Assembly (NCBI RefSeq): GCF_901687125.1
Contig: NZ_CABFJY010000005.1
Location: 1 to 64,000, forward strand
Length of the DNA stretch: 64,000 bases
From: Actinobacillus vicugnae
GTDB taxonomy: Bacteria; Pseudomonadota; Gammaproteobacteria; Enterobacterales; Pasteurellaceae
Direction: 5' to 3'
Made by a program: the position numbers and the translations under genes. Of this stretch, positions 1-64,000 are shown piece by piece (the first letter of the stretch is position 1; each line of letters opens with the position of its first letter). The notes beneath the pieces were generated by a model. The model did not search any database and was not told the DNA's origin. It saw nothing but the letters and a program-made list of their open reading frames with translations.

Positions 1-80
1 TGATGTATTACAACCAAAAGCGTATTAAAATGGATTTAAAAGGATTGAGCCCTGCACAATACAGAGCTCAATATTTATAG
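1..80 (+). CDS. IS3-family transposase (OrfB), C-terminal fragment cut by the window edge
   Basis: Only the last 25 or so codons are visible, ending with a TAG stop at 78-80. The residues include YYNQKRIKMDLKGLSPAQYR, the characteristic C-terminus of the integrase-type OrfB transposase of IS3-family (IS150-like) elements, where it follows the DDE catalytic domain. The catalytic residues lie outside the window, so it cannot be said whether the copy is intact. The terminal inverted repeat follows directly. Family call is confident from the motif; subgroup is inferred. Confidence 0.85.
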   Translation, partial: MYYNQKRIKMDLKGLSPAQYRAQYL

Positions 81-114
81 TGTACTAACCTGTCCAACTT
101 TTGGGGGGCAGATC
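1..114 (+). mobile_element. Right end of an IS3-family insertion sequence
   Basis: After the transposase stop there is a short stretch, 91-110, whose reverse complement reads TGCCCCCCAAAAGTTGGACA, a typical IS3/IS150-type terminal repeat starting with TG. The outer boundary is either about 110 (ending in CA) or about 114 (GATCA). The left end and the target duplication are outside the window. The element sits beyond the 3' end of the lpdA gene and is separated from it by a hairpin. Confidence 0.75.
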
Positions 115-115
115 A

Positions 116-160
116 AAAAGCGGTCGAATTCTGCTATTTTTTGCGAATTTCGACCGCTTG
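116..160. terminator. Inverted uptake-signal pair downstream of lpdA
   Basis: AAGCGGTCGAATT and its near-perfect reverse complement AATTTCGACCGCTT face each other with a short AT-rich loop. The pair sits between the IS end and the 3' end of lpdA, where a terminator is expected. Both arms carry the A. pleuropneumoniae-type uptake signal core. The terminator role is inferred from the stem and position. Confidence 0.6.
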
Positions 161-181
161 TATAAATATTAAACTAACGTA

Positions 182-1606
182 TTAGCGTTTTTTAGCTTTT
201 GCGTTTGGTAAGTCTGTGATAGAGCCTTCAAACACTTCCGCTGCTAAACCTACAGATTCATGTAATGTAGGGTGAGCGTGAATAGTTAAAGCGATATCTT
301 CAGCATCACAACCCATTTCGATTGCTAAACCAATTTCACCTAATAACTCACCACCGTTACTACCTACGATTGCACCACCAAGTAAACGATGTGTATCTTT
401 ATCGAAGATCAGTTTAGTCATACCTTCTGAGCATTCAGAAGCAATTGCACGGCCTGAAGCAGCCCAAGGGAATTTAGCCACTTCATAGTTTAAGCCTTCT
501 TGTTTACACTCTTTTTCGGTTTTACCAACCCAAGCAACTTCTGGCTCAGTATAAGCGATTGATGGAATCACTTTTGGATCGAAGTAGTGTTTTTGACCTG
601 CAATCACTTCAGCAGCAACATGACCTTCGTGAACACCTTTATGTGCTAACATTGGCTGACCTACGATATCACCGATAGCGAAGATATGTGGCACGTTTGT
701 ACGCATTTGTTTATCTACTGCAATAAAACCACGCTCATCAACGTTCACACCTGCTTTACCCGCATCAATTAATTTACCATTTGGTACACGACCGATAGCA
801 ACTAACACCGCATCGTAACGTTTAGTATCGTTACATGCTTTGCCTTCCATTGAAACGTAGATGCCATCATCTTTCGCTTCAACAGCCGTTACTTTTGTTT
901 CAAGCATTAACTTGAATTTTTTCTCGATCTGTTTAGTGTAAATCGCAACAATATCTTTGTCCGCAGCTGGAATTACTTGGTCGAACATTTCAACCACTTC
1001 AACTTCCGAACCTAATGCATGGTAAACAGTACCCATCTCTAAACCGATGATACCACCACCCATAATTAATAATTTTTTCGGCACTTCTTTTAATTTAAGT
1101 GCATCTGTTGAGTTCCAAATACGTGGATCTTCATGTGGAATAAATGGTAATTCGATTGGACGAGAACCTGCAGCGATAATCGCATTATCAAATTTAATTG
1201 TTGTTGGGTTACCATCACGGTCGCGTGCAACTAAAGTATTTGGATCAGTAAATGCTGCTAAACCTTCTACAACAGTTACTTTACGTGCTTTAGCCATACC
1301 CGCTAAACCACCTGTTAATTTTGCTACAACCGCCTCTTTACCCGCACGAACTTTATTTAAATCAATTGTCGGTTCGCCAAAAGTAATACCATTTTTTTCC
1401 GCATGTTTTGCTTCTTCAATTACTTTTGCGACGTGTAATAATGCTTTAGACGGGATACAACCTACGTTTAAACATACACCACCTAAAGTTGAATAACGTT
1501 CAACAATAACCGTTTCTAAGCCTAAGTCTGCGCAACGGAATGCCGCTGAATAACCAGCAGGACCCGCACCAAGTACCACGACTTGCGTTTTAATTTCTTT
1601 GCTCAT
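182..1606 (-). CDS. lpdA: Dihydrolipoyl dehydrogenase (E3)
   Basis: E3 flavoprotein that reoxidises dihydrolipoyl groups of the pyruvate and 2-oxoglutarate dehydrogenase complexes and passes electrons to NAD+. The 474-residue length is standard. The FAD-binding GAGPAG motif starts at residue 13, the redox disulphide is C45/C50 in CLNVGCIPSK, an NAD-binding GGGIIGLE lies in the middle, and the catalytic HPTLHES is near the C-terminus. It is the last gene of aceE-aceF-lpdA, with an AAGGA ribosome site before the ATG. It probably also serves the SucAB complex encoded at 31-36 kb, as no second lpd gene is seen here. Confidence 0.98.
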   Translation of the reverse strand: MSKEIKTQVVVLGAGPAGYSAAFRCADLGLETVIVERYSTLGGVCLNVGCIPSKALLHVAKVIEEAKHAEKNGITFGEPTIDLNKVRAGKEAVVAKLTGGLAGMAKARKVTVVEGLAAFTDPNTLVARDRDGNPTTIKFDNAIIAAGSRPIELPFIPHEDPRIWNSTDALKLKEVPKKLLIMGGGIIGLEMGTVYHALGSEVEVVEMFDQVIPAADKDIVAIYTKQIEKKFKLMLETKVTAVEAKDDGIYVSMEGKACNDTKRYDAVLVAIGRVPNGKLIDAGKAGVNVDERGFIAVDKQMRTNVPHIFAIGDIVGQPMLAHKGVHEGHVAAEVIAGQKHYFDPKVIPSIAYTEPEVAWVGKTEKECKQEGLNYEVAKFPWAASGRAIASECSEGMTKLIFDKDTHRLLGGAIVGSNGGELLGEIGLAIEMGCDAEDIALTIHAHPTLHESVGLAAEVFEGSITDLPNAKAKKR

Positions 1607-1623
1607 AATTTTTCCTTTTTAAT

Positions 1624-1673
1624 TGTAGGGACGCATTACCTGCGTCCATGGACACACGCAGTGTGTCCCTACA
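1624..1673. repeat. TGTAGGGAC...GTCCCTACA palindromic repeat between aceF and lpdA
   Basis: A nine-base perfect inverted repeat, TGTAGGGAC at 1624-1632 and GTCCCTACA at 1665-1673, encloses a smaller GTCCATGGAC palindrome. Two relatives occur in this window (3634-3697 and 27996-28024) and all share the TGNAGGGRCG / CCCTAC ends. The right end runs into an uptake signal at 1671. It resembles small REP- or MITE-like intergenic palindromes; any function is unknown. Confidence 0.6.
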
Positions 1674-1715
1674 AGCGGTCAATTTTGCAAAAACTTTTAC
1701 AAATTCGACCGCTTA
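1671..1715. terminator. Inverted uptake-signal pair between aceF and lpdA
   Basis: ACAAGCGGTCAATT faces AAATTCGACCGCTTA across an A/T-rich loop. It lies just after the aceF stop on the minus strand and could reduce read-through into lpdA, or act only as paired uptake signals. Position and stem are seen; the role is inferred. Confidence 0.45.
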
Positions 1716-1719
1716 CCTA

Positions 1720-3615
1720 TTACATTACTAAGCGACGAATATCCGCTAATACACCATTGATGTAGCTTAGGAATCTTGCACCATCAGCACCATCAATTAC
1801 ACGGTGGTCGAATGATAGAGAAAGAGGAAGCATTAAGCGTGGTTCAAACTCTTTACCATTCCATACAGGTGCCATTTCAGACTTAGACACACCTAAGATT
1901 GCAACTTCTGGCGCATTCACGATTGGGGTAAAGTGAGTTGTACCGATACCACCAAGGCTTGAAATTGTGAAACAGCCACCTTGCATGTCAGAACCAGAAA
2001 GTTTACCGTCACGCGCTTTCTTAGAAACTTCCATTAACTCACGTGATAATTCGATAATGCCTTTTTTATTCACATTTTTGAATACAGGAACAACTAAGCC
2101 GTTTGGCGTATCTACCGCAACACCAATGTTGATGTATTTCTTAATCGTTAATTTTTGACCGTCTTCAGAAATTGAGCTGTTGAAACGTGGGTATGCTTCT
2201 AATGCTTTCGCTACCGCTTTCATGATGAATACGACTGGCGTAATCTTCACATCAAGTTTTTGTTTTTCAACAACTTTATTTTGTTCTTTACGGAACGCTT
2301 CTAATTCTGTGATATCTGTACGATCGAAGTGTGTAACGTGTGGAATCATTACCCAGTTACGGTGTAAGTTTGCACCAGAAATCTTATTGATACGGCTTAA
2401 CTCTACTTCTTCTACTTCACCGAATTTACTGAAATCAACTTTCGGCCATGGTAATAAGCCTAAACCTGCACCATTTGCCACACCATTACCTGCTGTTGCT
2501 GCAACAGTACCTGTTTCAAATGCTTTAACTGCAGTTTTAACATATGCTTGGATATCTTCTTTAACGATACGACCTTTACGACCTGTACCTTTAACTTTAT
2601 CTAAGTTCACGCCAAATTCACGCGCTAAACGGCGAATTACTGGTGTTGCGTGTGCATATGCATTGCTTGCTACAACTTGCTCTTGGCTCAAGCCAGAAAC
2701 ATTACCGCTTTGTGCAGGCGCTACTGTCTGTGCTACTGGCGCTGGAGTAGCTGCTTGTGCAACTGGTGCTGGAGTCGCTACTGGTGCAGCACCTTGAACT
2801 TCAAAGCGCATAATTAATGAACCTGTTGATACTTTATCGCCAGATTTCACTAAAATATCTTTTACTACACCTGCAAATGGCGCTGGTACTTCCATTGATG
2901 CTTTGTCGCCTTCAACAGTAATTAAAGATTGCTCTTCTGATACTGTATCGCCAACATTTACCATGATTTCAGTTACGTTTACTTCATCACCACCGATATC
3001 AGGTACATTTACATCCTTAATTACTGTTGCCGTTGCAACTGCTGGTGCTTCTGCTTGAACTGGCGCTGTAGCGACTGGTGTTGCTGATGCGGTTTCAAAC
3101 TTCATGATTAATTTGCCAGTGGTTACTTTATCGCCAACATTAATTAAAATTTCTTTTACTACACCTGCGATTGGAGCTGGTACTTCCATTGAAGCTTTGT
3201 CGCCTTCAACGTTAATGATTGATTGATCAACTTCAACTGAGTCGCCAACTTTAACCATAATTTCAGTTACATTAACTTCATCTGAACCGATATCAGGTAC
3301 ATTCACTTCAACTACTGCTGATGCTGCTGGCGCAGCTACTGCTTGTTGTGCTGGTGCTTCAGCTGATGGAGCTGGTGCTACATCTGCCGCGTCTAACACT
3401 AACATTGGTGAACCAGTTGTTACTTTATCGCCAACTTTTACTAAAACTTCTTTCACTACGCCTGCTTCTGGTGCTGGCACTTCCATTGAAGCTTTATCAC
3501 CTTCCACATTAATAATCGATTGATCTACAGTAATAGTATCGCCTACTTTTACCATTACTTCGGTTACGCTTACTTCATCCGAACCGATGTCTGGTACATT
3601 AATTTGTTTTGACAT
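1720..3615 (-). CDS. aceF: Dihydrolipoyllysine acetyltransferase of pyruvate dehydrogenase (E2), three lipoyl domains
   Basis: Core E2 of the pyruvate dehydrogenase complex, transferring the acetyl group from lipoamide to CoA. The 631 residues contain three tandem lipoyl domains with lipoylated lysines at K41, K140 and K238, each in the same [12 protein letters not shown] context and about 98 residues apart, joined by Ala/Pro/Val-rich hinges. A peripheral subunit-binding domain follows (around 325-365, [28 protein letters not shown]). The catalytic domain ends with the active-site HRVIDG (H604). Three lipoyl domains is also the E. coli number. It lies between aceE and lpdA, with an AAGGA ribosome site. 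Confidence 0.98.
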
Positions 3616-3633
3616 TTGGTAATCCTTTTTTAT

Positions 3634-3697
3634 TGCAGGGACGCCACGTGTGGCATCCTTTATCTTTTTATGTGGACGCGAAGCTTCGCGTCCCTAC
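3634..3697. repeat. GGGACGC...GCGTCCCTAC palindromic repeat between aceE and aceF
   Basis: This is a second copy of the palindrome family. It starts TGCAGGGACGCC and ends GCGTCCCTAC. At 3674-3693 it holds a perfect 20-base palindrome, GGACGCGAAGCTTCGCGTCC, and near 3642-3652 a smaller GCCACGTGTGGC. It fills most of the gap between aceE and aceF, so the aceEF transcript must carry the structure. Confidence 0.6.
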
Positions 3698-3700
3698 TGA

Positions 3701-6355
3701 TTATGCATATAACGGGTTAATACGATCTACGTTCAAGCCGAATTTAGCAATCGCATCAGCAACCACTTTAGTTTCTACTGTGCCTTCTTTCGCTAATTGT
3801 GATAATGCTGCAATCACAACATAACGTGCATCTACTTCGAAGTGTTCACGTAAATTTGCACGACTATCTGAACGACCGAAACCATCTGTACCTAGCACGT
3901 GATAGTGTTTTGTTGGTACGAATGCACGGATTTGATCCGCATATTGTTTCACGTAGTCAGTTGAAGCTACTGTTGGTAAATCAGCTAACACTTGCGCTAC
4001 ATAAGGAACACGTTGTTCTGCTGTTGGATGTAATAAATTCCAGCGTACCGCATCGTTACCTTCACGTGCTAATTCATTGAATGATGGTGCTGAGAATACG
4101 TCTGCAGTTACACCGTAGTCATTCGCAAGGATTTGTGCTGCTTCACGAACGTGACGCATGATTGCACCAGAACCTAATAATTGAACGTGACCTTTACCTT
4201 TACCCGCAACCGTTTCAAATTTATATAAACCTTTACGGATACCTTCTTCTGCACCTTCTGGCATTGCAGGTTGATCCATCACTTCGTTCAACGTAGTCAT
4301 ATAGTAGAATACGTCTTCTTGTTTTTCACCGTACATACGGTTGATACCGTCTTGCATGATTACTGCAACTTCGAATGCGAATGATGGGTCGTAAGTAACA
4401 CAGTTAGGAATAATACCTGCTTGAATATGGCTATGACCATCTTCATGTTGTAAACCTTCACCGTTTAATGTTGTACGGCCAGATGTACCACCAACCATGA
4501 AACCACGGGCTAATTGGTCACCTGCTAACCACATCATATCGCCCACACGTTGGAAACCAAACATTGAGTAATAGATGAAGAATGGAATCATCGGCTGGTT
4601 ACTTACAGAGTAAGAAGTTGCCGCAGCTACCCAAGAAGCAGCACCACCTAATTCGTTGATACCTTCTTGTAATACTTGACCATCTTTTGCTTCACGGTAG
4701 TAAGCTACTAAATCACGATCTGAAGGCGTATAGTTTTGACCGTGTGGGTTATAGATACCTACTTGACGGAATAAACCTTCCATACCGAATGTACGTGCTT
4801 CATCCACGATCATTGGAACGATTGTTTTACCAATATTTTTATCTTTCAATAAGATATTTAATACACGGCTAAATGCCATTGTGGTTGAAATACCACGTGG
4901 TTGTTCTTCAAGTAACGCTTTAAATTCTTCTAATGCAGGTACTTTATACTCTACATCGAATTTCGTACGACGAGCAGGAACATAACCATTTAATGCTTTA
5001 CGGTGACCGTGAATATAGTTGTATTCTTCAGAACCTTCTGCAAATTTGATGTATTCAAGATTTTCAACTTGTTCATCAGTTAATGGCAATTCGAAATAGT
5101 CACGGAAGCCTTTTAAGCTTTCTAATGACATTTTTTTCGATTGGTGAGCAGTATTTTTACTTTCTGCTTCAGGAATTTTATAACCTTTAACTTGGTGCGC
5201 TAAAATCACTACTGGTTTATCAGATTTTTGAGCTTTTGCGTACGCAGCGTAAAGTTTTTCACTATCGTGTGCACCACGGCGAAGCTCCCAAATTTCATCA
5301 TCAGTCATATCTGCTACTAATGCAGCTGTTTCTGGGTAACGACCGAAGAAGTGTTCACGAATGTAAGCACCATTTTTAGATTTGAATGTTAAGTAGTCAC
5401 CATCAACCACTTCCATCATTAATTGCGCTAACTTACCAGAAGTGTCTTTCGCAAATAATTTATCCCAGTTGCTGCCCCATAATACTTTGATTACTTCCCA
5501 ACCTGCACCAGTAAATAAACCTTCTAATTCTTGAATGATTTTACCGTTACCATTTACTGGGCCGTCTAAGCGCTGTAAGTTACAGCTTACTGTAAAGATT
5601 AAGTTATTTAATTTTTCACGAGCTGCGAAAGTTAATGCACCTTTAGACTCAATTTCATCCATCTCGCCATCGCCTAAGAATGCATACACTTTTTGATCTG
5701 CAGTATCTTTTAAACCACGGTTTTCAAGGTATTTTAAGAAACGAGCTTGGTAAATTGCATTAACAGGACCTAAACCCATTGATACGGTTGAGAATTGCCA
5801 AAACTCAGGCATTAATTTCGGGTGTGGATATGAAGATAAACCATCTACAAATGCTTCTTGACGGAAGTTATCAAGTTGTTCTTCTGTTAAACGACCTTCA
5901 ACATAAGCACGAGCATACATACCTGGTGCAGCGTGACCTTGGAAGAATACTAAGTCACCACCATTTTTCTCAGTTGCTGCTTTGAAGAAGTGGTTGTAGC
6001 ACACTTCGTACATTGTTGCTGCTGATTGGAATGTTGAAATATGGCCACCTAAATCAAGATCTTTCTTCTGGCTACGTAAAACCATTGCGATAGCGTTCCA
6101 ACGTACTGCTGAACGAATACGGCGCTCGATTTTGTGGTCACCTGGGTAAGCTGGTTGTGCTGATACAGGGATAGTATTCACATACGCTGTTGTTACACCT
6201 GATTGAACTGGCACGCCATCTTTACGCGCTTGGCTTAATAACTCATCGATAATGAATTGTGCACGTTCAACACCTTCTACACGGATTAATGAATCAAGTG
6301 ATTCTAACCACTCTTTTGTTTCAAATGGATCTACATCTCTTTCTAACTCTGACAT
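3701..6355 (-). CDS. aceE: Pyruvate dehydrogenase E1 component (homodimeric type)
   Basis: Thiamine-diphosphate-dependent E1 that decarboxylates pyruvate and acetylates lipoyl-E2. The 884-residue length and the N-terminal DPFETKEWLESLDSLI match the homodimeric gammaproteobacterial E1. A thiamine-diphosphate motif GDGEMDE opens the cofactor region. The start ATG has an AAGGA ribosome site seven bases upstream. It is the first gene of aceE-aceF-lpdA. The usual adjacent repressor gene pdhR is absent; a 358-base gene-free region precedes the operon instead. Confidence 0.98.
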   Translation of the reverse strand: MSELERDVDPFETKEWLESLDSLIRVEGVERAQFIIDELLSQARKDGVPVQSGVTTAYVNTIPVSAQPAYPGDHKIERRIRSAVRWNAIAMVLRSQKKDLDLGGHISTFQSAATMYEVCYNHFFKAATEKNGGDLVFFQGHAAPGMYARAYVEGRLTEEQLDNFRQEAFVDGLSSYPHPKLMPEFWQFSTVSMGLGPVNAIYQARFLKYLENRGLKDTADQKVYAFLGDGEMDEIESKGALTFAAREKLNNLIFTVSCNLQRLDGPVNGNGKIIQELEGLFTGAGWEVIKVLWGSNWDKLFAKDTSGKLAQLMMEVVDGDYLTFKSKNGAYIREHFFGRYPETAALVADMTDDEIWELRRGAHDSEKLYAAYAKAQKSDKPVVILAHQVKGYKIPEAESKNTAHQSKKMSLESLKGFRDYFELPLTDEQVENLEYIKFAEGSEEYNYIHGHRKALNGYVPARRTKFDVEYKVPALEEFKALLEEQPRGISTTMAFSRVLNILLKDKNIGKTIVPMIVDEARTFGMEGLFRQVGIYNPHGQNYTPSDRDLVAYYREAKDGQVLQEGINELGGAASWVAAATSYSVSNQPMIPFFIYYSMFGFQRVGDMMWLAGDQLARGFMVGGTSGRTTLNGEGLQHEDGHSHIQAGIIPNCVTYDPSFAFEVAVIMQDGINRMYGEKQEDVFYYMTTLNEVMDQPAMPEGAEEGIRKGLYKFETVAGKGKGHVQLLGSGAIMRHVREAAQILANDYGVTADVFSAPSFNELAREGNDAVRWNLLHPTAEQRVPYVAQVLADLPTVASTDYVKQYADQIRAFVPTKHYHVLGTDGFGRSDSRANLREHFEVDARYVVIAALSQLAKEGTVETKVVADAIAKFGLNVDRINPLYA

Positions 6356-6713
6356 AGGTTGTCCTTATTTTAAGTAAATAATGAGTGATAAGTGCTATGA
6401 AATTAGGACTTATCGTTTGATGAAATTATAAACATTCACTTGAATAGACTAAACATAAAACACACAGAAAGTTTAACAAAATGTAAAAACCTGTTTTCTA
6501 TTCGAGTGAATATCTTTGATTTATCTACTTGATTTTAAACATATTTTAACGTTTACTAAAAAATGTTGAAAATTTGTAGAAAAATTTTTGCCAACAAGAT
6601 AGCAAAATTGCCCTATTTTGTCTATTTTTTTGACCCGTACAAGCTAGCGCTACCAATAAGCAAGCGGTTAAAACTTGCAATTTTTTTACAAATTTTAACC
6701 GCTTGTAGGAGGG
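6356..6713. other. 358-base gene-free region upstream of aceE and downstream of pyrD
   Basis: No credible reading frame. On the pyrD side it holds a hairpin (6661-6706). On the aceE side GATAAGT (6387-6393) is repeated inverted as ACTTATC (6408-6414), 30-60 bases before the aceE start, a possible operator or leader hairpin. The rest is very AT-rich and must include the aceE promoter. I do not recognise a PdhR site. Which regulator acts here is unknown. Confidence 0.6.
6661..6706. terminator. Inverted uptake-signal pair upstream of the pyrD 3' region side
   Basis: CAAGCGGTTAAAA pairs with TTTTAACCGCTTG around a T-rich loop, directly after the pyrD stop codon on the minus strand. A 13-base stem followed by A/T-rich sequence makes a likely terminator for the pyrD transcript; both arms carry uptake cores. 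Confidence 0.6.
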
Positions 6714-7724
6714 TTATTTATTGAGGTTGATATGTTTTGCCAATTCTTGAATTAATCTAGGTCCTTGGTAAATCATTGCCGAATAAACTTGCAACAACCT
6801 AGCTCCTGCACCTATTTTTTCCTGCCCTGATGAAACAGAATGAATACCACCACTGCCAATAATCGGTAATCGCCCATTGAGTTCTTTTGCTAATCTAGTA
6901 ATCAAATGCGTACTTAGCGAATTTAGAGGCTTACCACTTAGTCCGCCTTGTTGCTCTGCATGCTTTAAACCAGAGACGGGGTCTCGAGATAACGTTGTAT
7001 TGCCTGCAATCACGCCATCAATTTTATGTCGCACTAAACTATCTGCCACCGAAGCCACTTCTTCATCACTTAAATCAGGCGCAATTTTTAAGACAAGCGG
7101 TTTATATTTTGAAAACTTTTGCGAAAGAATAGACTGTTCTTGTTTTAGCGCACTTAGCAAATCATCTAGTGCTTCACCATATTGCAACGAACGCAAATTT
7201 TTTGTGTTCGGCGAAGAAATATTCACCGTAATATAATCCGCGTATTCATATACTTTGCGTAAACAAATTTGGTAGTCATCTAGCGCATTTTCGATTGGAG
7301 TAAATGCATTTTTCCCGATATTAATGCCTAATACACCGTCATATTTTGAGCGTTTTACATTCTCAACCAATACATCCACACCATCATTATTAAAACCATT
7401 ACGATTAATAATTCCTTCTGCTTCCAACAGTCGAAATTGGCGAGGTTTAGGATTACCGTCTTGTGCCACAGGCGTAACAGTTCCAACTTCAACAAAGCCG
7501 AATCCTAGCTTTCCGAAACCATCGATTGCTTCGCCATTTTTATCTGCCCCAGCGGCTAATCCAATGGGGTTTTTGAAGTGTAGCCCCATAACATCTGTGG
7601 GATTTTGTGGAATAGGTAGAGGATCAAAAGGTAATTTTCCGACCAGTTTAAGCGCTTGAACGGAAAAATTATGCGCACTTTCAGCGTCCATAGCAAAAAG
7701 ACATTTGCGAATGAAGGAATACAT
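6714..7724 (-). CDS. pyrD: Dihydroorotate dehydrogenase (quinone), class 2
   Basis: Membrane-associated flavoenzyme oxidising dihydroorotate to orotate with quinone, the fourth step of pyrimidine synthesis. The 336 residues start with the short hydrophobic/amphipathic N-terminal segment ([18 protein letters not shown]) typical of class 2 enzymes that dock on the inner membrane. FMN-site [10 protein letters not shown] is near 55-64, the catalytic-serine loop [11 protein letters not shown] near 170, and a C-terminal phosphate-binding GSGGI follows. It follows prs on the same strand but is separated by a terminator, so it probably has its own promoter. No PurR-like box is seen before it, unlike pyrD of E. 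coli. Confidence 0.97.
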
Positions 7725-7762
7725 GATGAACTCTTCGGTTGTATAGGAAAAATAAATAAACT

Positions 7763-7787
7763 AAGGGCGAGTATCAAACTCGCCCTT
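7763..7787 (-). terminator. Intrinsic terminator of prs
   Basis: AAGGGCGAG and CTCGCCCTT form a nine-base GC-rich stem with a seven-base loop. On the minus strand it is followed by AGTTTATTTATTTTT. It lies seven bases past the prs stop codon and separates prs from pyrD. Confidence 0.85.
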
Positions 7788-7793
7788 GAAGGA

Positions 7794-8744
7794 TTATGCG
7801 TCAAACATTGCAGAAATAGATTCTTCGTTGCTAATACGACGAATAGCTTCTGCCAACATGCTTGATAATGTTAATGCACGTACTTTATTTAATGCTTTAA
7901 TTTCATCAGAAAGTGGAATGGTATCCGTTACAACCACTTCATCTAATGCTGGGTTTGCGATGTTTTTCGCTGCTGTGCCTGAGAATACTGCATGCGTTGC
8001 GTAAGCAACAACTTTTGTTGCACCACGTTCTTTTAACGCTTCTGCTGCTTTCACTAAAGTACCGCCAGTATCGATCATATCATCAACTAAAATACAATCA
8101 CGACCTGAGACATCACCAATAATGTGCATGACTTGTGATACGTTTGCTTTTGGACGGCGTTTATCAATGATCGCCATATCTGCATCATTCAATAATTTCG
8201 CGATTGCACGTGCACGCACCACACCGCCGATATCTGGTGATACTACCATTGGATTATTTAAGTCTGTTTTCTTTAAAATATCCTCGATAAGCACAGGCGA
8301 ACCAAATACGTTATCTACTGGTACATCAAAGAAACCTTGGATCTGCTCTGCGTGCAAATCACAAGTTAAGACACGGTCAACACCCACGCTTGAAAGGAAA
8401 TCTGCAACTACTTTCGCAGTAATTGGTACACGCGCTGAACGCACACGACGGTCTTGGCGTGCATAACCGAAATAAGGGATAACAGCCGTAATACGACCAG
8501 CAGACGCACGACGTAACGCATCAACCATAACAATCAATTCCATTAAGTTGTCATTTGTTGGAGCACAAGTTGATTGGATAATAAACACATCCGAACCACG
8601 TACGTTTTCGTTAATTTGAACTTGAATTTCACCGTCGCTAAAACGACCTACTGTTGCATTACCTAAAGAGATATAAAGGCGTTCTGCAATACGTTTTGCA
8701 AGTTCTGGCGTTGCGTTACCCGCAAACAGTTTAATATCTGGCAT
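7794..8744 (-). CDS. prs: Ribose-phosphate pyrophosphokinase
   Basis: Makes PRPP from ribose 5-phosphate and ATP, the shared precursor for purines, pyrimidines, tryptophan and histidine. The 316 residues begin [16 protein letters not shown], nearly the same as E. coli, and carry the PRPP-binding loop [10 protein letters not shown] near residue 220. An AAGGATC ribosome site precedes the ATG. It sits 31 bases after ispE in the lolB-ispE-prs order that is common in gammaproteobacteria. Confidence 0.98.
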
Positions 8745-8775
8745 TGGAATTGATCCTTGAATTTACAAAGGGAAT

Positions 8776-9621
8776 TTAGGGGATTAAGTTTAATTTTTTG
8801 TGCAAAGGGGAAATATTCTGTCCTTTAGCAACAAAACCACACACGTTTTGAGGTTTGCAGTCGAAGACTTTCTCTGCGTCTTCTTTTGAATCAAATTCGG
8901 CAAAAATACAAGCACCTGTGCCTGTTAACCGAAACGGTGCATATTCTACCAATTCTTGGACAAGATCTTCAACCTCTGAATAATGATCTCGCACAACTTT
9001 TTCGCAATCGTTTGCCCAATTGTTGGCAAATAATTCCGTTAAACTACGTTTTGGCGTATTGCGAGGTAAATTTGGATCATTAAAAACCACCGCTGTTGAA
9101 ATAGAAACGCTCGGTTTTAACACTACAAACCATTTTTCTGCTGGCTCACAAGGAGTTAATTGCTCACCGACGCCTTCTGCAAAAGCCGCAACGCCTCGCA
9201 CAAAGATCGGTACATCCGCACCTAAGCTCAGCCCTAGTTCAGCAAGCTCCGTTAAACTCAAACCTGTTTGCCAAAAATGATTGAGCCCTACCAATACGGT
9301 TGCCGCATTTGATGAACCGCCACCGACTCCTCCCCCCATAGGTAAACGCTTTGTCACGCCAATTTTGGCACCTTTACGACAAGCGGTGTGATTTTGTAAT
9401 AATTTTGCGGCACGATAAATCAGGTTCTGCTCTTTCTCTACACCTTCGATTTCATTTTGTAACGAAATTTCTCCGCTATCATCGACTTCAAGCGAAATTT
9501 CATCTCCAAAATCTAAAAATTGAAAAAGGGTTTGTAGCTCATGATAGCCATCAGCACGTCGATTGGTAATATATAAAAAAAGATTTAACTTCGCGGGGCT
9601 AGGTAATGTCACTTTATTCAT
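8776..9621 (-). CDS. ispE: 4-diphosphocytidyl-2-C-methyl-D-erythritol kinase
   Basis: GHMP-family kinase of the MEP isoprenoid pathway, phosphorylating CDP-ME on its 2-hydroxyl. It has the family's N-terminal [12 protein letters not shown] and the ATP-binding glycine loop [15 protein letters not shown] place the start at the ATG at 9621 (281 residues), because its A overlaps the TAA stop of lolB (TAATG), the arrangement expected for translational coupling, and the product then starts [17 protein letters not shown] at 9633 would add four residues. It supplies isoprenoids for UppS, encoded at 50 kb. Confidence 0.96.
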
Positions 9622-10253
9622 TAATAAGTCCACTGATCGATACGAATTTTTAAAGTCTGCTGACCATTTTCTAACACAATCAACTTCGGTAAGTTTGGTA
9701 GGCGATCTTCATGATATTCCACATAGCTTGCCTTCCACACTTGTCCATTGATTGGATAGCTAAATTGCGAAAGTTGACGTTTTTCATTCACAATATAATT
9801 GCCATTTTGTTCTGGCTGACCTTTTACCCAATAGGCAAATTGATCGATTGGAAACGATACACCAATAATTTCTTCCATCAGCGTATTTACATCTGCATCG
9901 GAACGCGAACGCCCTTCACTATCTGAAACCGTTAAACCTCGCTGAGTACGTTGTAATTTCATCGCTTTGGTCGATAAATTTGATGAAAGCGCTAAACCAA
10001 AGTTATTTGCTGATTGGTATTGCCAATCAAAGTGTGAAGAAAAACGTTCTTCTGGCGAAATATAGCCAAATTGCCCTTTCGCTTGATAGCGTTTAATTTG
10101 AGTTAATTGGGCTAAATGTTGTTGCCATTTCACATCAGAATGCGGGATTTGAACGCTAGGCGTTTGAACAGTCGTAGGTGCATCTAGCACAGAATTACAT
10201 CCTGTTAATACTAACATTGCGCCAAATGAAACTAAAAAAGAAAATTTTTTCAT
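9621..10253 (-). CDS. lolB: Outer-membrane lipoprotein receptor LolB
   Basis: LolB accepts lipoproteins from periplasmic LolA and inserts them into the outer membrane; it is itself a lipoprotein. The 210-residue product has a signal peptide with a lipobox ending LTGC, giving an acylated Cys at position 19. The region around 40-120 ([22 protein letters not shown]) fits the LolB fold. The stop overlaps the ispE start by one base. Gene order lolB-ispE-prs supports the call, since LolB sequences are divergent. Lnt, needed for its maturation, begins at the right edge of the window. Confidence 0.93.
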
Positions 10254-10289
10254 AGCTAACCTTTTATAAATGAGTGGCTATTCTACCTT

Positions 10290-10326
10290 ATAAGCGGTCA
10301 AATTCTGTGAAAATTTGACCGCTTAT
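10290..10326. terminator. Inverted uptake-signal pair between msbA and lolB
   Basis: ATAAGCGGTCAAATT and AATTTGACCGCTTAT form a perfect 15-base inverted repeat with a seven-base loop. It lies 36 bases upstream of the lolB start and is one of two hairpins in the msbA-lolB gap. Confidence 0.6.
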
Positions 10327-10338
10327 ACAAATAAGAAA

Positions 10339-10363
10339 AGTCCCTCTTAACATAAGAGAGACT
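10339..10363 (-). terminator. Intrinsic terminator of msbA
   Basis: On the minus strand AGTCTCTCTTA pairs with TAAGAGGGACT (one G-T pair) around a three-base loop, followed by TTTTCTTATTT. It begins a few bases after the msbA stop. With the adjacent uptake-signal pair it suggests lolB has its own promoter. Confidence 0.8.
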
Positions 10364-10369
10364 CATGTA

Positions 10370-12115
10370 TTAACTAAATTGGAGGCTATACAATTGCTTA
10401 TATGCTCCATTTTGATCAAGTAATTGAGTGTGCGAACCACGCTCAATAATTTGCCCGTGATCAACTACCAAAATTTCATCGGCTTTTTCAATGGTGGATA
10501 AGCGGTGTGCAATGACGAGTACCGTTTTATCTTTCTGCAGTTCAGCCAATGCAGCTTGAATTGCTCGTTCGGATTCGGTATCTAGCGCAGAAGTCGCTTC
10601 ATCTAACACTAACACGGGTGAATTACGTAACAACGCACGAGCAATCGCTAAACGCTGGCGCTGACCACCAGAAAGACTTGCCCCATTTTCACCAATAATC
10701 GTATCTAAGCCGTCATCTAATTTCTCAATAAATTCCATTGCATGAGCAGCTTTTGCGGCTGCGATAATTTGCTCACGGCTATATTTATCGGTTGCCGCAT
10801 AAGCAATATTGTTCGCAATGGTGTCATTAAACAAATGCACTTGCTGAGAAACCACTGAGCATTGCTCACGCAAGTTCGCAAGTTTATAATCTTGAACATT
10901 GATTCCGTCTAAGGTAATTTCACCTTCATCAATATCATAAAAACGAGTTAATAGATTCGCAATGGTCGATTTACCTGAGCCTGAACGACCTACTAATGCC
11001 ACCGTTTTGCCTCGTGGAATACGAAAAGAAATGTGGTTTAATGCACGTTCGTCTTTTCCTGCATAGCTAAACGAAACATTATTGAACGCCACCTCACCTT
11101 TTGCACGTACCACTTCTTGCGTACCGAGATCTTTTTCCGTTTTTAAATCTAAAAATTCAAACAAGGTTTGACAAGCTGCCATGCCTCGTTGGAATTGTGA
11201 GTTCACATTTGTCAATGATTTAAGCGGGCGTAACATTGCCATCATTGATGAGAATACAACGGTAAATGAGCCTGCTGTAAGATGTTCACTCATCACTTCA
11301 GGAAAAGTTGCTACATATAGCACAACCGATAATGCAAAAGAAGCAATTAATTGCACTACACCGTCTGAAATGCCGTCAGCAGACACAATTTTCATTCCTT
11401 TACGGCGCATATCATTACTCACTCGGTCAAAGCGTTCTTTCTCAACTTGCTGACCACCAAATGACAAAACGACTTTGTGTCCTTTCAACATTTGTTCCGT
11501 GGTCACAGTTAGCTCGCCCATTGAGCTTTGGATATGGCGACTTAATTTGCGGAAACGTTTTGACACAATACCAATTAATACGCCAATAATTGGCGCAATA
11601 ACAAACAATACCAACGATAATTGCCAGCTGGTATAAATCATCACCACAAATAATGAGATCAAATAAGCCCCTTCACGCACAATGGTCACTAATGCGTGTG
11701 AAGAAGAATTTGCCACCATTTCTGTATCGTAAGTTACTCTTGATAAAGAACGCCCTACGGGATTCTGATCAAAATAACTAACAGGCATATACATTAAATG
11801 CTGGAAAATATTACGACGTAAGGTCATCACTACATTACCAGAAACCCAAGCCAAGCAGTAGCTCGCAATATAGTTAGTACTCCCCCTAACCAAAATAAAT
11901 ACCACCACCAACACTGCCATCAGTTTTAGAAAACTGTGATCCGCTTGCCCAAAGCCCTGATCCAATAACGGTTTTAATAAATAAATCAGCCCCGAATCAA
12001 CTAAGGCGTTCAGCACCAGTGCTACCGCCCCCACAATAAGCCCTACTTTATAAGGCGCAATCGTTGGAAATAAACGCTTAAATGTTTTAAAGGTCGAAAG
12101 ATCTTTTTCTTGCAT
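10370..12115 (-). CDS. msbA: Lipid A export ATP-binding/permease protein MsbA
   Basis: Homodimeric ABC exporter that flips lipid A-core across the inner membrane. Six transmembrane helices fill about residues 20-310. The nucleotide-binding domain has Walker [10 protein letters not shown], signature LSGGQRQR, Walker [11 protein letters not shown] and the H-loop IAHRLST. The start chosen is the second ATG ([21 protein letters not shown]), giving 581 residues against 582 in E. coli, with an AGAAGA ribosome site at suitable spacing; an ATG nine bases upstream (12124) is an alternative. lpxK, often adjacent, is not seen here. Confidence 0.96.
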
Positions 12116-12170
12116 AATGTCCATTCTTCTTTTTCAAAAATCGGGGCATTGTACCCTGAATCGACTCAGA

Positions 12171-12857
12171 TTAATAGCACAATGCTAACACCAGTTTAAA
12201 CACAAAAGGCGCAAAAATAGAAGAAAGTACCCCACTTAACACGAGCGCAATTGAGCTATAACTCCCTGTTTTAATGCTGTATTCCATACAACGTCCTGTA
12301 CCTAATGCATGAGAAACAGATCCCATAGTTAAGCCAATTGCTCGTACATTACGCACGCCAAGATAATGTAACGCACTAAAGCCAAACACTGAACCTAATA
12401 GTCCTGCGACCAGCACACCCACAGCAGTAATCGCTGAACTTGCACCAATTTGCCCAGAAATTGCAATGGCTATTGGGGTTGATACCGATTTCGGTACAAT
12501 CGCCGCTAAAATCGCTGGGTTTGCTCCCAATAATAGCGCAAATAGCACGCCTGTTAGCATTGTGCAAAAGCTACCAAACACTGCTACCGCTAAAATTGGT
12601 CGCCATTTTTTACGAATTTGTGGCAATTGCTCATAAAATGGAAGTGCAAGCGCCACTACAGATACACCAAGTAAATTGTTGATCGGGAAATTACCCTGAT
12701 AGTATTCCTGATAAGGCACTTTGCCGATCACAATCACTAAAAGCACCAACGCTAATGCGATAACAAACGGATTTAAAATAGAAGAACGCAACTTTTTACT
12801 AATATGTTGCCCAAGTATGAAGGCCAAAATGGTTAGAAGTGAATAAAGATATAACAT
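12171..12857 (-). CDS. LrgB/YohK-family membrane protein
   Basis: 228-residue multi-helix membrane protein matching the LrgB/CidB/YohK family, with the conserved stretch AIVPKSVSTPIAIAISGQIG and GSVSHALGTGRCMEY. In Gram-positive bacteria the family modulates murein hydrolases and cell death; in Gram-negatives it is poorly defined, and plant relatives transport glycolate. It follows an LrgA-like gene by 11 bases, the usual two-gene unit. The precise function here is not known. Confidence 0.88.
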   Translation of the reverse strand: MLYLYSLLTILAFILGQHISKKLRSSILNPFVIALALVLLVIVIGKVPYQEYYQGNFPINNLLGVSVVALALPFYEQLPQIRKKWRPILAVAVFGSFCTMLTGVLFALLLGANPAILAAIVPKSVSTPIAIAISGQIGASSAITAVGVLVAGLLGSVFGFSALHYLGVRNVRAIGLTMGSVSHALGTGRCMEYSIKTGSYSSIALVLSGVLSSIFAPFVFKLVLALCY

Positions 12858-12868
12858 ATTATTGCCAA

Positions 12869-13228
12869 TTATTTACGGTGAAACATCCATTGCGCAAACA
12901 ACCCAATTAGTGCTAAAGAAACCAAGGTGCTGAGTATATTTGCGAAGACAAATGAAGTGAAATGCTGTTGTAACATATCAAGATGCTGAATAATTTCAGC
13001 ACAAATAGGAATAAAGAAAACTGTCATATAACGGGTGAGCGGTCTAGCACTTGGTGTTATCCATTCTACCTTCACAATGCCGATCACTAAGCAACTAAAT
13101 AGTAATAGCATACCCCAAATACTATCGGGGATCCCAATTGGAATCAGGATACTAAGTAATTTCCCCGCATATAGCATCACAAACAGAAACGCTAAGGAAA
13201 TAAACATGCTAAGCATACGAATCATCAT
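12869..13228 (-). CDS. LrgA/CidA/YohJ-family membrane protein
   Basis: A small protein of 119 residues with four predicted membrane helices and the family motif IGIPDSIWGMLLLF followed by VEWITPSARPLTRYMTVFFIP. LrgA-type proteins are holin-like and pair with LrgB. The start at 13228 (ATGATG) is chosen because AGAGGT lies seven bases upstream; an ATG at 13246 would add six residues. It forms a two-gene unit with the downstream LrgB-like gene. No LytSR-type regulator is nearby. Family assignment is firm, function is not. Confidence 0.86.
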   Translation of the reverse strand: MMIRMLSMFISLAFLFVMLYAGKLLSILIPIGIPDSIWGMLLLFSCLVIGIVKVEWITPSARPLTRYMTVFFIPICAEIIQHLDMLQQHFTSFVFANILSTLVSLALIGLFAQWMFHRK

Positions 13229-13247
13229 TTGAATACCTCTTTTCATA

Positions 13248-13290
13248 AACGGTCAAATTTGCGAAATTTTCCACAAATCAGACCGCTTAT
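13248..13290. terminator. Inverted uptake-signal pair between yoaA and lrgA
   Basis: AAACGGTCAAATTT (a degenerate core) faces AAATCAGACCGCTTAT. It lies about 15 bases after the yoaA stop on the minus strand, in terminator position. Weaker than the other pairs because both arms differ from the consensus. Confidence 0.45.
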
Positions 13291-13304
13291 ACCTCATATA
13301 GAAC

Positions 13305-15227
13305 CTAATTTTTTAGAAATTGAATCACTTTGTTTAAATCACGGGTACGTGCTGAAGGCGGCAAACTTTTCAAGAAAGTTTTCCCATAATTTCGCATCAC
13401 TAACCGAGAGTCACAAATAATCACTACGCCCCTGTCGGTTACATCACGAATTAAACGCCCTACGCCTTGCTTTAACGTGATCACTGCTTCTGGAATTTGA
13501 ATATCGTTAAACGGTTCACCACCTTGTAAACGACAATCTTCCATGCGAGCTTTTAATAATGGCTCATCGGGCGAAGTAAAAGGCAATTTATCAATAATCA
13601 CTAGCGAAAGCGCATCACCTCGTACATCAATCCCTTCCCAAAAGCTTTGGGTTGCTACCAACACGCTATTTTCTTCAGCTATAAATTTTTCAAGTAAGCG
13701 AGCCTTGCTGGTTTCACCTTGTAATAACACACTCAATTTACTGTGTTCACGCAAAAAATCTGCCAAACCGCGCATCATAAAATAAGACGTGCAAAGTAAA
13801 AAACAGCGTCCATTATTGGCTTCAATCACAGGCATCAACATTTTACCCAACGTGGTTAATGTGTGCGATTTATTGGTATCAGGCAAATAACGTGGCACAC
13901 AAAGTAATGATTGATTCGCATAATCAAACGGACTTTGTAGCACCAGTTGCTCAGCATTCTCAATACCTAAGCGCTGACAAAAATGGTCAAACTTACCGCC
14001 TACTTCAAGCGTTGCCGATGTGAAGACCCAGCCAATACGCTGATTTTTAAGCTGTTCGCCGAATTTATCCGCCACTGTAAGTGGCGTGATATGTAACCCA
14101 AACGAGCGTCCATTAGCTTCATACCAATAGCAATAGCCAACCACCGTAGTATCGCTCAATTTTTTTAATTGCACTTTGACTTCTGCTAACCTTTCGAAAA
14201 TTTTATCAAGCGTTTCCGAACGCCCAAGCGATTTTTTAATCACATCACTTAAAAAATCAATATTTTCCGAAACTTTGGTTAAGCCATCCACAACTTTTTG
14301 ATCGCTAAACAATTCACGTAAATTGCCCCGAATCGAACCTTCTGCACCCATTAATAGGCGGAAATCTTGCACCACCTTTTGCAAATGATCGGCGGCTTTG
14401 CCTAATTGAGCGAGATCTTTTAACTCTGTGCGATACACAATATTAATGTCTTTGCAAATATCAAATAACTGCCGTGAACTCAACGATTGCCCAAAATATT
14501 GGCTAGCAATATCTGGTAATTGATGCGCCTCATCAAAAATCACTAATTCAGCTTCTGGGATCAATTCACCAAAGCCCGTTTCTTTCACCGCCATATCCGC
14601 ACAAAAGAGATGATGATTGACCACCACAATATCCGCCTCCATCGCTTTACGGCGCGCTTGCACCACATAGCAATCTTTAAAATGCGGACAATCCGAGCCC
14701 AAACAGCTTTCAGTAGTACTCACTAATTGAGGCAAAATTGGACTATCTTCAGCAATTGTCACACACTCACTCAAATCGCCTGTTTTCGTGCTAGTGTGCC
14801 ATTTACTGACTTTAGATAAATCAGCCAATACCGATTTATCGCCCAATACACCCATTGCCACCACTTGATCTAAGCGCTCCAAACAAAGGTAATTCGCTCG
14901 CCCTTTTAGCAACGCTACTCTGCCTTTATATTTCAGCGCTTTTTGAATAGTGGGCAGATCTCGATTAAATAATTGATCTTGTAAATTTTTAGAACCTGTC
15001 GAAACAATGGTTTTTTTACCTGACAGCAATGCTGGCACTAAATAAGCGAAAGTTTTGCCTGTGCCAGTGCCCGCTTCCACGACGGTTGGGGTTGCAAATT
15101 TTACAGATTTCCCGACCGCTTGTGCCATTTCAAGTTGTGCTGCTCGAGGGCGAAAACCTTTAATATTATTGCTAAGTAAGCCATCTTCGCTAAAGGCATG
15201 AATGATTTTATCGTCTAGTTTTTTCAT
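13305..15227 (-). CDS. yoaA: DinG-family ATP-dependent DNA helicase YoaA
   Basis: Superfamily 2 XPD-like iron-sulphur helicase of 640 residues, close in length and sequence to E. coli YoaA, which works with HolC in repair of stalled forks. Walker A is EAGTGTGKT near residue 53, the DEAH box is VIFDEAHQLPD, and the C-terminal arginine-finger region is VITLKQGVGRLIRD. Four cysteines for the 4Fe-4S cluster lie in RANYLCLERL and ESCLGSDCPHFKDC. It has a strong-looking promoter and a leader hairpin upstream and no clear ribosome site, which could mean low or regulated translation. DinG itself is the alternative name but the match is to YoaA. Confidence 0.93.
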   Translation of the reverse strand: MKKLDDKIIHAFSEDGLLSNNIKGFRPRAAQLEMAQAVGKSVKFATPTVVEAGTGTGKTFAYLVPALLSGKKTIVSTGSKNLQDQLFNRDLPTIQKALKYKGRVALLKGRANYLCLERLDQVVAMGVLGDKSVLADLSKVSKWHTSTKTGDLSECVTIAEDSPILPQLVSTTESCLGSDCPHFKDCYVVQARRKAMEADIVVVNHHLFCADMAVKETGFGELIPEAELVIFDEAHQLPDIASQYFGQSLSSRQLFDICKDINIVYRTELKDLAQLGKAADHLQKVVQDFRLLMGAEGSIRGNLRELFSDQKVVDGLTKVSENIDFLSDVIKKSLGRSETLDKIFERLAEVKVQLKKLSDTTVVGYCYWYEANGRSFGLHITPLTVADKFGEQLKNQRIGWVFTSATLEVGGKFDHFCQRLGIENAEQLVLQSPFDYANQSLLCVPRYLPDTNKSHTLTTLGKMLMPVIEANNGRCFLLCTSYFMMRGLADFLREHSKLSVLLQGETSKARLLEKFIAEENSVLVATQSFWEGIDVRGDALSLVIIDKLPFTSPDEPLLKARMEDCRLQGGEPFNDIQIPEAVITLKQGVGRLIRDVTDRGVVIICDSRLVMRNYGKTFLKSLPPSARTRDLNKVIQFLKN

Positions 15228-15242
15228 ATATATAAAAGGAGC

Positions 15243-15275
15243 AAGGCTGTTTACCCAACATGAGCAAACAGCCTT
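15243..15275 (-). promoter_or_regulatory. Leader hairpin before yoaA (possible attenuator or short RNA end)
   Basis: AAGGCTGTTT (15243-15252) and AAACAGCCTT (15266-15275) form a perfect ten-base stem with a 13-base loop. It lies within the predicted yoaA leader, 16 bases before the ATG. On the minus strand it is followed by GCTCCTTTTATATAT, a weak T-rich tail. It could terminate some transcripts early or shield translation initiation. Structure is seen; role is inferred. Confidence 0.5.
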
Positions 15276-15317
15276 TCGTATCTGTTTTTCTTTGTTTATT
15301 ATTTGTGCGAGACACCT

Positions 15318-15346
15318 ATTATAATACTGGATAAATATTTAGCCAA
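15318..15346 (-). promoter_or_regulatory. Sigma70-type promoter of yoaA
   Basis: On the minus strand TTGGCT (15341-15346) and TATAAT (15318-15323) are separated by exactly 17 bases. The predicted start near 15311 gives a leader of about 83 bases containing the hairpin above. A perfect -10 and optimal spacing make it the best-looking sigma70 promoter I noticed by eye. Confidence 0.65.
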
Positions 15347-15467
15347 TTTTTTTGTAAATTAATCTAAAAAACTGGCTTAAAAATCATCAAGAGACCCTAT
15401 ATCAAACCATTTTTTTTGTGTAAAATGTGTATCTCTTAATTTTTAGCTTATCTAAGGATAAAAATAA

Positions 15468-15680
15468 TTGAATATTGTTGAACTTCTTAGTTATTGTTCG
15501 GTCTTAATTCTTTTTCTTTCGTTTTTTATTAGTGGCATGAAAACCTTGCGTTTATCTAATATTTTGTGGGGATTAGGTTTTACGGTTTTCGGCTTTTTCA
15601 CTCACACGTATGTGGTTTCAGTATTAAACATTGCTATTGTAGGTTTAAATGGCTACTTTTTTGCTAAAGAACAAGAATAA
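15468..15680 (+). CDS. Small YgjV-like inner-membrane protein, TTG start
   Basis: 70 residues with two or three hydrophobic helices: about 5-22, 29-46 and 48-65. The pattern SFFISGMKTLRLSNILWGLGFTVFGF...NIAIVGLNGYFF resembles the YgjV family of small inner-membrane proteins, whose function is unknown. The TTG at 15468 is chosen because TAAGGAT lies about eight bases upstream; the first ATG would remove the first helix. It converges with trpA and ends before a shared terminator. Real-gene status is likely; family name is moderate. Confidence 0.65.
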   Translation: MNIVELLSYCSVLILFLSFFISGMKTLRLSNILWGLGFTVFGFFTHTYVVSVLNIAIVGLNGYFFAKEQE

Positions 15681-15720
15681 TCGACCGCTTATCATTCTAT
15701 TTAACGACACTTATAAAAAA

Positions 15721-15765
15721 TTTGCACCTTAACCAACTAAGTTGGCAAGGTGCAAATTTTTTTTT
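15721..15765. terminator. Bidirectional terminator between the small membrane protein and trpA
   Basis: TTTGCACCTT and AAGGTGCAAA form an outer ten-base stem, with an inner CCAAC/GTTGG stem, followed on the plus strand by nine Ts. The trpA stop is at 15767 on the other strand, so the hairpin can serve both genes. Confidence 0.88.
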
Positions 15766-15766
15766 G

Positions 15767-16573
15767 CTATTTAGTTGCACGCTTCATCGCTTGTACAAAT
15801 TCTGCTAATTCTGCCAATAATTGCGTTTGGTTAGCCAAATTCGCCTCAATAATTTTGACGATTGCCGAGCCAGAAATCGCACCATCACAGCCTAGCGCTA
15901 ACGCCTCTTTAACTTGCTCAGGTTTGGCAATACCAAAACCTTGCAAAATTGGCGCCGAATTTGACCGCTTGAGGCTTTCCACAAGATTATCTAAATTGCT
16001 GGCATGAGCCTGATTTTCAGCACTAGTTACTCCTGCACGAGAAACCAAATAAGTATAACCTTCGGTTAAATTTGCAATCCGTTCAATCGTAGCTTGATCC
16101 GCATTCGGAGGACAAATAAAGACAGATTGAATCGCATACTTTTTAGCTGTCTGAATAAACTCATCAGCGGCTAACAGTGGCACATCAGCAATCAACACCG
16201 CATCCACACCTGTTTCTGCACAACGTTTGAAAAAAACATCTTGTGTTGGCACAAATACTAAATTGGCACACAGCAATAAGCCGATTGGAATATCGGGATA
16301 TTTAGCACGAATTTTACCAATCATTTCAAAGCAAGCATCTGTGCTGTAACCTGCATCAAGTGCTCGTTTATTGGCTGCTTGAATCACTGGGCCATCTAAC
16401 AATGGATCAGAAAATGGGAAGCCAAGTTCTAGCGCATCTACACCGTTTGATATTAATGTTTCGATAATTTCAAATGAACGCTCAAAATCAGGATCACATA
16501 GCGTAACAAATGGTACAAATGCTCCTTCATTTTTTGCTTTTAGCGTAGCAAATAGACGGTCAAAACGGCTCAT
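15767..16573 (-). CDS. trpA: Tryptophan synthase alpha chain
   Basis: Cleaves indole-3-glycerol phosphate to indole and glyceraldehyde 3-phosphate; indole is channelled to TrpB. With the start at 16573 the protein has 268 residues and the catalytic pair falls at E49 and D60 ([14 protein letters not shown]), exactly the Salmonella numbering. This ATG has GGAGG eight bases upstream and starts one base after the trpB stop; the upstream ATG at 16588 lies inside trpB and lacks a site. trpEGDC are not in the window, so the pathway is split. Confidence 0.98.
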
Positions 16574-16574
16574 G

Positions 16575-17765
16575 TTAGTTCCCTCCATTTAAAATTTTAT
16601 CTACAGTAAAAATATCTTTATCGCCACGTCCTGAAAGATTTACTACTAAAAGTTGTTCTTTTTCTGGATTTTGTGCAATCAGTTTCAACGCATAGGCTAA
16701 TGCATGAGAGCTTTCCAAAGCGGGGATAATCCCTTCGTGTTTAGCTAATGCCTGAAAAGCATCTAATGCCTCTTGGTCAGTAATTGAAACATAATCTGCA
16801 CGTCCAATTGCATTTAAATAAGCGTGTTGTGGGCCTACCGACGGAAAATCTAAGCCTGCTGAAATTGAATAAGATTCTTCGATTTGCCCGTCTTTAGTTT
16901 GCATAATTGGCGATTTCATACCGAAATAAATACCTGTAGAACCATGTTTTAATGGCGCCCCATGTTCACCCGTTTCGATGCCTTTGCCCGCGGGTTCAAC
17001 GCCGATAAGTTTTACATTTTCTTCTGCAATAAAATCAGCAAACATACCAATTGCGTTCGACCCCCCGCCCACTGCAGCAATAACCGCATCAGGTAAGCGG
17101 CCTTCTTTTGCTAAAATTTGACGTTTAGTTTCTTCACCAATCATTTTTTGGAACTCACGCACCATAGTTGGGAAAGGATGTGGCCCTGCGGCAGTGCCGA
17201 TCAAATAATGAGTAGTATCATAATTTGCTGCCCAATCACGCATTGCTTCACAACACGCATCTTTTAAAGAACAAGAGCCTTTATGCACGGGAATCACTTC
17301 TGCCCCCATTAAACGCATACGGAAAACATTAGGTGATTGGCGTTCAACATCTTTCGCTCCCATATACACCACGCATGGCATACCTAGCATTGCACAAGCT
17401 AGTGCAGTCGCAACGCCATGCTGCCCTGCTCCTGTTTCCGCAATAATGCGTGTTTTGCCCATTTTTTTCGCTAACAGTGCTTGTCCTAATACTTGGTTGG
17501 TTTTGTGTGCACCGCCGTGTAGCAAATCTTCACGTTTAAGGTAGAGTTTCGTTTTGGTGTCTTTAGTCAAATTACGGCAAAGGGTAAGGGCGGTAGGACG
17601 ACCTGCATAGTTTTTCAAAAGGTCGTGAAATTCGTCTTGGAATTCAGGATCATTTTGGGCGGAAACAAATGCTTCTTCGAGTTGTTTTAGCACTGGCACT
17701 AAAATTTCTGGCACGTACATTCCGCCAAATTCACCGAAATAAGGATTAAGAAGTGTGTCTGACAT
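16575..17765 (-). CDS. trpB: Tryptophan synthase beta chain
   Basis: PLP enzyme condensing indole with serine to tryptophan. The 396 residues have the PLP lysine K88 in GGAHKTNQ, the [14 protein letters not shown] phosphate loop and the C-terminal LSGRGDKDI. It is the first gene of a trpBA unit and lies 25 bases behind a TrpR-type operator. It follows ydfG, separated by a hairpin. The arrangement beside ydfG also occurs in other Pasteurellaceae, as far as I recall. Confidence 0.98.
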
Positions 17766-17789
17766 ATTGCTCTCTCTATAAAAATATCA

Positions 17790-17809
17790 TGTACTATTAA
17801 AATAGTGCA
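17790..17809 (-). promoter_or_regulatory. TrpR-type operator before trpBA
   Basis: TGTACTATTAAAATAGTGCA is an imperfect 20-base inverted repeat, with one mismatch between the TGTACTA and TAGTGCA arms. It closely matches the E. coli aroH and trp operators, which have CTAG-containing arms with the same outer TGTACTA/TAGTGCA. It is 25 bases upstream of the trpB ATG, fitting repression by tryptophan-loaded TrpR. trpR is not in the window. Confidence 0.75.
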
Positions 17810-17849
17810 TAATGCTAGAATATGCAAGTAAAAATTTAGAATTTTTAAA

Positions 17850-17884
17850 GGGTAGAAAGCGGTCTATTTCTGACCGCTTTTCCC
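17850..17884 (-). terminator. Terminator-like uptake-signal pair after ydfG
   Basis: AAAGCGGTC and GACCGCTTT face each other across seven bases, extended by GGGTAG/TTCCC outside. It lies 17 bases after the ydfG stop on the minus strand and separates ydfG from the trpBA operator region. Confidence 0.65.
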
Positions 17885-17900
17885 ATCCATATTTGGTGTA

Positions 17901-18650
17901 TTAACCTCTTGCAACCGACAGAGGAGAGAACGTTTGTGCCGTTGGCATCACTTCAATCCGATTAATATTGACGTGTTCAGGCTGTTGATTGAGCCATAAA
18001 ACAATATTCGCAATATCTTCTGGCGCAACATAATTTACGTTTTCATATATTTTTGCTGCTTTATGGTCATCGCCTTTAAAACGCACATTAGAAAACTCTG
18101 TACCGCCACATAAACCTGGTTCAACATTGCTAACTCGAATTTTAGTGCCTGCTAAATCTGCTCGTAAATTGAGACTGAACTGTTTAACAAATGCTTTAGT
18201 ACCGCCATACACATTACCACCTGGGTAAGGATAATTACCTGCAATTGAACCTAAATTGATAATATGTCCGCTATTACGCTCCACCATTTCAGGCAATATT
18301 AAACGTGTAACCGTCACCAATCCTTTAATATTGGTATCGATCATTTGATACCAATCTTTTAAGTCTGTTTTATATGCAGGTTCTAACCCTAATGCCAAAC
18401 CTGCATTATTCACCAATAAATCGACCGCTTGCCAGCCCGCTGGGCGATTATTTAATGCTTGTTGAGTTGCAACTTCATCGCTTACATCAAACGCAAGCGG
18501 TAAAAAATTATTACCTAATTGCGAATGTAGCTCATCAAGGCGAGCTTTACGTCTGCCCGTGCCAATAACCTTATAACCTGACTGAATCAACAGTTTACAA
18601 ATTGCTAAACCAAATCCTGCAGTTACACCTGTGACTAATGCTGTTTTCAT
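17901..18650 (-). CDS. ydfG: NADP-dependent 3-hydroxy acid dehydrogenase (short-chain dehydrogenase)
   Basis: Classical short-chain dehydrogenase of 249 residues. The Rossmann motif TGVTAGFG is at 7-14, the NNAGLALG motif in the middle, and the active-site Y-x-x-x-K is YGGTK after SIAGNYPYPGG. These features match YdfG, which oxidises L-allo-threonine, serine and 3-hydroxy acids and detoxifies malonic semialdehyde in the uracil pathway of E. coli. The rut pathway is not seen here. It precedes trpBA on the same strand but has its own terminator. Confidence 0.93.
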   Translation of the reverse strand: MKTALVTGVTAGFGLAICKLLIQSGYKVIGTGRRKARLDELHSQLGNNFLPLAFDVSDEVATQQALNNRPAGWQAVDLLVNNAGLALGLEPAYKTDLKDWYQMIDTNIKGLVTVTRLILPEMVERNSGHIINLGSIAGNYPYPGGNVYGGTKAFVKQFSLNLRADLAGTKIRVSNVEPGLCGGTEFSNVRFKGDDHKAAKIYENVNYVAPEDIANIVLWLNQQPEHVNINRIEVMPTAQTFSPLSVARG

Positions 18651-18730
18651 CTGTTTGCCCTCTTCTTTATGTTGAATTTTCGCTTCCTAAAAACTTTAAA
18701 ATAGTACAAGGGCATTTGTTATACAAGTAA

Positions 18731-18775
18731 CAAGCGGTCAAATTTGCAGAAAATTTTGCAAATTTAACCGCTTGT
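18731..18775. terminator. Inverted uptake-signal pair between the YcgN-like gene and ydfG
   Basis: CAAGCGGTCAAATTT faces AAATTTAACCGCTTG with a loop rich in A and T. It lies 28 bases past the stop of the YcgN-like gene on the minus strand, in terminator position. Confidence 0.6.
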
Positions 18776-18802
18776 GTATTAAAAATTATTAAAAACGATG
18801 GG

Positions 18803-19249
18803 CTAGACCTCATCAATCACAAATTCAAACCAATCAATCACATCTTTTTCATGAATCCCATTTGGGATAAGCACATTAGCGTTTTTCACCGATTGTGGAT
18901 CATTAGAAATCAGCGGATGCCAATCAAATAGCGGTTTACCTTCATAAAGTAGACGATAAGCACAGGTTTTAGGTAACCAGCCAAAGTCAGGTAAATTTTT
19001 CTTGGTCAGTTTGGTGCAATCTTGCTCTATTTTGAAACGATTTGGATAGTTGGTACAGCGTCCTGTATCGACATCTAGCAAATTACAAGCCACCGAAGTG
19101 TAATATAAGCGCTCTCGCTTACCTCTGCCTTGAATATATTTGCGATAGCAACATTTTCCGCAACCATCGCATAATGCTTCCCACTCGGCTTCATTCATAT
19201 CAATCAGGCTTTTAGTTTGCCAGAAATTTGGGGTTAGTTGATTCGTCAT
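18803..19249 (-). CDS. YcgN-family cysteine-cluster protein (UPF0260)
   Basis: 148 residues with the CDGCGKCCYRK signature (CxxCxxCC) near 27-34 and further cysteines (ACNLLDVDTGRCTNY, QDC, KTCAY) typical of the YkgJ/YcgN zinc- or iron-binding family. The function of the family is unknown. The ending GIHEKDVIDWFEFVIDEV is characteristic of YcgN. It is divergent from fhs, sharing the 100-base gap with its promoter and PurR-type box. Confidence 0.9.
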   Translation of the reverse strand: MTNQLTPNFWQTKSLIDMNEAEWEALCDGCGKCCYRKYIQGRGKRERLYYTSVACNLLDVDTGRCTNYPNRFKIEQDCTKLTKKNLPDFGWLPKTCAYRLLYEGKPLFDWHPLISNDPQSVKNANVLIPNGIHEKDVIDWFEFVIDEV

Positions 19250-19320
19250 CTTTTTTGTTAAATGTTTGTTACAATCCTTTATTTTAAGCGGATTTTAGCA
19301 TATTCTAACAAGGTTTTAAA

Positions 19321-19336
19321 AAGCAAACGTTTGCCA
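19321..19336 (+). promoter_or_regulatory. PurR-type operator before fhs
   Basis: AAGCAAACGTTTGCCA contains a perfect 12-base palindrome GCAAACGTTTGC, which is the core of the E. coli PurR box (ACGCAAACGTTTNCGT). It lies 13 bases before the fhs ATG, just ahead of the GGAGG ribosome site, a position suited to blocking transcription. Control of a formate-activating enzyme by purine supply makes biological sense. Confidence 0.7.
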
Positions 19337-19340
19337 CTCT

Positions 19341-19345
19341 GGAGG
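19341..19345 (+). promoter_or_regulatory. Ribosome binding site of fhs
   Basis: GGAGG at a five-base gap from the ATG at 19350, fixing the start of fhs. Confidence 0.8.
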
Positions 19346-19349
19346 ATAG

Positions 19350-21020
19350 ATGAAAAGCGATGTAGAAATTGCACAAGCTGCCACAATGCAGCCTATTAAT
19401 AAAATTGCCGAAAAATTAGGGTTAAATGCCGATCAAATTGAACAATACGGCAAATATAAAGCAAAAATTAACCCTAGTGATGCGTTTAAACTCCCTGCCA
19501 AAAACGGTAAATTGATTTTAGTTACCGCAATTAATCCAACCCCAGCTGGTGAAGGTAAAACTACCGTGACTATTGGTTTAACTGATGCGCTAAATCACAT
19601 TGGTAAAAATGCCGTGGTTGCAGCTCGAGAGCCATCATTAGGTCCTGTATTCGGCGTAAAAGGTGGAGCTGCTGGCGGCGGCTATGCTCAAGTATTACCC
19701 ATGGAAGATATTAACCTGCACTTTACAGGCGATTTTCATGCGATTACCAGTGCAAATAACTTATTGGCTGCACTTTTAGATAACCATATTTATCAAGGTA
19801 ATGCGCTAAATATTGATACCAAACGGGTATTATGGCGCCGTGTGATTGATATGAACGACCGTCAGTTGCGTAACATCTTAGGTGGCTTAGGCAACCCAAC
19901 AGATGGCGTGATCCGCCCAGACGGTTTTGATATTACCGTAGCTTCTGAAGTGATGGCAATTTTCTGCTTAGCAAAAGATTTGACTGATCTAAAAACTCGT
20001 TTAGGTAATATTTTAGTCGCTTATACCACCGATAAACAGCCTGTTTATGCGAAAGATTTAAACGCTCACGGTGCAATGGCGGCACTTCTTAAAGATGCGA
20101 TTAAACCAAATCTCGTGCAAACCATTGAAGGAAGCCCTGCCTTTATTCACGGTGGGCCTTTTGCCAATATTGCTCATGGTTGTAACTCAGTCACAGCAAC
20201 ACGTCTTGCGTTACATTTGGGTGATTATGCGATAACCGAAGCAGGCTTTGGTGCTGATTTAGGTGCAGAAAAATTCTGTGATATTAAGTGCCGTCTTGCT
20301 GAATTAAAACCTGATGTGGCAGTGGTTGTAGCAACTGTAAAAGCACTGAAATATAACGGTGGCGTTGAAAAAGCGAATTTAGCTGAAGAAAATTTAGTTG
20401 CATTACAACAAGGTTTACCAAATCTACTTAAACATATTAGCAATCTAAAACATGTGTTTGGCTTACCTGTGGTGGTTGCACTCAACCGTTTTGTGTCTGA
20501 TACTGATGCAGAATTAGCATTAATTCAGACCGCTTGTGCCGAACAAGGTGTAGAGGTATCACTGACTGAAGTTTGGGGCAAAGGCGGAGCAGGAGGCATA
20601 GATTTAGCGCAAAAAGTGTTGAAAGCCATTGATGAGCAGCCAAATCAATTTAGCTTTGCTTATGACGTAAACGAGTGCGTTCAAGATAAAATTAAAACAA
20701 TTGCGCAAAAAATTTATGGTGCAGATAATGTAAATTTTAGTGCGGAAGCTTTAGCTGAAATTAAACACCTTGAAAAATTAGGCTTAGATAAATTACCTAT
20801 TTGTATGGCGAAAACTCAATATTCATTAAGTGATAATGCGAAATTACTTGGCTGCCCAACTGACTTTAATATAACAGTGCGTAGTATTAGTGTTTCTGCA
20901 GGAGCAGGCTTTATTGTGGCAATTTGTGGTAGCATTATGCGTATGCCAGGCTTACCAAAAGTGCCCGCTGCTAACCGCATTGATGTCGATGAAAACGGAT
21001 GTATCAGCGGGCTATTTTAA
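19350..21020 (+). CDS. fhs: Formate--tetrahydrofolate ligase
   Basis: ATP-dependent synthesis of 10-formyl-tetrahydrofolate from formate, feeding purine and fMet formation. The 556 residues have the nucleotide-binding loop [10 protein letters not shown] at 63-72, [21 protein letters not shown] next to it, and the C-terminal [19 protein letters not shown]. Length is standard. The enzyme is typical of anaerobes and Gram-positives and absent from E. coli, but occurs in Pasteurellaceae. With formate released by pyruvate formate-lyase during fermentation it would save glycine/serine carbon. It lies alone behind a PurR-type box and ends at a strong terminator. Confidence 0.97.
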
Positions 21021-21033
21021 AGTGTTATAAATA

Positions 21034-21066
21034 AAATCCCCTAAATACCTATCATTTAGGGGATTT
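21034..21066. terminator. Bidirectional terminator between fhs and ybjQ
   Basis: AAATCCCCTAAAT and ATTTAGGGGATTT form a perfect 13-base stem with a seven-base loop, followed by TTTTATA on the plus strand and by A/T-rich sequence on the other. It separates the converging fhs and ybjQ genes. Confidence 0.9.
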
Positions 21067-21076
21067 TTTATAATAC

Positions 21077-21397
21077 TTAGCGAATTACTACGGCAGTCCC
21101 CGTGGCAACTACAATAAACATCCCTTTATTGCCCCCCATTGACTGATATTCCATCGAAACTCCCACAACTGCATTTGCCCCAACTTTTTTCGCTTCTTTT
21201 TCAAGCTCATTTAACGCTTCTCTGCGTGCACTGTTAAGTTTACTTTCATAAGCACCTGAACGTCCGCCAATAATATCGGTGATACCTGCAAAAAAATCAC
21301 GCACAAAATTTGCTCCTGATACTACTTCGCCAAAGACTAAGCCTTTGTATTCAGTAATAGTGCGATTTTCAATGGTTGGTGTGGTGGTAATAATCAT
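21077..21397 (-). CDS. ybjQ: YbjQ-family protein (UPF0145)
   Basis: 106-residue member of the heavy-metal-binding-like YbjQ family: [27 protein letters not shown] and [12 protein letters not shown] are family signatures. The protein forms small pentamer-like assemblies in solved relatives, and its function is unknown. It is the last of a minus-strand group, eight bases after rdgB, and could be cotranscribed with it. Confidence 0.92.
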
Positions 21398-21404
21398 AGC
21401 TGTC

Positions 21405-21995
21405 CTATAATAACTGTTTTAATACATTAAGTGCGATAGCACGGTGTGAGATCTGTTTTTTCTCTGCGGTATCTAACTCCGCAAAGCTGCAATTTTTCGG
21501 TGGATAGAAGAATAATGAATCATAACCGAAGCCATTTTCGCCACGTTCTTCTTCAAGAATTTCCCCAAAACATTCGCCTAATGCAATTTTAGGTGTCGGG
21601 TCGGTTTCATGTTGTAAGAACACAATACAACTCACAAATTTTGCTTGGCGTTGATTTTGTGGAACGTCTTTCATCTCTGCTAATAATTTTAGACGATTTG
21701 CTACATCATCACCCTCCACACCTGCATAGCGTGCAGAATAAAGCCCAGGTGCACCATTTAACGCTTCTACCGATAAACCTGAATCATCCGCAATCGCTGG
21801 CAGCCCTGTCATTTTCGAAGCATAGCGCGCTTTTAACAAGGCGTTTTCCACAAAAGTTAGCCCTGTTTCTTCTGGTGATTGAATGCCAAATTCACTTTGG
21901 GCAACTACATCAAAGCCGAATTCAGCTAGCACATCCGCCATTTCTTTCACTTTGCCTTGATTGCCCGTTGCTAATACTACTTTTGTTCGTTCCAT
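21405..21995 (-). CDS. rdgB: dITP/XTP pyrophosphatase
   Basis: Removes dITP, dXTP and ITP from the nucleotide pool, so avoiding deaminated bases in DNA. The 196 residues show the family's N-terminal [12 protein letters not shown], the substrate loop [23 protein letters not shown] and the C-terminal [10 protein letters not shown] plus [11 protein letters not shown]. All catalytic landmarks are present and the length is standard. It is followed closely by ybjQ and preceded by an acetyltransferase gene. Confidence 0.97.
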
Positions 21996-22034
21996 GTTTG
22001 TTCCTTTTGCAAAATTTTAAGTAAAAACGACCGC

Positions 22035-22553
22035 TTATTCGATACCTTTTTGATAAGCTAACATTAATAGCGTACGCCATTTATCTTGCCCATTTTCATC
22101 TTTCCCCATATTGGCAATATGCGGAAATCTACCCCATTGTTCAAAGCCGTGTTTGCGCATCAGATTTTGGCTTACTTGATTAAGCTCAAACACATACGCC
22201 ATCAGCGTATGAATATTATGATTTAGCATTTCTGCTTGCATAAATTCAATGATTTTTGAGCCATAACCTTTGCCCTTTGCTCTCGCATCTAAATAAATAC
22301 TAATTTCAGAGGTATGCACAAAAGCTGGGCGTTCATAAAATGGTGAAAAACTAAACCAGCCTGCGATTCCTGTCTCGTCTTCCACTGTCCAAATAGGGTA
22401 TTGTTCACTCGCTAAATGAAAATCAAACCAAGCACGACGGTTAGTTGGAGTTGCAAATTCTAAATCTGCAGTAATCTGATGTGTAGGAATTGCTTGGTTG
22501 TAAATCGTTAAAATTGTTTCGAAATCCGCTTCAATCGATTTTCGAATCTGCAT
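22035..22553 (-). CDS. GNAT-family N-acetyltransferase
   Basis: 172 residues with the acetyl-CoA-binding pattern of GNAT enzymes: ARAKGKGYGSKIIEFMQ (R/QxxGxG/A loop) around 92-108 and the C-terminal NQVSQNLMRKHGFEQWGRFPHI. The N-terminal MQIRKSIEADFETILTIYNQAI is typical of the phosphinothricin/methionine-sulfone acetyltransferase (YncA/MnaT-like) group. Substrate is not known; amino-acid analogues are the likeliest. It sits between narQ and rdgB, 39 bases upstream of the latter. Confidence 0.85.
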   Translation of the reverse strand: MQIRKSIEADFETILTIYNQAIPTHQITADLEFATPTNRRAWFDFHLASEQYPIWTVEDETGIAGWFSFSPFYERPAFVHTSEISIYLDARAKGKGYGSKIIEFMQAEMLNHNIHTLMAYVFELNQVSQNLMRKHGFEQWGRFPHIANMGKDENGQDKWRTLLMLAYQKGIE

Positions 22554-22575
22554 TTTTTTACCTTCCTTTTAAAAT

Positions 22576-24291
22576 CTATGCGGTAATCATATTAGGTAAA
22601 ATCACCATGACTTCTACCCCTTTTCCAGGGCGGTTTTTAATACTGAACTCGCCTTTTAATTCAGCAGTTCTCTCCTTCATAATGGTCAGCCCGTAATGTC
22701 CTTCTGGCTCAATATCGCTAGCGATACCTTTGCCGTTATCGCGAATAATTAAACAGTGTTCGCCGTCTGAATTAGTTTCGGCGATTACATCAATTTCTGT
22801 TGCACCAGAGTGTTTAATTGCATTAATCACTGCTTCTCGCACAATTTGTAACGCATGAACTTGTTGTTGCGCACTAAAAATCTGCGAAGGCAATTTACAA
22901 TTCAAACGAATTTGTGCTGAGGTACGAACTCGCAATGAATCTAACACTCGTTCTAGTGCATGAGTAAGATTCGCTTCTTCAATCGTTAAACGGAATGTTG
23001 AAAGTAGTTCTCGCAACTGGCTATATGCCTCATTTAGTGCTTTTTCAAAATCATTTAAAATCGCTTTCTGTTTATCCCAATCCTGTTTGGTTTCCCCATT
23101 GCGCTTTAATAAACTCACTTGAATTTTGAAAAAGGTTAGCGATTGTGCCAATGAATCATGTAATTCGCGCGCAATAATCGAACGCTCTTCCATTAACACT
23201 AGTTGTTGTTGCTGTTTTTGCACTTGAACAACATAAAGGCTACGTCCAATCATTTCTGATACGTTTTGGATCAAGCGTTCATCTGGACATAATAGCGATG
23301 GCTTCCAACGTAATAAGGCGATTTTTTCATTTTCAATCGCAATTTCGTTATAACGCCAATCTTGCGTTGGCGCATTATCAATCGTGACATTCCAATAATC
23401 TGCACCATAAACTTGAATCTCGATGCCTCGTAGTTGCTCATTATCTAGTACAGTTTGCAACACTTGGAATAACACATTCTGATTAACAGGTTTTGCCGTT
23501 AGCATTTGTGAGCATTGGAATAGCACTAATAACGAACGATTTACCGAAATTAAACGACGTGTTTTATCTTCCACTTTCTCTTCTAATGAAGCATACAACT
23601 TGGCTAAATCGCTTGCCATTTGGGTAAAGGCAGAAGAAAGGAGACCTAATTCATTTGGCTCATTTACTGCAAGCTGAATATGGTCAAAATCTTCATTCTT
23701 AACTTGTTGGCTGGCAGTGACTAGTTGATCTAGCGGTGTAATAATCCGTTTACGAGTGTACCACACGCCAAAATAAGCTAAAGCAATAATCAGCAACATC
23801 GACACAGCAATAACACCAATCGCGACTTTTAATTTCAGCTCAACAAATTCCTGTAGTTGCCAAACAAAATTATTGACCTGATTCGCATAACCTTCAATTT
23901 GAGCTTCGTAGGAATCTCTATCTCGCTTGATAATAAAAGATTCCATTTCGTGCCAACTTTCTTGCAGTTTTGCGTAAGCTTCGGTTACCTCTGTTGGCAA
24001 TAAACATTTATGCGTCAGCGAATCTTGGATTTCAGGTGAATTTAAACTTTGGCGATATTCATCCAAACGAGTGGCAATTGATTGCGGATGATGTTCCATT
24101 TCATAGAGAAAACGATAGCTCTGCATCCGCAACGAACCAGAAACGTTAATTAGCCCCGCATCCGATTTATTACTCCACATAATGCCTAATGAAATACCAC
24201 TAATTAAAGAAGTAAATGCAATCATGACCAGAAAATAAAATCCAATGCGACGAGCTATTGAGTATTTAGGGTGATGAACCAGTTTATTCAT
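22576..24291 (-). CDS. narQ: Nitrate/nitrite sensor histidine kinase NarQ
   Basis: Inner-membrane sensor kinase that phosphorylates NarP/NarL in response to nitrate and nitrite. TM1 (about 14-36) is followed by the P-box-like ligand site INVSGSLRMQSYR; TM2 is near 155-175, then HAMP, a central cysteine-bearing region and the HisKA_3-type motif EERSIIARELHDSLAQ with H378, and ATPase motifs near INAIKHSG and DNGKGI. The 571-residue length is like H. influenzae NarQ. Its ATG overlaps the stop of the HAD gene by one base (TAATG), suggesting coupling. No response regulator is adjacent, which is normal for narQ. Confidence 0.94.
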   Translation of the reverse strand: MNKLVHHPKYSIARRIGFYFLVMIAFTSLISGISLGIMWSNKSDAGLINVSGSLRMQSYRFLYEMEHHPQSIATRLDEYRQSLNSPEIQDSLTHKCLLPTEVTEAYAKLQESWHEMESFIIKRDRDSYEAQIEGYANQVNNFVWQLQEFVELKLKVAIGVIAVSMLLIIALAYFGVWYTRKRIITPLDQLVTASQQVKNEDFDHIQLAVNEPNELGLLSSAFTQMASDLAKLYASLEEKVEDKTRRLISVNRSLLVLFQCSQMLTAKPVNQNVLFQVLQTVLDNEQLRGIEIQVYGADYWNVTIDNAPTQDWRYNEIAIENEKIALLRWKPSLLCPDERLIQNVSEMIGRSLYVVQVQKQQQQLVLMEERSIIARELHDSLAQSLTFFKIQVSLLKRNGETKQDWDKQKAILNDFEKALNEAYSQLRELLSTFRLTIEEANLTHALERVLDSLRVRTSAQIRLNCKLPSQIFSAQQQVHALQIVREAVINAIKHSGATEIDVIAETNSDGEHCLIIRDNGKGIASDIEPEGHYGLTIMKERTAELKGEFSIKNRPGKGVEVMVILPNMITA

Positions 24292-25109
24292 TATAAATCA
24301 AGTAGTTCAGTTAAAGCTTTCGCAATACTATCTTCGCTATTTGAACCGATTGTTTGTACTGCACTTTGTTGTACTTCTTTTTCGGAACCGCCCATTGCAA
24401 TGCCTAACCCAACCAATTTTAACATCGAAATATCATTAAAATTATCCCCAAAAGCGAGCACATTTTGTGGATCAATCCCTTCCATTTTTAGTAATTCTGC
24501 TAGCATTGCTCCTTTACTGTTGCCGACACTCGTAATATCAACTCGATCAACCCAAGACCATTCTGCGCTAAATTGATCAAGCGGTAATTTTTTCACAAAG
24601 TTTTGCATTTTTTCTAAATCAGGATCGCTGATTAACACTTTCCAAACGGTGGTGCCTTTATCAATTTCTTGTTGGAATTTCTCTACTTGATGGACATTAG
24701 GACGGACAGATTCTGGGCAAGACTGAACCCATTTTTGGAATTTAGTGAAATGCGGGTTAAGTTGTTCGTAAGTCATTGCATCACGAAAATACACTGCGGT
24801 ATGAATACCTAACGCTTGTGCCTGATTAATTAACCCTGAGGCTTGTTCTGCAGTTAATGGCTTGCCAGCTAGCACTTTATCATTGTGGAAATCGTATAAA
24901 TAAGTGCCATTACAACACACGACTGGCGTATCTAATGCTATTTCCGCATAGTAAGGACGCACTGCTGTATGATGGCGACCTGTGACGAAGAAAACTTTTA
25001 TACCTTTCTCTCGTGCCTTTTGAATTGCTTGCTTACTCGATTCTAAAATCGTAGCATTCGGTGAAAGTAAAGTCCCATCTAAATCAAAAGCAACGGCTTG
25101 ATAACGCAT
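24291..25109 (-). CDS. Cof-type HAD phosphatase
   Basis: Sugar- or nucleotide-phosphate phosphatase of the haloacid dehalogenase superfamily, type IIB. Motif I is FDLDGTLL with nucleophile D9 and acid D11. A cap domain follows, and motif IV is GDNFNDISMLKLVGLGIAMG. The start at 25109 gives 272 residues and is preceded by GAGGAGA; an upstream start at 25157 would lie in the terminator region. It resembles YidA/YbhA, which have broad substrate ranges. Cotranscribed with narQ, by overlap. Confidence 0.92.
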   Translation of the reverse strand: MRYQAVAFDLDGTLLSPNATILESSKQAIQKAREKGIKVFFVTGRHHTAVRPYYAEIALDTPVVCCNGTYLYDFHNDKVLAGKPLTAEQASGLINQAQALGIHTAVYFRDAMTYEQLNPHFTKFQKWVQSCPESVRPNVHQVEKFQQEIDKGTTVWKVLISDPDLEKMQNFVKKLPLDQFSAEWSWVDRVDITSVGNSKGAMLAELLKMEGIDPQNVLAFGDNFNDISMLKLVGLGIAMGGSEKEVQQSAVQTIGSNSEDSIAKALTELLDL

Positions 25110-25141
25110 AAAATTCTCCTCTATACGGGGTTGTAATAAAA

Positions 25142-25170
25142 AAATAAGAGCAATCAATTTGATTGCCCTT
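25142..25170 (-). terminator. Terminator of the OmpA-like lipoprotein gene
   Basis: GCAATCA and TGATTGC (25150-25166) form a seven-base stem around three bases, extended by GG/CT pairs, and followed on the minus strand by CTTATTTTTTTATT. It lies about 35 bases after the lipoprotein stop, just before the HAD gene. Confidence 0.75.
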
Positions 25171-25203
25171 ATATTTTACTCTATGTTTTTACCAAACAGT
25201 AAA

Positions 25204-26052
25204 TTATTTATTACCGTTATATTGTGGTGTTTGATAAAGTGGAGTTGGACCGTTAGGACCTGCAACATTACCACCTTCGTTTTGTTTTAACACGCCACCA
25301 TTTGCAGAAATTTCTACACGACGGTTAGGACGTAAACAGTCACGTAATGCTTGACCTGATTCGCCATCACACGCTTTAACTTGGTTTGCTTTACCGTAAC
25401 CAACTGCATTAATTTGAGCAGTCACACCTTGTTGTACTAAACGTGCTTTAACCATATTTGCGCGACGGTTAGATAAATCTAAGTTATATTTTTCTGAACC
25501 TAAGCGGTCTGTATAACCTGCAACCTTAACTTGTTGTGCACCAGATGATTTTAATTGTGCAGCAACATTATCAACTACTTCTTTACCTTTTGCAGTTAAT
25601 GTATCTTTATCGAAATCAAATAAGAAATCACCGCTTAAATTAAATGATGAGTTGCCGTTACAGCCATTTGGATACCAGAAGAAGCTTTGTGCATTCATAT
25701 TTTTGTCGAATAAAATTTTGTATTGACAAATTTTGTGAACGCCATTTTCACGGTAGTTGAATGCGTAATCCCATTCACGAACGCCGTATAAACCTTCTTC
25801 AAAATGTGGACGACCGATTAGGTTATATAATTGGTCTTTGTTCATGCCACGTTCGATTTGACGAACATTTTCCCAGTTTGGCCATGAACCGAATTGCGAA
25901 CCATCATGGTTGAATTCTGATTCTGAGATTTTTGGGAATACTGGATTTTCTGTTGTACCTTCATCAGTTACTTTGCTTAAGTTACCACAAGCGGCTACAG
26001 CTAATGCGATACCAGATAATAACAATCCGCGAAAAACAGTCGTATTTTTCAT
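25204..26052 (-). CDS. Outer-membrane lipoprotein with BamE/SmpA-like and OmpA C-terminal domains
   Basis: 282 residues. A lipoprotein signal peptide ends LAVAAC (Cys22). Residues about 60-125 (VRQIERGMNKDQLYNLIGRPHFEEGLYGVREWDYAFNYR) match the BamE/SmpA fold, which in other proteins anchors outer-membrane complexes. Residues about 140-260 form an OmpA-like peptidoglycan-binding domain (FDFDKDTLTAKGKEVVDNVA, GYTDRLGSEKYNLDLSNRRA). It should tether the outer membrane to the cell wall. The start at 26052 has AAGGAAC upstream; an ATG at 26088 lacks a site. The two-domain combination is seen in Pasteurellaceae surface proteins; exact role unknown. Not true BamE. Confidence 0.88.
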   Translation of the reverse strand: MKNTTVFRGLLLSGIALAVAACGNLSKVTDEGTTENPVFPKISESEFNHDGSQFGSWPNWENVRQIERGMNKDQLYNLIGRPHFEEGLYGVREWDYAFNYRENGVHKICQYKILFDKNMNAQSFFWYPNGCNGNSSFNLSGDFLFDFDKDTLTAKGKEVVDNVAAQLKSSGAQQVKVAGYTDRLGSEKYNLDLSNRRANMVKARLVQQGVTAQINAVGYGKANQVKACDGESGQALRDCLRPNRRVEISANGGVLKQNEGGNVAGPNGPTPLYQTPQYNGNK

Positions 26053-26178
26053 CGTTGCTTGTTCCTTGTTATAGATTAAAAACTTCATTCATATGCTCTA
26101 AATACCATCCTTCGGTATAAAGTCGAGTCAATTTTACAACACAATATTATTTTATTCTAGGGCTAACAGAAGAATAAA

Positions 26179-27894
26179 TTAAATAATTAATGTATCCACC
26201 CTTAATTGTAAATTTTTACTTCCTCTAAACTCATTTACATCAAGTTTGTAAACCAATCTTACTTGTTTAACTGATAAATCAGGAAAATAACGCAAATCGG
26301 CATTAAACCAAATTGCATCAAATAATCCACCATTAGGTTGTTCAACCATTAATTTTAAGTGTTTACCGCCCAGAATACGCTGTTGTAGCAATCGAAATTC
26401 CCCTTCAAACGTTGGTTCAGGGAAATTTTGTCCCCAAGGTCCTGCTTGTTGTAATAATTCTGCCATTTCAATATTTAATTCATTTGGCGCTAATTCTCCA
26501 TCGGTATAAATAATGCCTTGTAATTGTTCTGGTTCAATTATTTCATTAATTACTTCATCGAATATTTTTTGAAAACGTAAAAAATTATCTTGATGAATAG
26601 TTAAACCCGCTGCCATAGCGTGCCCACCAAATTTAATAATTAATTCAGGATATAAGGAATCTATCCTTTCTAATAAATCCCGCATATGTAATCCTGCAAT
26701 TGAACGAGCCGAACCTTTTAGATATTCACTGTCTTCGCTTTCTTGTGCAAATGCAATCACAGGGCGATGAAATTGATCTTTGATACGTGAAGCTAAAATC
26801 CCAATCACACCTTGATGCCAATCTGGCTGATACAACACAATACCGTGCGCTTGTTCGCTTTGCATTAAACTCGGCAAATTAGCACAAATTGCGAGCGCTT
26901 CAGTCTTCATTTCTTGTTCAAATTCTTTACGCGTTTGGTTAAGATTATCTAATTCAAAAGCCAGCTGACGCGCAATCTCCATGTTCTCTGCAATTAATAG
27001 CTCGACGCCTAAAGACATATTTTCTAATCGTCCTGCAGCATTTAAACGAGGCGCAATCGCAAAGCCCAGATCACTTGCTTGCAACGAGCTGATCTCACGT
27101 TTAGAAACTTCAGCTAGCGCCCGAATTCCTGCTCGGCAATGTCCAGACCGAATGCGATTCAACCCTTGATAAACTAAAATACGATTATTATGATCCAGTG
27201 GCACAACATCAGCGACCGTACCTAATGCGACTAAATCAAGCAACTCTGCAAGATTCGGTTCTTTATGATTGAAACAACCTAACTCTCGCATTTTGCTACG
27301 TAGCGCTAACATAACATAAAAAGCAACTCCAACGCCCGCTAACGATTTTGAAGGAAATGAGCAATCAGCCAAGTTTGGATTCACCATTGCATCTGCATTT
27401 GGTAAGCTTTCTGCGGGTAAATGATGATCGGTTACTAAAACTTTAATTCCCTGACTTTTCAACAAATCAATCCCTTCAAAAGAAGAAATCCCATTATCGA
27501 CTGTCATTACAAGATCTGTACCTTTTGCCAATACCATTTCTGCTACAGCTAAACTTAAACCGTAGCCTTGTGAAAAACGATCTGGGATCAAATAATCCAC
27601 ATTCTCAAAACCCAATTGGCGTAACGCTAAAATGGCTAGTGCGGTACTGGTTGCACCATCCGCATCAAAATCGCCCACGATAACAATGCGCGATTGTTGC
27701 TGATATGCTTCTACTAATAATTCCGTTGCTTGCTCAATATTTGCTAATTGATTTGGTCTGTGTAAAAACTGCAAGGTACGCTCTAATTCTTGTGGTGAAG
27801 CAACACCACGACTTTGATATAGTCGATTAAGTAAAGGATGCTCTGATAAAGTAATTGAAGTGAGTTTAGATCGTTGTTTAATTAGCTTTTGCAC
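26179..27894 (-). CDS. recJ: Single-stranded-DNA-specific exonuclease RecJ
   Basis: 5'-3' exonuclease of recombination, mismatch repair and base-excision repair. The DHH-family motifs are clear: VGDFDADGATSTA, TVDNGISS, VTDHHLP and later KFGGHAMAAGL, plus the closing YKLDVNEFRGSKNLQL. The GTG at 27894 (VQKLIKQR) is chosen because AAGAAGA lies six bases upstream, giving 571 residues (577 in E. coli); an ATG at 27936 extends into the intergenic palindrome side. It follows dsbC, as in E. coli xerD-dsbC-recJ. An uptake signal overlaps the upstream region. Confidence 0.95.
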   Translation of the reverse strand: MQKLIKQRSKLTSITLSEHPLLNRLYQSRGVASPQELERTLQFLHRPNQLANIEQATELLVEAYQQQSRIVIVGDFDADGATSTALAILALRQLGFENVDYLIPDRFSQGYGLSLAVAEMVLAKGTDLVMTVDNGISSFEGIDLLKSQGIKVLVTDHHLPAESLPNADAMVNPNLADCSFPSKSLAGVGVAFYVMLALRSKMRELGCFNHKEPNLAELLDLVALGTVADVVPLDHNNRILVYQGLNRIRSGHCRAGIRALAEVSKREISSLQASDLGFAIAPRLNAAGRLENMSLGVELLIAENMEIARQLAFELDNLNQTRKEFEQEMKTEALAICANLPSLMQSEQAHGIVLYQPDWHQGVIGILASRIKDQFHRPVIAFAQESEDSEYLKGSARSIAGLHMRDLLERIDSLYPELIIKFGGHAMAAGLTIHQDNFLRFQKIFDEVINEIIEPEQLQGIIYTDGELAPNELNIEMAELLQQAGPWGQNFPEPTFEGEFRLLQQRILGGKHLKLMVEQPNGGLFDAIWFNADLRYFPDLSVKQVRLVYKLDVNEFRGSKNLQLRVDTLII

Positions 27895-27995
27895 TGGATA
27901 TTCTTCTTTGGTTATAAATAAAACAAGCGGTGTCATTTTGCAAAAATTTTGAAATTATGTAGCCAATGCACAAAAGTGCGAATTTGTTTAAATGA

Positions 27996-28024
27996 TGTAG
28001 GGGCGAATTGCGTTCGCCCCTACA
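27996..28024. repeat. TGTAGGGGCGAA...TTCGCCCCTACA palindrome between dsbC and recJ
   Basis: A perfect inverted repeat with 12-base arms and a five-base loop (TTGCG), 29 bases in all. Followed on the plus strand by seven As, and so on the minus strand preceded by Ts. It is the cleanest member of the family also found at 1624-1673 and 3634-3697. It may end or attenuate the dsbC transcript before recJ. Confidence 0.65.
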
Positions 28025-28101
28025 AAAAAATGCCTGTGTAACTGCTACATAATACCGAAAAATTTTACAAAATCAGACCACTTGTATTCAATAGCTTAAT
28101 A

Positions 28102-28788
28102 CTACTCGTTTAACATTTTGAGCAATTCTTTTGGTTCTACATAGCCTGCAATTAATTGACCTGTGCTATCAACCATATTTGGCGTGCCTGTGACACCAAA
28201 TTTAATACCAAGCTCATAATGTTTTTTCACAATATTTGGTGTTTTCACTTCTTTTGGTAAAGAGCCGTTTTCTGCGTCATTTAACGCTTTCACGTTATCT
28301 GTTGATGTCCAGATAGCCTCCATTTGTTTTGCCGTTTGGGTATTCATACCGCCACGAGGGAAAGCAAGGAAGCGAATAGTGATACCTAAATCGTTATATT
28401 CTTTGATACGTTGAAACATTAAATGGCAATAGTGACAAGTGATATCCATAAACACTGTTACCACGTGTTTTTCATTTTTTGCAGGATAAATAATCATTTC
28501 TTTTTCTAACGCATTTAAATCTGCAAGTAATGATTTATTAGTAATATCAGTTGCTCGACCATTTTTTAGTTCAAACACTTTACCTTGAATCACAAAACGT
28601 CCGTTTTCACTAATTTGTACAACGCCTTCATTTGAGAGTGCTGTTCTAAAGCCTGGTAGGGCTGAATCGCGAATGGTTACATTGGTTGCACCCATATTTT
28701 CTAAAGTACGTTTAAGACTCGCATCATCAGCAATTACTACTGTACTTAGCACAGATAGCCCGAATAATACCATTACATTTTTCTTCAT
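28102..28788 (-). CDS. dsbC: Thiol:disulfide interchange protein DsbC
   Basis: Periplasmic disulphide isomerase. A signal peptide of about 20 residues (MKKNVMVLFGLSVLSTVVIA) precedes an N-terminal dimerisation domain, a linker helix near 85-100 and a thioredoxin domain with the active site CHYC (C118, C121). E. coli DsbC has CGYC, so the second residue differs. Conserved GVTGTPNMV supplies the cis-proline. 228 residues. It lies 18 bases after mepM and upstream of recJ. Confidence 0.94.
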   Translation of the reverse strand: MKKNVMVLFGLSVLSTVVIADDASLKRTLENMGATNVTIRDSALPGFRTALSNEGVVQISENGRFVIQGKVFELKNGRATDITNKSLLADLNALEKEMIIYPAKNEKHVVTVFMDITCHYCHLMFQRIKEYNDLGITIRFLAFPRGGMNTQTAKQMEAIWTSTDNVKALNDAENGSLPKEVKTPNIVKKHYELGIKFGVTGTPNMVDSTGQLIAGYVEPKELLKMLNE

Positions 28789-28805
28789 TATAAATTCCCT
28801 ACAAA

Positions 28806-30335
28806 TTAAATTTTAAGCTTAGCTTCTACTGCTTTTGCTCGTTTTAAGAAAGATTGTCGTTCTTTGTCTGCCATACCAGAATTTGAGCCTGGTAATTTTA
28901 CTGTCATTGGATTAACAGGACGCCCATTAATATGGAACTCATAATGTAAATGAGGGCCCGTCGAAGCGCCTGTATTCCCTGATAATGCAATACGCTCGCC
29001 TTTTTTTACATGTTGTCCTGTGCGCACTAATGTTTTGCTTAAATGCATATATACAGTAGTAATATGTCCATGACGAATTTTAATATAACGTCCTGCCCCT
29101 TTCGCTTGGTAAGCAATATGCTCTACCACACCATCACTGGGTGCAATAACTGGTGTGCCTATTGGGATACCAAAATCAACCCCATTATGTGGTCTTACTC
29201 GACGAGTAATAGGGTGAAGACGGCGTGGGTTATAAGGTGATGACACCCTTGCGCTAAAGAGCAATGGGATTCGAGCAAAACCTCTGCTTAATGTTTCACC
29301 ATGACTACTATAATAACGACCATTATCTGCCTGAATTGCATAGTACCGTTTTTTAGCGCTTACAATCACAATACCTTCAACGTTACCCACGTCTGTGACC
29401 GTGCCATTGATATATTCGCGTTTTACTAAGATCGCAAAACGATCGCCTTTTTTTAGCTTATTCGTTGCAATTTGTGACTGTAATCCAACCGCGAGTTGGT
29501 TCACTTGGCGTTCAGATAAACCAACATTTTTTAGGCTGGTGGCAAAATTCCCTTCAATCGTACCTCGTACAACATCTTGGCGCCATTCGCCCTTTTTCTC
29601 TATCTTCTGAGAAACCCATTTACCATTAGCTTTTCGCTCATAAATGCGCTCTTCTTTTTCCGAGACCAACCAGTTCATATATTCCAACTCACCGTGGTTA
29701 TCTAAAATCCAATAGAATTGTTGACCACCATCTAAACTTGCTAATTCAGGGAAGCGTTTGATCATCGCTCGTGCATCACTCGCTCCTAAACCCGATTGTT
29801 CTAAAACATCTTTTAGTTTATCGCCTCGACCAACGGTATAACTAAATTGATCCTGAATACGTAATGCTTCATCAGCAACTTCTAAAATCTCATCTAAGAC
29901 TTTTTCCGCTTCAGGCGATAATTTTTCTTCAGTTTTTTGTTGTTCGTTGCTAACGATTGTGCCTTCTTGTCCTTCTACTTCATCATCCTTCTCATTCAAT
30001 TCTTCATAAGACGTTGCATTGGCATCTTCTGCGATAATCTCTCCATCATTTGCTTCAGCTTCATTATTAGCTTGTTCATTTTCTGATGTTTGAGGTGTTG
30101 TTTGATTCTGAGTATTTTCGCTAGCGACCGCTTCTTCTGGGTCGTCTTTATGTTGTTCTGTTTGTTCATCTAGCACAACGTATTGTTCTTGATTTGTTGC
30201 ACTGCTGATAGAAGGCTGATTTTTTAAAGCAAGCACAATACCGATTAAAATCGATAACAGCGCCATTAAAAAAAGCAATCCCTTTAAACGGGATTTCTTT
30301 CTACGGCGATCTCTTGCTAAAATAACGTGTTGCAA
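28806..30335 (-). CDS. mepM: Murein DD-endopeptidase MepM-like, M23 family (TTG start)
   Basis: Cell-wall endopeptidase cleaving peptide cross-links for growth. One membrane anchor at 18-38, then an acidic Glu/Asn/Gln-rich spacer of about 100 residues, an OapA/LysM-like domain ([18 protein letters not shown]), and the C-terminal M23 domain with Zn ligands in [11 protein letters not shown] and HLHYEFH. 509 residues, longer than E. coli MepM (440) mainly by the spacer. The start is TTG at 30335 with AGGAC just upstream (ATAGGACATATTTTG). It is divergent from znuC, as yebA and znuC are in related genomes. Confidence 0.92.
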
Positions 30336-30471
30336 AATATGTCCTATGTTCTCTTTTATTTATTACGAAAAGCTTCGACAAAAGTTCTGTTAGAAAATTC
30401 ATTCTTGTCAACCTTTCAAAAATCGGCTAACTTGATCACTTATACATTATACCCTTAATTTTTTTAAAATA

Positions 30472-31272
30472 ATGCAAATAAATCACCTTACTCCCGTGCC
30501 ACAGCCGAAGAAAAAGGGCACGCCCCTTGTAGAACTTCAACAAATTGAGGTCAGTTTTGGCAACCAAAAAGCATTGCAGAATATCAATTTAACGGTATAT
30601 GCGAATTCAATTACTACGATTGTTGGCCCAAATGGCGGTGGGAAATCAACACTCTTAAAAGTTTTACTCAAATTGCTTGTCCCAACCAAAGGTAAAGTAA
30701 TTCACCAAAAAGGGCTTAAAATTGGTTATGTCCCGCAAAAATTACATTTAGATCACTCAATGCCTATTACGGTACAAAAATTTTTATCGCTAAAACCGCA
30801 CTGCTCCACACAAGCAATTCAAGAAGCGCTAACGCTCTTCTCAATTACGCATTTAGCGCAAAATAGTATGCAAAAATTATCGGGTGGCGAATTACAGCGC
30901 GTTTTACTTGCGCGAGCTATTTTAGATCGCCCACATTTATTAGTGTTGGACGAACCTATGCAAGGTGTGGATATTACAGGTCAAACGGAACTCTATCAAC
31001 TATTAAATAACACTCGTTCGTGGTTGAACTGCGCAATTTTGATGGTTTCGCACGATTTAAACATCGTAATGGCGAATACTGATGAAGTTTTATGCGTTAA
31101 TAAACACATTTGTTGTGCAGGTACGCCTGAAATGGTCACCAATGATCCACATTTTATTCATTTCTTTGGCGACCAATTTGCCAAAAATGTGGCGTTTTAC
31201 TCTCATCATCATAATCATCACCACAATCTACACGGTGATGTTTGTAGTGGACAATGTCACTGTAATCATTAA
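30472..31272 (+). CDS. znuC: Zinc ABC transporter ATP-binding protein ZnuC
   Basis: ATPase of the high-affinity zinc importer. Walker A is GPNGGGKST near residue 56, the signature [14 protein letters not shown], Walker [13 protein letters not shown], and the H-loop VSHDLN. The C-terminus is His- and Cys-rich ([23 protein letters not shown] region), a likely metal-binding tail. 266 residues. The partners znuA and znuB are not in the window, because sucA follows. The 136-base gap to mepM should carry a zinc-responsive promoter, but I could not find a clear Zur box. Confidence 0.9.
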
Positions 31273-31279
31273 GCGATCA

Positions 31280-31334
31280 CAAGCGGTCTTTTTTTCACGA
31301 AATTTTGCAAATTTCTCACCGAAAAAGACTGCTT
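31280..31334. terminator. Inverted uptake-signal pair after znuC
   Basis: CAAGCGGTCTTTTTTTC faces GAAAAAGACTGCTTA, with an A/T-rich loop of about 20 bases. The left arm ends in a run of seven Ts. It is seven bases after the znuC stop and upstream of the sucA promoter, so it probably isolates the two. Confidence 0.6.
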
Positions 31335-31353
31335 ATTGTTACCATTCTGTTAA

Positions 31354-31375
31354 AAATCTGACTTAGCTCACATTC
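31354..31375 (+). promoter_or_regulatory. CRP-type site before sucA
   Basis: AAATCTGACTTAGCTCACATT has TCTGA-N6-TCACA, one base from the CRP consensus TGTGA-N6-TCACA. Its centre is 41.5 bases from a start predicted from a CATAAT -10 at 31394-31399, the classic class II activator position. This suggests cAMP-CRP activation of sucAB. Confidence 0.6.
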
Positions 31376-31393
31376 TTCGCTTTAATTTTCGGG

Positions 31394-31399
31394 CATAAT
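31394..31399 (+). promoter_or_regulatory. Predicted -10 of sucA promoter P1
   Basis: CATAAT preceded by a GG-rich discriminator; transcription would begin near 31406, leaving a leader of about 110 bases. A second TATAAT at 31466-31471 has a weak -35, so start assignment is tentative. Confidence 0.45.
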
Positions 31400-31515
31400 A
31401 ACGCTATTGATTTATAAATCGCCTAATAAAGTGGAGTTTCAATCCATTTTATTTATTTTAACGTATATAATACCTGTCATAACTCACAAACACATATATA
31501 CAAGGTTAGGTCTGT

Positions 31516-34326
31516 ATGCAACATAAAAATTTTGAAGATTGGTTAGCTTCCTCTCCTTTTGGCGGTTCAAACCAAGCTTATGTTGAAGAAATCTACGAAC
31601 AATATCTTGAAGATCCGACTAGTGTTGATGCTAGCTGGCGTGACATTTTTGATACCCTTCCAAAAGCACAAGTCGTAGAACAATCCCATTCACAAGTACG
31701 TGATTATTTCCGTAAACTTGCCCGTGAAAATATTCCTGAATCGGTCAGCGTAATCGATCCTGAAGCGAGTGCAAAACAAGTTCGTCTACTGCAATGGATT
31801 AATGCACACCGTTTCCGTGGTTACCTTGAAGCGAAGCTTGATCCACTCGGTTATTACCGTTGGAAAACTTCACAAGTGCCAGAATTAGATTATCGTTATC
31901 ACGGTTTTAGCGATGCCGATCTCAATGAAACGGTAACCGTTGGTAAATATGTGTACGGTAAAGAAACCATGAAATTCGCAGAACTTGCTGAAGCGCTTAA
32001 ACAAACCTATTTAGGTACAATCGGTTTGGAATTTATGCATGTGCAAGATATGGAACAACGTAACTGGCTACAAGCAAAAATTGAAAGCGTGTGCAATACA
32101 CCACTCTTCACCTCAGATGAAAAAGTCAATTTATTAACCGAGTTAACCGCTGCTGACGGTCTTGAGCGCTATTTAGGTGCCAAATTCCCTGGTGCTAAAC
32201 GCTTCTCTTTAGAAGGTAGCGATGCGTTTATTCCCATGATGAAAGAGATCATTCGCCATGCAAGCCGCCAAGGTATGAAAGATGTCGTGATGGGTATGGC
32301 ACACCGTGGTCGCTTAAATATGTTAGTAAACGTATTGGGCAAAAAACCTGCCGAATTATTTGATGAATTTGCAGGTAAACACGCTGATGATAACCGCACA
32401 GGCGATGTGAAATATCACCAAGGTTTTTCTTCTAATTTTGATGTAGATGGTGAGCGTGTACATCTCACCCTTGCGTTCAACCCATCACACTTAGAAATTG
32501 TAAGCCCAGTGGTCATTGGTTCAGTACGCGCCCGTCAAGAGCGTATGCGTGATATTGAGCACAATAAAGTATTAGCCGTAACCGTCCACGGTGACTCTGC
32601 GGTGGCTGGACAAGGTGTTGTGCAAGAGACCTTAAATATGTCGAATGCACGTGGCTATAAAGTGGGGGGGACGATCCGTATCGTGATCAATAACCAAATC
32701 GGTTTCACTACTTCAAACCCAAATGACACTCGTTCAACTGAATTTTGCACCGATATTGCTAAGATGATTCAAGCGCCAATTATTCACGTAAATGGCGATG
32801 ATCCTGAAGCGGTCGCTTTTGCTGCACGAATGGCAGTGGAATATCGTACGTTATTTAAACGTGATATTTTTATTGATCTGATTTCTTATCGCCGTCACGG
32901 TCATAATGAAGCAGATGAGCCGCTAGCCACTCAGCCAATGATGTACAGTATTATCAAGAAACACCCGACACCTCGTAAAGTGTATGCAGATCGTTTAGTT
33001 GCGGAAGGCGTTCTCAACCAAGATCAAGTCACTGAAATCATGAATAATTATCGTGATGCGTTAGATAACGGAGATCGTGTTGTGCCTGAATGGCGTGAAA
33101 TGGATATGGCGGCTATCGACTGGCTACAATATCTCAATTATGACTGGACAGCGCCTTATGAAAGTAAATTCCCGTTAGATCGTTTCCAAACATTAGCAAA
33201 ACGTGTATGTGAATATCCTGAAAGTTTACGTCCACATTCTCGCGTAGAAAAAATCTATAACGACCGTAAAGAAATGTACGAAGGCAAAAAACTTTTAGAT
33301 TGGGGTATGGCAGAAACAATGGCGTATGCAACGCTATTAGACGAAGGTACTCACGTTCGTTTATCAGGTGAGGATGCAGGGCGTGGTACATTCTTCCACC
33401 GCCATGCAGTGATTCACAACCAAAATGACGGCACAGGCTATGTGCCACTTGCTCATTTACACGCCAACCAAGGGCGTTTTGAGGTTTGGGATTCTGTGCT
33501 TTCTGAAGAAGCCGTATTAGCATTTGAATACGGTTATGCAACGACCGATCCAAAAACATTAACCATTTGGGAAGCGCAATTTGGTGACTTTGCCAATGGC
33601 GCACAAATTGTGATCGACCAATTTATTAGTTCTGGCGAACAGAAATGGGGCAGAATGTGTGGTTTAGTCATGCTACTGCCACACGGGTATGAAGGACAAG
33701 GTCCTGAACATTCCTCCGCACGGGTTGAGCGTTATCTACAACTTTGCGCCCAACAAAATATGCAAGTATGTGTACCAAGTACGCCTGCGCAGGTTTACCA
33801 TATGTTACGTCGCCAAGCGATTCGCAAAATGCGCCGTCCATTAGTTGCAATTTCACCTAAATCGTTATTGCGCCATCCGTTAGCGGTTTCATCATTAGAA
33901 GAATTAGTCGATGGTGAATTCCAAACAGTGATTGGCGAAATTGATAGTAATATCAATCCGAAAAAAGTGAAACGTGTCGTGATGTGTTCAGGCAAGGTGT
34001 ATTACGATTTACTCGAACAACGCCGCCAAAACGAACAAACCGATGTGGCAATTATTCGTATCGAACAGCTTTATCCGTTCCCTTACGAAGAAATGAAAAA
34101 AATGTTAGCGCCATACACCCATGTAAAAGATTTTGTTTGGTGCCAAGAAGAACCATTAAATCAAGGTGCGTGGTATTGCAGTAAACACAATTTTGAAGCT
34201 TCGATCCCTGAAAAAGCGAAATTAACCTACGCAGGTCGCCCTGCTTCAGCTTCGCCTGCGGTTGGCTACACTTCATTGCATAATCAACAACAAAAGCAAT
34301 TAGTGGCAGAAGCTTTAACAATGTAA
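31516..34326 (+). CDS. sucA: 2-oxoglutarate dehydrogenase E1 component
   Basis: Thiamine-diphosphate enzyme decarboxylating 2-oxoglutarate and succinylating lipoyl-E2. The 936-residue length fits (933 in E. coli). The N-terminal FEDWLASSPFGGSNQAYVEEIYEQYLEDP segment binds E2; GMAHRGRLNMLVNVLGK and INNQIGFTTS belong to the cofactor domains; the C-terminal half has GEDAGRGTFFHRHA and LPHGYEGQGPEHSSAR. sucB follows after 113 bases. No sdhCDAB genes precede it, unlike E. coli. Confidence 0.98.
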   Translation: MQHKNFEDWLASSPFGGSNQAYVEEIYEQYLEDPTSVDASWRDIFDTLPKAQVVEQSHSQVRDYFRKLARENIPESVSVIDPEASAKQVRLLQWINAHRFRGYLEAKLDPLGYYRWKTSQVPELDYRYHGFSDADLNETVTVGKYVYGKETMKFAELAEALKQTYLGTIGLEFMHVQDMEQRNWLQAKIESVCNTPLFTSDEKVNLLTELTAADGLERYLGAKFPGAKRFSLEGSDAFIPMMKEIIRHASRQGMKDVVMGMAHRGRLNMLVNVLGKKPAELFDEFAGKHADDNRTGDVKYHQGFSSNFDVDGERVHLTLAFNPSHLEIVSPVVIGSVRARQERMRDIEHNKVLAVTVHGDSAVAGQGVVQETLNMSNARGYKVGGTIRIVINNQIGFTTSNPNDTRSTEFCTDIAKMIQAPIIHVNGDDPEAVAFAARMAVEYRTLFKRDIFIDLISYRRHGHNEADEPLATQPMMYSIIKKHPTPRKVYADRLVAEGVLNQDQVTEIMNNYRDALDNGDRVVPEWREMDMAAIDWLQYLNYDWTAPYESKFPLDRFQTLAKRVCEYPESLRPHSRVEKIYNDRKEMYEGKKLLDWGMAETMAYATLLDEGTHVRLSGEDAGRGTFFHRHAVIHNQNDGTGYVPLAHLHANQGRFEVWDSVLSEEAVLAFEYGYATTDPKTLTIWEAQFGDFANGAQIVIDQFISSGEQKWGRMCGLVMLLPHGYEGQGPEHSSARVERYLQLCAQQNMQVCVPSTPAQVYHMLRRQAIRKMRRPLVAISPKSLLRHPLAVSSLEELVDGEFQTVIGEIDSNINPKKVKRVVMCSGKVYYDLLEQRRQNEQTDVAIIRIEQLYPFPYEEMKKMLAPYTHVKDFVWCQEEPLNQGAWYCSKHNFEASIPEKAKLTYAGRPASASPAVGYTSLHNQQQKQLVAEALTM

Positions 34327-34332
34327 TAATAA

Positions 34333-34389
34333 ATAAGCGGTCAATTTTCAGCAATTTTTTGCAAAAGAATCAGTAAAAATGACCGCTTG
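34333..34389. terminator. Inverted uptake-signal pair between sucA and sucB
   Basis: TAAGCGGTCAATTTT faces AAAAATGACCGCTTG across a 25-base loop in the sucA-sucB gap. sucA and sucB must be co-expressed, so it may only partly stop transcription. Role inferred. Confidence 0.4.
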
Positions 34390-34439
34390 CTAAATGATTA
34401 ACGCAGAAACTGTGTTAGCAAAAAGAAAGGAACATAAAC

Positions 34440-35660
34440 ATGACTATTGAGATTTTAACGCCCGACCTCCCCGAATCAGTGGCAGATGCAACCGTTGCAA
34501 CTTGGCATAAAAACGTAGGAGATACGATTAAGCGTGATGAAGTAATCGTTGAAATTGAAACAGATAAAGTCGTATTAGAAGTACCTGCGCCACAAGATGG
34601 TATTTTGGCTGAAATTAACCAAGCTCAAGGTGCAACCGTAGTTTCTAAACAATTACTCGGTAAAATTTCAACCGTAAAAGCGGGTGATTTTAGCCAAGCC
34701 ACCATTAAACCAGCCAATGAAGCAACACCTGCAGATCGTAAATCAGCAGCAATTGAACACGATCACTCTGATGCTGATTCGCAAGGCCCTGCAATTCGCC
34801 GTTTATTAGCAGAACACAATATTGAAGCGCATTTAGTGAAAGGCTCAGGCGTTGGCGGTCGTATTACTCGTGAGGATATTGAACGTTACCTCGCTCAACA
34901 AGCACCAAAGCAAGCTATCGCAAGCGAACAAAGTACGTTAAGTACCGTTGCTTATTCCGCGCGTAGCGAAAAACGTGTGCCAATGACTCGTTTACGTAAA
35001 CGGATTGCAGAACGCCTGTTAGAGGCGAAAAACACCACTGCGATGCTGACGACATTCAACGAAGTGGATATGCAACCTATTATGACGTTGCGTAAAACTT
35101 ACGGCGAGAAATTTGAAAAACAACACGGTGTGCGTTTAGGTTTTATGTCGTTCTATATTAAAGCAGTGGTTGAAGCATTAAAACGCTATCCAGAAATCAA
35201 TGCTTCTATTGATGGTGATGATGTGGTTTATCACAATTACTTTGATATTAGCATTGCGGTTTCGACACCTCGTGGTTTGGTGACTCCTGTTATACGTAAC
35301 TGCGATAAGTTATCTATGGCTGATATTGAAAAAACGATTAAAGCACTCGCTGAAAAAGGACGTGACGGCAAATTAACCGTAGAAGATTTAACAGGCGGTA
35401 ATTTCACTATTACCAACGGTGGTGTGTTTGGCTCATTGATGTCCACTCCGATTATTAACCCACCACAAAGTGCCATTTTAGGCATGCATGCGATTAAAGA
35501 TCGCCCTGTGGCCGTAGATGGTCAGGTAGTTATTCGCCCAATGATGTATCTTGCACTTTCTTACGATCATCGCTTAATTGACGGTCGTGAATCTGTTGGC
35601 TTCTTAGTTTCTGTTAAAGATTTATTAGAAGACCCAACTCGTCTTTTGCTAGAAATCTAA
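34440..35660 (+). CDS. sucB: Dihydrolipoyllysine succinyltransferase (E2 of 2-oxoglutarate dehydrogenase)
   Basis: E2 core that transfers the succinyl group to CoA. 406 residues: one lipoyl domain with K43 in [14 protein letters not shown], a subunit-binding domain about 110-150 ([36 protein letters not shown]), and the catalytic domain with active-site HRLIDG (H377). An AAAGGAACATAAAC ribosome site precedes the ATG. Works with SucA and LpdA from this window. Confidence 0.98.
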
Positions 35661-35680
35661 CTCGTAAAATAGCTTAGAAA

Positions 35681-35718
35681 TTAAACCGCTTGTAGCAATT
35701 GCTGTAAGCGGTTTAATC
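35681..35718. terminator. Terminator-like hairpin after sucB
   Basis: ATTAAACCGCTTGTAGCAAT and its partner, ending AAGCGGTTTAAT, form a long nearly continuous palindrome (12-base perfect arms outside, TAGCAA/TTGCT inside), followed by CTTCAAAAG. Both arms carry the uptake core. It follows the sucB stop by 20 bases. Confidence 0.7.
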
Positions 35719-35793
35719 TTCAAAAGTGTATTTATTTGTAAATTTAACCAATTAATGTATAATTTCCACATTTTTAAAGAAACCTCAAAAAAT

Positions 35794-36660
35794 ATGTCAG
35801 ATTATCATTACCCTCACGCACAACAAATCTATCCCGATACCCCACAAAAATCCTATCGTCTTAAACGCTTACGTTTTTGGCTACGAACATGTTTACACCA
35901 AAAGCAAATTAAATTATTTAGCCAATTTGTGAACCAGCACCCAATGCTGATTCCATTGCTTACTCAGCGTCCAAATTACAGTTACCCACTTATTCATCGC
36001 TTTTTAGATAAACGCTTTAATGCAACACAGCGTTTGCAAGCTGTATGTAAAAATTTAACTTTCTTACCCGAACAATTGGCAATGTTTAAACTTGCACCGT
36101 TATGGGAAAAATCAATTAGTTTTGGTGAAATTATTCCTGATTTCGAGCTTCGCTTAAACATTAATGAACATCAGCCTATGGAAGGTTTTTGGGCGCTCGA
36201 ATTATATCAAAAAAGCACACACCAATTGGTGTATTTACTAACCTTTGGAAAAGTTAAAAATGACTTGTTGGTGGGAGTAATCCAGGGCTCTAATCAGGCA
36301 AATGCAAAAGAGTTAGTCAAACAATTAACTAAACAATGTTACGGTTTGCGCCCTGCTTATCTTATGGTGGAAAGCATGAAATGTCTGGCGGCAGCACTTG
36401 GTTATCAACAATTGCTCGGCATTCCACATAAGTATCAAAATAAATCTCGTTTTATCCAAAGCAAACGTTATGTGGTTGATTATGATACTATTTTTCGTGA
36501 AAGTGGCGGATCATTAGCAGATTACTGGCAGATGTCCGTGCAGATCGATAAATCGCTTGAACGTGTACCGAGTAAAAAACGTTCTATGTATCGCAAGCGC
36601 TTTGCTTTACTCGAACAAATCGAAAATCATATCCATACAGCGCTAAATATAAATAGCTAA
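35794..36660 (+). CDS. VirK/YbjX (DUF535) family protein, paralogue 1
   Basis: 288 residues from the ATG at 35794 (MSDYHYPHAQQIYP); an ATG at 35755 would add 13 residues but has no ribosome site. Family features: MEGFWALELYQ, GVIQGSNQANAKELVKQLTKQCYGLRPAYLMVE, GIPHKYQNKSRF and a closing [20 protein letters not shown]535/VirK proteins have no proven biochemical role; in enterobacteria VirK and YbjX have been linked to virulence and envelope stress. It splits sucAB from sucCD on the same strand. A second copy is at 41708-42577. Confidence 0.85.
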   Translation: MSDYHYPHAQQIYPDTPQKSYRLKRLRFWLRTCLHQKQIKLFSQFVNQHPMLIPLLTQRPNYSYPLIHRFLDKRFNATQRLQAVCKNLTFLPEQLAMFKLAPLWEKSISFGEIIPDFELRLNINEHQPMEGFWALELYQKSTHQLVYLLTFGKVKNDLLVGVIQGSNQANAKELVKQLTKQCYGLRPAYLMVESMKCLAAALGYQQLLGIPHKYQNKSRFIQSKRYVVDYDTIFRESGGSLADYWQMSVQIDKSLERVPSKKRSMYRKRFALLEQIENHIHTALNINS

Positions 36661-36687
36661 ATTCTGTTGCATTTTAGGCTAAAAATC

Positions 36688-36718
36688 TGACCGCTTATCT
36701 ACTGAAAATAAGCGGTCA
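36688..36718. terminator. Terminator-like uptake-signal pair after the DUF535 gene
   Basis: TGACCGCTTAT and ATAAGCGGTCA form a perfect 11-base stem with a nine-base loop, followed by AAAATTTCGCGTTTTTTT. It lies 27 bases after the DUF535 stop and before sucC. Confidence 0.7.
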
Positions 36719-36830
36719 AAATTTCGCGTTTTTTTGCATTTCCTCTCCATCTTCAGTTTGCTTTTTTAGCTTAGATCAATTAAATTCCTGAGGGTATTTC
36801 TAACAAAAATAATTCCATACGGGAACCAAT

Positions 36831-37997
36831 ATGAACCTACATGAATATCAAGCAAAACAAATCTTTGCACAATATCAATTGCCTGTCAGCCGTGGTATTG
36901 CTTGCACAAATATTGATGAAACACTTGCCGCAATCCAACAATTAAGCGGTGACAGTTGGGCTGCAAAATGCCAAGTCCATGCAGGTGGTCGTGGTAAAGC
37001 TGGCGGGGTTAAATTAGTCCGTAATGAAACTGAACTGCGCGACTTCTGCAATAAATGGTTTGGTCAGCGTTTAGTGACCTTTCAAACTGATGCTAATGGG
37101 CAACCTGTTCATACCATTTATCTAGAAGAAACCTGCCAAATCGAACGTGAACTCTATCTTAGTGCGGTGATCGACCGAGCTTCACAAAAAGTGGTGTTTA
37201 TGGCATCTAGTGCTGGCGGCATGAATATTGAAGAGGTTGCCGCTCAAACACCTGAACTAATTCACAAAGTTAGTATCGATCCCCTCACTGGTGCGCAAGC
37301 GTTTCAAGGCAGAGAGCTCGCCTTTAAACTTGGCTTAACAGGTGATCAAATTAAACAATTCGCTCATATTTTCATCCAGCTTGCCAAATTATTTGTTGAA
37401 AAAGATCTCTCGCTACTTGAAGTAAATCCGCTCGTTTTAACCCAACAAGGTCAGCTACTTTGCTTAGATGCCAAGATGGTAATTGATAGCAATGCGCTTT
37501 ATCGTCATCCTGAACTCAAAGCCCTCCAAGATCCAAGCCAAGAAGATGCACGTGAAGCAGAAGCTGCGAAATGGGAACTAAATTACGTTGCTTTAGACGG
37601 CAATATTGGCTGTATGGTTAATGGTGCAGGTTTAGCTATGGGTACGATGGACATTGTGAAATTACATGGCGGTCGTCCAGCTAATTTCTTAGATGTCGGT
37701 GGTGGTGCAACCAGAGAACGAGTAGCAGAAGCATTTAAATTAATTCTATCTGATCGTCATGTAAAAACGGTGTTAGTGAATATTTTTGGTGGTATTGTTC
37801 GTTGCGATTTAATTGCTGAAGGAATTATTGCTGCAGTTAATGAAGTTGGCGTAAATCTACCTGTTGTTGTTCGTTTAGAAGGGACAAATGCAGAATTAGG
37901 ACGCCAGATTCTCGCCAACAGTGGATTAAGTTTAATTGCCGCAACCACGCTTACACAAGCGGCACAACTTGCAGTAGCAGCAGCGGAAGGAAAATAA
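36831..37997 (+). CDS. sucC: Succinate--CoA ligase [ADP-forming] subunit beta
   Basis: Beta subunit of succinyl-CoA synthetase, holding the ATP-grasp site. 388 residues, beginning [33 protein letters not shown] is the nucleotide loop, and the conserved [15 protein letters not shown] and [13 protein letters not shown] are present. The gene ends one base before sucD starts, a tight two-gene unit. It follows the DUF535 hairpin, so it may have its own promoter. Confidence 0.98.
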
Positions 37998-37998
37998 T

Positions 37999-38871
37999 AT
38001 GGCAATTTTAATTAATAAAAATACAAAAGTTATCTGCCAAGGTTTTACTGGCGGACAAGGTACATTTCATAGTGAACAAGCACTTGCCTACGGTACACAA
38101 TTAGTTGGGGGGGTATCACCAAACAAAGGCGGTACTACTCATTTAGGCTTGCCTGTTTTTAATACTGTACGAGAAGCGGTCGAAAATACAGGTGCAACAG
38201 CGACCGTTATCTATGTGCCAGCAGCTGGTTGTAAAGATGCAATTTTAGAAGCCATTGATGCAGGTATTCAACTTATTGTATGTATCACGGAAGGCATTCC
38301 AACACTTGATATGTTGATCGTTAAACAAAAGCTAAAAGAAACTGGCGTACGCATGATTGGCCCAAACTGCCCAGGTATTATCACACCTGATGAATGTAAA
38401 ATCGGTATTATGCCTGCTCATATTCATCAAAAAGGCAAAATTGGCATTGTTTCTCGCTCTGGCACACTAACCTATGAGGCAGTAAAACAAACCACAGATC
38501 AAGGCTTTGGGCAATCCACTTGTGTGGGAATTGGTGGTGACCCGATCCCTGGTTCAAGTTTTATTGATATTTTAGCATTATTTGAAGCAGACCCCGAAAC
38601 AGAAGCGATTGTCATGATCGGTGAAATTGGCGGTAGTGCCGAAGAAGAAGCAGCAGAATTTATTAAAGCACAGGTTAGCAAACCTGTTGTAAGTTATATC
38701 GCAGGGGTAACCGCCCCAAAAGGCAAACGAATGGGACACGCAGGTGCGATCATTAGTGGTGGCAAAGGCACTGCAGATGAGAAATTCCAAGCATTAGAAC
38801 AAGCAGGCGTAACCACAGTGCGTAGCCTTGCCGAGATTGGTTCGGCTCTTAAGCAATTGCTAAATAAATAG
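37999..38871 (+). CDS. sucD: Succinate--CoA ligase [ADP-forming] subunit alpha
   Basis: Alpha subunit, which binds CoA and is transiently phosphorylated on histidine. 290 residues: CoA site [13 protein letters not shown] at 15-27, [12 protein letters not shown], and the phosphohistidine loop in [13 protein letters not shown]. Together with sucC it yields ATP from succinyl-CoA. It is the last of the plus-strand suc group before a shared terminator with purF. Confidence 0.98.
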
Positions 38872-38873
38872 CA

Positions 38874-38952
38874 ATAAGCGGTCAAAATTGAGTGTTTTTT
38901 GCAAAATAGTCATAAGCGTATTTGTAAAAGATGAGCTAAATTTGACCGCTTG
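38874..38952. repeat. Paired uptake signals after sucD
   Basis: TAAGCGGTCAAAATT and AAATTTGACCGCTTG are inverted but 50 bases apart, too far for a compact hairpin. This shows that the pairs are not always terminator-like. The real terminator is at 38995-39030. Confidence 0.5.
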
Positions 38953-38994
38953 TATTTGTACTGAATTCTGAATAATCCAATTTATCAGAAAGAG

Positions 38995-39030
38995 AAAAGC
39001 CCCTGAATCATCACATTCAAGGGCTTTTTT
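38995..39030. terminator. Bidirectional terminator between sucD and purF
   Basis: AAAAGCCCCTGAA and TTCAAGGGCTTTT form a 13-base stem with a C-T-T mismatch region closed by one G-T pair, followed by six Ts on the plus strand and TTTTCTCTTTC on the minus. Both converging genes end close by. Confidence 0.85.
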
Positions 39031-39040
39031 ATACTTTTAT

Positions 39041-40558
39041 TTAGCTTTCGTTATGAATTTCTAAATTTGTTGCTTGTTTTGCTGCTTTCGTTTTTGCTTT
39101 ATCATTACGAGCATTGGCGATTGCATCAAGGTATGCTTTGTCCACATCACCTGTAATATATTCACCAGTAAAGACCGAAGCATCAAAATTATGGATGTTT
39201 GGATTTTCTGCCTGTACCGCTTTATAAAGCGCTTCTAAATCTTGGAAAATCAATTTATCCACACCAATCATTTCTGCCACTTGTTCCACTGAACGGTCAT
39301 AAGCTACTAACTCTTCACAAGTTGGCATATCAATACCATACACATTCGGATAACGAATTTCTGGGGCTGCCGACGCAAAATACACTTTCTTCGCCCCTGC
39401 TGTTCTTGCCATTTCTACGATCTGTTCAGAAGTTGTGCCACGTACGATTGAGTCATCAACCAATAACACATTTTTACCTTTAAATTCGCTTGAAATCGCA
39501 TTTAATTTACGGCGCACTGAGCTTTTACGTTGTGCTTGCCCTGGCATAATAAAGGTTCGAGCCACATAGCGGTTTTTCACAAAGCCTTGTCGGTAAGGTT
39601 TGTACAGCACATTTGCAATACGTACCGCAATATCATTTGAAGTTTCTGGAATTGGGATCACTACGTCAATTTCATCGATCATTCTACCCCATTCACGTTT
39701 GATTTTCTCGCCTAATAATTCCCCCATATGTACCCGTGCGCTATAAACTGATACACCGTCGATTACTGAGTCTGGCCGAGCAAAATAAACATATTCAAAA
39801 ATACATGGGTTTAATTTTGGACTATCGGCACAAATTGCTGAATGTAATTCCCCCTCAAAGGTAATATAAACCGCTTCGCCTGGATTTACATCACGTACAA
39901 ATTCAAACCCAACAATATCTAAAGCTACGCTTTCAGAAGCAAACATATATTCGGTTTTGCCTTCCACTACACGTTTACCTAATACTAATGGACGAATACC
40001 GAATGGATCACGAAACGCCACCATACCATGTCCGATAATCATTGCAATACAAGCGTAAGCACCACGAATTGCTTCGTTAGTTTTACGTACTGTTTCAAAA
40101 ATATTTTCAGAGGTTAAATGAGCGGTGGAATATTGATCTAGGTAATGCGCAAAAATGTTAAGTAGCGATTCTGAATCTGAATTGGTGTTCACATGACGGC
40201 GTGCTTCTTTGAATAAACGCTCTTTTAATTCAACATTGTTAGTTAAATTGCCGTTATGTACTAAAGTTAAACCAAAAGGTGAGTTTACATAGAAAGGTTG
40301 AGCTTCTGATACGCTAGAGGAACCAGCAGTTGGGTAACGAACATGCCCTATCCCCGCATTGCCTTGTAGCCTCAACATATGTTCTTGACGAAATACATCG
40401 CTTACCAAGCCGTTAGCTTTGCGTAAGCGGAAGCGATTTTCATCATCAATTGTGACGATACCTGCGGCATCTTGCCCGCGATGTTGAAGTAATGTTAAAC
40501 CATCATAAATCGCCTGATTAACTGGCGATCCCCCAATAATGCCGACAATGCCGCACAT
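39041..40558 (-). CDS. purF: Amidophosphoribosyltransferase
   Basis: First committed step of purine synthesis, PRPP plus glutamine to phosphoribosylamine. 505 residues (505 in E. coli). The nucleophile is Cys2 in MCGIVGIIG, with the N-terminal Ntn glutaminase domain to about 230 and a PRTase domain with the PRPP loop [14 protein letters not shown]. It follows cvpA by 12 bases with a GAGAGG ribosome site. It is under the PurR-type box before cvpA. PRPP would come from Prs (8 kb). Confidence 0.98.
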
Positions 40559-40570
40559 ATAAAAACCTCT

Positions 40571-41074
40571 CTATTTAGTCGAATTTAAAAAGCTAGAATT
40601 AACTTGGAGTTGCTCAAAGAACCATTTCACAATAAAGTCAAAATGCGGAATTAGCTGGGACTCTTTCCACAATTCGCTATGACTTGCTGATGAGAAGGTA
40701 TCTAAGAAGAATAAGATTGCTGCAACAATCAAAATACCGCGTAATGCACCGAAGGCTCCGCCTAATACGCGATCGGTTGCCGATAAACCTGTGGTATCCA
40801 CTAATTTAGCTAATAATGTTGCAATAACCCCACATACAATCAAGCTAAGCACAAATAACACTGCAGCTGCAACGCCATTACGTAAATATTCTGAGTTTTG
40901 AAGATATACCGAATTTACTTGAGTGAAGTAGCTACTTAAATAAGGGTAAAAATTGCTTGCCACTAAAAATGCTACAACCCAACTAGCAAGTGAAAGTACT
41001 TCACTCACAAAGCCTCGCCAAAGGCTTACTAAGATAGAAAATGCAATTAATCCGATAATAATAATGTCAACCAT
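40571..41074 (-). CDS. cvpA: Colicin V production protein homologue, membrane protein
   Basis: 167 residues with four hydrophobic helices (about 3-20, 28-45, 60-85, 103-125). The N-terminal MVDIIIIGLIAFSILVSLWRGFVSEVLSLASWVVAFLVA is family-typical. It is needed for colicin V export in E. coli and linked to envelope stress; molecular role unclear. cvpA-purF is the same operon as in E. coli and shares the PurR-type box. Ribosome site AGAGG. Confidence 0.95.
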   Translation of the reverse strand: MVDIIIIGLIAFSILVSLWRGFVSEVLSLASWVVAFLVASNFYPYLSSYFTQVNSVYLQNSEYLRNGVAAAVLFVLSLIVCGVIATLLAKLVDTTGLSATDRVLGGAFGALRGILIVAAILFFLDTFSSASHSELWKESQLIPHFDFIVKWFFEQLQVNSSFLNSTK

Positions 41075-41113
41075 AAAAACCTCTAAAGGTTAATAACCTC
41101 TATTCTACAAAAA

Positions 41114-41129
41114 AAGAAAACGTTTGCGT
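41114..41129 (-). promoter_or_regulatory. PurR-type operator before cvpA-purF
   Basis: AAGAAAACGTTTGCGT is one base from the reverse complement of the PurR consensus (ACGAAAACGTTTGCGT). It is 40 bases before the cvpA ATG, with TTGTCA and TTACTA promoter-like hexamers just upstream. This is the same target as in E. coli, which makes it the best-supported box. Confidence 0.85.
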
Positions 41130-41167
41130 AGTAGCAAACTTAGTAAAAAAGTACATAAAAAATTTGA

Positions 41168-41212
41168 CAAGCGGTTCAAAATCACAAAACGCTTGCAAAA
41201 CTCAACCGCTTG
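41168..41212. terminator. Inverted uptake-signal pair between rnhA and cvpA
   Basis: CAAGCGGTT and AACCGCTTG flank a loop that itself holds a degenerate AACGCTTG core. It is 14 bases past the rnhA stop, so it can end the rnhA transcript ahead of the cvpA promoter. The TTGTCA -35-like hexamer overlaps its distal arm. Confidence 0.55.
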
Positions 41213-41225
41213 CCTCTTATTTTGA

Positions 41226-41687
41226 TTAATGGGCATTATACCCTACATCTTCCAAAGTTGGATTATCTGCACCTGCTTTAGCCAATTCATCACAAATTTC
41301 ATTTTCACGATGCCCTGAATGCCCTTTTACCCAAACCCATTCAATTTTATGACGCTGAATCTCTTGATCTAGCGTTACCCATAAATCTTTATTTTTAACT
41401 GGTTTACCATTTGCTGTTTTCCAGCTATTACGCTTCCAGTTAAAAATCCATTTAGTAATACCATCCTTCATATATTGGCTATCTGAATTTAACTGCACTT
41501 GACAAGGTTGTTTTAACATTGCTAATGCTTCAATCACCGCACGGAGCTCCATTCGATTATTAGTGGTTTGAAAATAACCTTGACTAACTTGTTTTTCGTA
41601 TCCATTATAGCGCAAAAGTATACCAATACCGCCCTTCCCAGGATTACCTAAACAAGAGCCATCTGTAAATATTTCAACTAATTTCAT
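41226..41687 (-). CDS. rnhA: Ribonuclease HI
   Basis: Cuts RNA in RNA-DNA hybrids (Okazaki primers, R-loops). With the ATG at 41687 the product has 153 residues and starts [23 protein letters not shown] lies seven bases upstream. A TTG at 41699 would add four residues. Acidic catalytic residues are in [24 protein letters not shown] and the C-terminal ELAKAGAD. No dnaQ neighbour. It is 20 bases after the second DUF535 gene. Confidence 0.97.
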
Positions 41688-41707
41688 TTGTTTTCTCAAT
41701 AATATTT

Positions 41708-42577
41708 TTAAGCAAATATTTGCCGTAAATTAGCCTCTAACTCATCAAACATCTTATAACGTTTACGATACATTGAACGCTTATTACTCGCAATTTCAGT
41801 CAAGGGTTTGAGGTTTATCTGATTTGGAATTGCCCAATATTGTTTTTGACGTATAGCAAGATTTTCAGTCCAAAAATCATCATAATTAAATAATAATTTT
41901 GAACGATCATTCCAACGATATTTAACTTGATATTTATGAGGAATACCAAATAGTTTAATATTTAAATGCTGACTTAACAGCTTAAAAACGGCTAACAACA
42001 TAAACATAGGACGCATACCATGTAATTTTTTTGTGGTTTGGCGCATCATTTGTAATGCTTGAACATGATTACTTCCTTGAACAGAAGAGATCAATAATCC
42101 ATCAGGTTCAATAAACGAAAAAGTCGCTTGGCAAATCATATTCTGTTGCTGCTCTTTTAAACTTATTGCCCAAAAACCTTCTAATGGATCAATTTGATTA
42201 ACTGACAAACATAACCTTAATTCATCATTCAAACAAAGTAATTCAATTTCTTTTTCTTTACTAAGAATAGAACAAAGCGCCACAGGAAAATAACGCTCTA
42301 TTAACTTAAAATTGTTAAGTATCGCATTTAATCTTTCTTGTCGTCCAAACCGTGCATCACAATATTTTTCTAAAAGCGTATTTGCCCGATATGGTTTATG
42401 TAAAAATAAATGTTTCCATTGGTTAGAAAGCCGAAAAAAGTTAATAAAGTATTTGCATTGTTGATAACAAAATATTGTACGATATTGATACCGCAAATAT
42501 TCTCTCACCTTTTTGAGTTTTCTTTCTTCATTCGGGCACATAGCCTCAAATGTTGGAAATGAATATAATTCATCCAT
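41708..42577 (-). CDS. VirK/YbjX (DUF535) family protein, paralogue 2
   Basis: 289 residues, the second DUF535 member of the window. It shares with the 36-kb copy the [51 protein letters not shown] and [17 protein letters not shown] segments in the same order. The N-terminal halves differ more. It lies between argG and rnhA, unlike the sucB-sucC placing of the other. Function is unknown. Codon use looks more AT-rich than its neighbours to the eye, unmeasured. Confidence 0.84.
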
Positions 42578-42618
42578 GATTTTCTCCTTTTTAATATTAT
42601 TATTAGATATATACGATA

Positions 42619-42652
42619 AAAGTCGTATCCAACTTCTATTAGATACGACTTT
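42619..42652 (-). terminator. Terminator of argG
   Basis: AAAGTCGTATC and GATACGACTTT form a perfect 11-base stem with a 12-base loop, followed on the minus strand by TATCGTATATAT. It lies 24 bases after the argG stop. The T-tract is modest. Confidence 0.7.
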
Positions 42653-42675
42653 CTATATTATTTACTATAGTTTAT

Positions 42676-44085
<1,410 letters not shown>

Positions 44086-44249
44086 TCAATTCAGTAAAAA
44101 TTACATCTAAAATTTAGAGGGAAATATACAAATGCATATTGCATATTTTCATAAACTACTAACAAGTGGTCAAATTTACTCAGTTTTTTGCAAAAAATTG
44201 TGCCTAAAAATGCTAAAATTAGCCAAAAATTCTTTTAAAGGTTAAAACA

Positions 44250-45287
44250 ATGAAAAAAATTCTCGTAATTCGCAACGATAAAATTGGCGATTTTATGGTC
44301 TGCCTTCCTGCATTTGCCATGTTAAAGCAATCAATACCAAATGTAGAAATTACCGCTTTAGTGCCAAGTTACACTGCGCCACTTGCAGAGCTTTGCCCTT
44401 CCATTGATAAAGTGATTTTAGATGCCAGCGATAAAACAGATAAAAAAGCAGTTCAACAGGTATTACAAGCGGTTAAAAATGCCCAATTTGATGCAGTTAT
44501 TTGCTTTGTTTCCACTTGGTATAATGCAAAATTAACTTGGAAAAGCGGTATTAAACATCGTCTTGCCCCCGCTACCAAAGTGTTTCAATTTTTATATAAC
44601 CAACGGTTAACTCAACGCCGTTCGCAATCAGCAAAAGCCGAAAGCGAATATAATCTCGACTTAGCACGTGCATTTTTGCAACAACATCAACTACCTATCG
44701 TTGAACCTAAACCGCCTTACTTGCAATTTAGTGAACAGCAGATTGCGCAACAAAAAATAAAATTAGCAAAAAATTTGCAAATCTCGACCGCTTGTAAATG
44801 GCTTTTTGTGCATGCATCAACTGGTGGTTCAGCAACCAGTTTATCTGTAGAACAATATGCACAAATGCTTAATCGCATTGCTAATGAAACCACTTGTGAA
44901 ATCGTGCTAACTGCTGGTAAAGGTGAAAGTGAAAAAGCTCAACAATTAGCACAACAAATCACAGCCACCAAGGCGGTGGTTTATGATAAAAATGATGGTT
45001 TGCAAGATTTTGCTTGTTCGATCGCGTGTGCGGATCTGTTTATTGCAGGTTCTACAGGCCCGTTACATATTGCAGGAGCATTAAATGTGCCTACGATTGG
45101 TTTTTATCCAAGCCGTTTATCTGCGCAACCCCGTCGTTGGCGCCCAATTAATGAGGAAGGCAGACATTTGGCCTTTATGCCACCAAAGGCAAAACAAAAA
45201 GCACAACAAATGAATTTAGGTTTAATTTCTATTCCTGAATCATTAAAAACTATTCTGCCTTTTGTAAAGAACATTTGGCATTCATAA
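44250..45287 (+). CDS. ADP-heptose LPS heptosyltransferase, glycosyltransferase family 9
   Basis: 345 residues beginning MKKILVIRNDKIGDFMVCLPAFAMLKQSIP, the GT9 N-terminal signature, with the C-terminal nucleotide-sugar motif AGSTGPLHIAGALNVPTIGFYPS. It likely adds heptose to the inner-core Kdo of LPS and is closest in pattern to OpsX of Haemophilus. Acceptor is inferred. It is followed by a terminator and a PBP7-like gene, and another LPS transferase is 1 kb away. Confidence 0.88.
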   Translation: MKKILVIRNDKIGDFMVCLPAFAMLKQSIPNVEITALVPSYTAPLAELCPSIDKVILDASDKTDKKAVQQVLQAVKNAQFDAVICFVSTWYNAKLTWKSGIKHRLAPATKVFQFLYNQRLTQRRSQSAKAESEYNLDLARAFLQQHQLPIVEPKPPYLQFSEQQIAQQKIKLAKNLQISTACKWLFVHASTGGSATSLSVEQYAQMLNRIANETTCEIVLTAGKGESEKAQQLAQQITATKAVVYDKNDGLQDFACSIACADLFIAGSTGPLHIAGALNVPTIGFYPSRLSAQPRRWRPINEEGRHLAFMPPKAKQKAQQMNLGLISIPESLKTILPFVKNIWHS

Positions 45288-45303
45288 GAATTGTTTTATT
45301 CAT

Positions 45304-45355
45304 AGCGAGTATAAAAAAAGCCTGTTAAAATAGCAGGCTTAGTTTTTAACTCGCT
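45304..45355 (+). terminator. Terminator after the heptosyltransferase gene
   Basis: AAGCCTG and CAGGCTT (45318-45340) form the inner stem and AGCGAGT/ACTCGCT (45304-45310 and 45349-45355) the outer, with AAAAAA/TTTTT between, giving one long imperfect hairpin with a T-run. It reaches to 14 bases before the pbpG start. Confidence 0.8.
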
Positions 45356-45367
45356 GTAACTTAAAAT

Positions 45368-46198
45368 ATGTTTAAAAAATTTCTTCCCGTTTTTTTCCTA
45401 TTTCCAACACTCGCTAACGCACAATCCTATGTGGTTTATGATTTTACCCACGATAAAATTTTAGAAAGTCGTTCGGCCAATAATGTTCAACCAATTGCTT
45501 CTGTCACTAAGCTGATGACCGCTAATGTATTTCTTGAAAACAATAAAAATAAAAACTGTAGCGCCTCAATTTCTGACGAAGATTTTGACTATATCAAAGG
45601 CACTGGTACTAAATTGCCCAAATATACACCGATTGCTTGTAGCGAATTATTAAAAGCAATGTTAGTTCATTCAGATAATTATGCTGCACATGCCCTTGCG
45701 CGTTCTGCGGGTATGAGCCGAACACAATTCATCCAAAAAATGAACCAAAAGGCGCAACAATTAGGTATGCGTTCAACGCGTTTTAGCGATAGTTCTGGTT
45801 TATCTAGCACCAATATTTCAAGTGCAATGGATTTAGTAAAATTGGCAAAATACTCACTAAAACACGCTAAAATTCAAGAGCTTTCCAATACTAAAGCCAC
45901 TTATATACGTGTAGGAAAACGCAATGTTTTTATGCAAAATACCAGCGCCTTAGTGCGTGAAGAAATTTTCGATGCTGCAATCAATAAAACAGGTTATATT
46001 CGCGAATCTGGCTACAACTTGGTATTTATCAATAAACACCAATGTAACAACGCAACTATTGGGGTGATTAGCTTAAATAATAACAGCTCTGCTTTACGTT
46101 CTAACTTTACTAAAAACAAATTGGAACAGTACGGCTGCACTACATTAGCCCGTGATGATCTCCATTATGACGGCTATGATAACGAAGAAGATATTTAA
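45368..46198 (+). CDS. pbpG: D-alanyl-D-alanine endopeptidase, PBP7-like
   Basis: Periplasmic S11-family serine peptidase that cuts cross-links in peptidoglycan. Signal peptide 1-18 (ending LANA), active-site S45-V-T-K48, SDN at 102-104 and KTG at 207-209. The 276-residue length matches PBP7/8 better than the longer DacA/C carboxypeptidases, which have a C-terminal membrane anchor that is absent here. The tail is acidic (DDLHYDGYDNEEDI). Confidence 0.9.
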   Translation: MFKKFLPVFFLFPTLANAQSYVVYDFTHDKILESRSANNVQPIASVTKLMTANVFLENNKNKNCSASISDEDFDYIKGTGTKLPKYTPIACSELLKAMLVHSDNYAAHALARSAGMSRTQFIQKMNQKAQQLGMRSTRFSDSSGLSSTNISSAMDLVKLAKYSLKHAKIQELSNTKATYIRVGKRNVFMQNTSALVREEIFDAAINKTGYIRESGYNLVFINKHQCNNATIGVISLNNNSSALRSNFTKNKLEQYGCTTLARDDLHYDGYDNEEDI

Positions 46199-46200
46199 TT

Positions 46201-46239
46201 AAAAAAGACTGCTTGGGCGCAGACAAGCGGTCTTTTTTT
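46201..46239. terminator. Bidirectional terminator between pbpG and the LPS glucosyltransferase gene
   Basis: AAAAAAGACTGCTTG and CAAGCGGTCTTTTTT form a 15-base stem with one G-T/mismatch and an eight-base loop. The right arm is an uptake signal. It has seven Ts on one side and six As on the other and stands between converging genes. Confidence 0.85.
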
Positions 46240-46254
46240 GAAGCTTTTTTGTAA

Positions 46255-47013
46255 TTAGTTGCGGGTTCTGTTCCAAAGATCAGCATATTTTACAAAAGTG
46301 GAATGGGCGGAAAGCACCGCTAATAAAAAGCCTTGTTTGCCGTCTAAAAAGCCCGCTTTTAACAGATACATTTTCACAAAACAGCTTAACGCATGAGTTA
46401 CACCATCAAATAAACTTGCTTTTTTACCTGCATTCGCCCGCTGAATCGCCCATGCCTTCGCATAGCTAGCGGATTTCACTAAATAATGATGAATATCTTT
46501 ATAAGTAAAATGTAATAAATCGCCCTGTAATTTTTTTACCGTCGCAGTTTTCGGATAATGCACTTTTTCATGGACTAATTCATCTCCATATTGAGCAAAA
46601 TCGGTAGGATACAAACGCACCACATAATCAGGATACCAGCCCGAATGGCGAATTTGTTTGCCAAATACTTCGCTTAAGCGACTAATTTGATAAACTGTAT
46701 TTTTTTCCTGTTTTTCGACCGCTTGTAAAATGCTCTGTTTGAGTTCTGCTGTGACACGCTCATCGGCATCTAGCCACAATACATAATCACTCGTGACATA
46801 TTGTTGCGCAAGTTGGCGCTGTTTACCAAACCCCTGCCAATCAGTATTAGCATAAACTTTAGCGCCAAAACTTTCAGCGATATTTACCGTTTCATCGCTA
46901 CTGCCACTATCTAAAATGACAATTTCGTCTACCCAACCTTGTACGGTTTCAAGGCATTTCGCTAAATCTTGAGCTTCATTTTTTACAATCATTGCAACAC
47001 TTAACGTTGGCAT
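46255..47013 (-). CDS. LPS core glucosyltransferase, glycosyltransferase family 2 (LgtF/WaaE-like)
   Basis: 252 residues of a GT-A fold transferase. [24 protein letters not shown] and [14 protein letters not shown] are the nucleotide-binding start, and WLDADERV holds the metal-binding DxD. Matches the WaaE/LgtF group that adds beta-1,4-glucose to the first heptose of the LPS inner core, fitting the neighbouring heptosyltransferase. Donor and acceptor are inferred. An uptake signal lies in the coding sequence. Confidence 0.88.
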
Positions 47014-47135
47014 ATCTATTCCTTTTCTGGTTTATTTTGTTTGTCGTTCGGTGCATTTTACTTTAAAATTCGCCCCTTTTGTGCTATTTTCTACACCAAA
47101 TTTTATTCACAAACAAACCACAGGTTTATAAAGCA

Positions 47136-47453
47136 ATGTCTATTACATTAACAACGAAACAAAAACAATTTTTAAAAGGTTTAGCACATCACCTCAGCCC
47201 AGTCGTAATGCTTGGTGGCAACGGTTTAACTGAAGGTGTGTTAGCAGAAATCGAAAACGCATTAGATCACCACGAATTAATTAAAGTAAAAATTTCAGGT
47301 GCTGAACGTGAAACGAAACAATTAATTATCGACGCAATCGTACGTGAAACCAAAGCAACTAATGTGCAAACAATTGGTCACATACTTGTGCTGTATCGCC
47401 AAAGCGAAGATAAAAAAATCAGCTTACCAAAAGCAACGAAAGCAATTTCGTGA
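47136..47453 (+). CDS. yhbY: Ribosome-assembly RNA-binding protein YhbY (CRM domain)
   Basis: 105 residues starting at the ATG at 47136 (MSITLTTKQKQFLKG); an upstream GTG at 47079 would add 19 non-family residues. The CRM-domain features are the GNGLTEGVLAEIENAL turn with the GxxG loop and KVKISGAERETKQLI. YhbY associates with pre-50S ribosomal subunits. It is divergent from the LPS transferase gene and followed by a hairpin before pgpB. Confidence 0.94.
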   Translation: MSITLTTKQKQFLKGLAHHLSPVVMLGGNGLTEGVLAEIENALDHHELIKVKISGAERETKQLIIDAIVRETKATNVQTIGHILVLYRQSEDKKISLPKATKAIS

Positions 47454-47469
47454 TTTATTCATCAAATTT

Positions 47470-47493
47470 GACCGCTTGTAAGCGGTCTTTTTT
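47470..47493 (+). terminator. Terminator after yhbY
   Basis: GACCGCTT and AAGCGGTC are separated by two bases only, and six Ts follow. It is a compact intrinsic terminator built from two abutting uptake signals; the pgpB start is 15 bases further on. Confidence 0.85.
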
Positions 47494-47507
47494 ATAAGGA
47501 ATTTTCC

Positions 47508-48245
47508 GTGATTAAAAAACTCTCAATTTTCACTTTTTTGATGTTACTTGTTCCGTTATTTACATGGGCAACAGGTTGGAAATGGACATTTGGAGGAATA
47601 GATTACCGTCTTTATGATCTTGATTTTTGGTTATTTTTCTTAACTGAAACAGGTTCAACCCCTTACGCTTTAGTCACTTGCGTACTCTTTATGTTGTGGT
47701 TAATGTGGCTAACCCGCAAACGCCATGCGTGGTTTTTAGTTGGCTTCATTTGTGCGAGCTCTGTGGTGGGAACACAAATTATTAAAGAAGGCACAAAAGC
47801 CATTTTTAAAGAGCCTCGCCCATTTGTGACGGAAATGTTCCCCGCACAAGCCGCGCAATTCTACGCACTACCAAAAGCGGAACAAGCTCAAACGATTATT
47901 TCACTTGCGGAAAAAACATATCCGAATGATGCTGATTTCGTTGCTGAACATCAAGCAGGCGAATTGGGCTACTCATTCCCTTCGGGTCATACAATTTTTG
48001 CCGTTTCCTGGCTATTAGTTTTTGCAGGTCTATTATTTGGTTTAACAGGAAAAGCGGTCGTTTTTGCGCAAATTTTTGTAATTTTTTGGGCAGGTTTGAT
48101 GTTGATCAGTCGCTTACGTTTGGGTATGCATTATCCTATCGATCTGTTTGTCAGCACTCTGATTTCATGGGCTTTCCACGTTGTTGTGTTTGTTTGGGTT
48201 ATCCCTTTCTTAGAAACCTTTAAAATCTTTCAAAAGCGAGGCTAA
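47508..48245 (+). CDS. pgpB: Phosphatidylglycerophosphatase B / undecaprenyl-diphosphate phosphatase
   Basis: Integral membrane PAP2-type phosphatase acting on phosphatidylglycerophosphate and undecaprenyl diphosphate. 245 residues, six helices. The PAP2 motifs are [22 protein letters not shown] and [14 protein letters not shown]. The start is GTG at 47508 with AAGGA seven bases upstream. nagK follows after two bases, in one transcript. Undecaprenyl-phosphate recycling links it to UppS, 2 kb away. Confidence 0.94.
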
Positions 48246-48247
48246 TT

Positions 48248-49165
48248 ATGGCGATTTATTATGGTTTAGATATCGGCGGAACAAAAATTGAACTTGCCGT
48301 ATTTAACGAACAACTTGAAAAACTTTATAGCGAACGCGTACCAACCCCACAAACCAATTATGAAGATTGGCTTTATACCGTGGAAACTTTGGTACGTAAT
48401 GCTGACCAAAAATTTGGTGAAAAAGGCTCTGTCGGCTTGGGTTTACCAGGTTTTGTGAACCGTGAAACAGGTATTGCAGAAATTACCAATATCCGTGTTG
48501 CAGACGGTAAAGCCATTTTAAAAGATTTAAGCGAACGTTTAGGGCGCGAAGTACGAGCAGAAAATGATGCTAACTGTTTTGCGCTTTCAGAAGCTTGGGA
48601 TCCAAATAACCAACAATTCTCAACTGTACTTGGTTTAATCATTGGCACAGGATTCGGTGGTGGATTTGTATTCGACGGAAAAATTCACTCTGGCAGAATA
48701 GGTATGGCGGGTGAAGTAGGTCATATGCAATTAAATTACCACGCTTTGAAATTACTCGGTTGGGACAATGCACCAATTTATAATTGTGGCTGTGGTAACC
48801 ACGCTTGCTTAGATACTTATATTTCTGGCAGAGGTTTCGAAATGTTATTCCGAGATCTTGTCGGCGAAGCGATTTCTGCTAAAGAAATTATTGAACGATT
48901 CTACAAAAATGAGCCAAAAGTAGTGGAATTTGTCGATAAATATATCGAGTTAATGGCAATTAGTATTGGTAATTTAATTACTATTTTAGATCCTGATATG
49001 ATCGTATTTGGTGGCGGTTTATCTAATTTTGAACATATCTATGAAGCGCTACCAAAAGCCCTTCCGCCACACTTAATGCGTAGTGCTAAAGTACCCGTAT
49101 TCAAAAAAGCGATTCATGGTGATGCAGGCGGAACACGTGGCGCTGCGGCCCTCTTCTTAAACTAA
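48248..49165 (+). CDS. nagK: N-acetyl-D-glucosamine kinase (ROK family)
   Basis: Phosphorylates GlcNAc released by cell-wall recycling. 305 residues: ATP loop [11 protein letters not shown], catalytic [13 protein letters not shown], zinc site GHMQLNYHA...[17 protein letters not shown]. Standard length. It is joined to pgpB by a two-base gap, and its ribosome site lies in the pgpB end. It ends at a terminator before gloB. Confidence 0.95.
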
Positions 49166-49175
49166 TTCATTACAT

Positions 49176-49207
49176 AAAATACATGGGGTGACTCATGTAT
49201 TTTTTTA
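49176..49207 (+). terminator. Terminator after nagK
   Basis: AAAATACATG and CATGTATTTT form a ten-base stem with an eight-base loop, followed by TTTTTT. It begins 11 bases after the nagK stop and ends 14 bases before gloB. Confidence 0.85.
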
Positions 49208-49220
49208 TCTAGGAAATTTT

Positions 49221-49928
49221 ATGCTAACTATTACCCCCATTCCTGCACTTGCCGACAACTATATTTGGGCAATTCAAAAAGCGGATGATCTAATTATTGT
49301 AGATCCTTCCGATGCAATACCTGTATTAGATTTTATTGCAAAAAATCAGCTAAACTTGACCACTATTTTACTCACACATAATCATCGTGATCACACAGAT
49401 GGGATACCTGAGCTACTTGAGCATTATCCTAATATGACAGTGTATGCTCCGCAAGAAGCTGCTCAATTTGCCACGCAAATTGTACAACCTGAACAGCATT
49501 TGGCTTTATTTGATTATGATGTTCGAGTAATAGAAAGCGCTGGGCATACTGCTCAACACGTGAGTTTTTTATTTGGAAATGAATATTTATTTTGTGGCGA
49601 TGCATTATTTTCTGCAGGTTGTGGACGTGTGTTTACGGGCAATTATCAAGCGCAATTTGATACCTTACAACGCTTTAAAGCGCTTCCCGAATTTGTCGAA
49701 ATTTTTCCAGCTCATGAATATACATTGAGCAACTTAAAATTTGCCGAGGTTGTTCTGCCACCAAGTTGTGCGTTATTTGAAATTCAAGAGCGAGCAGAAA
49801 TTTTACGCTCACGCAATCAACCAACTTTACCGACAACTTTAGCCCGAGAATTACAAATCAACCCATTCTTACAAGCGGTCGATTTAGCTCAATTTATCGC
49901 ATTACGCCAACAAAAAGATAACTTCTAA
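49221..49928 (+). CDS. gloB: Hydroxyacylglutathione hydrolase (glyoxalase II)
   Basis: Hydrolyses S-lactoylglutathione to lactate and glutathione. From the ATG at 49221 the product has 235 residues; AGGAAATTTT precedes this ATG, while an upstream in-frame ATG at 49188 is inside the nagK terminator. The metal-binding motif THNHRDHTDG is near 50-60, with later metal ligands in AGHTAQHVSF, CGDALF and FPAHEYTLSN. An uptake signal occurs near the C-terminus. Confidence 0.95.
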   Translation: MLTITPIPALADNYIWAIQKADDLIIVDPSDAIPVLDFIAKNQLNLTTILLTHNHRDHTDGIPELLEHYPNMTVYAPQEAAQFATQIVQPEQHLALFDYDVRVIESAGHTAQHVSFLFGNEYLFCGDALFSAGCGRVFTGNYQAQFDTLQRFKALPEFVEIFPAHEYTLSNLKFAEVVLPPSCALFEIQERAEILRSRNQPTLPTTLARELQINPFLQAVDLAQFIALRQQKDNF

Positions 49929-49954
49929 TCAACTAGAGTCTATTACCTTGATGT

Positions 49955-49985
49955 AGGAAGCTATGGCTTCCTGCAAACTTTTTAA
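49955..49985 (+). terminator. Terminator after gloB
   Basis: AGGAAGC and GCTTCCT form a seven-base stem with a four-base loop, followed after ten bases by TTTTTAATTTTT. It is the likely end of the gloB transcript. The 100 bases to uppS have TATAGT (-10-like) at about 50036-50041. Confidence 0.65.
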
Positions 49986-50093
49986 TTTTTCTACTGTCAA
50001 TTCTTCTGGCGTCTATCTTAGCGCGCTATCCTATGATATAGTTATCCTCATTTATGTAACCTATTAGTTAAATTTCTAAAAGCGAGAACTTCT

Positions 50094-50807
50094 GTGAATT
50101 TTGATCCTCAAAAAATGCCCCAGCACGTTGCAATTATTATGGACGGTAACGGTCGTTGGGCCAAACAACAAGGAAAATTGCGCGTTTTTGGTCATCAAAA
50201 TGGGGTGAAAGCGGTACGTTCTGCAGTAAGTTTTGCAGCCAAACACGGCATCAAAGTCTTAACACTTTATGCTTTTAGTAGCGAGAACTGGAACCGCCCT
50301 GAAGCAGAAGTTTCTGCCTTGATGTCGCTTTTTATGCGAGCTTTAGATTCCGAAGTGAAAAAGCTACATAAAAATAATATCCGTTTAAAAATTATTGGCG
50401 ACAAAAAAGGCTTTAACGAAAGTCTACAAAAACGTATCGCTGAATCGGAGGCTTTAACCGCCCAAAATACGGGATTAACCTTAAATATTGCGGCAAATTA
50501 CGGCGGTTATTGGGATATTACTCAAGCAGCACAACAACTTGCGGTAAAAGTAAAATTAGGCGAAATTGCTATCTCTGATATCACACCAGAGCGCTTTCAA
50601 ACCACATTAGTTACGGGCGAACAGCCACAAGTAGATCTATTAATTCGCACCAGTGGCGAACAACGTATTAGTAACTTCTTGTTATGGCAAATCGCCTACG
50701 CAGAACTTTTTTTCAGCCCTGTGTTATGGCCTGATTTTAATGATGAATCTTTCAGCGAAGCAATTATTGCTTACCAACAACGTGATCGTCGTTTCGGCGG
50801 TTGCTAA
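50094..50807 (+). CDS. uppS: Undecaprenyl diphosphate synthase
   Basis: Cis-prenyltransferase making the C55 lipid carrier for peptidoglycan, LPS and O-antigen. 237 residues: catalytic Asp17 in [22 protein letters not shown], and [25 protein letters not shown] near the end. The start is GTG at 50094 with a GAGA ribosome site. It opens the large envelope cluster, with cdsA following after 20 bases. Confidence 0.96.
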
Positions 50808-50827
50808 TAATTATAAGGAATTTATAA

Positions 50828-51697
50828 ATGCTTAAGGAACGTGTACTTTCTGCCATTGTGATGATTATTGCTGTGTTGGCAGCTATTTTTTTCCTTTCTC
50901 CACTTCCACTTACTTTTGCGCTTGCTACAATTATTACTGCGGCAATGTGGGAATGGGCACAATTTGCTGGTTTTAAACGTTCATTACCTCGTGCAATTGT
51001 CGCTTTTGTTACCGTTTGTTTATTTATTTTAATCATTTTTGCGAATAGCAATTATATCCGTGCAGCACGTTTTTTAACTGACGAAACTGCACCATTCCTA
51101 TTTATTTCCTGTATTTGGTGGTGCATCGCTTTAGGATTAGTCGTAAGCTATCCAAAATCTGCCAATTTATGGGCAAAATCCGTGATTGCTAAATTCTGTT
51201 TTGGTTTTTGTACATTAATCCCATTTTTTATTGCTACTTTAGCACTACGTTTTAATAATTATGCGATAAATCCATTCCAAGGAACCTACTTGTTGCTCTA
51301 TGTTTGCTTATTAGTTTGGGGAGCTGATTCTGGCGCTTACTTTTTCGGAAGAGCGTTTGGCAAACGTAAATTAGCACCAAAAGTTTCACCAGGTAAATCT
51401 TGGGAAGGGGCAATTGGCGGTTTATTTACCTCTGGTGTTATCGCTGTATTATTCTTAGAGCTTGCGCCCGCTAATGTATTTGGACGTGAATTAGCTACTT
51501 TACCTTTTATTCTCGTTTCCGTTGCTACAGTTGCAATTTCTGTATTAGGCGATTTAGCTGAAAGTATGTTCAAGCGCCAAGCGAATATCAAAGATAGTAG
51601 CAACCTAATTCCAGGCCATGGCGGTATTTTAGATCGTATCGATAGTTTAACTGCTGCGATTCCGTTCTTTGCGACATTCTTTTTCTTTGTACTATAG
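50828..51697 (+). CDS. cdsA: Phosphatidate cytidylyltransferase
   Basis: Makes CDP-diacylglycerol, the branch point for phospholipids. 289 residues, about seven helices. The CDS signature is present as GDLAESMFKRQANIKDSSNLIPGHGGILDRIDSL near 240-275. AAGGAATTTATA ribosome site. Six bases separate it from rseP. Confidence 0.96.
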   Translation: MLKERVLSAIVMIIAVLAAIFFLSPLPLTFALATIITAAMWEWAQFAGFKRSLPRAIVAFVTVCLFILIIFANSNYIRAARFLTDETAPFLFISCIWWCIALGLVVSYPKSANLWAKSVIAKFCFGFCTLIPFFIATLALRFNNYAINPFQGTYLLLYVCLLVWGADSGAYFFGRAFGKRKLAPKVSPGKSWEGAIGGLFTSGVIAVLFLELAPANVFGRELATLPFILVSVATVAISVLGDLAESMFKRQANIKDSSNLIPGHGGILDRIDSLTAAIPFFATFFFFVL

Positions 51698-51703
51698 GCT
51701 GTT

Positions 51704-53017
51704 ATGACCTCTGTTATTGCATTTTTCGTTTTAATCTGTGTACTGGTTTTTGTGCATGAATATGGTCACTTTTGGGCTGCTCGCAAATGTGGCGTAAAGG
51801 TGGTTCGCTTCTCTATCGGTTTTGGTAAAGTATTATTCAAAAAAACTGATAAACAAGGAACTGAATTTGCCTTTTCACTGATTCCACTGGGTGGCTATGT
51901 GCAGATGTATAATGGTGAAAACGAATACCACGCCCCTAAAGAGCAGATGTTAGAAAGTAAATCTGTGCTACAACGCGCATTTATCATCGTGGCAGGCCCA
52001 ATGGCAAATTTCTTATTTGCCATTTTGGCATACTGGCTTGTGTTCAGTTATGGTGTACCAACTTTAAAACCTGTGATTGGCGAAGTATTACCAAATACGA
52101 TTGCGGCTCAAGCAAAATTGCCTGAAGAATTTGAGTTTAAACGTGTTGCTGGCCAAAATGTACAAGATTGGGAGGAAACGACCCTCGCATTAATTGGTTC
52201 AGTAGGCAAACAAGCGGTCGAAATTGAAGGTTCATTCATTGATGAAGATCGATTACAACGTTATCAATTAGATTTATCAAATTGGAATGTTGATGGCACA
52301 AAAGAAAATCCATTAACCACTTTAGGCATTCGTACTAAAAGTAGTATTGTTAAACCAGACCTCAAACAAGTTGCAGAAAATTCACCCGCACAAAAAGCTG
52401 GCTTAGTCGCAGGTGATAAAATTTTAATGGTTAATCAGCAACCATTTGATTGGTTTAAATTAATTGAGCAAGTTCAAACGGGTAATCCTGTGTCTCTCAC
52501 GATTGAACAAAATGGTACGGTCAAACAAGTTACGTTACAGCCCGAGAAAAAAGATGAGCGCTATTTAATTGGTATTGTACCAAGCCATGAGCCTCTCGCT
52601 GATAAGTATCGAACAGAATTAAAGTATGATATTCTTAATGCTTTATGGAAAAGTTTAGAGAAAGTCGCAGGATTAGTGAAAACAATCTTGCAATTTATAG
52701 GTAATTTACTTACTGGCGAGCTTTCTTTAAAAAATATGGGTGGTCCTATTTCTATGGCGAAAGGCGCTGGGGCTACTGTTGAAATTGGTTGGATCTATTA
52801 TGTAAGTTTTATGGCATTGATTAGTGTCAATCTAGGCGTAATGAATCTTTTCCCAATTCTGCCGCTTGATGGTGGACAACTTATTTTACTTGCGGGTGAA
52901 GCGGTTAGAGGCAAACCAATTCCATCAACGATTCAGCTACGATTCCAACAATTAGGTGTCGTATTTGTGTTAGGTTTAATGGCATTTGCCTTTATAAATG
53001 ATCTCATTCATTTTTAA
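51704..53017 (+). CDS. rseP: RseP site-2 zinc metalloprotease
   Basis: Intramembrane protease that releases SigmaE by cutting RseA. 437 residues: first helix with HEYGH zinc motif (H18, E19, H22), two PDZ domains (around 115-300), and C-terminal helix with LFPILPLDGGQL. Signal-peptide remnants are also cleaved by it. Ahead of bamA, fitting the envelope-stress role. rseA and rpoE are not in the window. Confidence 0.96.
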   Translation: MTSVIAFFVLICVLVFVHEYGHFWAARKCGVKVVRFSIGFGKVLFKKTDKQGTEFAFSLIPLGGYVQMYNGENEYHAPKEQMLESKSVLQRAFIIVAGPMANFLFAILAYWLVFSYGVPTLKPVIGEVLPNTIAAQAKLPEEFEFKRVAGQNVQDWEETTLALIGSVGKQAVEIEGSFIDEDRLQRYQLDLSNWNVDGTKENPLTTLGIRTKSSIVKPDLKQVAENSPAQKAGLVAGDKILMVNQQPFDWFKLIEQVQTGNPVSLTIEQNGTVKQVTLQPEKKDERYLIGIVPSHEPLADKYRTELKYDILNALWKSLEKVAGLVKTILQFIGNLLTGELSLKNMGGPISMAKGAGATVEIGWIYYVSFMALISVNLGVMNLFPILPLDGGQLILLAGEAVRGKPIPSTIQLRFQQLGVVFVLGLMAFAFINDLIHF

Positions 53018-53079
53018 TGCATAGATTATAAGCGGTCATTTTCGCTGATAATTTTGCAAACATTTATAGGATAATTTCA

Positions 53080-55461
53080 ATGAAAAAATTATTACTTTCT
53101 TCACTTTTACTTGCAAATGGTGTTGTAGCGGCACCATTTGTGGTAAAAGATATTCGTGTAGATGGTGTTCAGCCTGAAACTGGGCAAGCCATTATCTCTA
53201 GTCTTCCAGTAAAAATTGGTCAAACTGCAACTGATAACGATGTAGCAAATGTAGTAAGACAACTATTTATTCAAAACCGATTTGACGACGTACGTGCAAC
53301 ACGTGAAGGCAACACTTTAGTGATTAAAGTTGCTGAACGTCCTTTAATTAATAGTGTTGATGTTGAAGGTAATAGTGCAATCCCTAAAGATCCGCTACAA
53401 GATAATTTAAAAGCAAATCTCATTAGCAAAGGCGAAGTGTTTGATGCTGCAAAATTAGAAGGTTTTAAACAAGGCTTACTCGATCACTATCATTCTATCG
53501 GTCGTTATGAAGCAAAAATTGAAACGACAACAACTCGTGCTGAAAATGGTGGCGTAAACATCAAATTAAATATTTCAGAAGGCGAAGTGGCGTACGTTAA
53601 GAAAATTAATTTTGAAGGCAACCAAGCATTTAGCTCAAAAGAACTAACTAAACGTTTAGATATTCAACCAGATGTATCATGGTGGAATATCTTTGAAAGT
53701 AGCAAATTTGAGCAACAAGCGTACAATAAAGATTTAGAAAACTTACGTGATTTCTATATGGATCGCGGTTATGCACAATTTGCATTACAAGATACCAATG
53801 TACAATTCAATGATAAAAAAACTGAAGTTGATCTCACCTATAAATTACATGAAGGTGCGCAATATAATATCAGTGAAATTCGTATTATCGGTGATACGGC
53901 AAAACTCGACAAAGAGCTTAATGCGCTATTAAAAGACTTTAAACCTGGTCAATTATTCCGTAAAAGCGAATTAGTAACTATTGAGGAAGGAATTAAACAA
54001 GTTTTAGGTGATCACGGTTACGGTTCAGCAAAAGTAGATTTATACCCGAAATTTAATGAACAAGAGCATACCGTACAAATCAACTTCGTTGTAGATGCTG
54101 GTCGTCGTATTTACGTACGCAAAATCCGTTTTGAAGGCAATGACGTTACTGCAGATTCAACTTTACGCCGTGAAATGCGCCAACAAGAAGGTGCATGGTT
54201 ATCAACCAGTGCAGTAGCATTAGGTAAATCTCGTTTAGAGCGTACAGGTTTCTACGAAACGGTTGATATGGCAATGCCAAATGTGCAAAACGTAGATGAC
54301 CAAGTTGATGTAGTTTATAAAATTAAAGAGCGTAATACAGGCTCAATCAACTTTGGTATTGGTTATGGTACAGAAAGTGGTATTAGCTACCAAGCAGGTA
54401 TCAAACAAGATAACTTCTTAGGTATGGGTTCAACGGTAAGTTTAAGCGGTACACGTAACGACTACGGTACCAGCGTGAACTTAGGTTATACCGAACCGTA
54501 CTTCACTAAAGACGGCGTAAGTTTAGGTGGTAACATATTCTATGAGGATTACGATAACTCAGATAACGATACTTCTGCGTCATATAAACGCCAAACTTAC
54601 GGTATTAACGGAACATTAGGCTTCCCAGTAGATGAAAATAACTCATACTATTTAGGTTTAGGCTATACACACGATAAATTAAGTAACGTAGAACGTGAAT
54701 TTACCCGTGAAAAATATGTGAAATCAATGAATTTCCCAATCGTAAACGGTAACAATTTATATCCACGTATTAAAGCGGACGATTTTGATTTCTCATTTGG
54801 TTGGAACTATAACAGCTTAAACCGTGGTTATTTCCCAACAGAAGGGACTGTTGCAAACTTAGGTGGTAAAGTGACCATCCCTGGTTCAGATAATAAATAC
54901 TATCGTGTGAATGCTGACTTTAGAAATTATTATCCACTTAACCGTGAACACAAATGGGTAGTTTCAACCAAAGTTGGGGCTGCATTTACTAAAGGCTTTG
55001 GCGGTAAAGAAGTACCGTTCTACCAATTATATTCAGCAGGCGGTATCGGTTCATTGCGTGGTTTTGCATACGGTGCGGTTGGCCCTAAAGCGATTTATTA
55101 TTCTGCACAAAATGATAAGTTCACAAACGCAAGTAGTGATGTCGTAGGCGGTAATGCAATGGCGACAGCAAGCTTAGAACTTATTACTCCAACACCATTT
55201 GTGAGCGAGAAATATCAACACAATGTACGTACGTCTCTATTCGTAGATGCGGCAAGCGTATGGAACACTAAATGGAAAAAATCTGCGTACCCAACGCTAC
55301 CAGATTATAAAGACTATAAACGTGTTCGCGCTTCGGCTGGTATTGCCTTCCAATGGCAATCACCAATTGGACCTTTAGCATTCTCTTATGCTAAACCAAT
55401 TAAAAAATACGCAGGAGACGAGATTGAGCAATTCCAATTTAGTATTGGTAGCTCATTCTAA
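53080..55461 (+). CDS. bamA: Outer-membrane protein assembly factor BamA
   Basis: Central beta-barrel of the BAM complex. 793 residues: signal peptide 1-17 (ending NGVVA), five POTRA domains to about 420, and a 16-strand barrel to the terminal F ([10 protein letters not shown]). VRGF-type motif appears as [17 protein letters not shown]. influenzae D15 antigen counterpart. Strong AGGATAATTTC ribosome site. Works with Skp, next in the operon. Confidence 0.97.
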
Positions 55462-55468
55462 CGATTTG

Positions 55469-55526
55469 ATAAGCGGTCGAATTTTGTAACTTTTTTGCAA
55501 ATTTTGTGACAAATTTTACCGCTTAT
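55469..55526. terminator. Inverted uptake-signal pair between bamA and skp
   Basis: ATAAGCGGT and ACCGCTTAT face each other over about 40 bases of AT-rich sequence. skp needs expression with bamA, so a full stop is unlikely; it may moderate levels or be only uptake signals. Confidence 0.4.
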
Positions 55527-55567
55527 TGTGCCTAATCAATCATAATTAACACATAAAGGATATTTAA

Positions 55568-56368
55568 ATGAAAAAATTATTCAAAATTGCAACCGTAACC
55601 GCAGCATTAGCAACTGCTGGTTTAGCACAAGCGAGCGATACTATCGGTTTTGTAGATCCAAACTACTTATTACAAAATCACCCAGTTGCACTTGATGCAG
55701 CACAAAAATTTGAAAAATTCATGAAAGAAGATCAAAGCAAATTTGCCGATGAAGATAAAAAATTAGCCGAAGAAAACAAAGCATTAACGGCTGAAAGAAA
55801 TAAAATTGAGAGCGATGCAAAAAAATTACAAGCGGAACAATCAAAAGTAGAAGCATCGCTTAAGAAAAAATCTGCAGCATTAGAAAAAGATGCACCTCGT
55901 TTACGTTCTAAAGAAATTCAAGCTCGCCAAAATGCGATTGAAGCTGAATATAAAGCCTTTCAAAACAAAGTAGCGGCAATTCAAAAACGCGAAGCGGAAT
56001 TTGGTAAAAAAGCAGAAGCTTTCCAGAAAAAAGCAGACGCATTCCAAGAGAAATTAAATAAAGCGCAACAAGAAGCTGGTGGTATGGATCCACAAGCACT
56101 ACAAAAACAAGTTGTTGATGAAATTAACTCAACTATTAAAGAAGTAGCAAAATCAAAAGGCTACACTTTAGTATTACCACCTTCTGTTGCATTATATGCA
56201 GAAGATGAAAGTAAAGATATTACAGAAAAAGTGTTAGATGCTTTAAAAGCAAAACATCCAGAAATCAAAATTGAGCAACCAGCGCCAAAAGCAGAAGAAA
56301 ACAAAGCTGCAACAACTGAAGCACTAAAAGCTGAAGAAGCGGCTAAACCAGAAGAAGCGAAAAAATAA
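55568..56368 (+). CDS. skp: Periplasmic chaperone Skp/OmpH, long form
   Basis: Trimeric jellyfish-like chaperone for outer-membrane proteins. 266 residues against 161 in E. coli. The signal peptide is 1-22 (ending AQA). [19 protein letters not shown] fits the family's start. The middle, about 50-170, is a Lys/Glu/Ala/Gln-rich helical arm longer than usual, followed by the body-sealing strand segment [30 protein letters not shown] and an acidic Ala/Lys/Glu tail (about 230-266) ending PEEAKK. Its stop overlaps the lpxD ATG by one base. Confidence 0.93.
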
Positions 56369-57402
56369 TGACTAATTTCCGTTTAATTGAATTGGCGGAA
56401 CAAATCGGCGGTACTCTTAAGGGTAACGCCGATTTGGCTATTTCTAGTATTGCCGCATTAGATAAAGCAAACTCTTCACAAATTACATTTATTTCAAATG
56501 CAAAATATCGCTCTCAGCTTGCTCAGTCGCAAGCGGGCGCAATTATTGTGAGTGAAGCAGATGTTGAATTTTGTGCAGAATCTCAAAATTTAATTATTGT
56601 TAACAATCCTTATCTCGCTTATGCACTACTTGCTCAATATATGGATTCAACGCCTAAAGCCGCAAACAACATTTCACCCAATGCGGTGATTTCAGCGGAT
56701 GCCAAATTAGGTAATAATGTTGCTATTGGTGCAAATGCTGTCATTGAAAGCGGTGTAGAATTGGGCGATGATGTCATTATTGGTGCTGGCTGTTTTGTCG
56801 GTAAAAATACTAAAATTGGCGCTCGCACCCAATTATGGGCAAATGTATCGGTTTACCACAATGTTCAAATTGGCTCAGATTGTTTAATTCAAGCCTCTGC
56901 CGTGATTGGTTCTGATGGTTTTGGGTATGCAAATGATAAAGGGCAATGGATCAAAATACCACAAACAGGTGGTGTTATTATTGGTAACCGCGTAGAAATT
57001 GGTGCTTGTACCTGTATCGACCGTGGTGCATTAGATCCAACAGTTATCGAAGATAATGTGATCATCGACAACCTCTGCCAAATTGCGCATAATGTATACA
57101 TTGGCTTCGGTACTGCAGTAGCAGGCGGTGTCATTATGGCGGGCAGCTTAAAAGTGGGACGTTTCTGTCAAATTGGCGGTGCTAGCGTAATTAATGGTCA
57201 TATGGAAATCTGTGATGGTGCTATCATTACGGGTATGAGTATGGTGATGAAACCAATTACCGAAAAAGGCATTTATTCGTCAGGTATTCCTGCTCAAACC
57301 AATAAAGAATGGCGTAAAACTGCCGCTCTGACTATGAACATTGATGAAATGAACAAACGCTTGAAAGTGCTTGAAAAACATTTCTCACACAATAGTGAAT
57401 AA
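56368..57402 (+). CDS. lpxD: UDP-3-O-acylglucosamine N-acyltransferase
   Basis: Adds the second acyl chain, on N2, of lipid A. 344 residues: N-terminal uridine-binding domain then left-handed beta-helix of hexapeptide repeats (about 100-300) with catalytic His in [13 protein letters not shown]. Translation is likely coupled to skp (TAATG). Confidence 0.97.
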
Positions 57403-57403
57403 T

Positions 57404-57460
57404 TGACTTCCAAGAGTAATGGACGTTTTTTTAAGTGTCCATCGCTCTTTTGAAGTTTTA
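57404..57460 (+). terminator. Hairpin between lpxD and fabZ
   Basis: ATGGAC and GTCCAT form the main stem, with AAGAG and CTCTT outside it and a T-rich loop of about 13 bases, followed by TTTTGAAGTTTTAG. It could be an intra-operon attenuator between lpxD and fabZ. Role inferred from position. Confidence 0.5.
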
Positions 57461-57497
57461 GTTAAATTTTTAATTTCCTTATTATGAGATCAAATAA

Positions 57498-57962
57498 ATG
57501 ACAATTGAAGTACAAGAAAATAGAGAACCTAAAGTAATTGAAGTTACTGAAATTATGAATATGTTACCGCATCGCTATCCATTCCTGTTAGTTGATCGTG
57601 TGACAGATTATGAAGAAGGTAAATGGTTAAAAGCGGTTAAAAATGTAACAGTAAATGAACCTTGCTTTACAGGTCATTTCCCCGCTAACCCAATTTTCCC
57701 TGGTGTTCTTATTCTTGAAGCAATGGCTCAAGCAACAGGCGTATTAGCAGTTGCAACTCACGGAAAAATGAATCCAGACGAACTCTATTACTTTGCTGCA
57801 ATTGATAACGCACGTTTCAAACGTCCAGTCGTGCCAGGTGACCAACTTGTACTTGAAGTTGAATTTTTAAAAGAAATGCGCGGTATTACCAAATTCACAG
57901 GCAAAGCTTATGTTGATGGCAAACTCGCTTGTGAAGCAGACCTAATGTGTGCTCGTAAATAA
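57498..57962 (+). CDS. fabZ: 3-hydroxyacyl-[acyl-carrier-protein] dehydratase FabZ
   Basis: Dehydratase of fatty acid synthesis. 154 residues: [13 protein letters not shown] with catalytic His25, and [23 protein letters not shown] for the central helix and catalytic Glu. Between lpxD and lpxA it helps partition 3-hydroxymyristoyl-ACP between phospholipid and lipid A. Confidence 0.97.
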
Positions 57963-57989
57963 TTTACTCCCAGTAGCAAAGGAGACGCT

Positions 57990-58784
57990 ATGCGATTAAT
58001 TGATTCAACTGCAAAAATCAGCCCATTAGCAGTGATTGAAGAAGGGGCTCAAATTGGTGCTCAGGTTGAAATTGGCCCATATTGTGTAATTGGTAAAAAT
58101 GTAAAAATTGGTGCGAAGACCGTCATTCACTCACACGTTGTTATTAACGGGCATACCGAAATTGGTGAACAAAACCAAATTTTCCAATTTGCAAGCATTG
58201 GTGAAATCAATCAAGATTTAAAATATCAAGGTGAGCCAACCAAAGTGATTATTGGTGATCGTAACCGCATTCGTGAAAGTGTAACTATTCACCGCGGTAC
58301 AGTACAAGGTGGCGGTATCACTCGTATTGGTAACGATAACTTATTTATGATCAACACCCATATTGCGCACGACTGTACTATTGGTAATCGTTGTATCATT
58401 GCGAATAATGGTACTCTGGCAGGTCACGTAACATTAGACGATTTCGTTATTGTCGGCGGAATGTCTGCAATCCATCAATTTGTTGTTGTTGGTGCACACG
58501 TAATGCTCGGTGGTGGTTCAATGGTAAGCCAAGATGTTCCACCATACGTAATGGCGCAGGGTAACCATGCTCAACCATTTGGGGTAAACTTAGAAGGTTT
58601 AAAACGCCGCGGTTTCGATAAACCAGCAATGCACGCTATCCGTAATGCGTACAAATTAATTTATCGTAGCGGTAAAACAATTGAAGAAGTCATTCCTGAA
58701 ATTGAACAATTTGCAGCAAATGAACCTGCTGTTCAACCATTCTTAGATTTCTTCAAACGCTCAACCCGTGGGATTATTCGCTAA
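57990..58784 (+). CDS. lpxA: UDP-N-acetylglucosamine acyltransferase
   Basis: First step of lipid A synthesis. 264 residues of hexapeptide beta-helix with [20 protein letters not shown] (catalytic His in the THIAHDC segment) and the C-terminal helical domain. It starts 28 bases after fabZ with AAAGGAGA upstream. lpxB, usually next, is absent: a terminator and then glpK follow. Confidence 0.97.
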
Positions 58785-58801
58785 AGCGAAACAAGAACAC
58801 G

Positions 58802-58826
58802 AAAACGACCTCATCGAGGTCGTTTT
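58802..58826. terminator. Terminator after lpxA
   Basis: AAAACGACCTC and GAGGTCGTTTT form a perfect 11-base stem with a three-base loop, followed by ATTTTATC. It closes the uppS-lpxA cluster. Confidence 0.9.
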
Positions 58827-58869
58827 ATTTTATCTATTAGGGGTTGAACTTGCATTAGCAACTAAAAAA

Positions 58870-58925
58870 CAAGCGGTCTAATTCTTCTGAAACTTTGCAA
58901 AAGTTTAGCTAAATTAGGCCGCTTA
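58870..58925. terminator. Inverted uptake-signal pair after glpK
   Basis: AAGCGGTCTAATT faces AATTAGGCCGCTT (one mismatch), with a 28-base loop. It is 16 bases past the glpK stop and is the likely end of the glpFK transcript on the minus strand. Confidence 0.6.
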
Positions 58926-58940
58926 ATACTTATACTCTAT

Positions 58941-60458
<1,518 letters not shown>

Positions 60459-60475
60459 TTAATACAGATGTGAAA

Positions 60476-61261
60476 TTATTTTTCACAGTTACATGGTAAG
60501 TTCTTACCAATAAAACGACGGTAGCCCCAAGCACCTAATAACGCACCCACAAAAGGTGCAATAAGTGGCACAAGGAAATAAGGAATATCACGCGCACCAG
60601 TGAATGCAACATCGCCCCAACCAGCAAAGAAAGCAAAAAGTTTTGGACCAAAATCACGAGCTGGGTTCATCGCAAAACCTGTCAGCGGCCCAAAAGCACC
60701 ACCAATTGCCGCAATCAATAAACCAATTAACAATGGCGCCATCGGCCCTTTTGGCACGCCATTACCATCATCAGTTAACGCCAAAATTAAAGCCATTAAT
60801 GCCATAGTGATCACCATTTCAACACAGAATGCTTGACCTACGCTGATATACTCGTGAGGATAAGTAGAGAAAACACCCGCAAAACCGACCGCTTCACCGC
60901 GCACAATATTTTTAGCGACTTCAGCTGCAGAAAATAGATCTTTATAAAGAAAATAAACTAAAGCGGCTGCAGTAAATGCACCTAAGAATTGAGAAATGAT
61001 ATACGGCAACACTTTCTTGCCATCGAAACAAGCAAATTTCCACAGTGCAACCGTAACGGCTGGATTAAGATGTGCACCAGAAACGCCTGCTGTTGTATAA
61101 ACAGCAAGTGCAACCCCTACACCCCACATAATTGCGATTTCCCACAAGCCAAATGTTGCCCCTGCTAATTGCGCCGCAGCAACACATCCCACACCAAAAA
61201 AGATAATCAGCCCTGTGCCAATAAATTCAGCAATACAGGCCCCTTTTAACGATCTTTCCAT
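60476..61261 (-). CDS. glpF: Glycerol uptake facilitator GlpF
   Basis: Aquaglyceroporin letting glycerol across the inner membrane. 261 residues, six helices and two NPA half-helix motifs (HLNPAVTVALWK and GFAMNPARDFGPK), the second followed by Arg as in glycerol channels. A GGAGG ribosome site precedes the ATG. It heads glpFK, under the regulatory region described next. Confidence 0.97.
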   Translation of the reverse strand: MERSLKGACIAEFIGTGLIIFFGVGCVAAAQLAGATFGLWEIAIMWGVGVALAVYTTAGVSGAHLNPAVTVALWKFACFDGKKVLPYIISQFLGAFTAAALVYFLYKDLFSAAEVAKNIVRGEAVGFAGVFSTYPHEYISVGQAFCVEMVITMALMALILALTDDGNGVPKGPMAPLLIGLLIAAIGGAFGPLTGFAMNPARDFGPKLFAFFAGWGDVAFTGARDIPYFLVPLIAPFVGALLGAWGYRRFIGKNLPCNCEK

Positions 61262-61449
61262 ATAGTCCTCCTACGGATAACGAAAAGTAAATTACGCAGT
61301 TAAAAATCAACAAAATGTTTAAAAACGCAAACGTTTTCGGCGCACACTATATAAAAACGAACATCTTTCGCAAATGACAAAGTTAAAAATTGTGACATTC
61401 AGCACATTTTTGTTATCAAAATGTGATACGGTTCAAATTTTAACAAAAA
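61262..61449 (-). promoter_or_regulatory. glpFK regulatory region: promoter, LacI/PurR-type operator and two CRP-type sites
   Basis: On the minus strand TTGCGA (61368-61373) and TATAGT (61346-61351) with 16-base spacing form a promoter starting near 61338. ACGCAAACGTTTTCGG (61325-61340) overlaps that start. TGTGACATTCAGCACA (61391-61406) is centred about 60 bases upstream, the class I CRP position. A second site, TGTGATACGGTTCAAA (61422-61437), is 31 bases beyond. The layout reads as CRP-activated and repressed by a LacI-family protein. Confidence 0.6.
61325..61340 (-). promoter_or_regulatory. PurR/LacI-family operator before glpF
   Basis: ACGCAAACGTTTTCGG differs from the E. coli PurR consensus ACGCAAACGTTTTCGT only at the last base. 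It overlaps the predicted glpF transcription start. GlpF control by PurR is unexpected; a different LacI-family member with the same half-site is possible. Confidence 0.65.
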
Positions 61450-61479
61450 GAGAGCCTCAGTATCGCTACTGAGGCTCTC
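61450..61479 (-). terminator. Terminator of the YccT/CsgI-like gene
   Basis: GAGAGCCTCAGTA and TACTGAGGCTCTC form a perfect 13-base stem with a four-base loop, followed on the minus strand by TTTTTGTTAAAA. It is 16 bases after the gene's stop and just upstream of the glpF CRP-type sites. Confidence 0.92.
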
Positions 61480-61495
61480 ATATACGAAAACGAAA

Positions 61496-62098
61496 CTATT
61501 GCTGCTTTTTCGCCCACTCTAAGAAACGTTTTTGCGTTGCTTTATCGGCTTTTTTAAACAGAACTTGCAACTGTTCTTCTTTCACATTACTCGTTTCAAT
61601 CACCATTTGTCCTTTAGATTCAAGTGCTACATTGGTAAATGCAGGTACAGAAGCAACCGCCTTACTTGCGTTATATTTCGCAAGATTATCTTCCACACGA
61701 GAATTTGGTGCAAAACCTTCGCCTTTTAAGAAATCGCGTTTATAGGCAATTTCTTTACCTGATGCCGTTTCAATTTTGAAATTTAACTCTTTTTTAAACT
61801 TCTCTACCGCAAAATTTGAGCTAAATTTTGGTGTTACAATTTTGGCATCTTCAGCAGTACCATTAAAAGTTAGAATCACAGGATCAATTGAGAAATAACT
61901 ACCATCCACAATATCACTCACGCTTACCACGACTTGATGCACTTTATTATCAATGGATAGTCCTGCAGTACCCCTTGCTACTTTTTGCCCATCAAATGCT
62001 AACAATTCGACACTGTCTGATGCAGTTAAAGTTCCTGCAATAGAAAACGTACTTGCGACAAATGTTGTAATCGCAACAGCAATTTTTGCTAATTTCAT
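61496..62098 (-). CDS. YccT/CsgI-like periplasmic protein (UPF0319/DUF2057)
   Basis: 200 residues with a signal peptide of 21 residues (ending SIA) and a DUF2057 body starting GTLTASDSVELLAFDGQKV and ending ALESKGQMVIETSN...ATQKRFLEWAKKQQ. E. coli YccT (CsgI) inhibits curli fibre formation, but curli genes are not known in this family of bacteria and none occur here. Function is unknown in this host. Monocistronic by its terminator. AAGGAG before the ATG. Confidence 0.85.
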   Translation of the reverse strand: MKLAKIAVAITTFVASTFSIAGTLTASDSVELLAFDGQKVARGTAGLSIDNKVHQVVVSVSDIVDGSYFSIDPVILTFNGTAEDAKIVTPKFSSNFAVEKFKKELNFKIETASGKEIAYKRDFLKGEGFAPNSRVEDNLAKYNASKAVASVPAFTNVALESKGQMVIETSNVKEEQLQVLFKKADKATQKRFLEWAKKQQ

Positions 62099-62267
62099 TA
62101 AGAAGCTCCTTAAAATTGAATCAATATGAGAATTTCTCGTCTTATGCTATGCTAATTTAATCAAAATAGAAATAATTTTATTATCAAGCAACGTAATTTA
62201 TGATAATTTTCAAAGTGGCTCTGCCCCTTATCTGGCTTGAGCACTTTCGTTTTTAAGAGAACATACA

Positions 62268-63158
62268 ATGAGTGATGAACAGCAAAGCGTAACGACGCAC
62301 GACAAAAAATCGTTTTTACATACTATTTTCAGTGGGCTATTTCAATCGGAACCCAAAAATCGTGAAGATTTGGTCGAGGTAATTCGTGATTCTGTAGAAA
62401 ATGAATTAATTGATAGCGATACTAAAGAAATGATTGAAGGGGTCATGGAAATTTCTGAACTGCGTGTTCGAGATATTATGATTCCTCGCCCGCAAATTGT
62501 TTATATTGATGCTAATTTAGCGCTTGAAGCTTGTGTAGATCTGATTATTGAATCTGCTCACTCTCGTTTCCCAGTGATCTTAGATGACGGTAAAGATACG
62601 GTTCAGGGGATTTTACTTGCAAAAGATTTATTAAAATACCTGCGTTCTGATTCCGAACCATTTAATATGCAAGCAATTTTGCGCCCTGCAGTAATTGTGC
62701 CAGAAAGTAAACGTGTCGATCGAATGCTTAAAGAATTCCGTTCAGAACGCTTCCATATGGCAATTGTGGTGGACGAATTTGGTGCGGTATCAGGTTTAGT
62801 CACAATTGAAGATATTCTTGAGCAAATTGTTGGTGATATTGAAGATGAATTTGACGAAGAAGAAATCGAGCCAATTCGCCAACTTTCTCGCCATACTTAT
62901 GCAGTCTCTGCGCTCACTGATATTGAGAAATTCAATGCAACTTTTGCCACTGAATTTACCGATGAAGAAGTAGATACCGTGGGTGGCTTGGTGATGCAAG
63001 CGTTTGGGCATCTACCGCAACGTGGCGAACAAATTCAGCTAGAAGGCATTGATTTTAAAGTTACTTCTGCCGATAGCCGTCGTTTAATTCAATTACGAGT
63101 TACTGTACCAGATGAGCAATTAGAAAAAATGGAACAGCGCGTAACCAATGAAGAATAA
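62268..63158 (+). CDS. corC: CorC/HlyC-family CBS-domain protein
   Basis: 296 residues: an N-terminal lead, two CBS domains (about 72-190; [34 protein letters not shown], then [48 protein letters not shown]) and a C-terminal CorC_HlyC transporter-associated domain. Linked to magnesium/cobalt efflux; no membrane domain. Upstream of lnt, as ybeX-lnt in E. coli. Confidence 0.94.
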
Positions 63159-63178
63159 CAAATACAAAAAATATTTTG

Positions 63179-63204
63179 GGTGAGGTTTTATCCTCACCTT
63201 TTAT
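63179..63204 (+). terminator. Hairpin between corC and lnt
   Basis: GGTGAGG and CCTCACC form a seven-base stem with a six-base loop, followed by TTTTATTTG. It would reduce read-through from corC to lnt. Good terminator shape. Confidence 0.65.
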
Positions 63205-63239
63205 TTGATTTAACTGCTATTTATCAATTTATACATCCA

Positions 63240-64000
63240 ATGAACTTTGTAAAAAATCCATCAAATTTGACCGCTTGTTTACTTGCTTTTGTGCTTGGAA
63301 GCATTGCGACACTTGCCTATTCCCCCTTTGATTTCTGGGGCATTATTTTTATTTCTGCCACTAGCCTCATTTGGGCTGCCACCCTTCCACAACGAAAAAC
63401 TGCGCTCTGGTCAACATTTGCATGGTCTATCGGCTATTTTTGTGTTGGTGTGAATTGGATTCATGTCAGTATGATCCAATTCGGTGGCGTGCCTGTGGCT
63501 ATCAGCTATCTAGCAGTTTTGTTACTCGCTTGTTATCTTGCAATCTATAACCTGCTTTTTAGCTATCTTGCGCAACGTTTTCAAATCAGCAATCCATTTG
63601 CGCTTGCAGGGATTTTTACAGGTACTGAATATTTGCGTAGCGTCGTCTTTACGGGGTTTCCTTGGTTGCAATTCGGCTATACACAAATTGATAGCCCCTT
63701 TGCTGGACTTGCACCACTGTTCGGCGTAGAAGGACTCACGTTCTTCGTTATGGTAGTGAGTGGCTATTTAGTATTATTAGCAAAAAATTCAGCAAAAATG
63801 ACCGCTTCTCTTGCCATATTAACGCTATTATGCGGCTTGGCTTTTGTGACACGCTTTGTCCCATTTGTGCAAAATGACGAGCAAAAACAACCGCTTAATG
63901 TGAGTCTTGTACAGGGTAATATCGCGCAGAAAATGAAATGGGATCCTGCGCATTTTGATTATACGATCCAGACCTATCAGCGCTTGATCAGCCCGCTTCT
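63240..64000 (+). CDS. lnt: Apolipoprotein N-acyltransferase, 5' part cut by the window edge
   Basis: About 253 residues are visible from the ATG at 63240 (MNFVKNPSNLTACLLAFVLGSIATLAYSPFDFW). They make up the membrane-spanning N-terminal part of Lnt, including TGTEYLRSVVFTGFPWLQFGYTQ and, near the edge, the start of the nitrilase-like domain VSLVQGNIAQKMKWDP. The catalytic Glu-Lys-Cys lie beyond the window. Adds the third acyl chain to lipoproteins such as LolB. The start region carries an uptake signal. Confidence 0.95.
   Translation, partial: MNFVKNPSNLTACLLAFVLGSIATLAYSPFDFWGIIFISATSLIWAATLPQRKTALWSTFAWSIGYFCVGVNWIHVSMIQFGGVPVAISYLAVLLLACYLAIYNLLFSYLAQRFQISNPFALAGIFTGTEYLRSVVFTGFPWLQFGYTQIDSPFAGLAPLFGVEGLTFFVMVVSGYLVLLAKNSAKMTASLAILTLLCGLAFVTRFVPFVQNDEQKQPLNVSLVQGNIAQKMKWDPAHFDYTIQTYQRLISPL

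Follow-up and report, generated by a model that had tools for sequence, protein, structure and literature searches.

The window analysed here, 64,000 nucleotides from Actinobacillus vicugnae, carries on its minus strand a helicase gene behind a predicted promoter and a leader that folds into a stem-loop close to the start codon (Table 1). The sequence-only reading took the gene for yoaA and saw no ribosome site before it, and we agree on both counts: the product matches NCBIfam NF053712 at 919 bits (cut-off, 680), and the best anti-Shine-Dalgarno (anti-SD) pairing ahead of the ATG is +1.2 kcal/mol. Equally weak pairing was found at 3 of 45 window genes, a set chosen by hand from 73 ORFs for ATG starts, with frames overlapping larger ones dropped. 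The divergent 70-residue frame upstream has orthologues beside yoaA in six other genomes of the genus and no match in Pfam or NCBIfam.

Table 1. Features of the yoaA locus, in window coordinates.
Feature	Position	Strand	Basis
yoaA, XPD/DinG-type DNA repair helicase, 640 aa, ATG start lacking an SD sequence	13305–15227	−	NCBIfam; anti-SD pairing
T-rich single-stranded spacer from stem to ATG, 15 bases (16–17 in sister species)	15228–15242	−	
Leader stem-loop, 33 bases, 15 pairs including G-U, loop of 3	15243–15275	−	Folding; common to five species
Stretch of 42 bases from −10 box to stem	15276–15317	−	2–3 bases in four sister species
Predicted sigma-70-type promoter, TTGGCT-17-TATAAT	15318–15346	−	Pattern match; 39-base block kept in four sister species
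Weak LexA-like half-site within the promoter, GGCTAAATATTTATCCAGTA (CTA-N10-CAG)	15325–15344	−	Matrix score 4.1
Hydrophobic frame of 70 residues, TTG start, divergent, upstream of yoaA	15468–15680	+	Orthologues

The hairpin in the yoaA leader is confirmed as genuine. Its arms, running from 15275 to 15243, form the ten perfect pairs first noticed (AAGGCTGTTT/AAACAGCCTT); the stem ends 15 bases before the ATG at 15227, not 16 as originally given, and the leader comes to 84 bases instead of 83 if transcription begins 7 bases past the −10 box, a start that is itself predicted. This leader folds to −21.8 kcal/mol (z −3.9) and its last 52 bases reach a z of −5.6, with 0 of 200 shuffles as stable in either case. 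The hairpin ranks fourth of 24 merged local hairpins at or below −17 kcal/mol in the window, both strands listed; the count of terminator-like patterns is at chance level (1 found vs 0.8 expected). The five leaders that carry the hairpin, those of the window species and four sister species, give folding z values of −5.6 (window), −5.0, −5.7, −2.0 and −2.6, while two leaders of the genus without it give 0.0 and 0.5. When the 15 pairs are tallied over the five species, 67 of 75 cells are paired: nine pairs are invariant, three show a G-U-type change, one is replaced by A-C in two species, and three species lack two inner pairs. A short upstream frame starting at an ATG in the hairpin loop was considered and rejected, as that ATG occurs in the window only and both it and the frame are absent from the other four species.

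Within the GTDB genus Actinobacillus, yoaA was found in eight of nine genomes, the ninth being 81% complete. Promoter block and hairpin occur together in five of the eight (G000, G001, G003, A. capsulatus G005 and A. ureae G006), and the hairpin is absent from the other three (G002, G007 and G008); in G007 and G008 the small divergent gene again lies upstream of yoaA, with neither promoter block nor hairpin, and the frame preceding yoaA in G002 reads like UvrA. In the five hairpin genomes no more than about 2.5 kb separates trpB from yoaA, and in the other three trpB lies elsewhere, so the leader accompanies the trpB-yoaA gene order. The hairpin and the weak start are not linked, since yoaA is SD-less in the three hairpin-less genomes as well. 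Without mismatches the dyad pattern occurs only at yoaA, in five of the nine genomes; with three mismatches, each place counted once, it occurs at four other places in four genomes as compared to two places for a reversed control, and on these grounds we rejected the idea of a mobile or repeated element. One further exact match of the 14-base left arm occurs in its own genome, within a frame that we would read as an ABC-transporter ATPase. Across 140 genomes of the family, the left part of the hairpin is found with 0–1 mismatch only in the five Actinobacillus genomes, and with three mismatches in 15 other genomes, against 10 matches of the reversed control. A family-wide feature was likewise rejected: only 15 of 54 distinct yoaA leaders (60 loci) fold to −12 kcal/mol or below, five of these being the hairpin-bearing Actinobacillus leaders; of the other ten, the nine whose surroundings were examined lie behind a co-directional long frame. 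Our literature search found no paper treating yoaA together with Actinobacillus, and the term "yoaA" is absent from the main text of the A. pleuropneumoniae RNA papers examined, among them PMC4986893, which contains one word beginning "ding".

Sequence identity suggests that the promoter is clearly under constraint and that the hairpin probably is, less surely, because identity between the window species and its four sisters beats that at fourfold-degenerate sites of three genes. The 39-base promoter block is identical at 37–38 positions and the hairpin at 26–29 of 33, the latter comparison being anchored on a pattern of the hairpin's own arms, which favours the hairpin; fourfold-site identity is 0.38–0.42 in yoaA, 0.34–0.41 in trpB and 36/66 (0.55) in the small divergent gene. 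Measured against this neighbour's 0.55, binomial P values are 3e-8 to 2e-9 for the promoter block and 3e-3 to 5e-5 for the hairpin. The 80 bases ahead of the promoter show an identity of 0.37–0.63 in gapped alignment. Among the four sisters themselves the hairpin (28–31 of 33) exceeds the fourfold sites of yoaA (0.64–0.72; P 1e-4 to 0.06) and is not above those of the neighbour gene (17–21 of 21–24).

These identities bear on an explanation that we regard as possible, if doubtful, in which the hairpin is the functionless, slowly decaying leftover of the terminator of a former upstream gene. Such a remnant would not be expected to exceed the silent sites of three genes in window–sister identity, nor to keep a fixed distance to the ATG. 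It would, however, account for the hairpin being missing in three of the eight yoaA-bearing genus genomes and weakened in two others, and the upstream neighbourhood is suggestive: in nine relatives with a strongly folding yoaA leader (the ten such leaders outside the hairpin-bearing Actinobacillus, minus L036) the closest long frame upstream runs in the same direction as yoaA, and Haemophilus sputorum (L053) and Actinobacillus minor (L055) carry terminators scoring +21.2 each in the same gap. Here the neighbour is divergent, so no upstream transcription is left to terminate. Descent of the hairpin from a terminator before yoaA is plausible. The elements of H. sputorum and A. minor resemble it as stem-loops placed immediately ahead of the yoaA start; they differ in following co-directional genes and in their strength, the hairpin described here having a divergent neighbour and a negative terminator score. 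Only about 20 bases separate the end of each +21 terminator from the yoaA ATG, and because that leaves hardly any room for a promoter, transcripts of yoaA in these two species must either begin at the terminator or pass through it. In another relative (L051), the co-directional upstream frame overlaps yoaA.

The negative score also bears on the proposal of the sequence-only reading that the hairpin is an attenuator or the source of a 70–80 base small RNA, which we consider very improbable. A strong stem with a T-rich stretch behind it invites this proposal, and a simple scan labels it terminator-like. However, the classic formula gives the five hairpins scores that vary with trimming from −78 to −8 when read in the direction of yoaA; in antisense the scores are −52 to −16, which is the ground on which a terminator serving the opposite strand was rejected. 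The T run is set apart from the stem, and the combination of a GC-rich stem, a direct T run and a positive score that marks intrinsic terminators was found in none of the five species on either strand; attenuation is thus unsupported. By comparison, five other sites in the window score +6 to +38, in a list of unbroken stems from which bulged hairpins such as the one after trpA are absent. A negative score is not decisive and leaves room for a weak terminator, because hairpins after co-directional genes in five relatives (L019, L020, L049, L050 and L072), which are likely terminators, score negatively too. As for a small RNA, termination at the hairpin would yield an RNA of about 75 bases in the window species and of about 40 in the sisters, where the predicted leader measures 45–47 bases from end to end; with a predicted length that is not conserved and no Rfam match within the window at gathering score, this proposal is also unsupported.

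Control of yoaA may instead be exerted at the promoter. The minus-strand promoter noticed earlier stands, with TTGGCT (15346–15341) and TATAAT (15323–15318) on either side of a 17-base spacer and 10 of 12 consensus letters in place, while the count of promoter-like patterns is at chance level (1 found vs 2.7 expected). The spacer contains GGCTAAATATTTATCCAGTA, spaced as CTA-N10-CAG and with ACAG in the sister species, whose right half, TTTATACAGTA, is the one found before E. coli dinG. Scored with a LexA matrix made from only six sites of the same genome, chosen for lying before dinB, recA, recN, recG and a UmuD-like gene (two sites), the window half-site reaches 4.1 and those of the sisters 7.2–8.4, the 95th percentile of random stretches being 6.5; 69 of 63,981 window positions score at least 4.1. 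Single LexA-like boxes precede dinB, recA, recN and recG, and two tandem boxes precede the gene for the 152-residue S24-peptidase (UmuD-like) protein (L131/L132, ~1501–1520; own-genome contig C11, 168416–168460). Elsewhere in the family the null threshold is exceeded at 17 of 60 yoaA loci (two of the 17 being repeats of counted genomes), with about three expected, and five Pasteurellaceae loci (L026, L060, L070, L071 and L075) have full boxes scoring 17–19 before yoaA, for which reasons predicted LexA control of yoaA recurs across the family and may persist weakly in the window species. These full boxes sit 50–80 bases before the aligned yoaA start; L022 scores 16.5, yet its CTGT/ACAG core is missing. 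E. coli yoaA is described as LexA-repressed and damage-induced in the available text of PMC8378479; relative to that account, the gene is the same and CTA-N10-CAG takes the place of CTG-N10-CAG, but the half-site here is degenerate and its score is not significant in this genome, and a leader hairpin, present here, goes unmentioned in that text. Conservation of the spacer fits a bound protein and does not identify which. Such a gate on transcription initiation is at least as likely a source of yoaA control as the leader hairpin.

The spacing of the hairpin bears on what it might do. The distance from stem to ATG in the five species is 15 (window), 16, 17, 16 and 17 bases, and that from the −10 box to the stem is 42 (window), 3, 3, 2 and 2 bases. 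Because the first distance is fixed and the second is either 42 or 2–3, a role tied to the start codon is favoured over two others. In one, the dyad (12-base half-sites, 9 bases apart) would be a DNA operator bound by a repressor near the transcription start. In four species it begins 2–3 bases past the −10 box, and both half-sites are recognisable in all five; the sense fold is stronger than the antisense fold in four of the five species, but only barely in L015, and in A. ureae the order is reversed, the similarity of the two folds in these species being what an operator would allow. The window dyad, however, lies 42 bases off the −10 box, and among nine genus genomes it has no second exact copy, so that no regulon is visible; we consider an operator unlikely. 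In the other, the stem-loop would sit at the 5' end of the mRNA and stabilise it, as hairpins of the ompA type do. The predicted start in the four sisters falls in or at the foot of the stem, which would place it at the very 5' end as in ompA, but in the window species the stem is internal and about 35 unpaired bases would precede it, again by a predicted start, and we consider this function distinctly unlikely.

Our preferred reading, with a probability of little more than one in three, is that the hairpin works in cis, as part of the yoaA 5' untranslated region, on translation initiation and keeps YoaA synthesis low. Lying 15–17 bases before a start codon that lacks an SD sequence, it could form a structured standby region where the bound 30S subunit has its upstream edge, hairpin and SD-less start jointly holding synthesis down; its origin may be the terminator of a gene that once lay upstream. 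Computed results are the fold, its occurrence in five species, its fixed distance to the ATG (as would be sought in a translation-controlling structure), its low terminator strength and its similarity between window and sisters above silent sites; that the predicted promoter is used, that translation is affected and in which direction, and that the hairpin goes back to a terminator are inferred. This translation reading is a best guess by analogy, resting on position and on published effects of upstream hairpins: in synthetic leaders, according to the available text of PMC3936740, hairpins upstream of the ribosome site change translation more than 100-fold. The yoaA leader resembles the structured standby sites of that text in having a single hairpin shortly before the initiation region and differs from them in lacking an SD sequence. 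Low synthesis would make sense because excess YoaA inhibits growth of E. coli (PMC8378479, available text). Several findings run counter to an effect on translation. The compensatory changes proposed earlier as a check are absent among the five sequences, no pair being altered on both sides, and in a control for the stem, pairing was no worse once the 3' letters had been shuffled. An A-C mismatch close to the stem base leaves L015 and A. ureae with a fold of only about −12 kcal/mol, the antisense strand folding better in A. ureae, and among the four sisters the hairpin is conserved no better than the neighbour gene's fourfold sites. Under the standby model, moreover, most of the hindrance by the hairpin would be lifted in the window species by the many unpaired bases at the 5' end of its leader. 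The gated helicase expression envisaged in the sequence-only reading thus survives in part: a structured leader common to five species, with window–sister similarity above that of nearby silent sites, makes some cis control plausible, whereas attenuation and a small RNA fall away.

If the hairpin does throttle translation, YoaA would be controlled at transcription, through SOS, and again afterwards; such dual control would fit the growth inhibition by excess YoaA in E. coli (PMC8378479, available text), and it would become possible to test whether an XPD-type helicase is controlled post-transcriptionally. If the hairpin has no such role, this is one more structured bacterial leader. One could also envision that an intergenic terminator no longer in use was recruited as a dedicated RNA element controlling the repair helicase in cis, atop a LexA-type promoter, and that it is read by a protein or by YoaA itself in autocontrol; this we hold to be very improbable.

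Two minor observations concern other sequences. The extra 42 bases between the −10 box and the hairpin have no other copy in their own genome at two or fewer mismatches, and part of them (15279–15306) shows weak similarity (E 0.012, four places) to the spacer between 23S and 5S rRNA in a genus relative. An inverted repeat of the GTAGGGGCGAA...TTCGCCCCTAC type lies at 27991–28026 of the window; a similar one precedes yoaA in Bibersteinia, in the L020 leader, and this type looks like a dispersed repeat.
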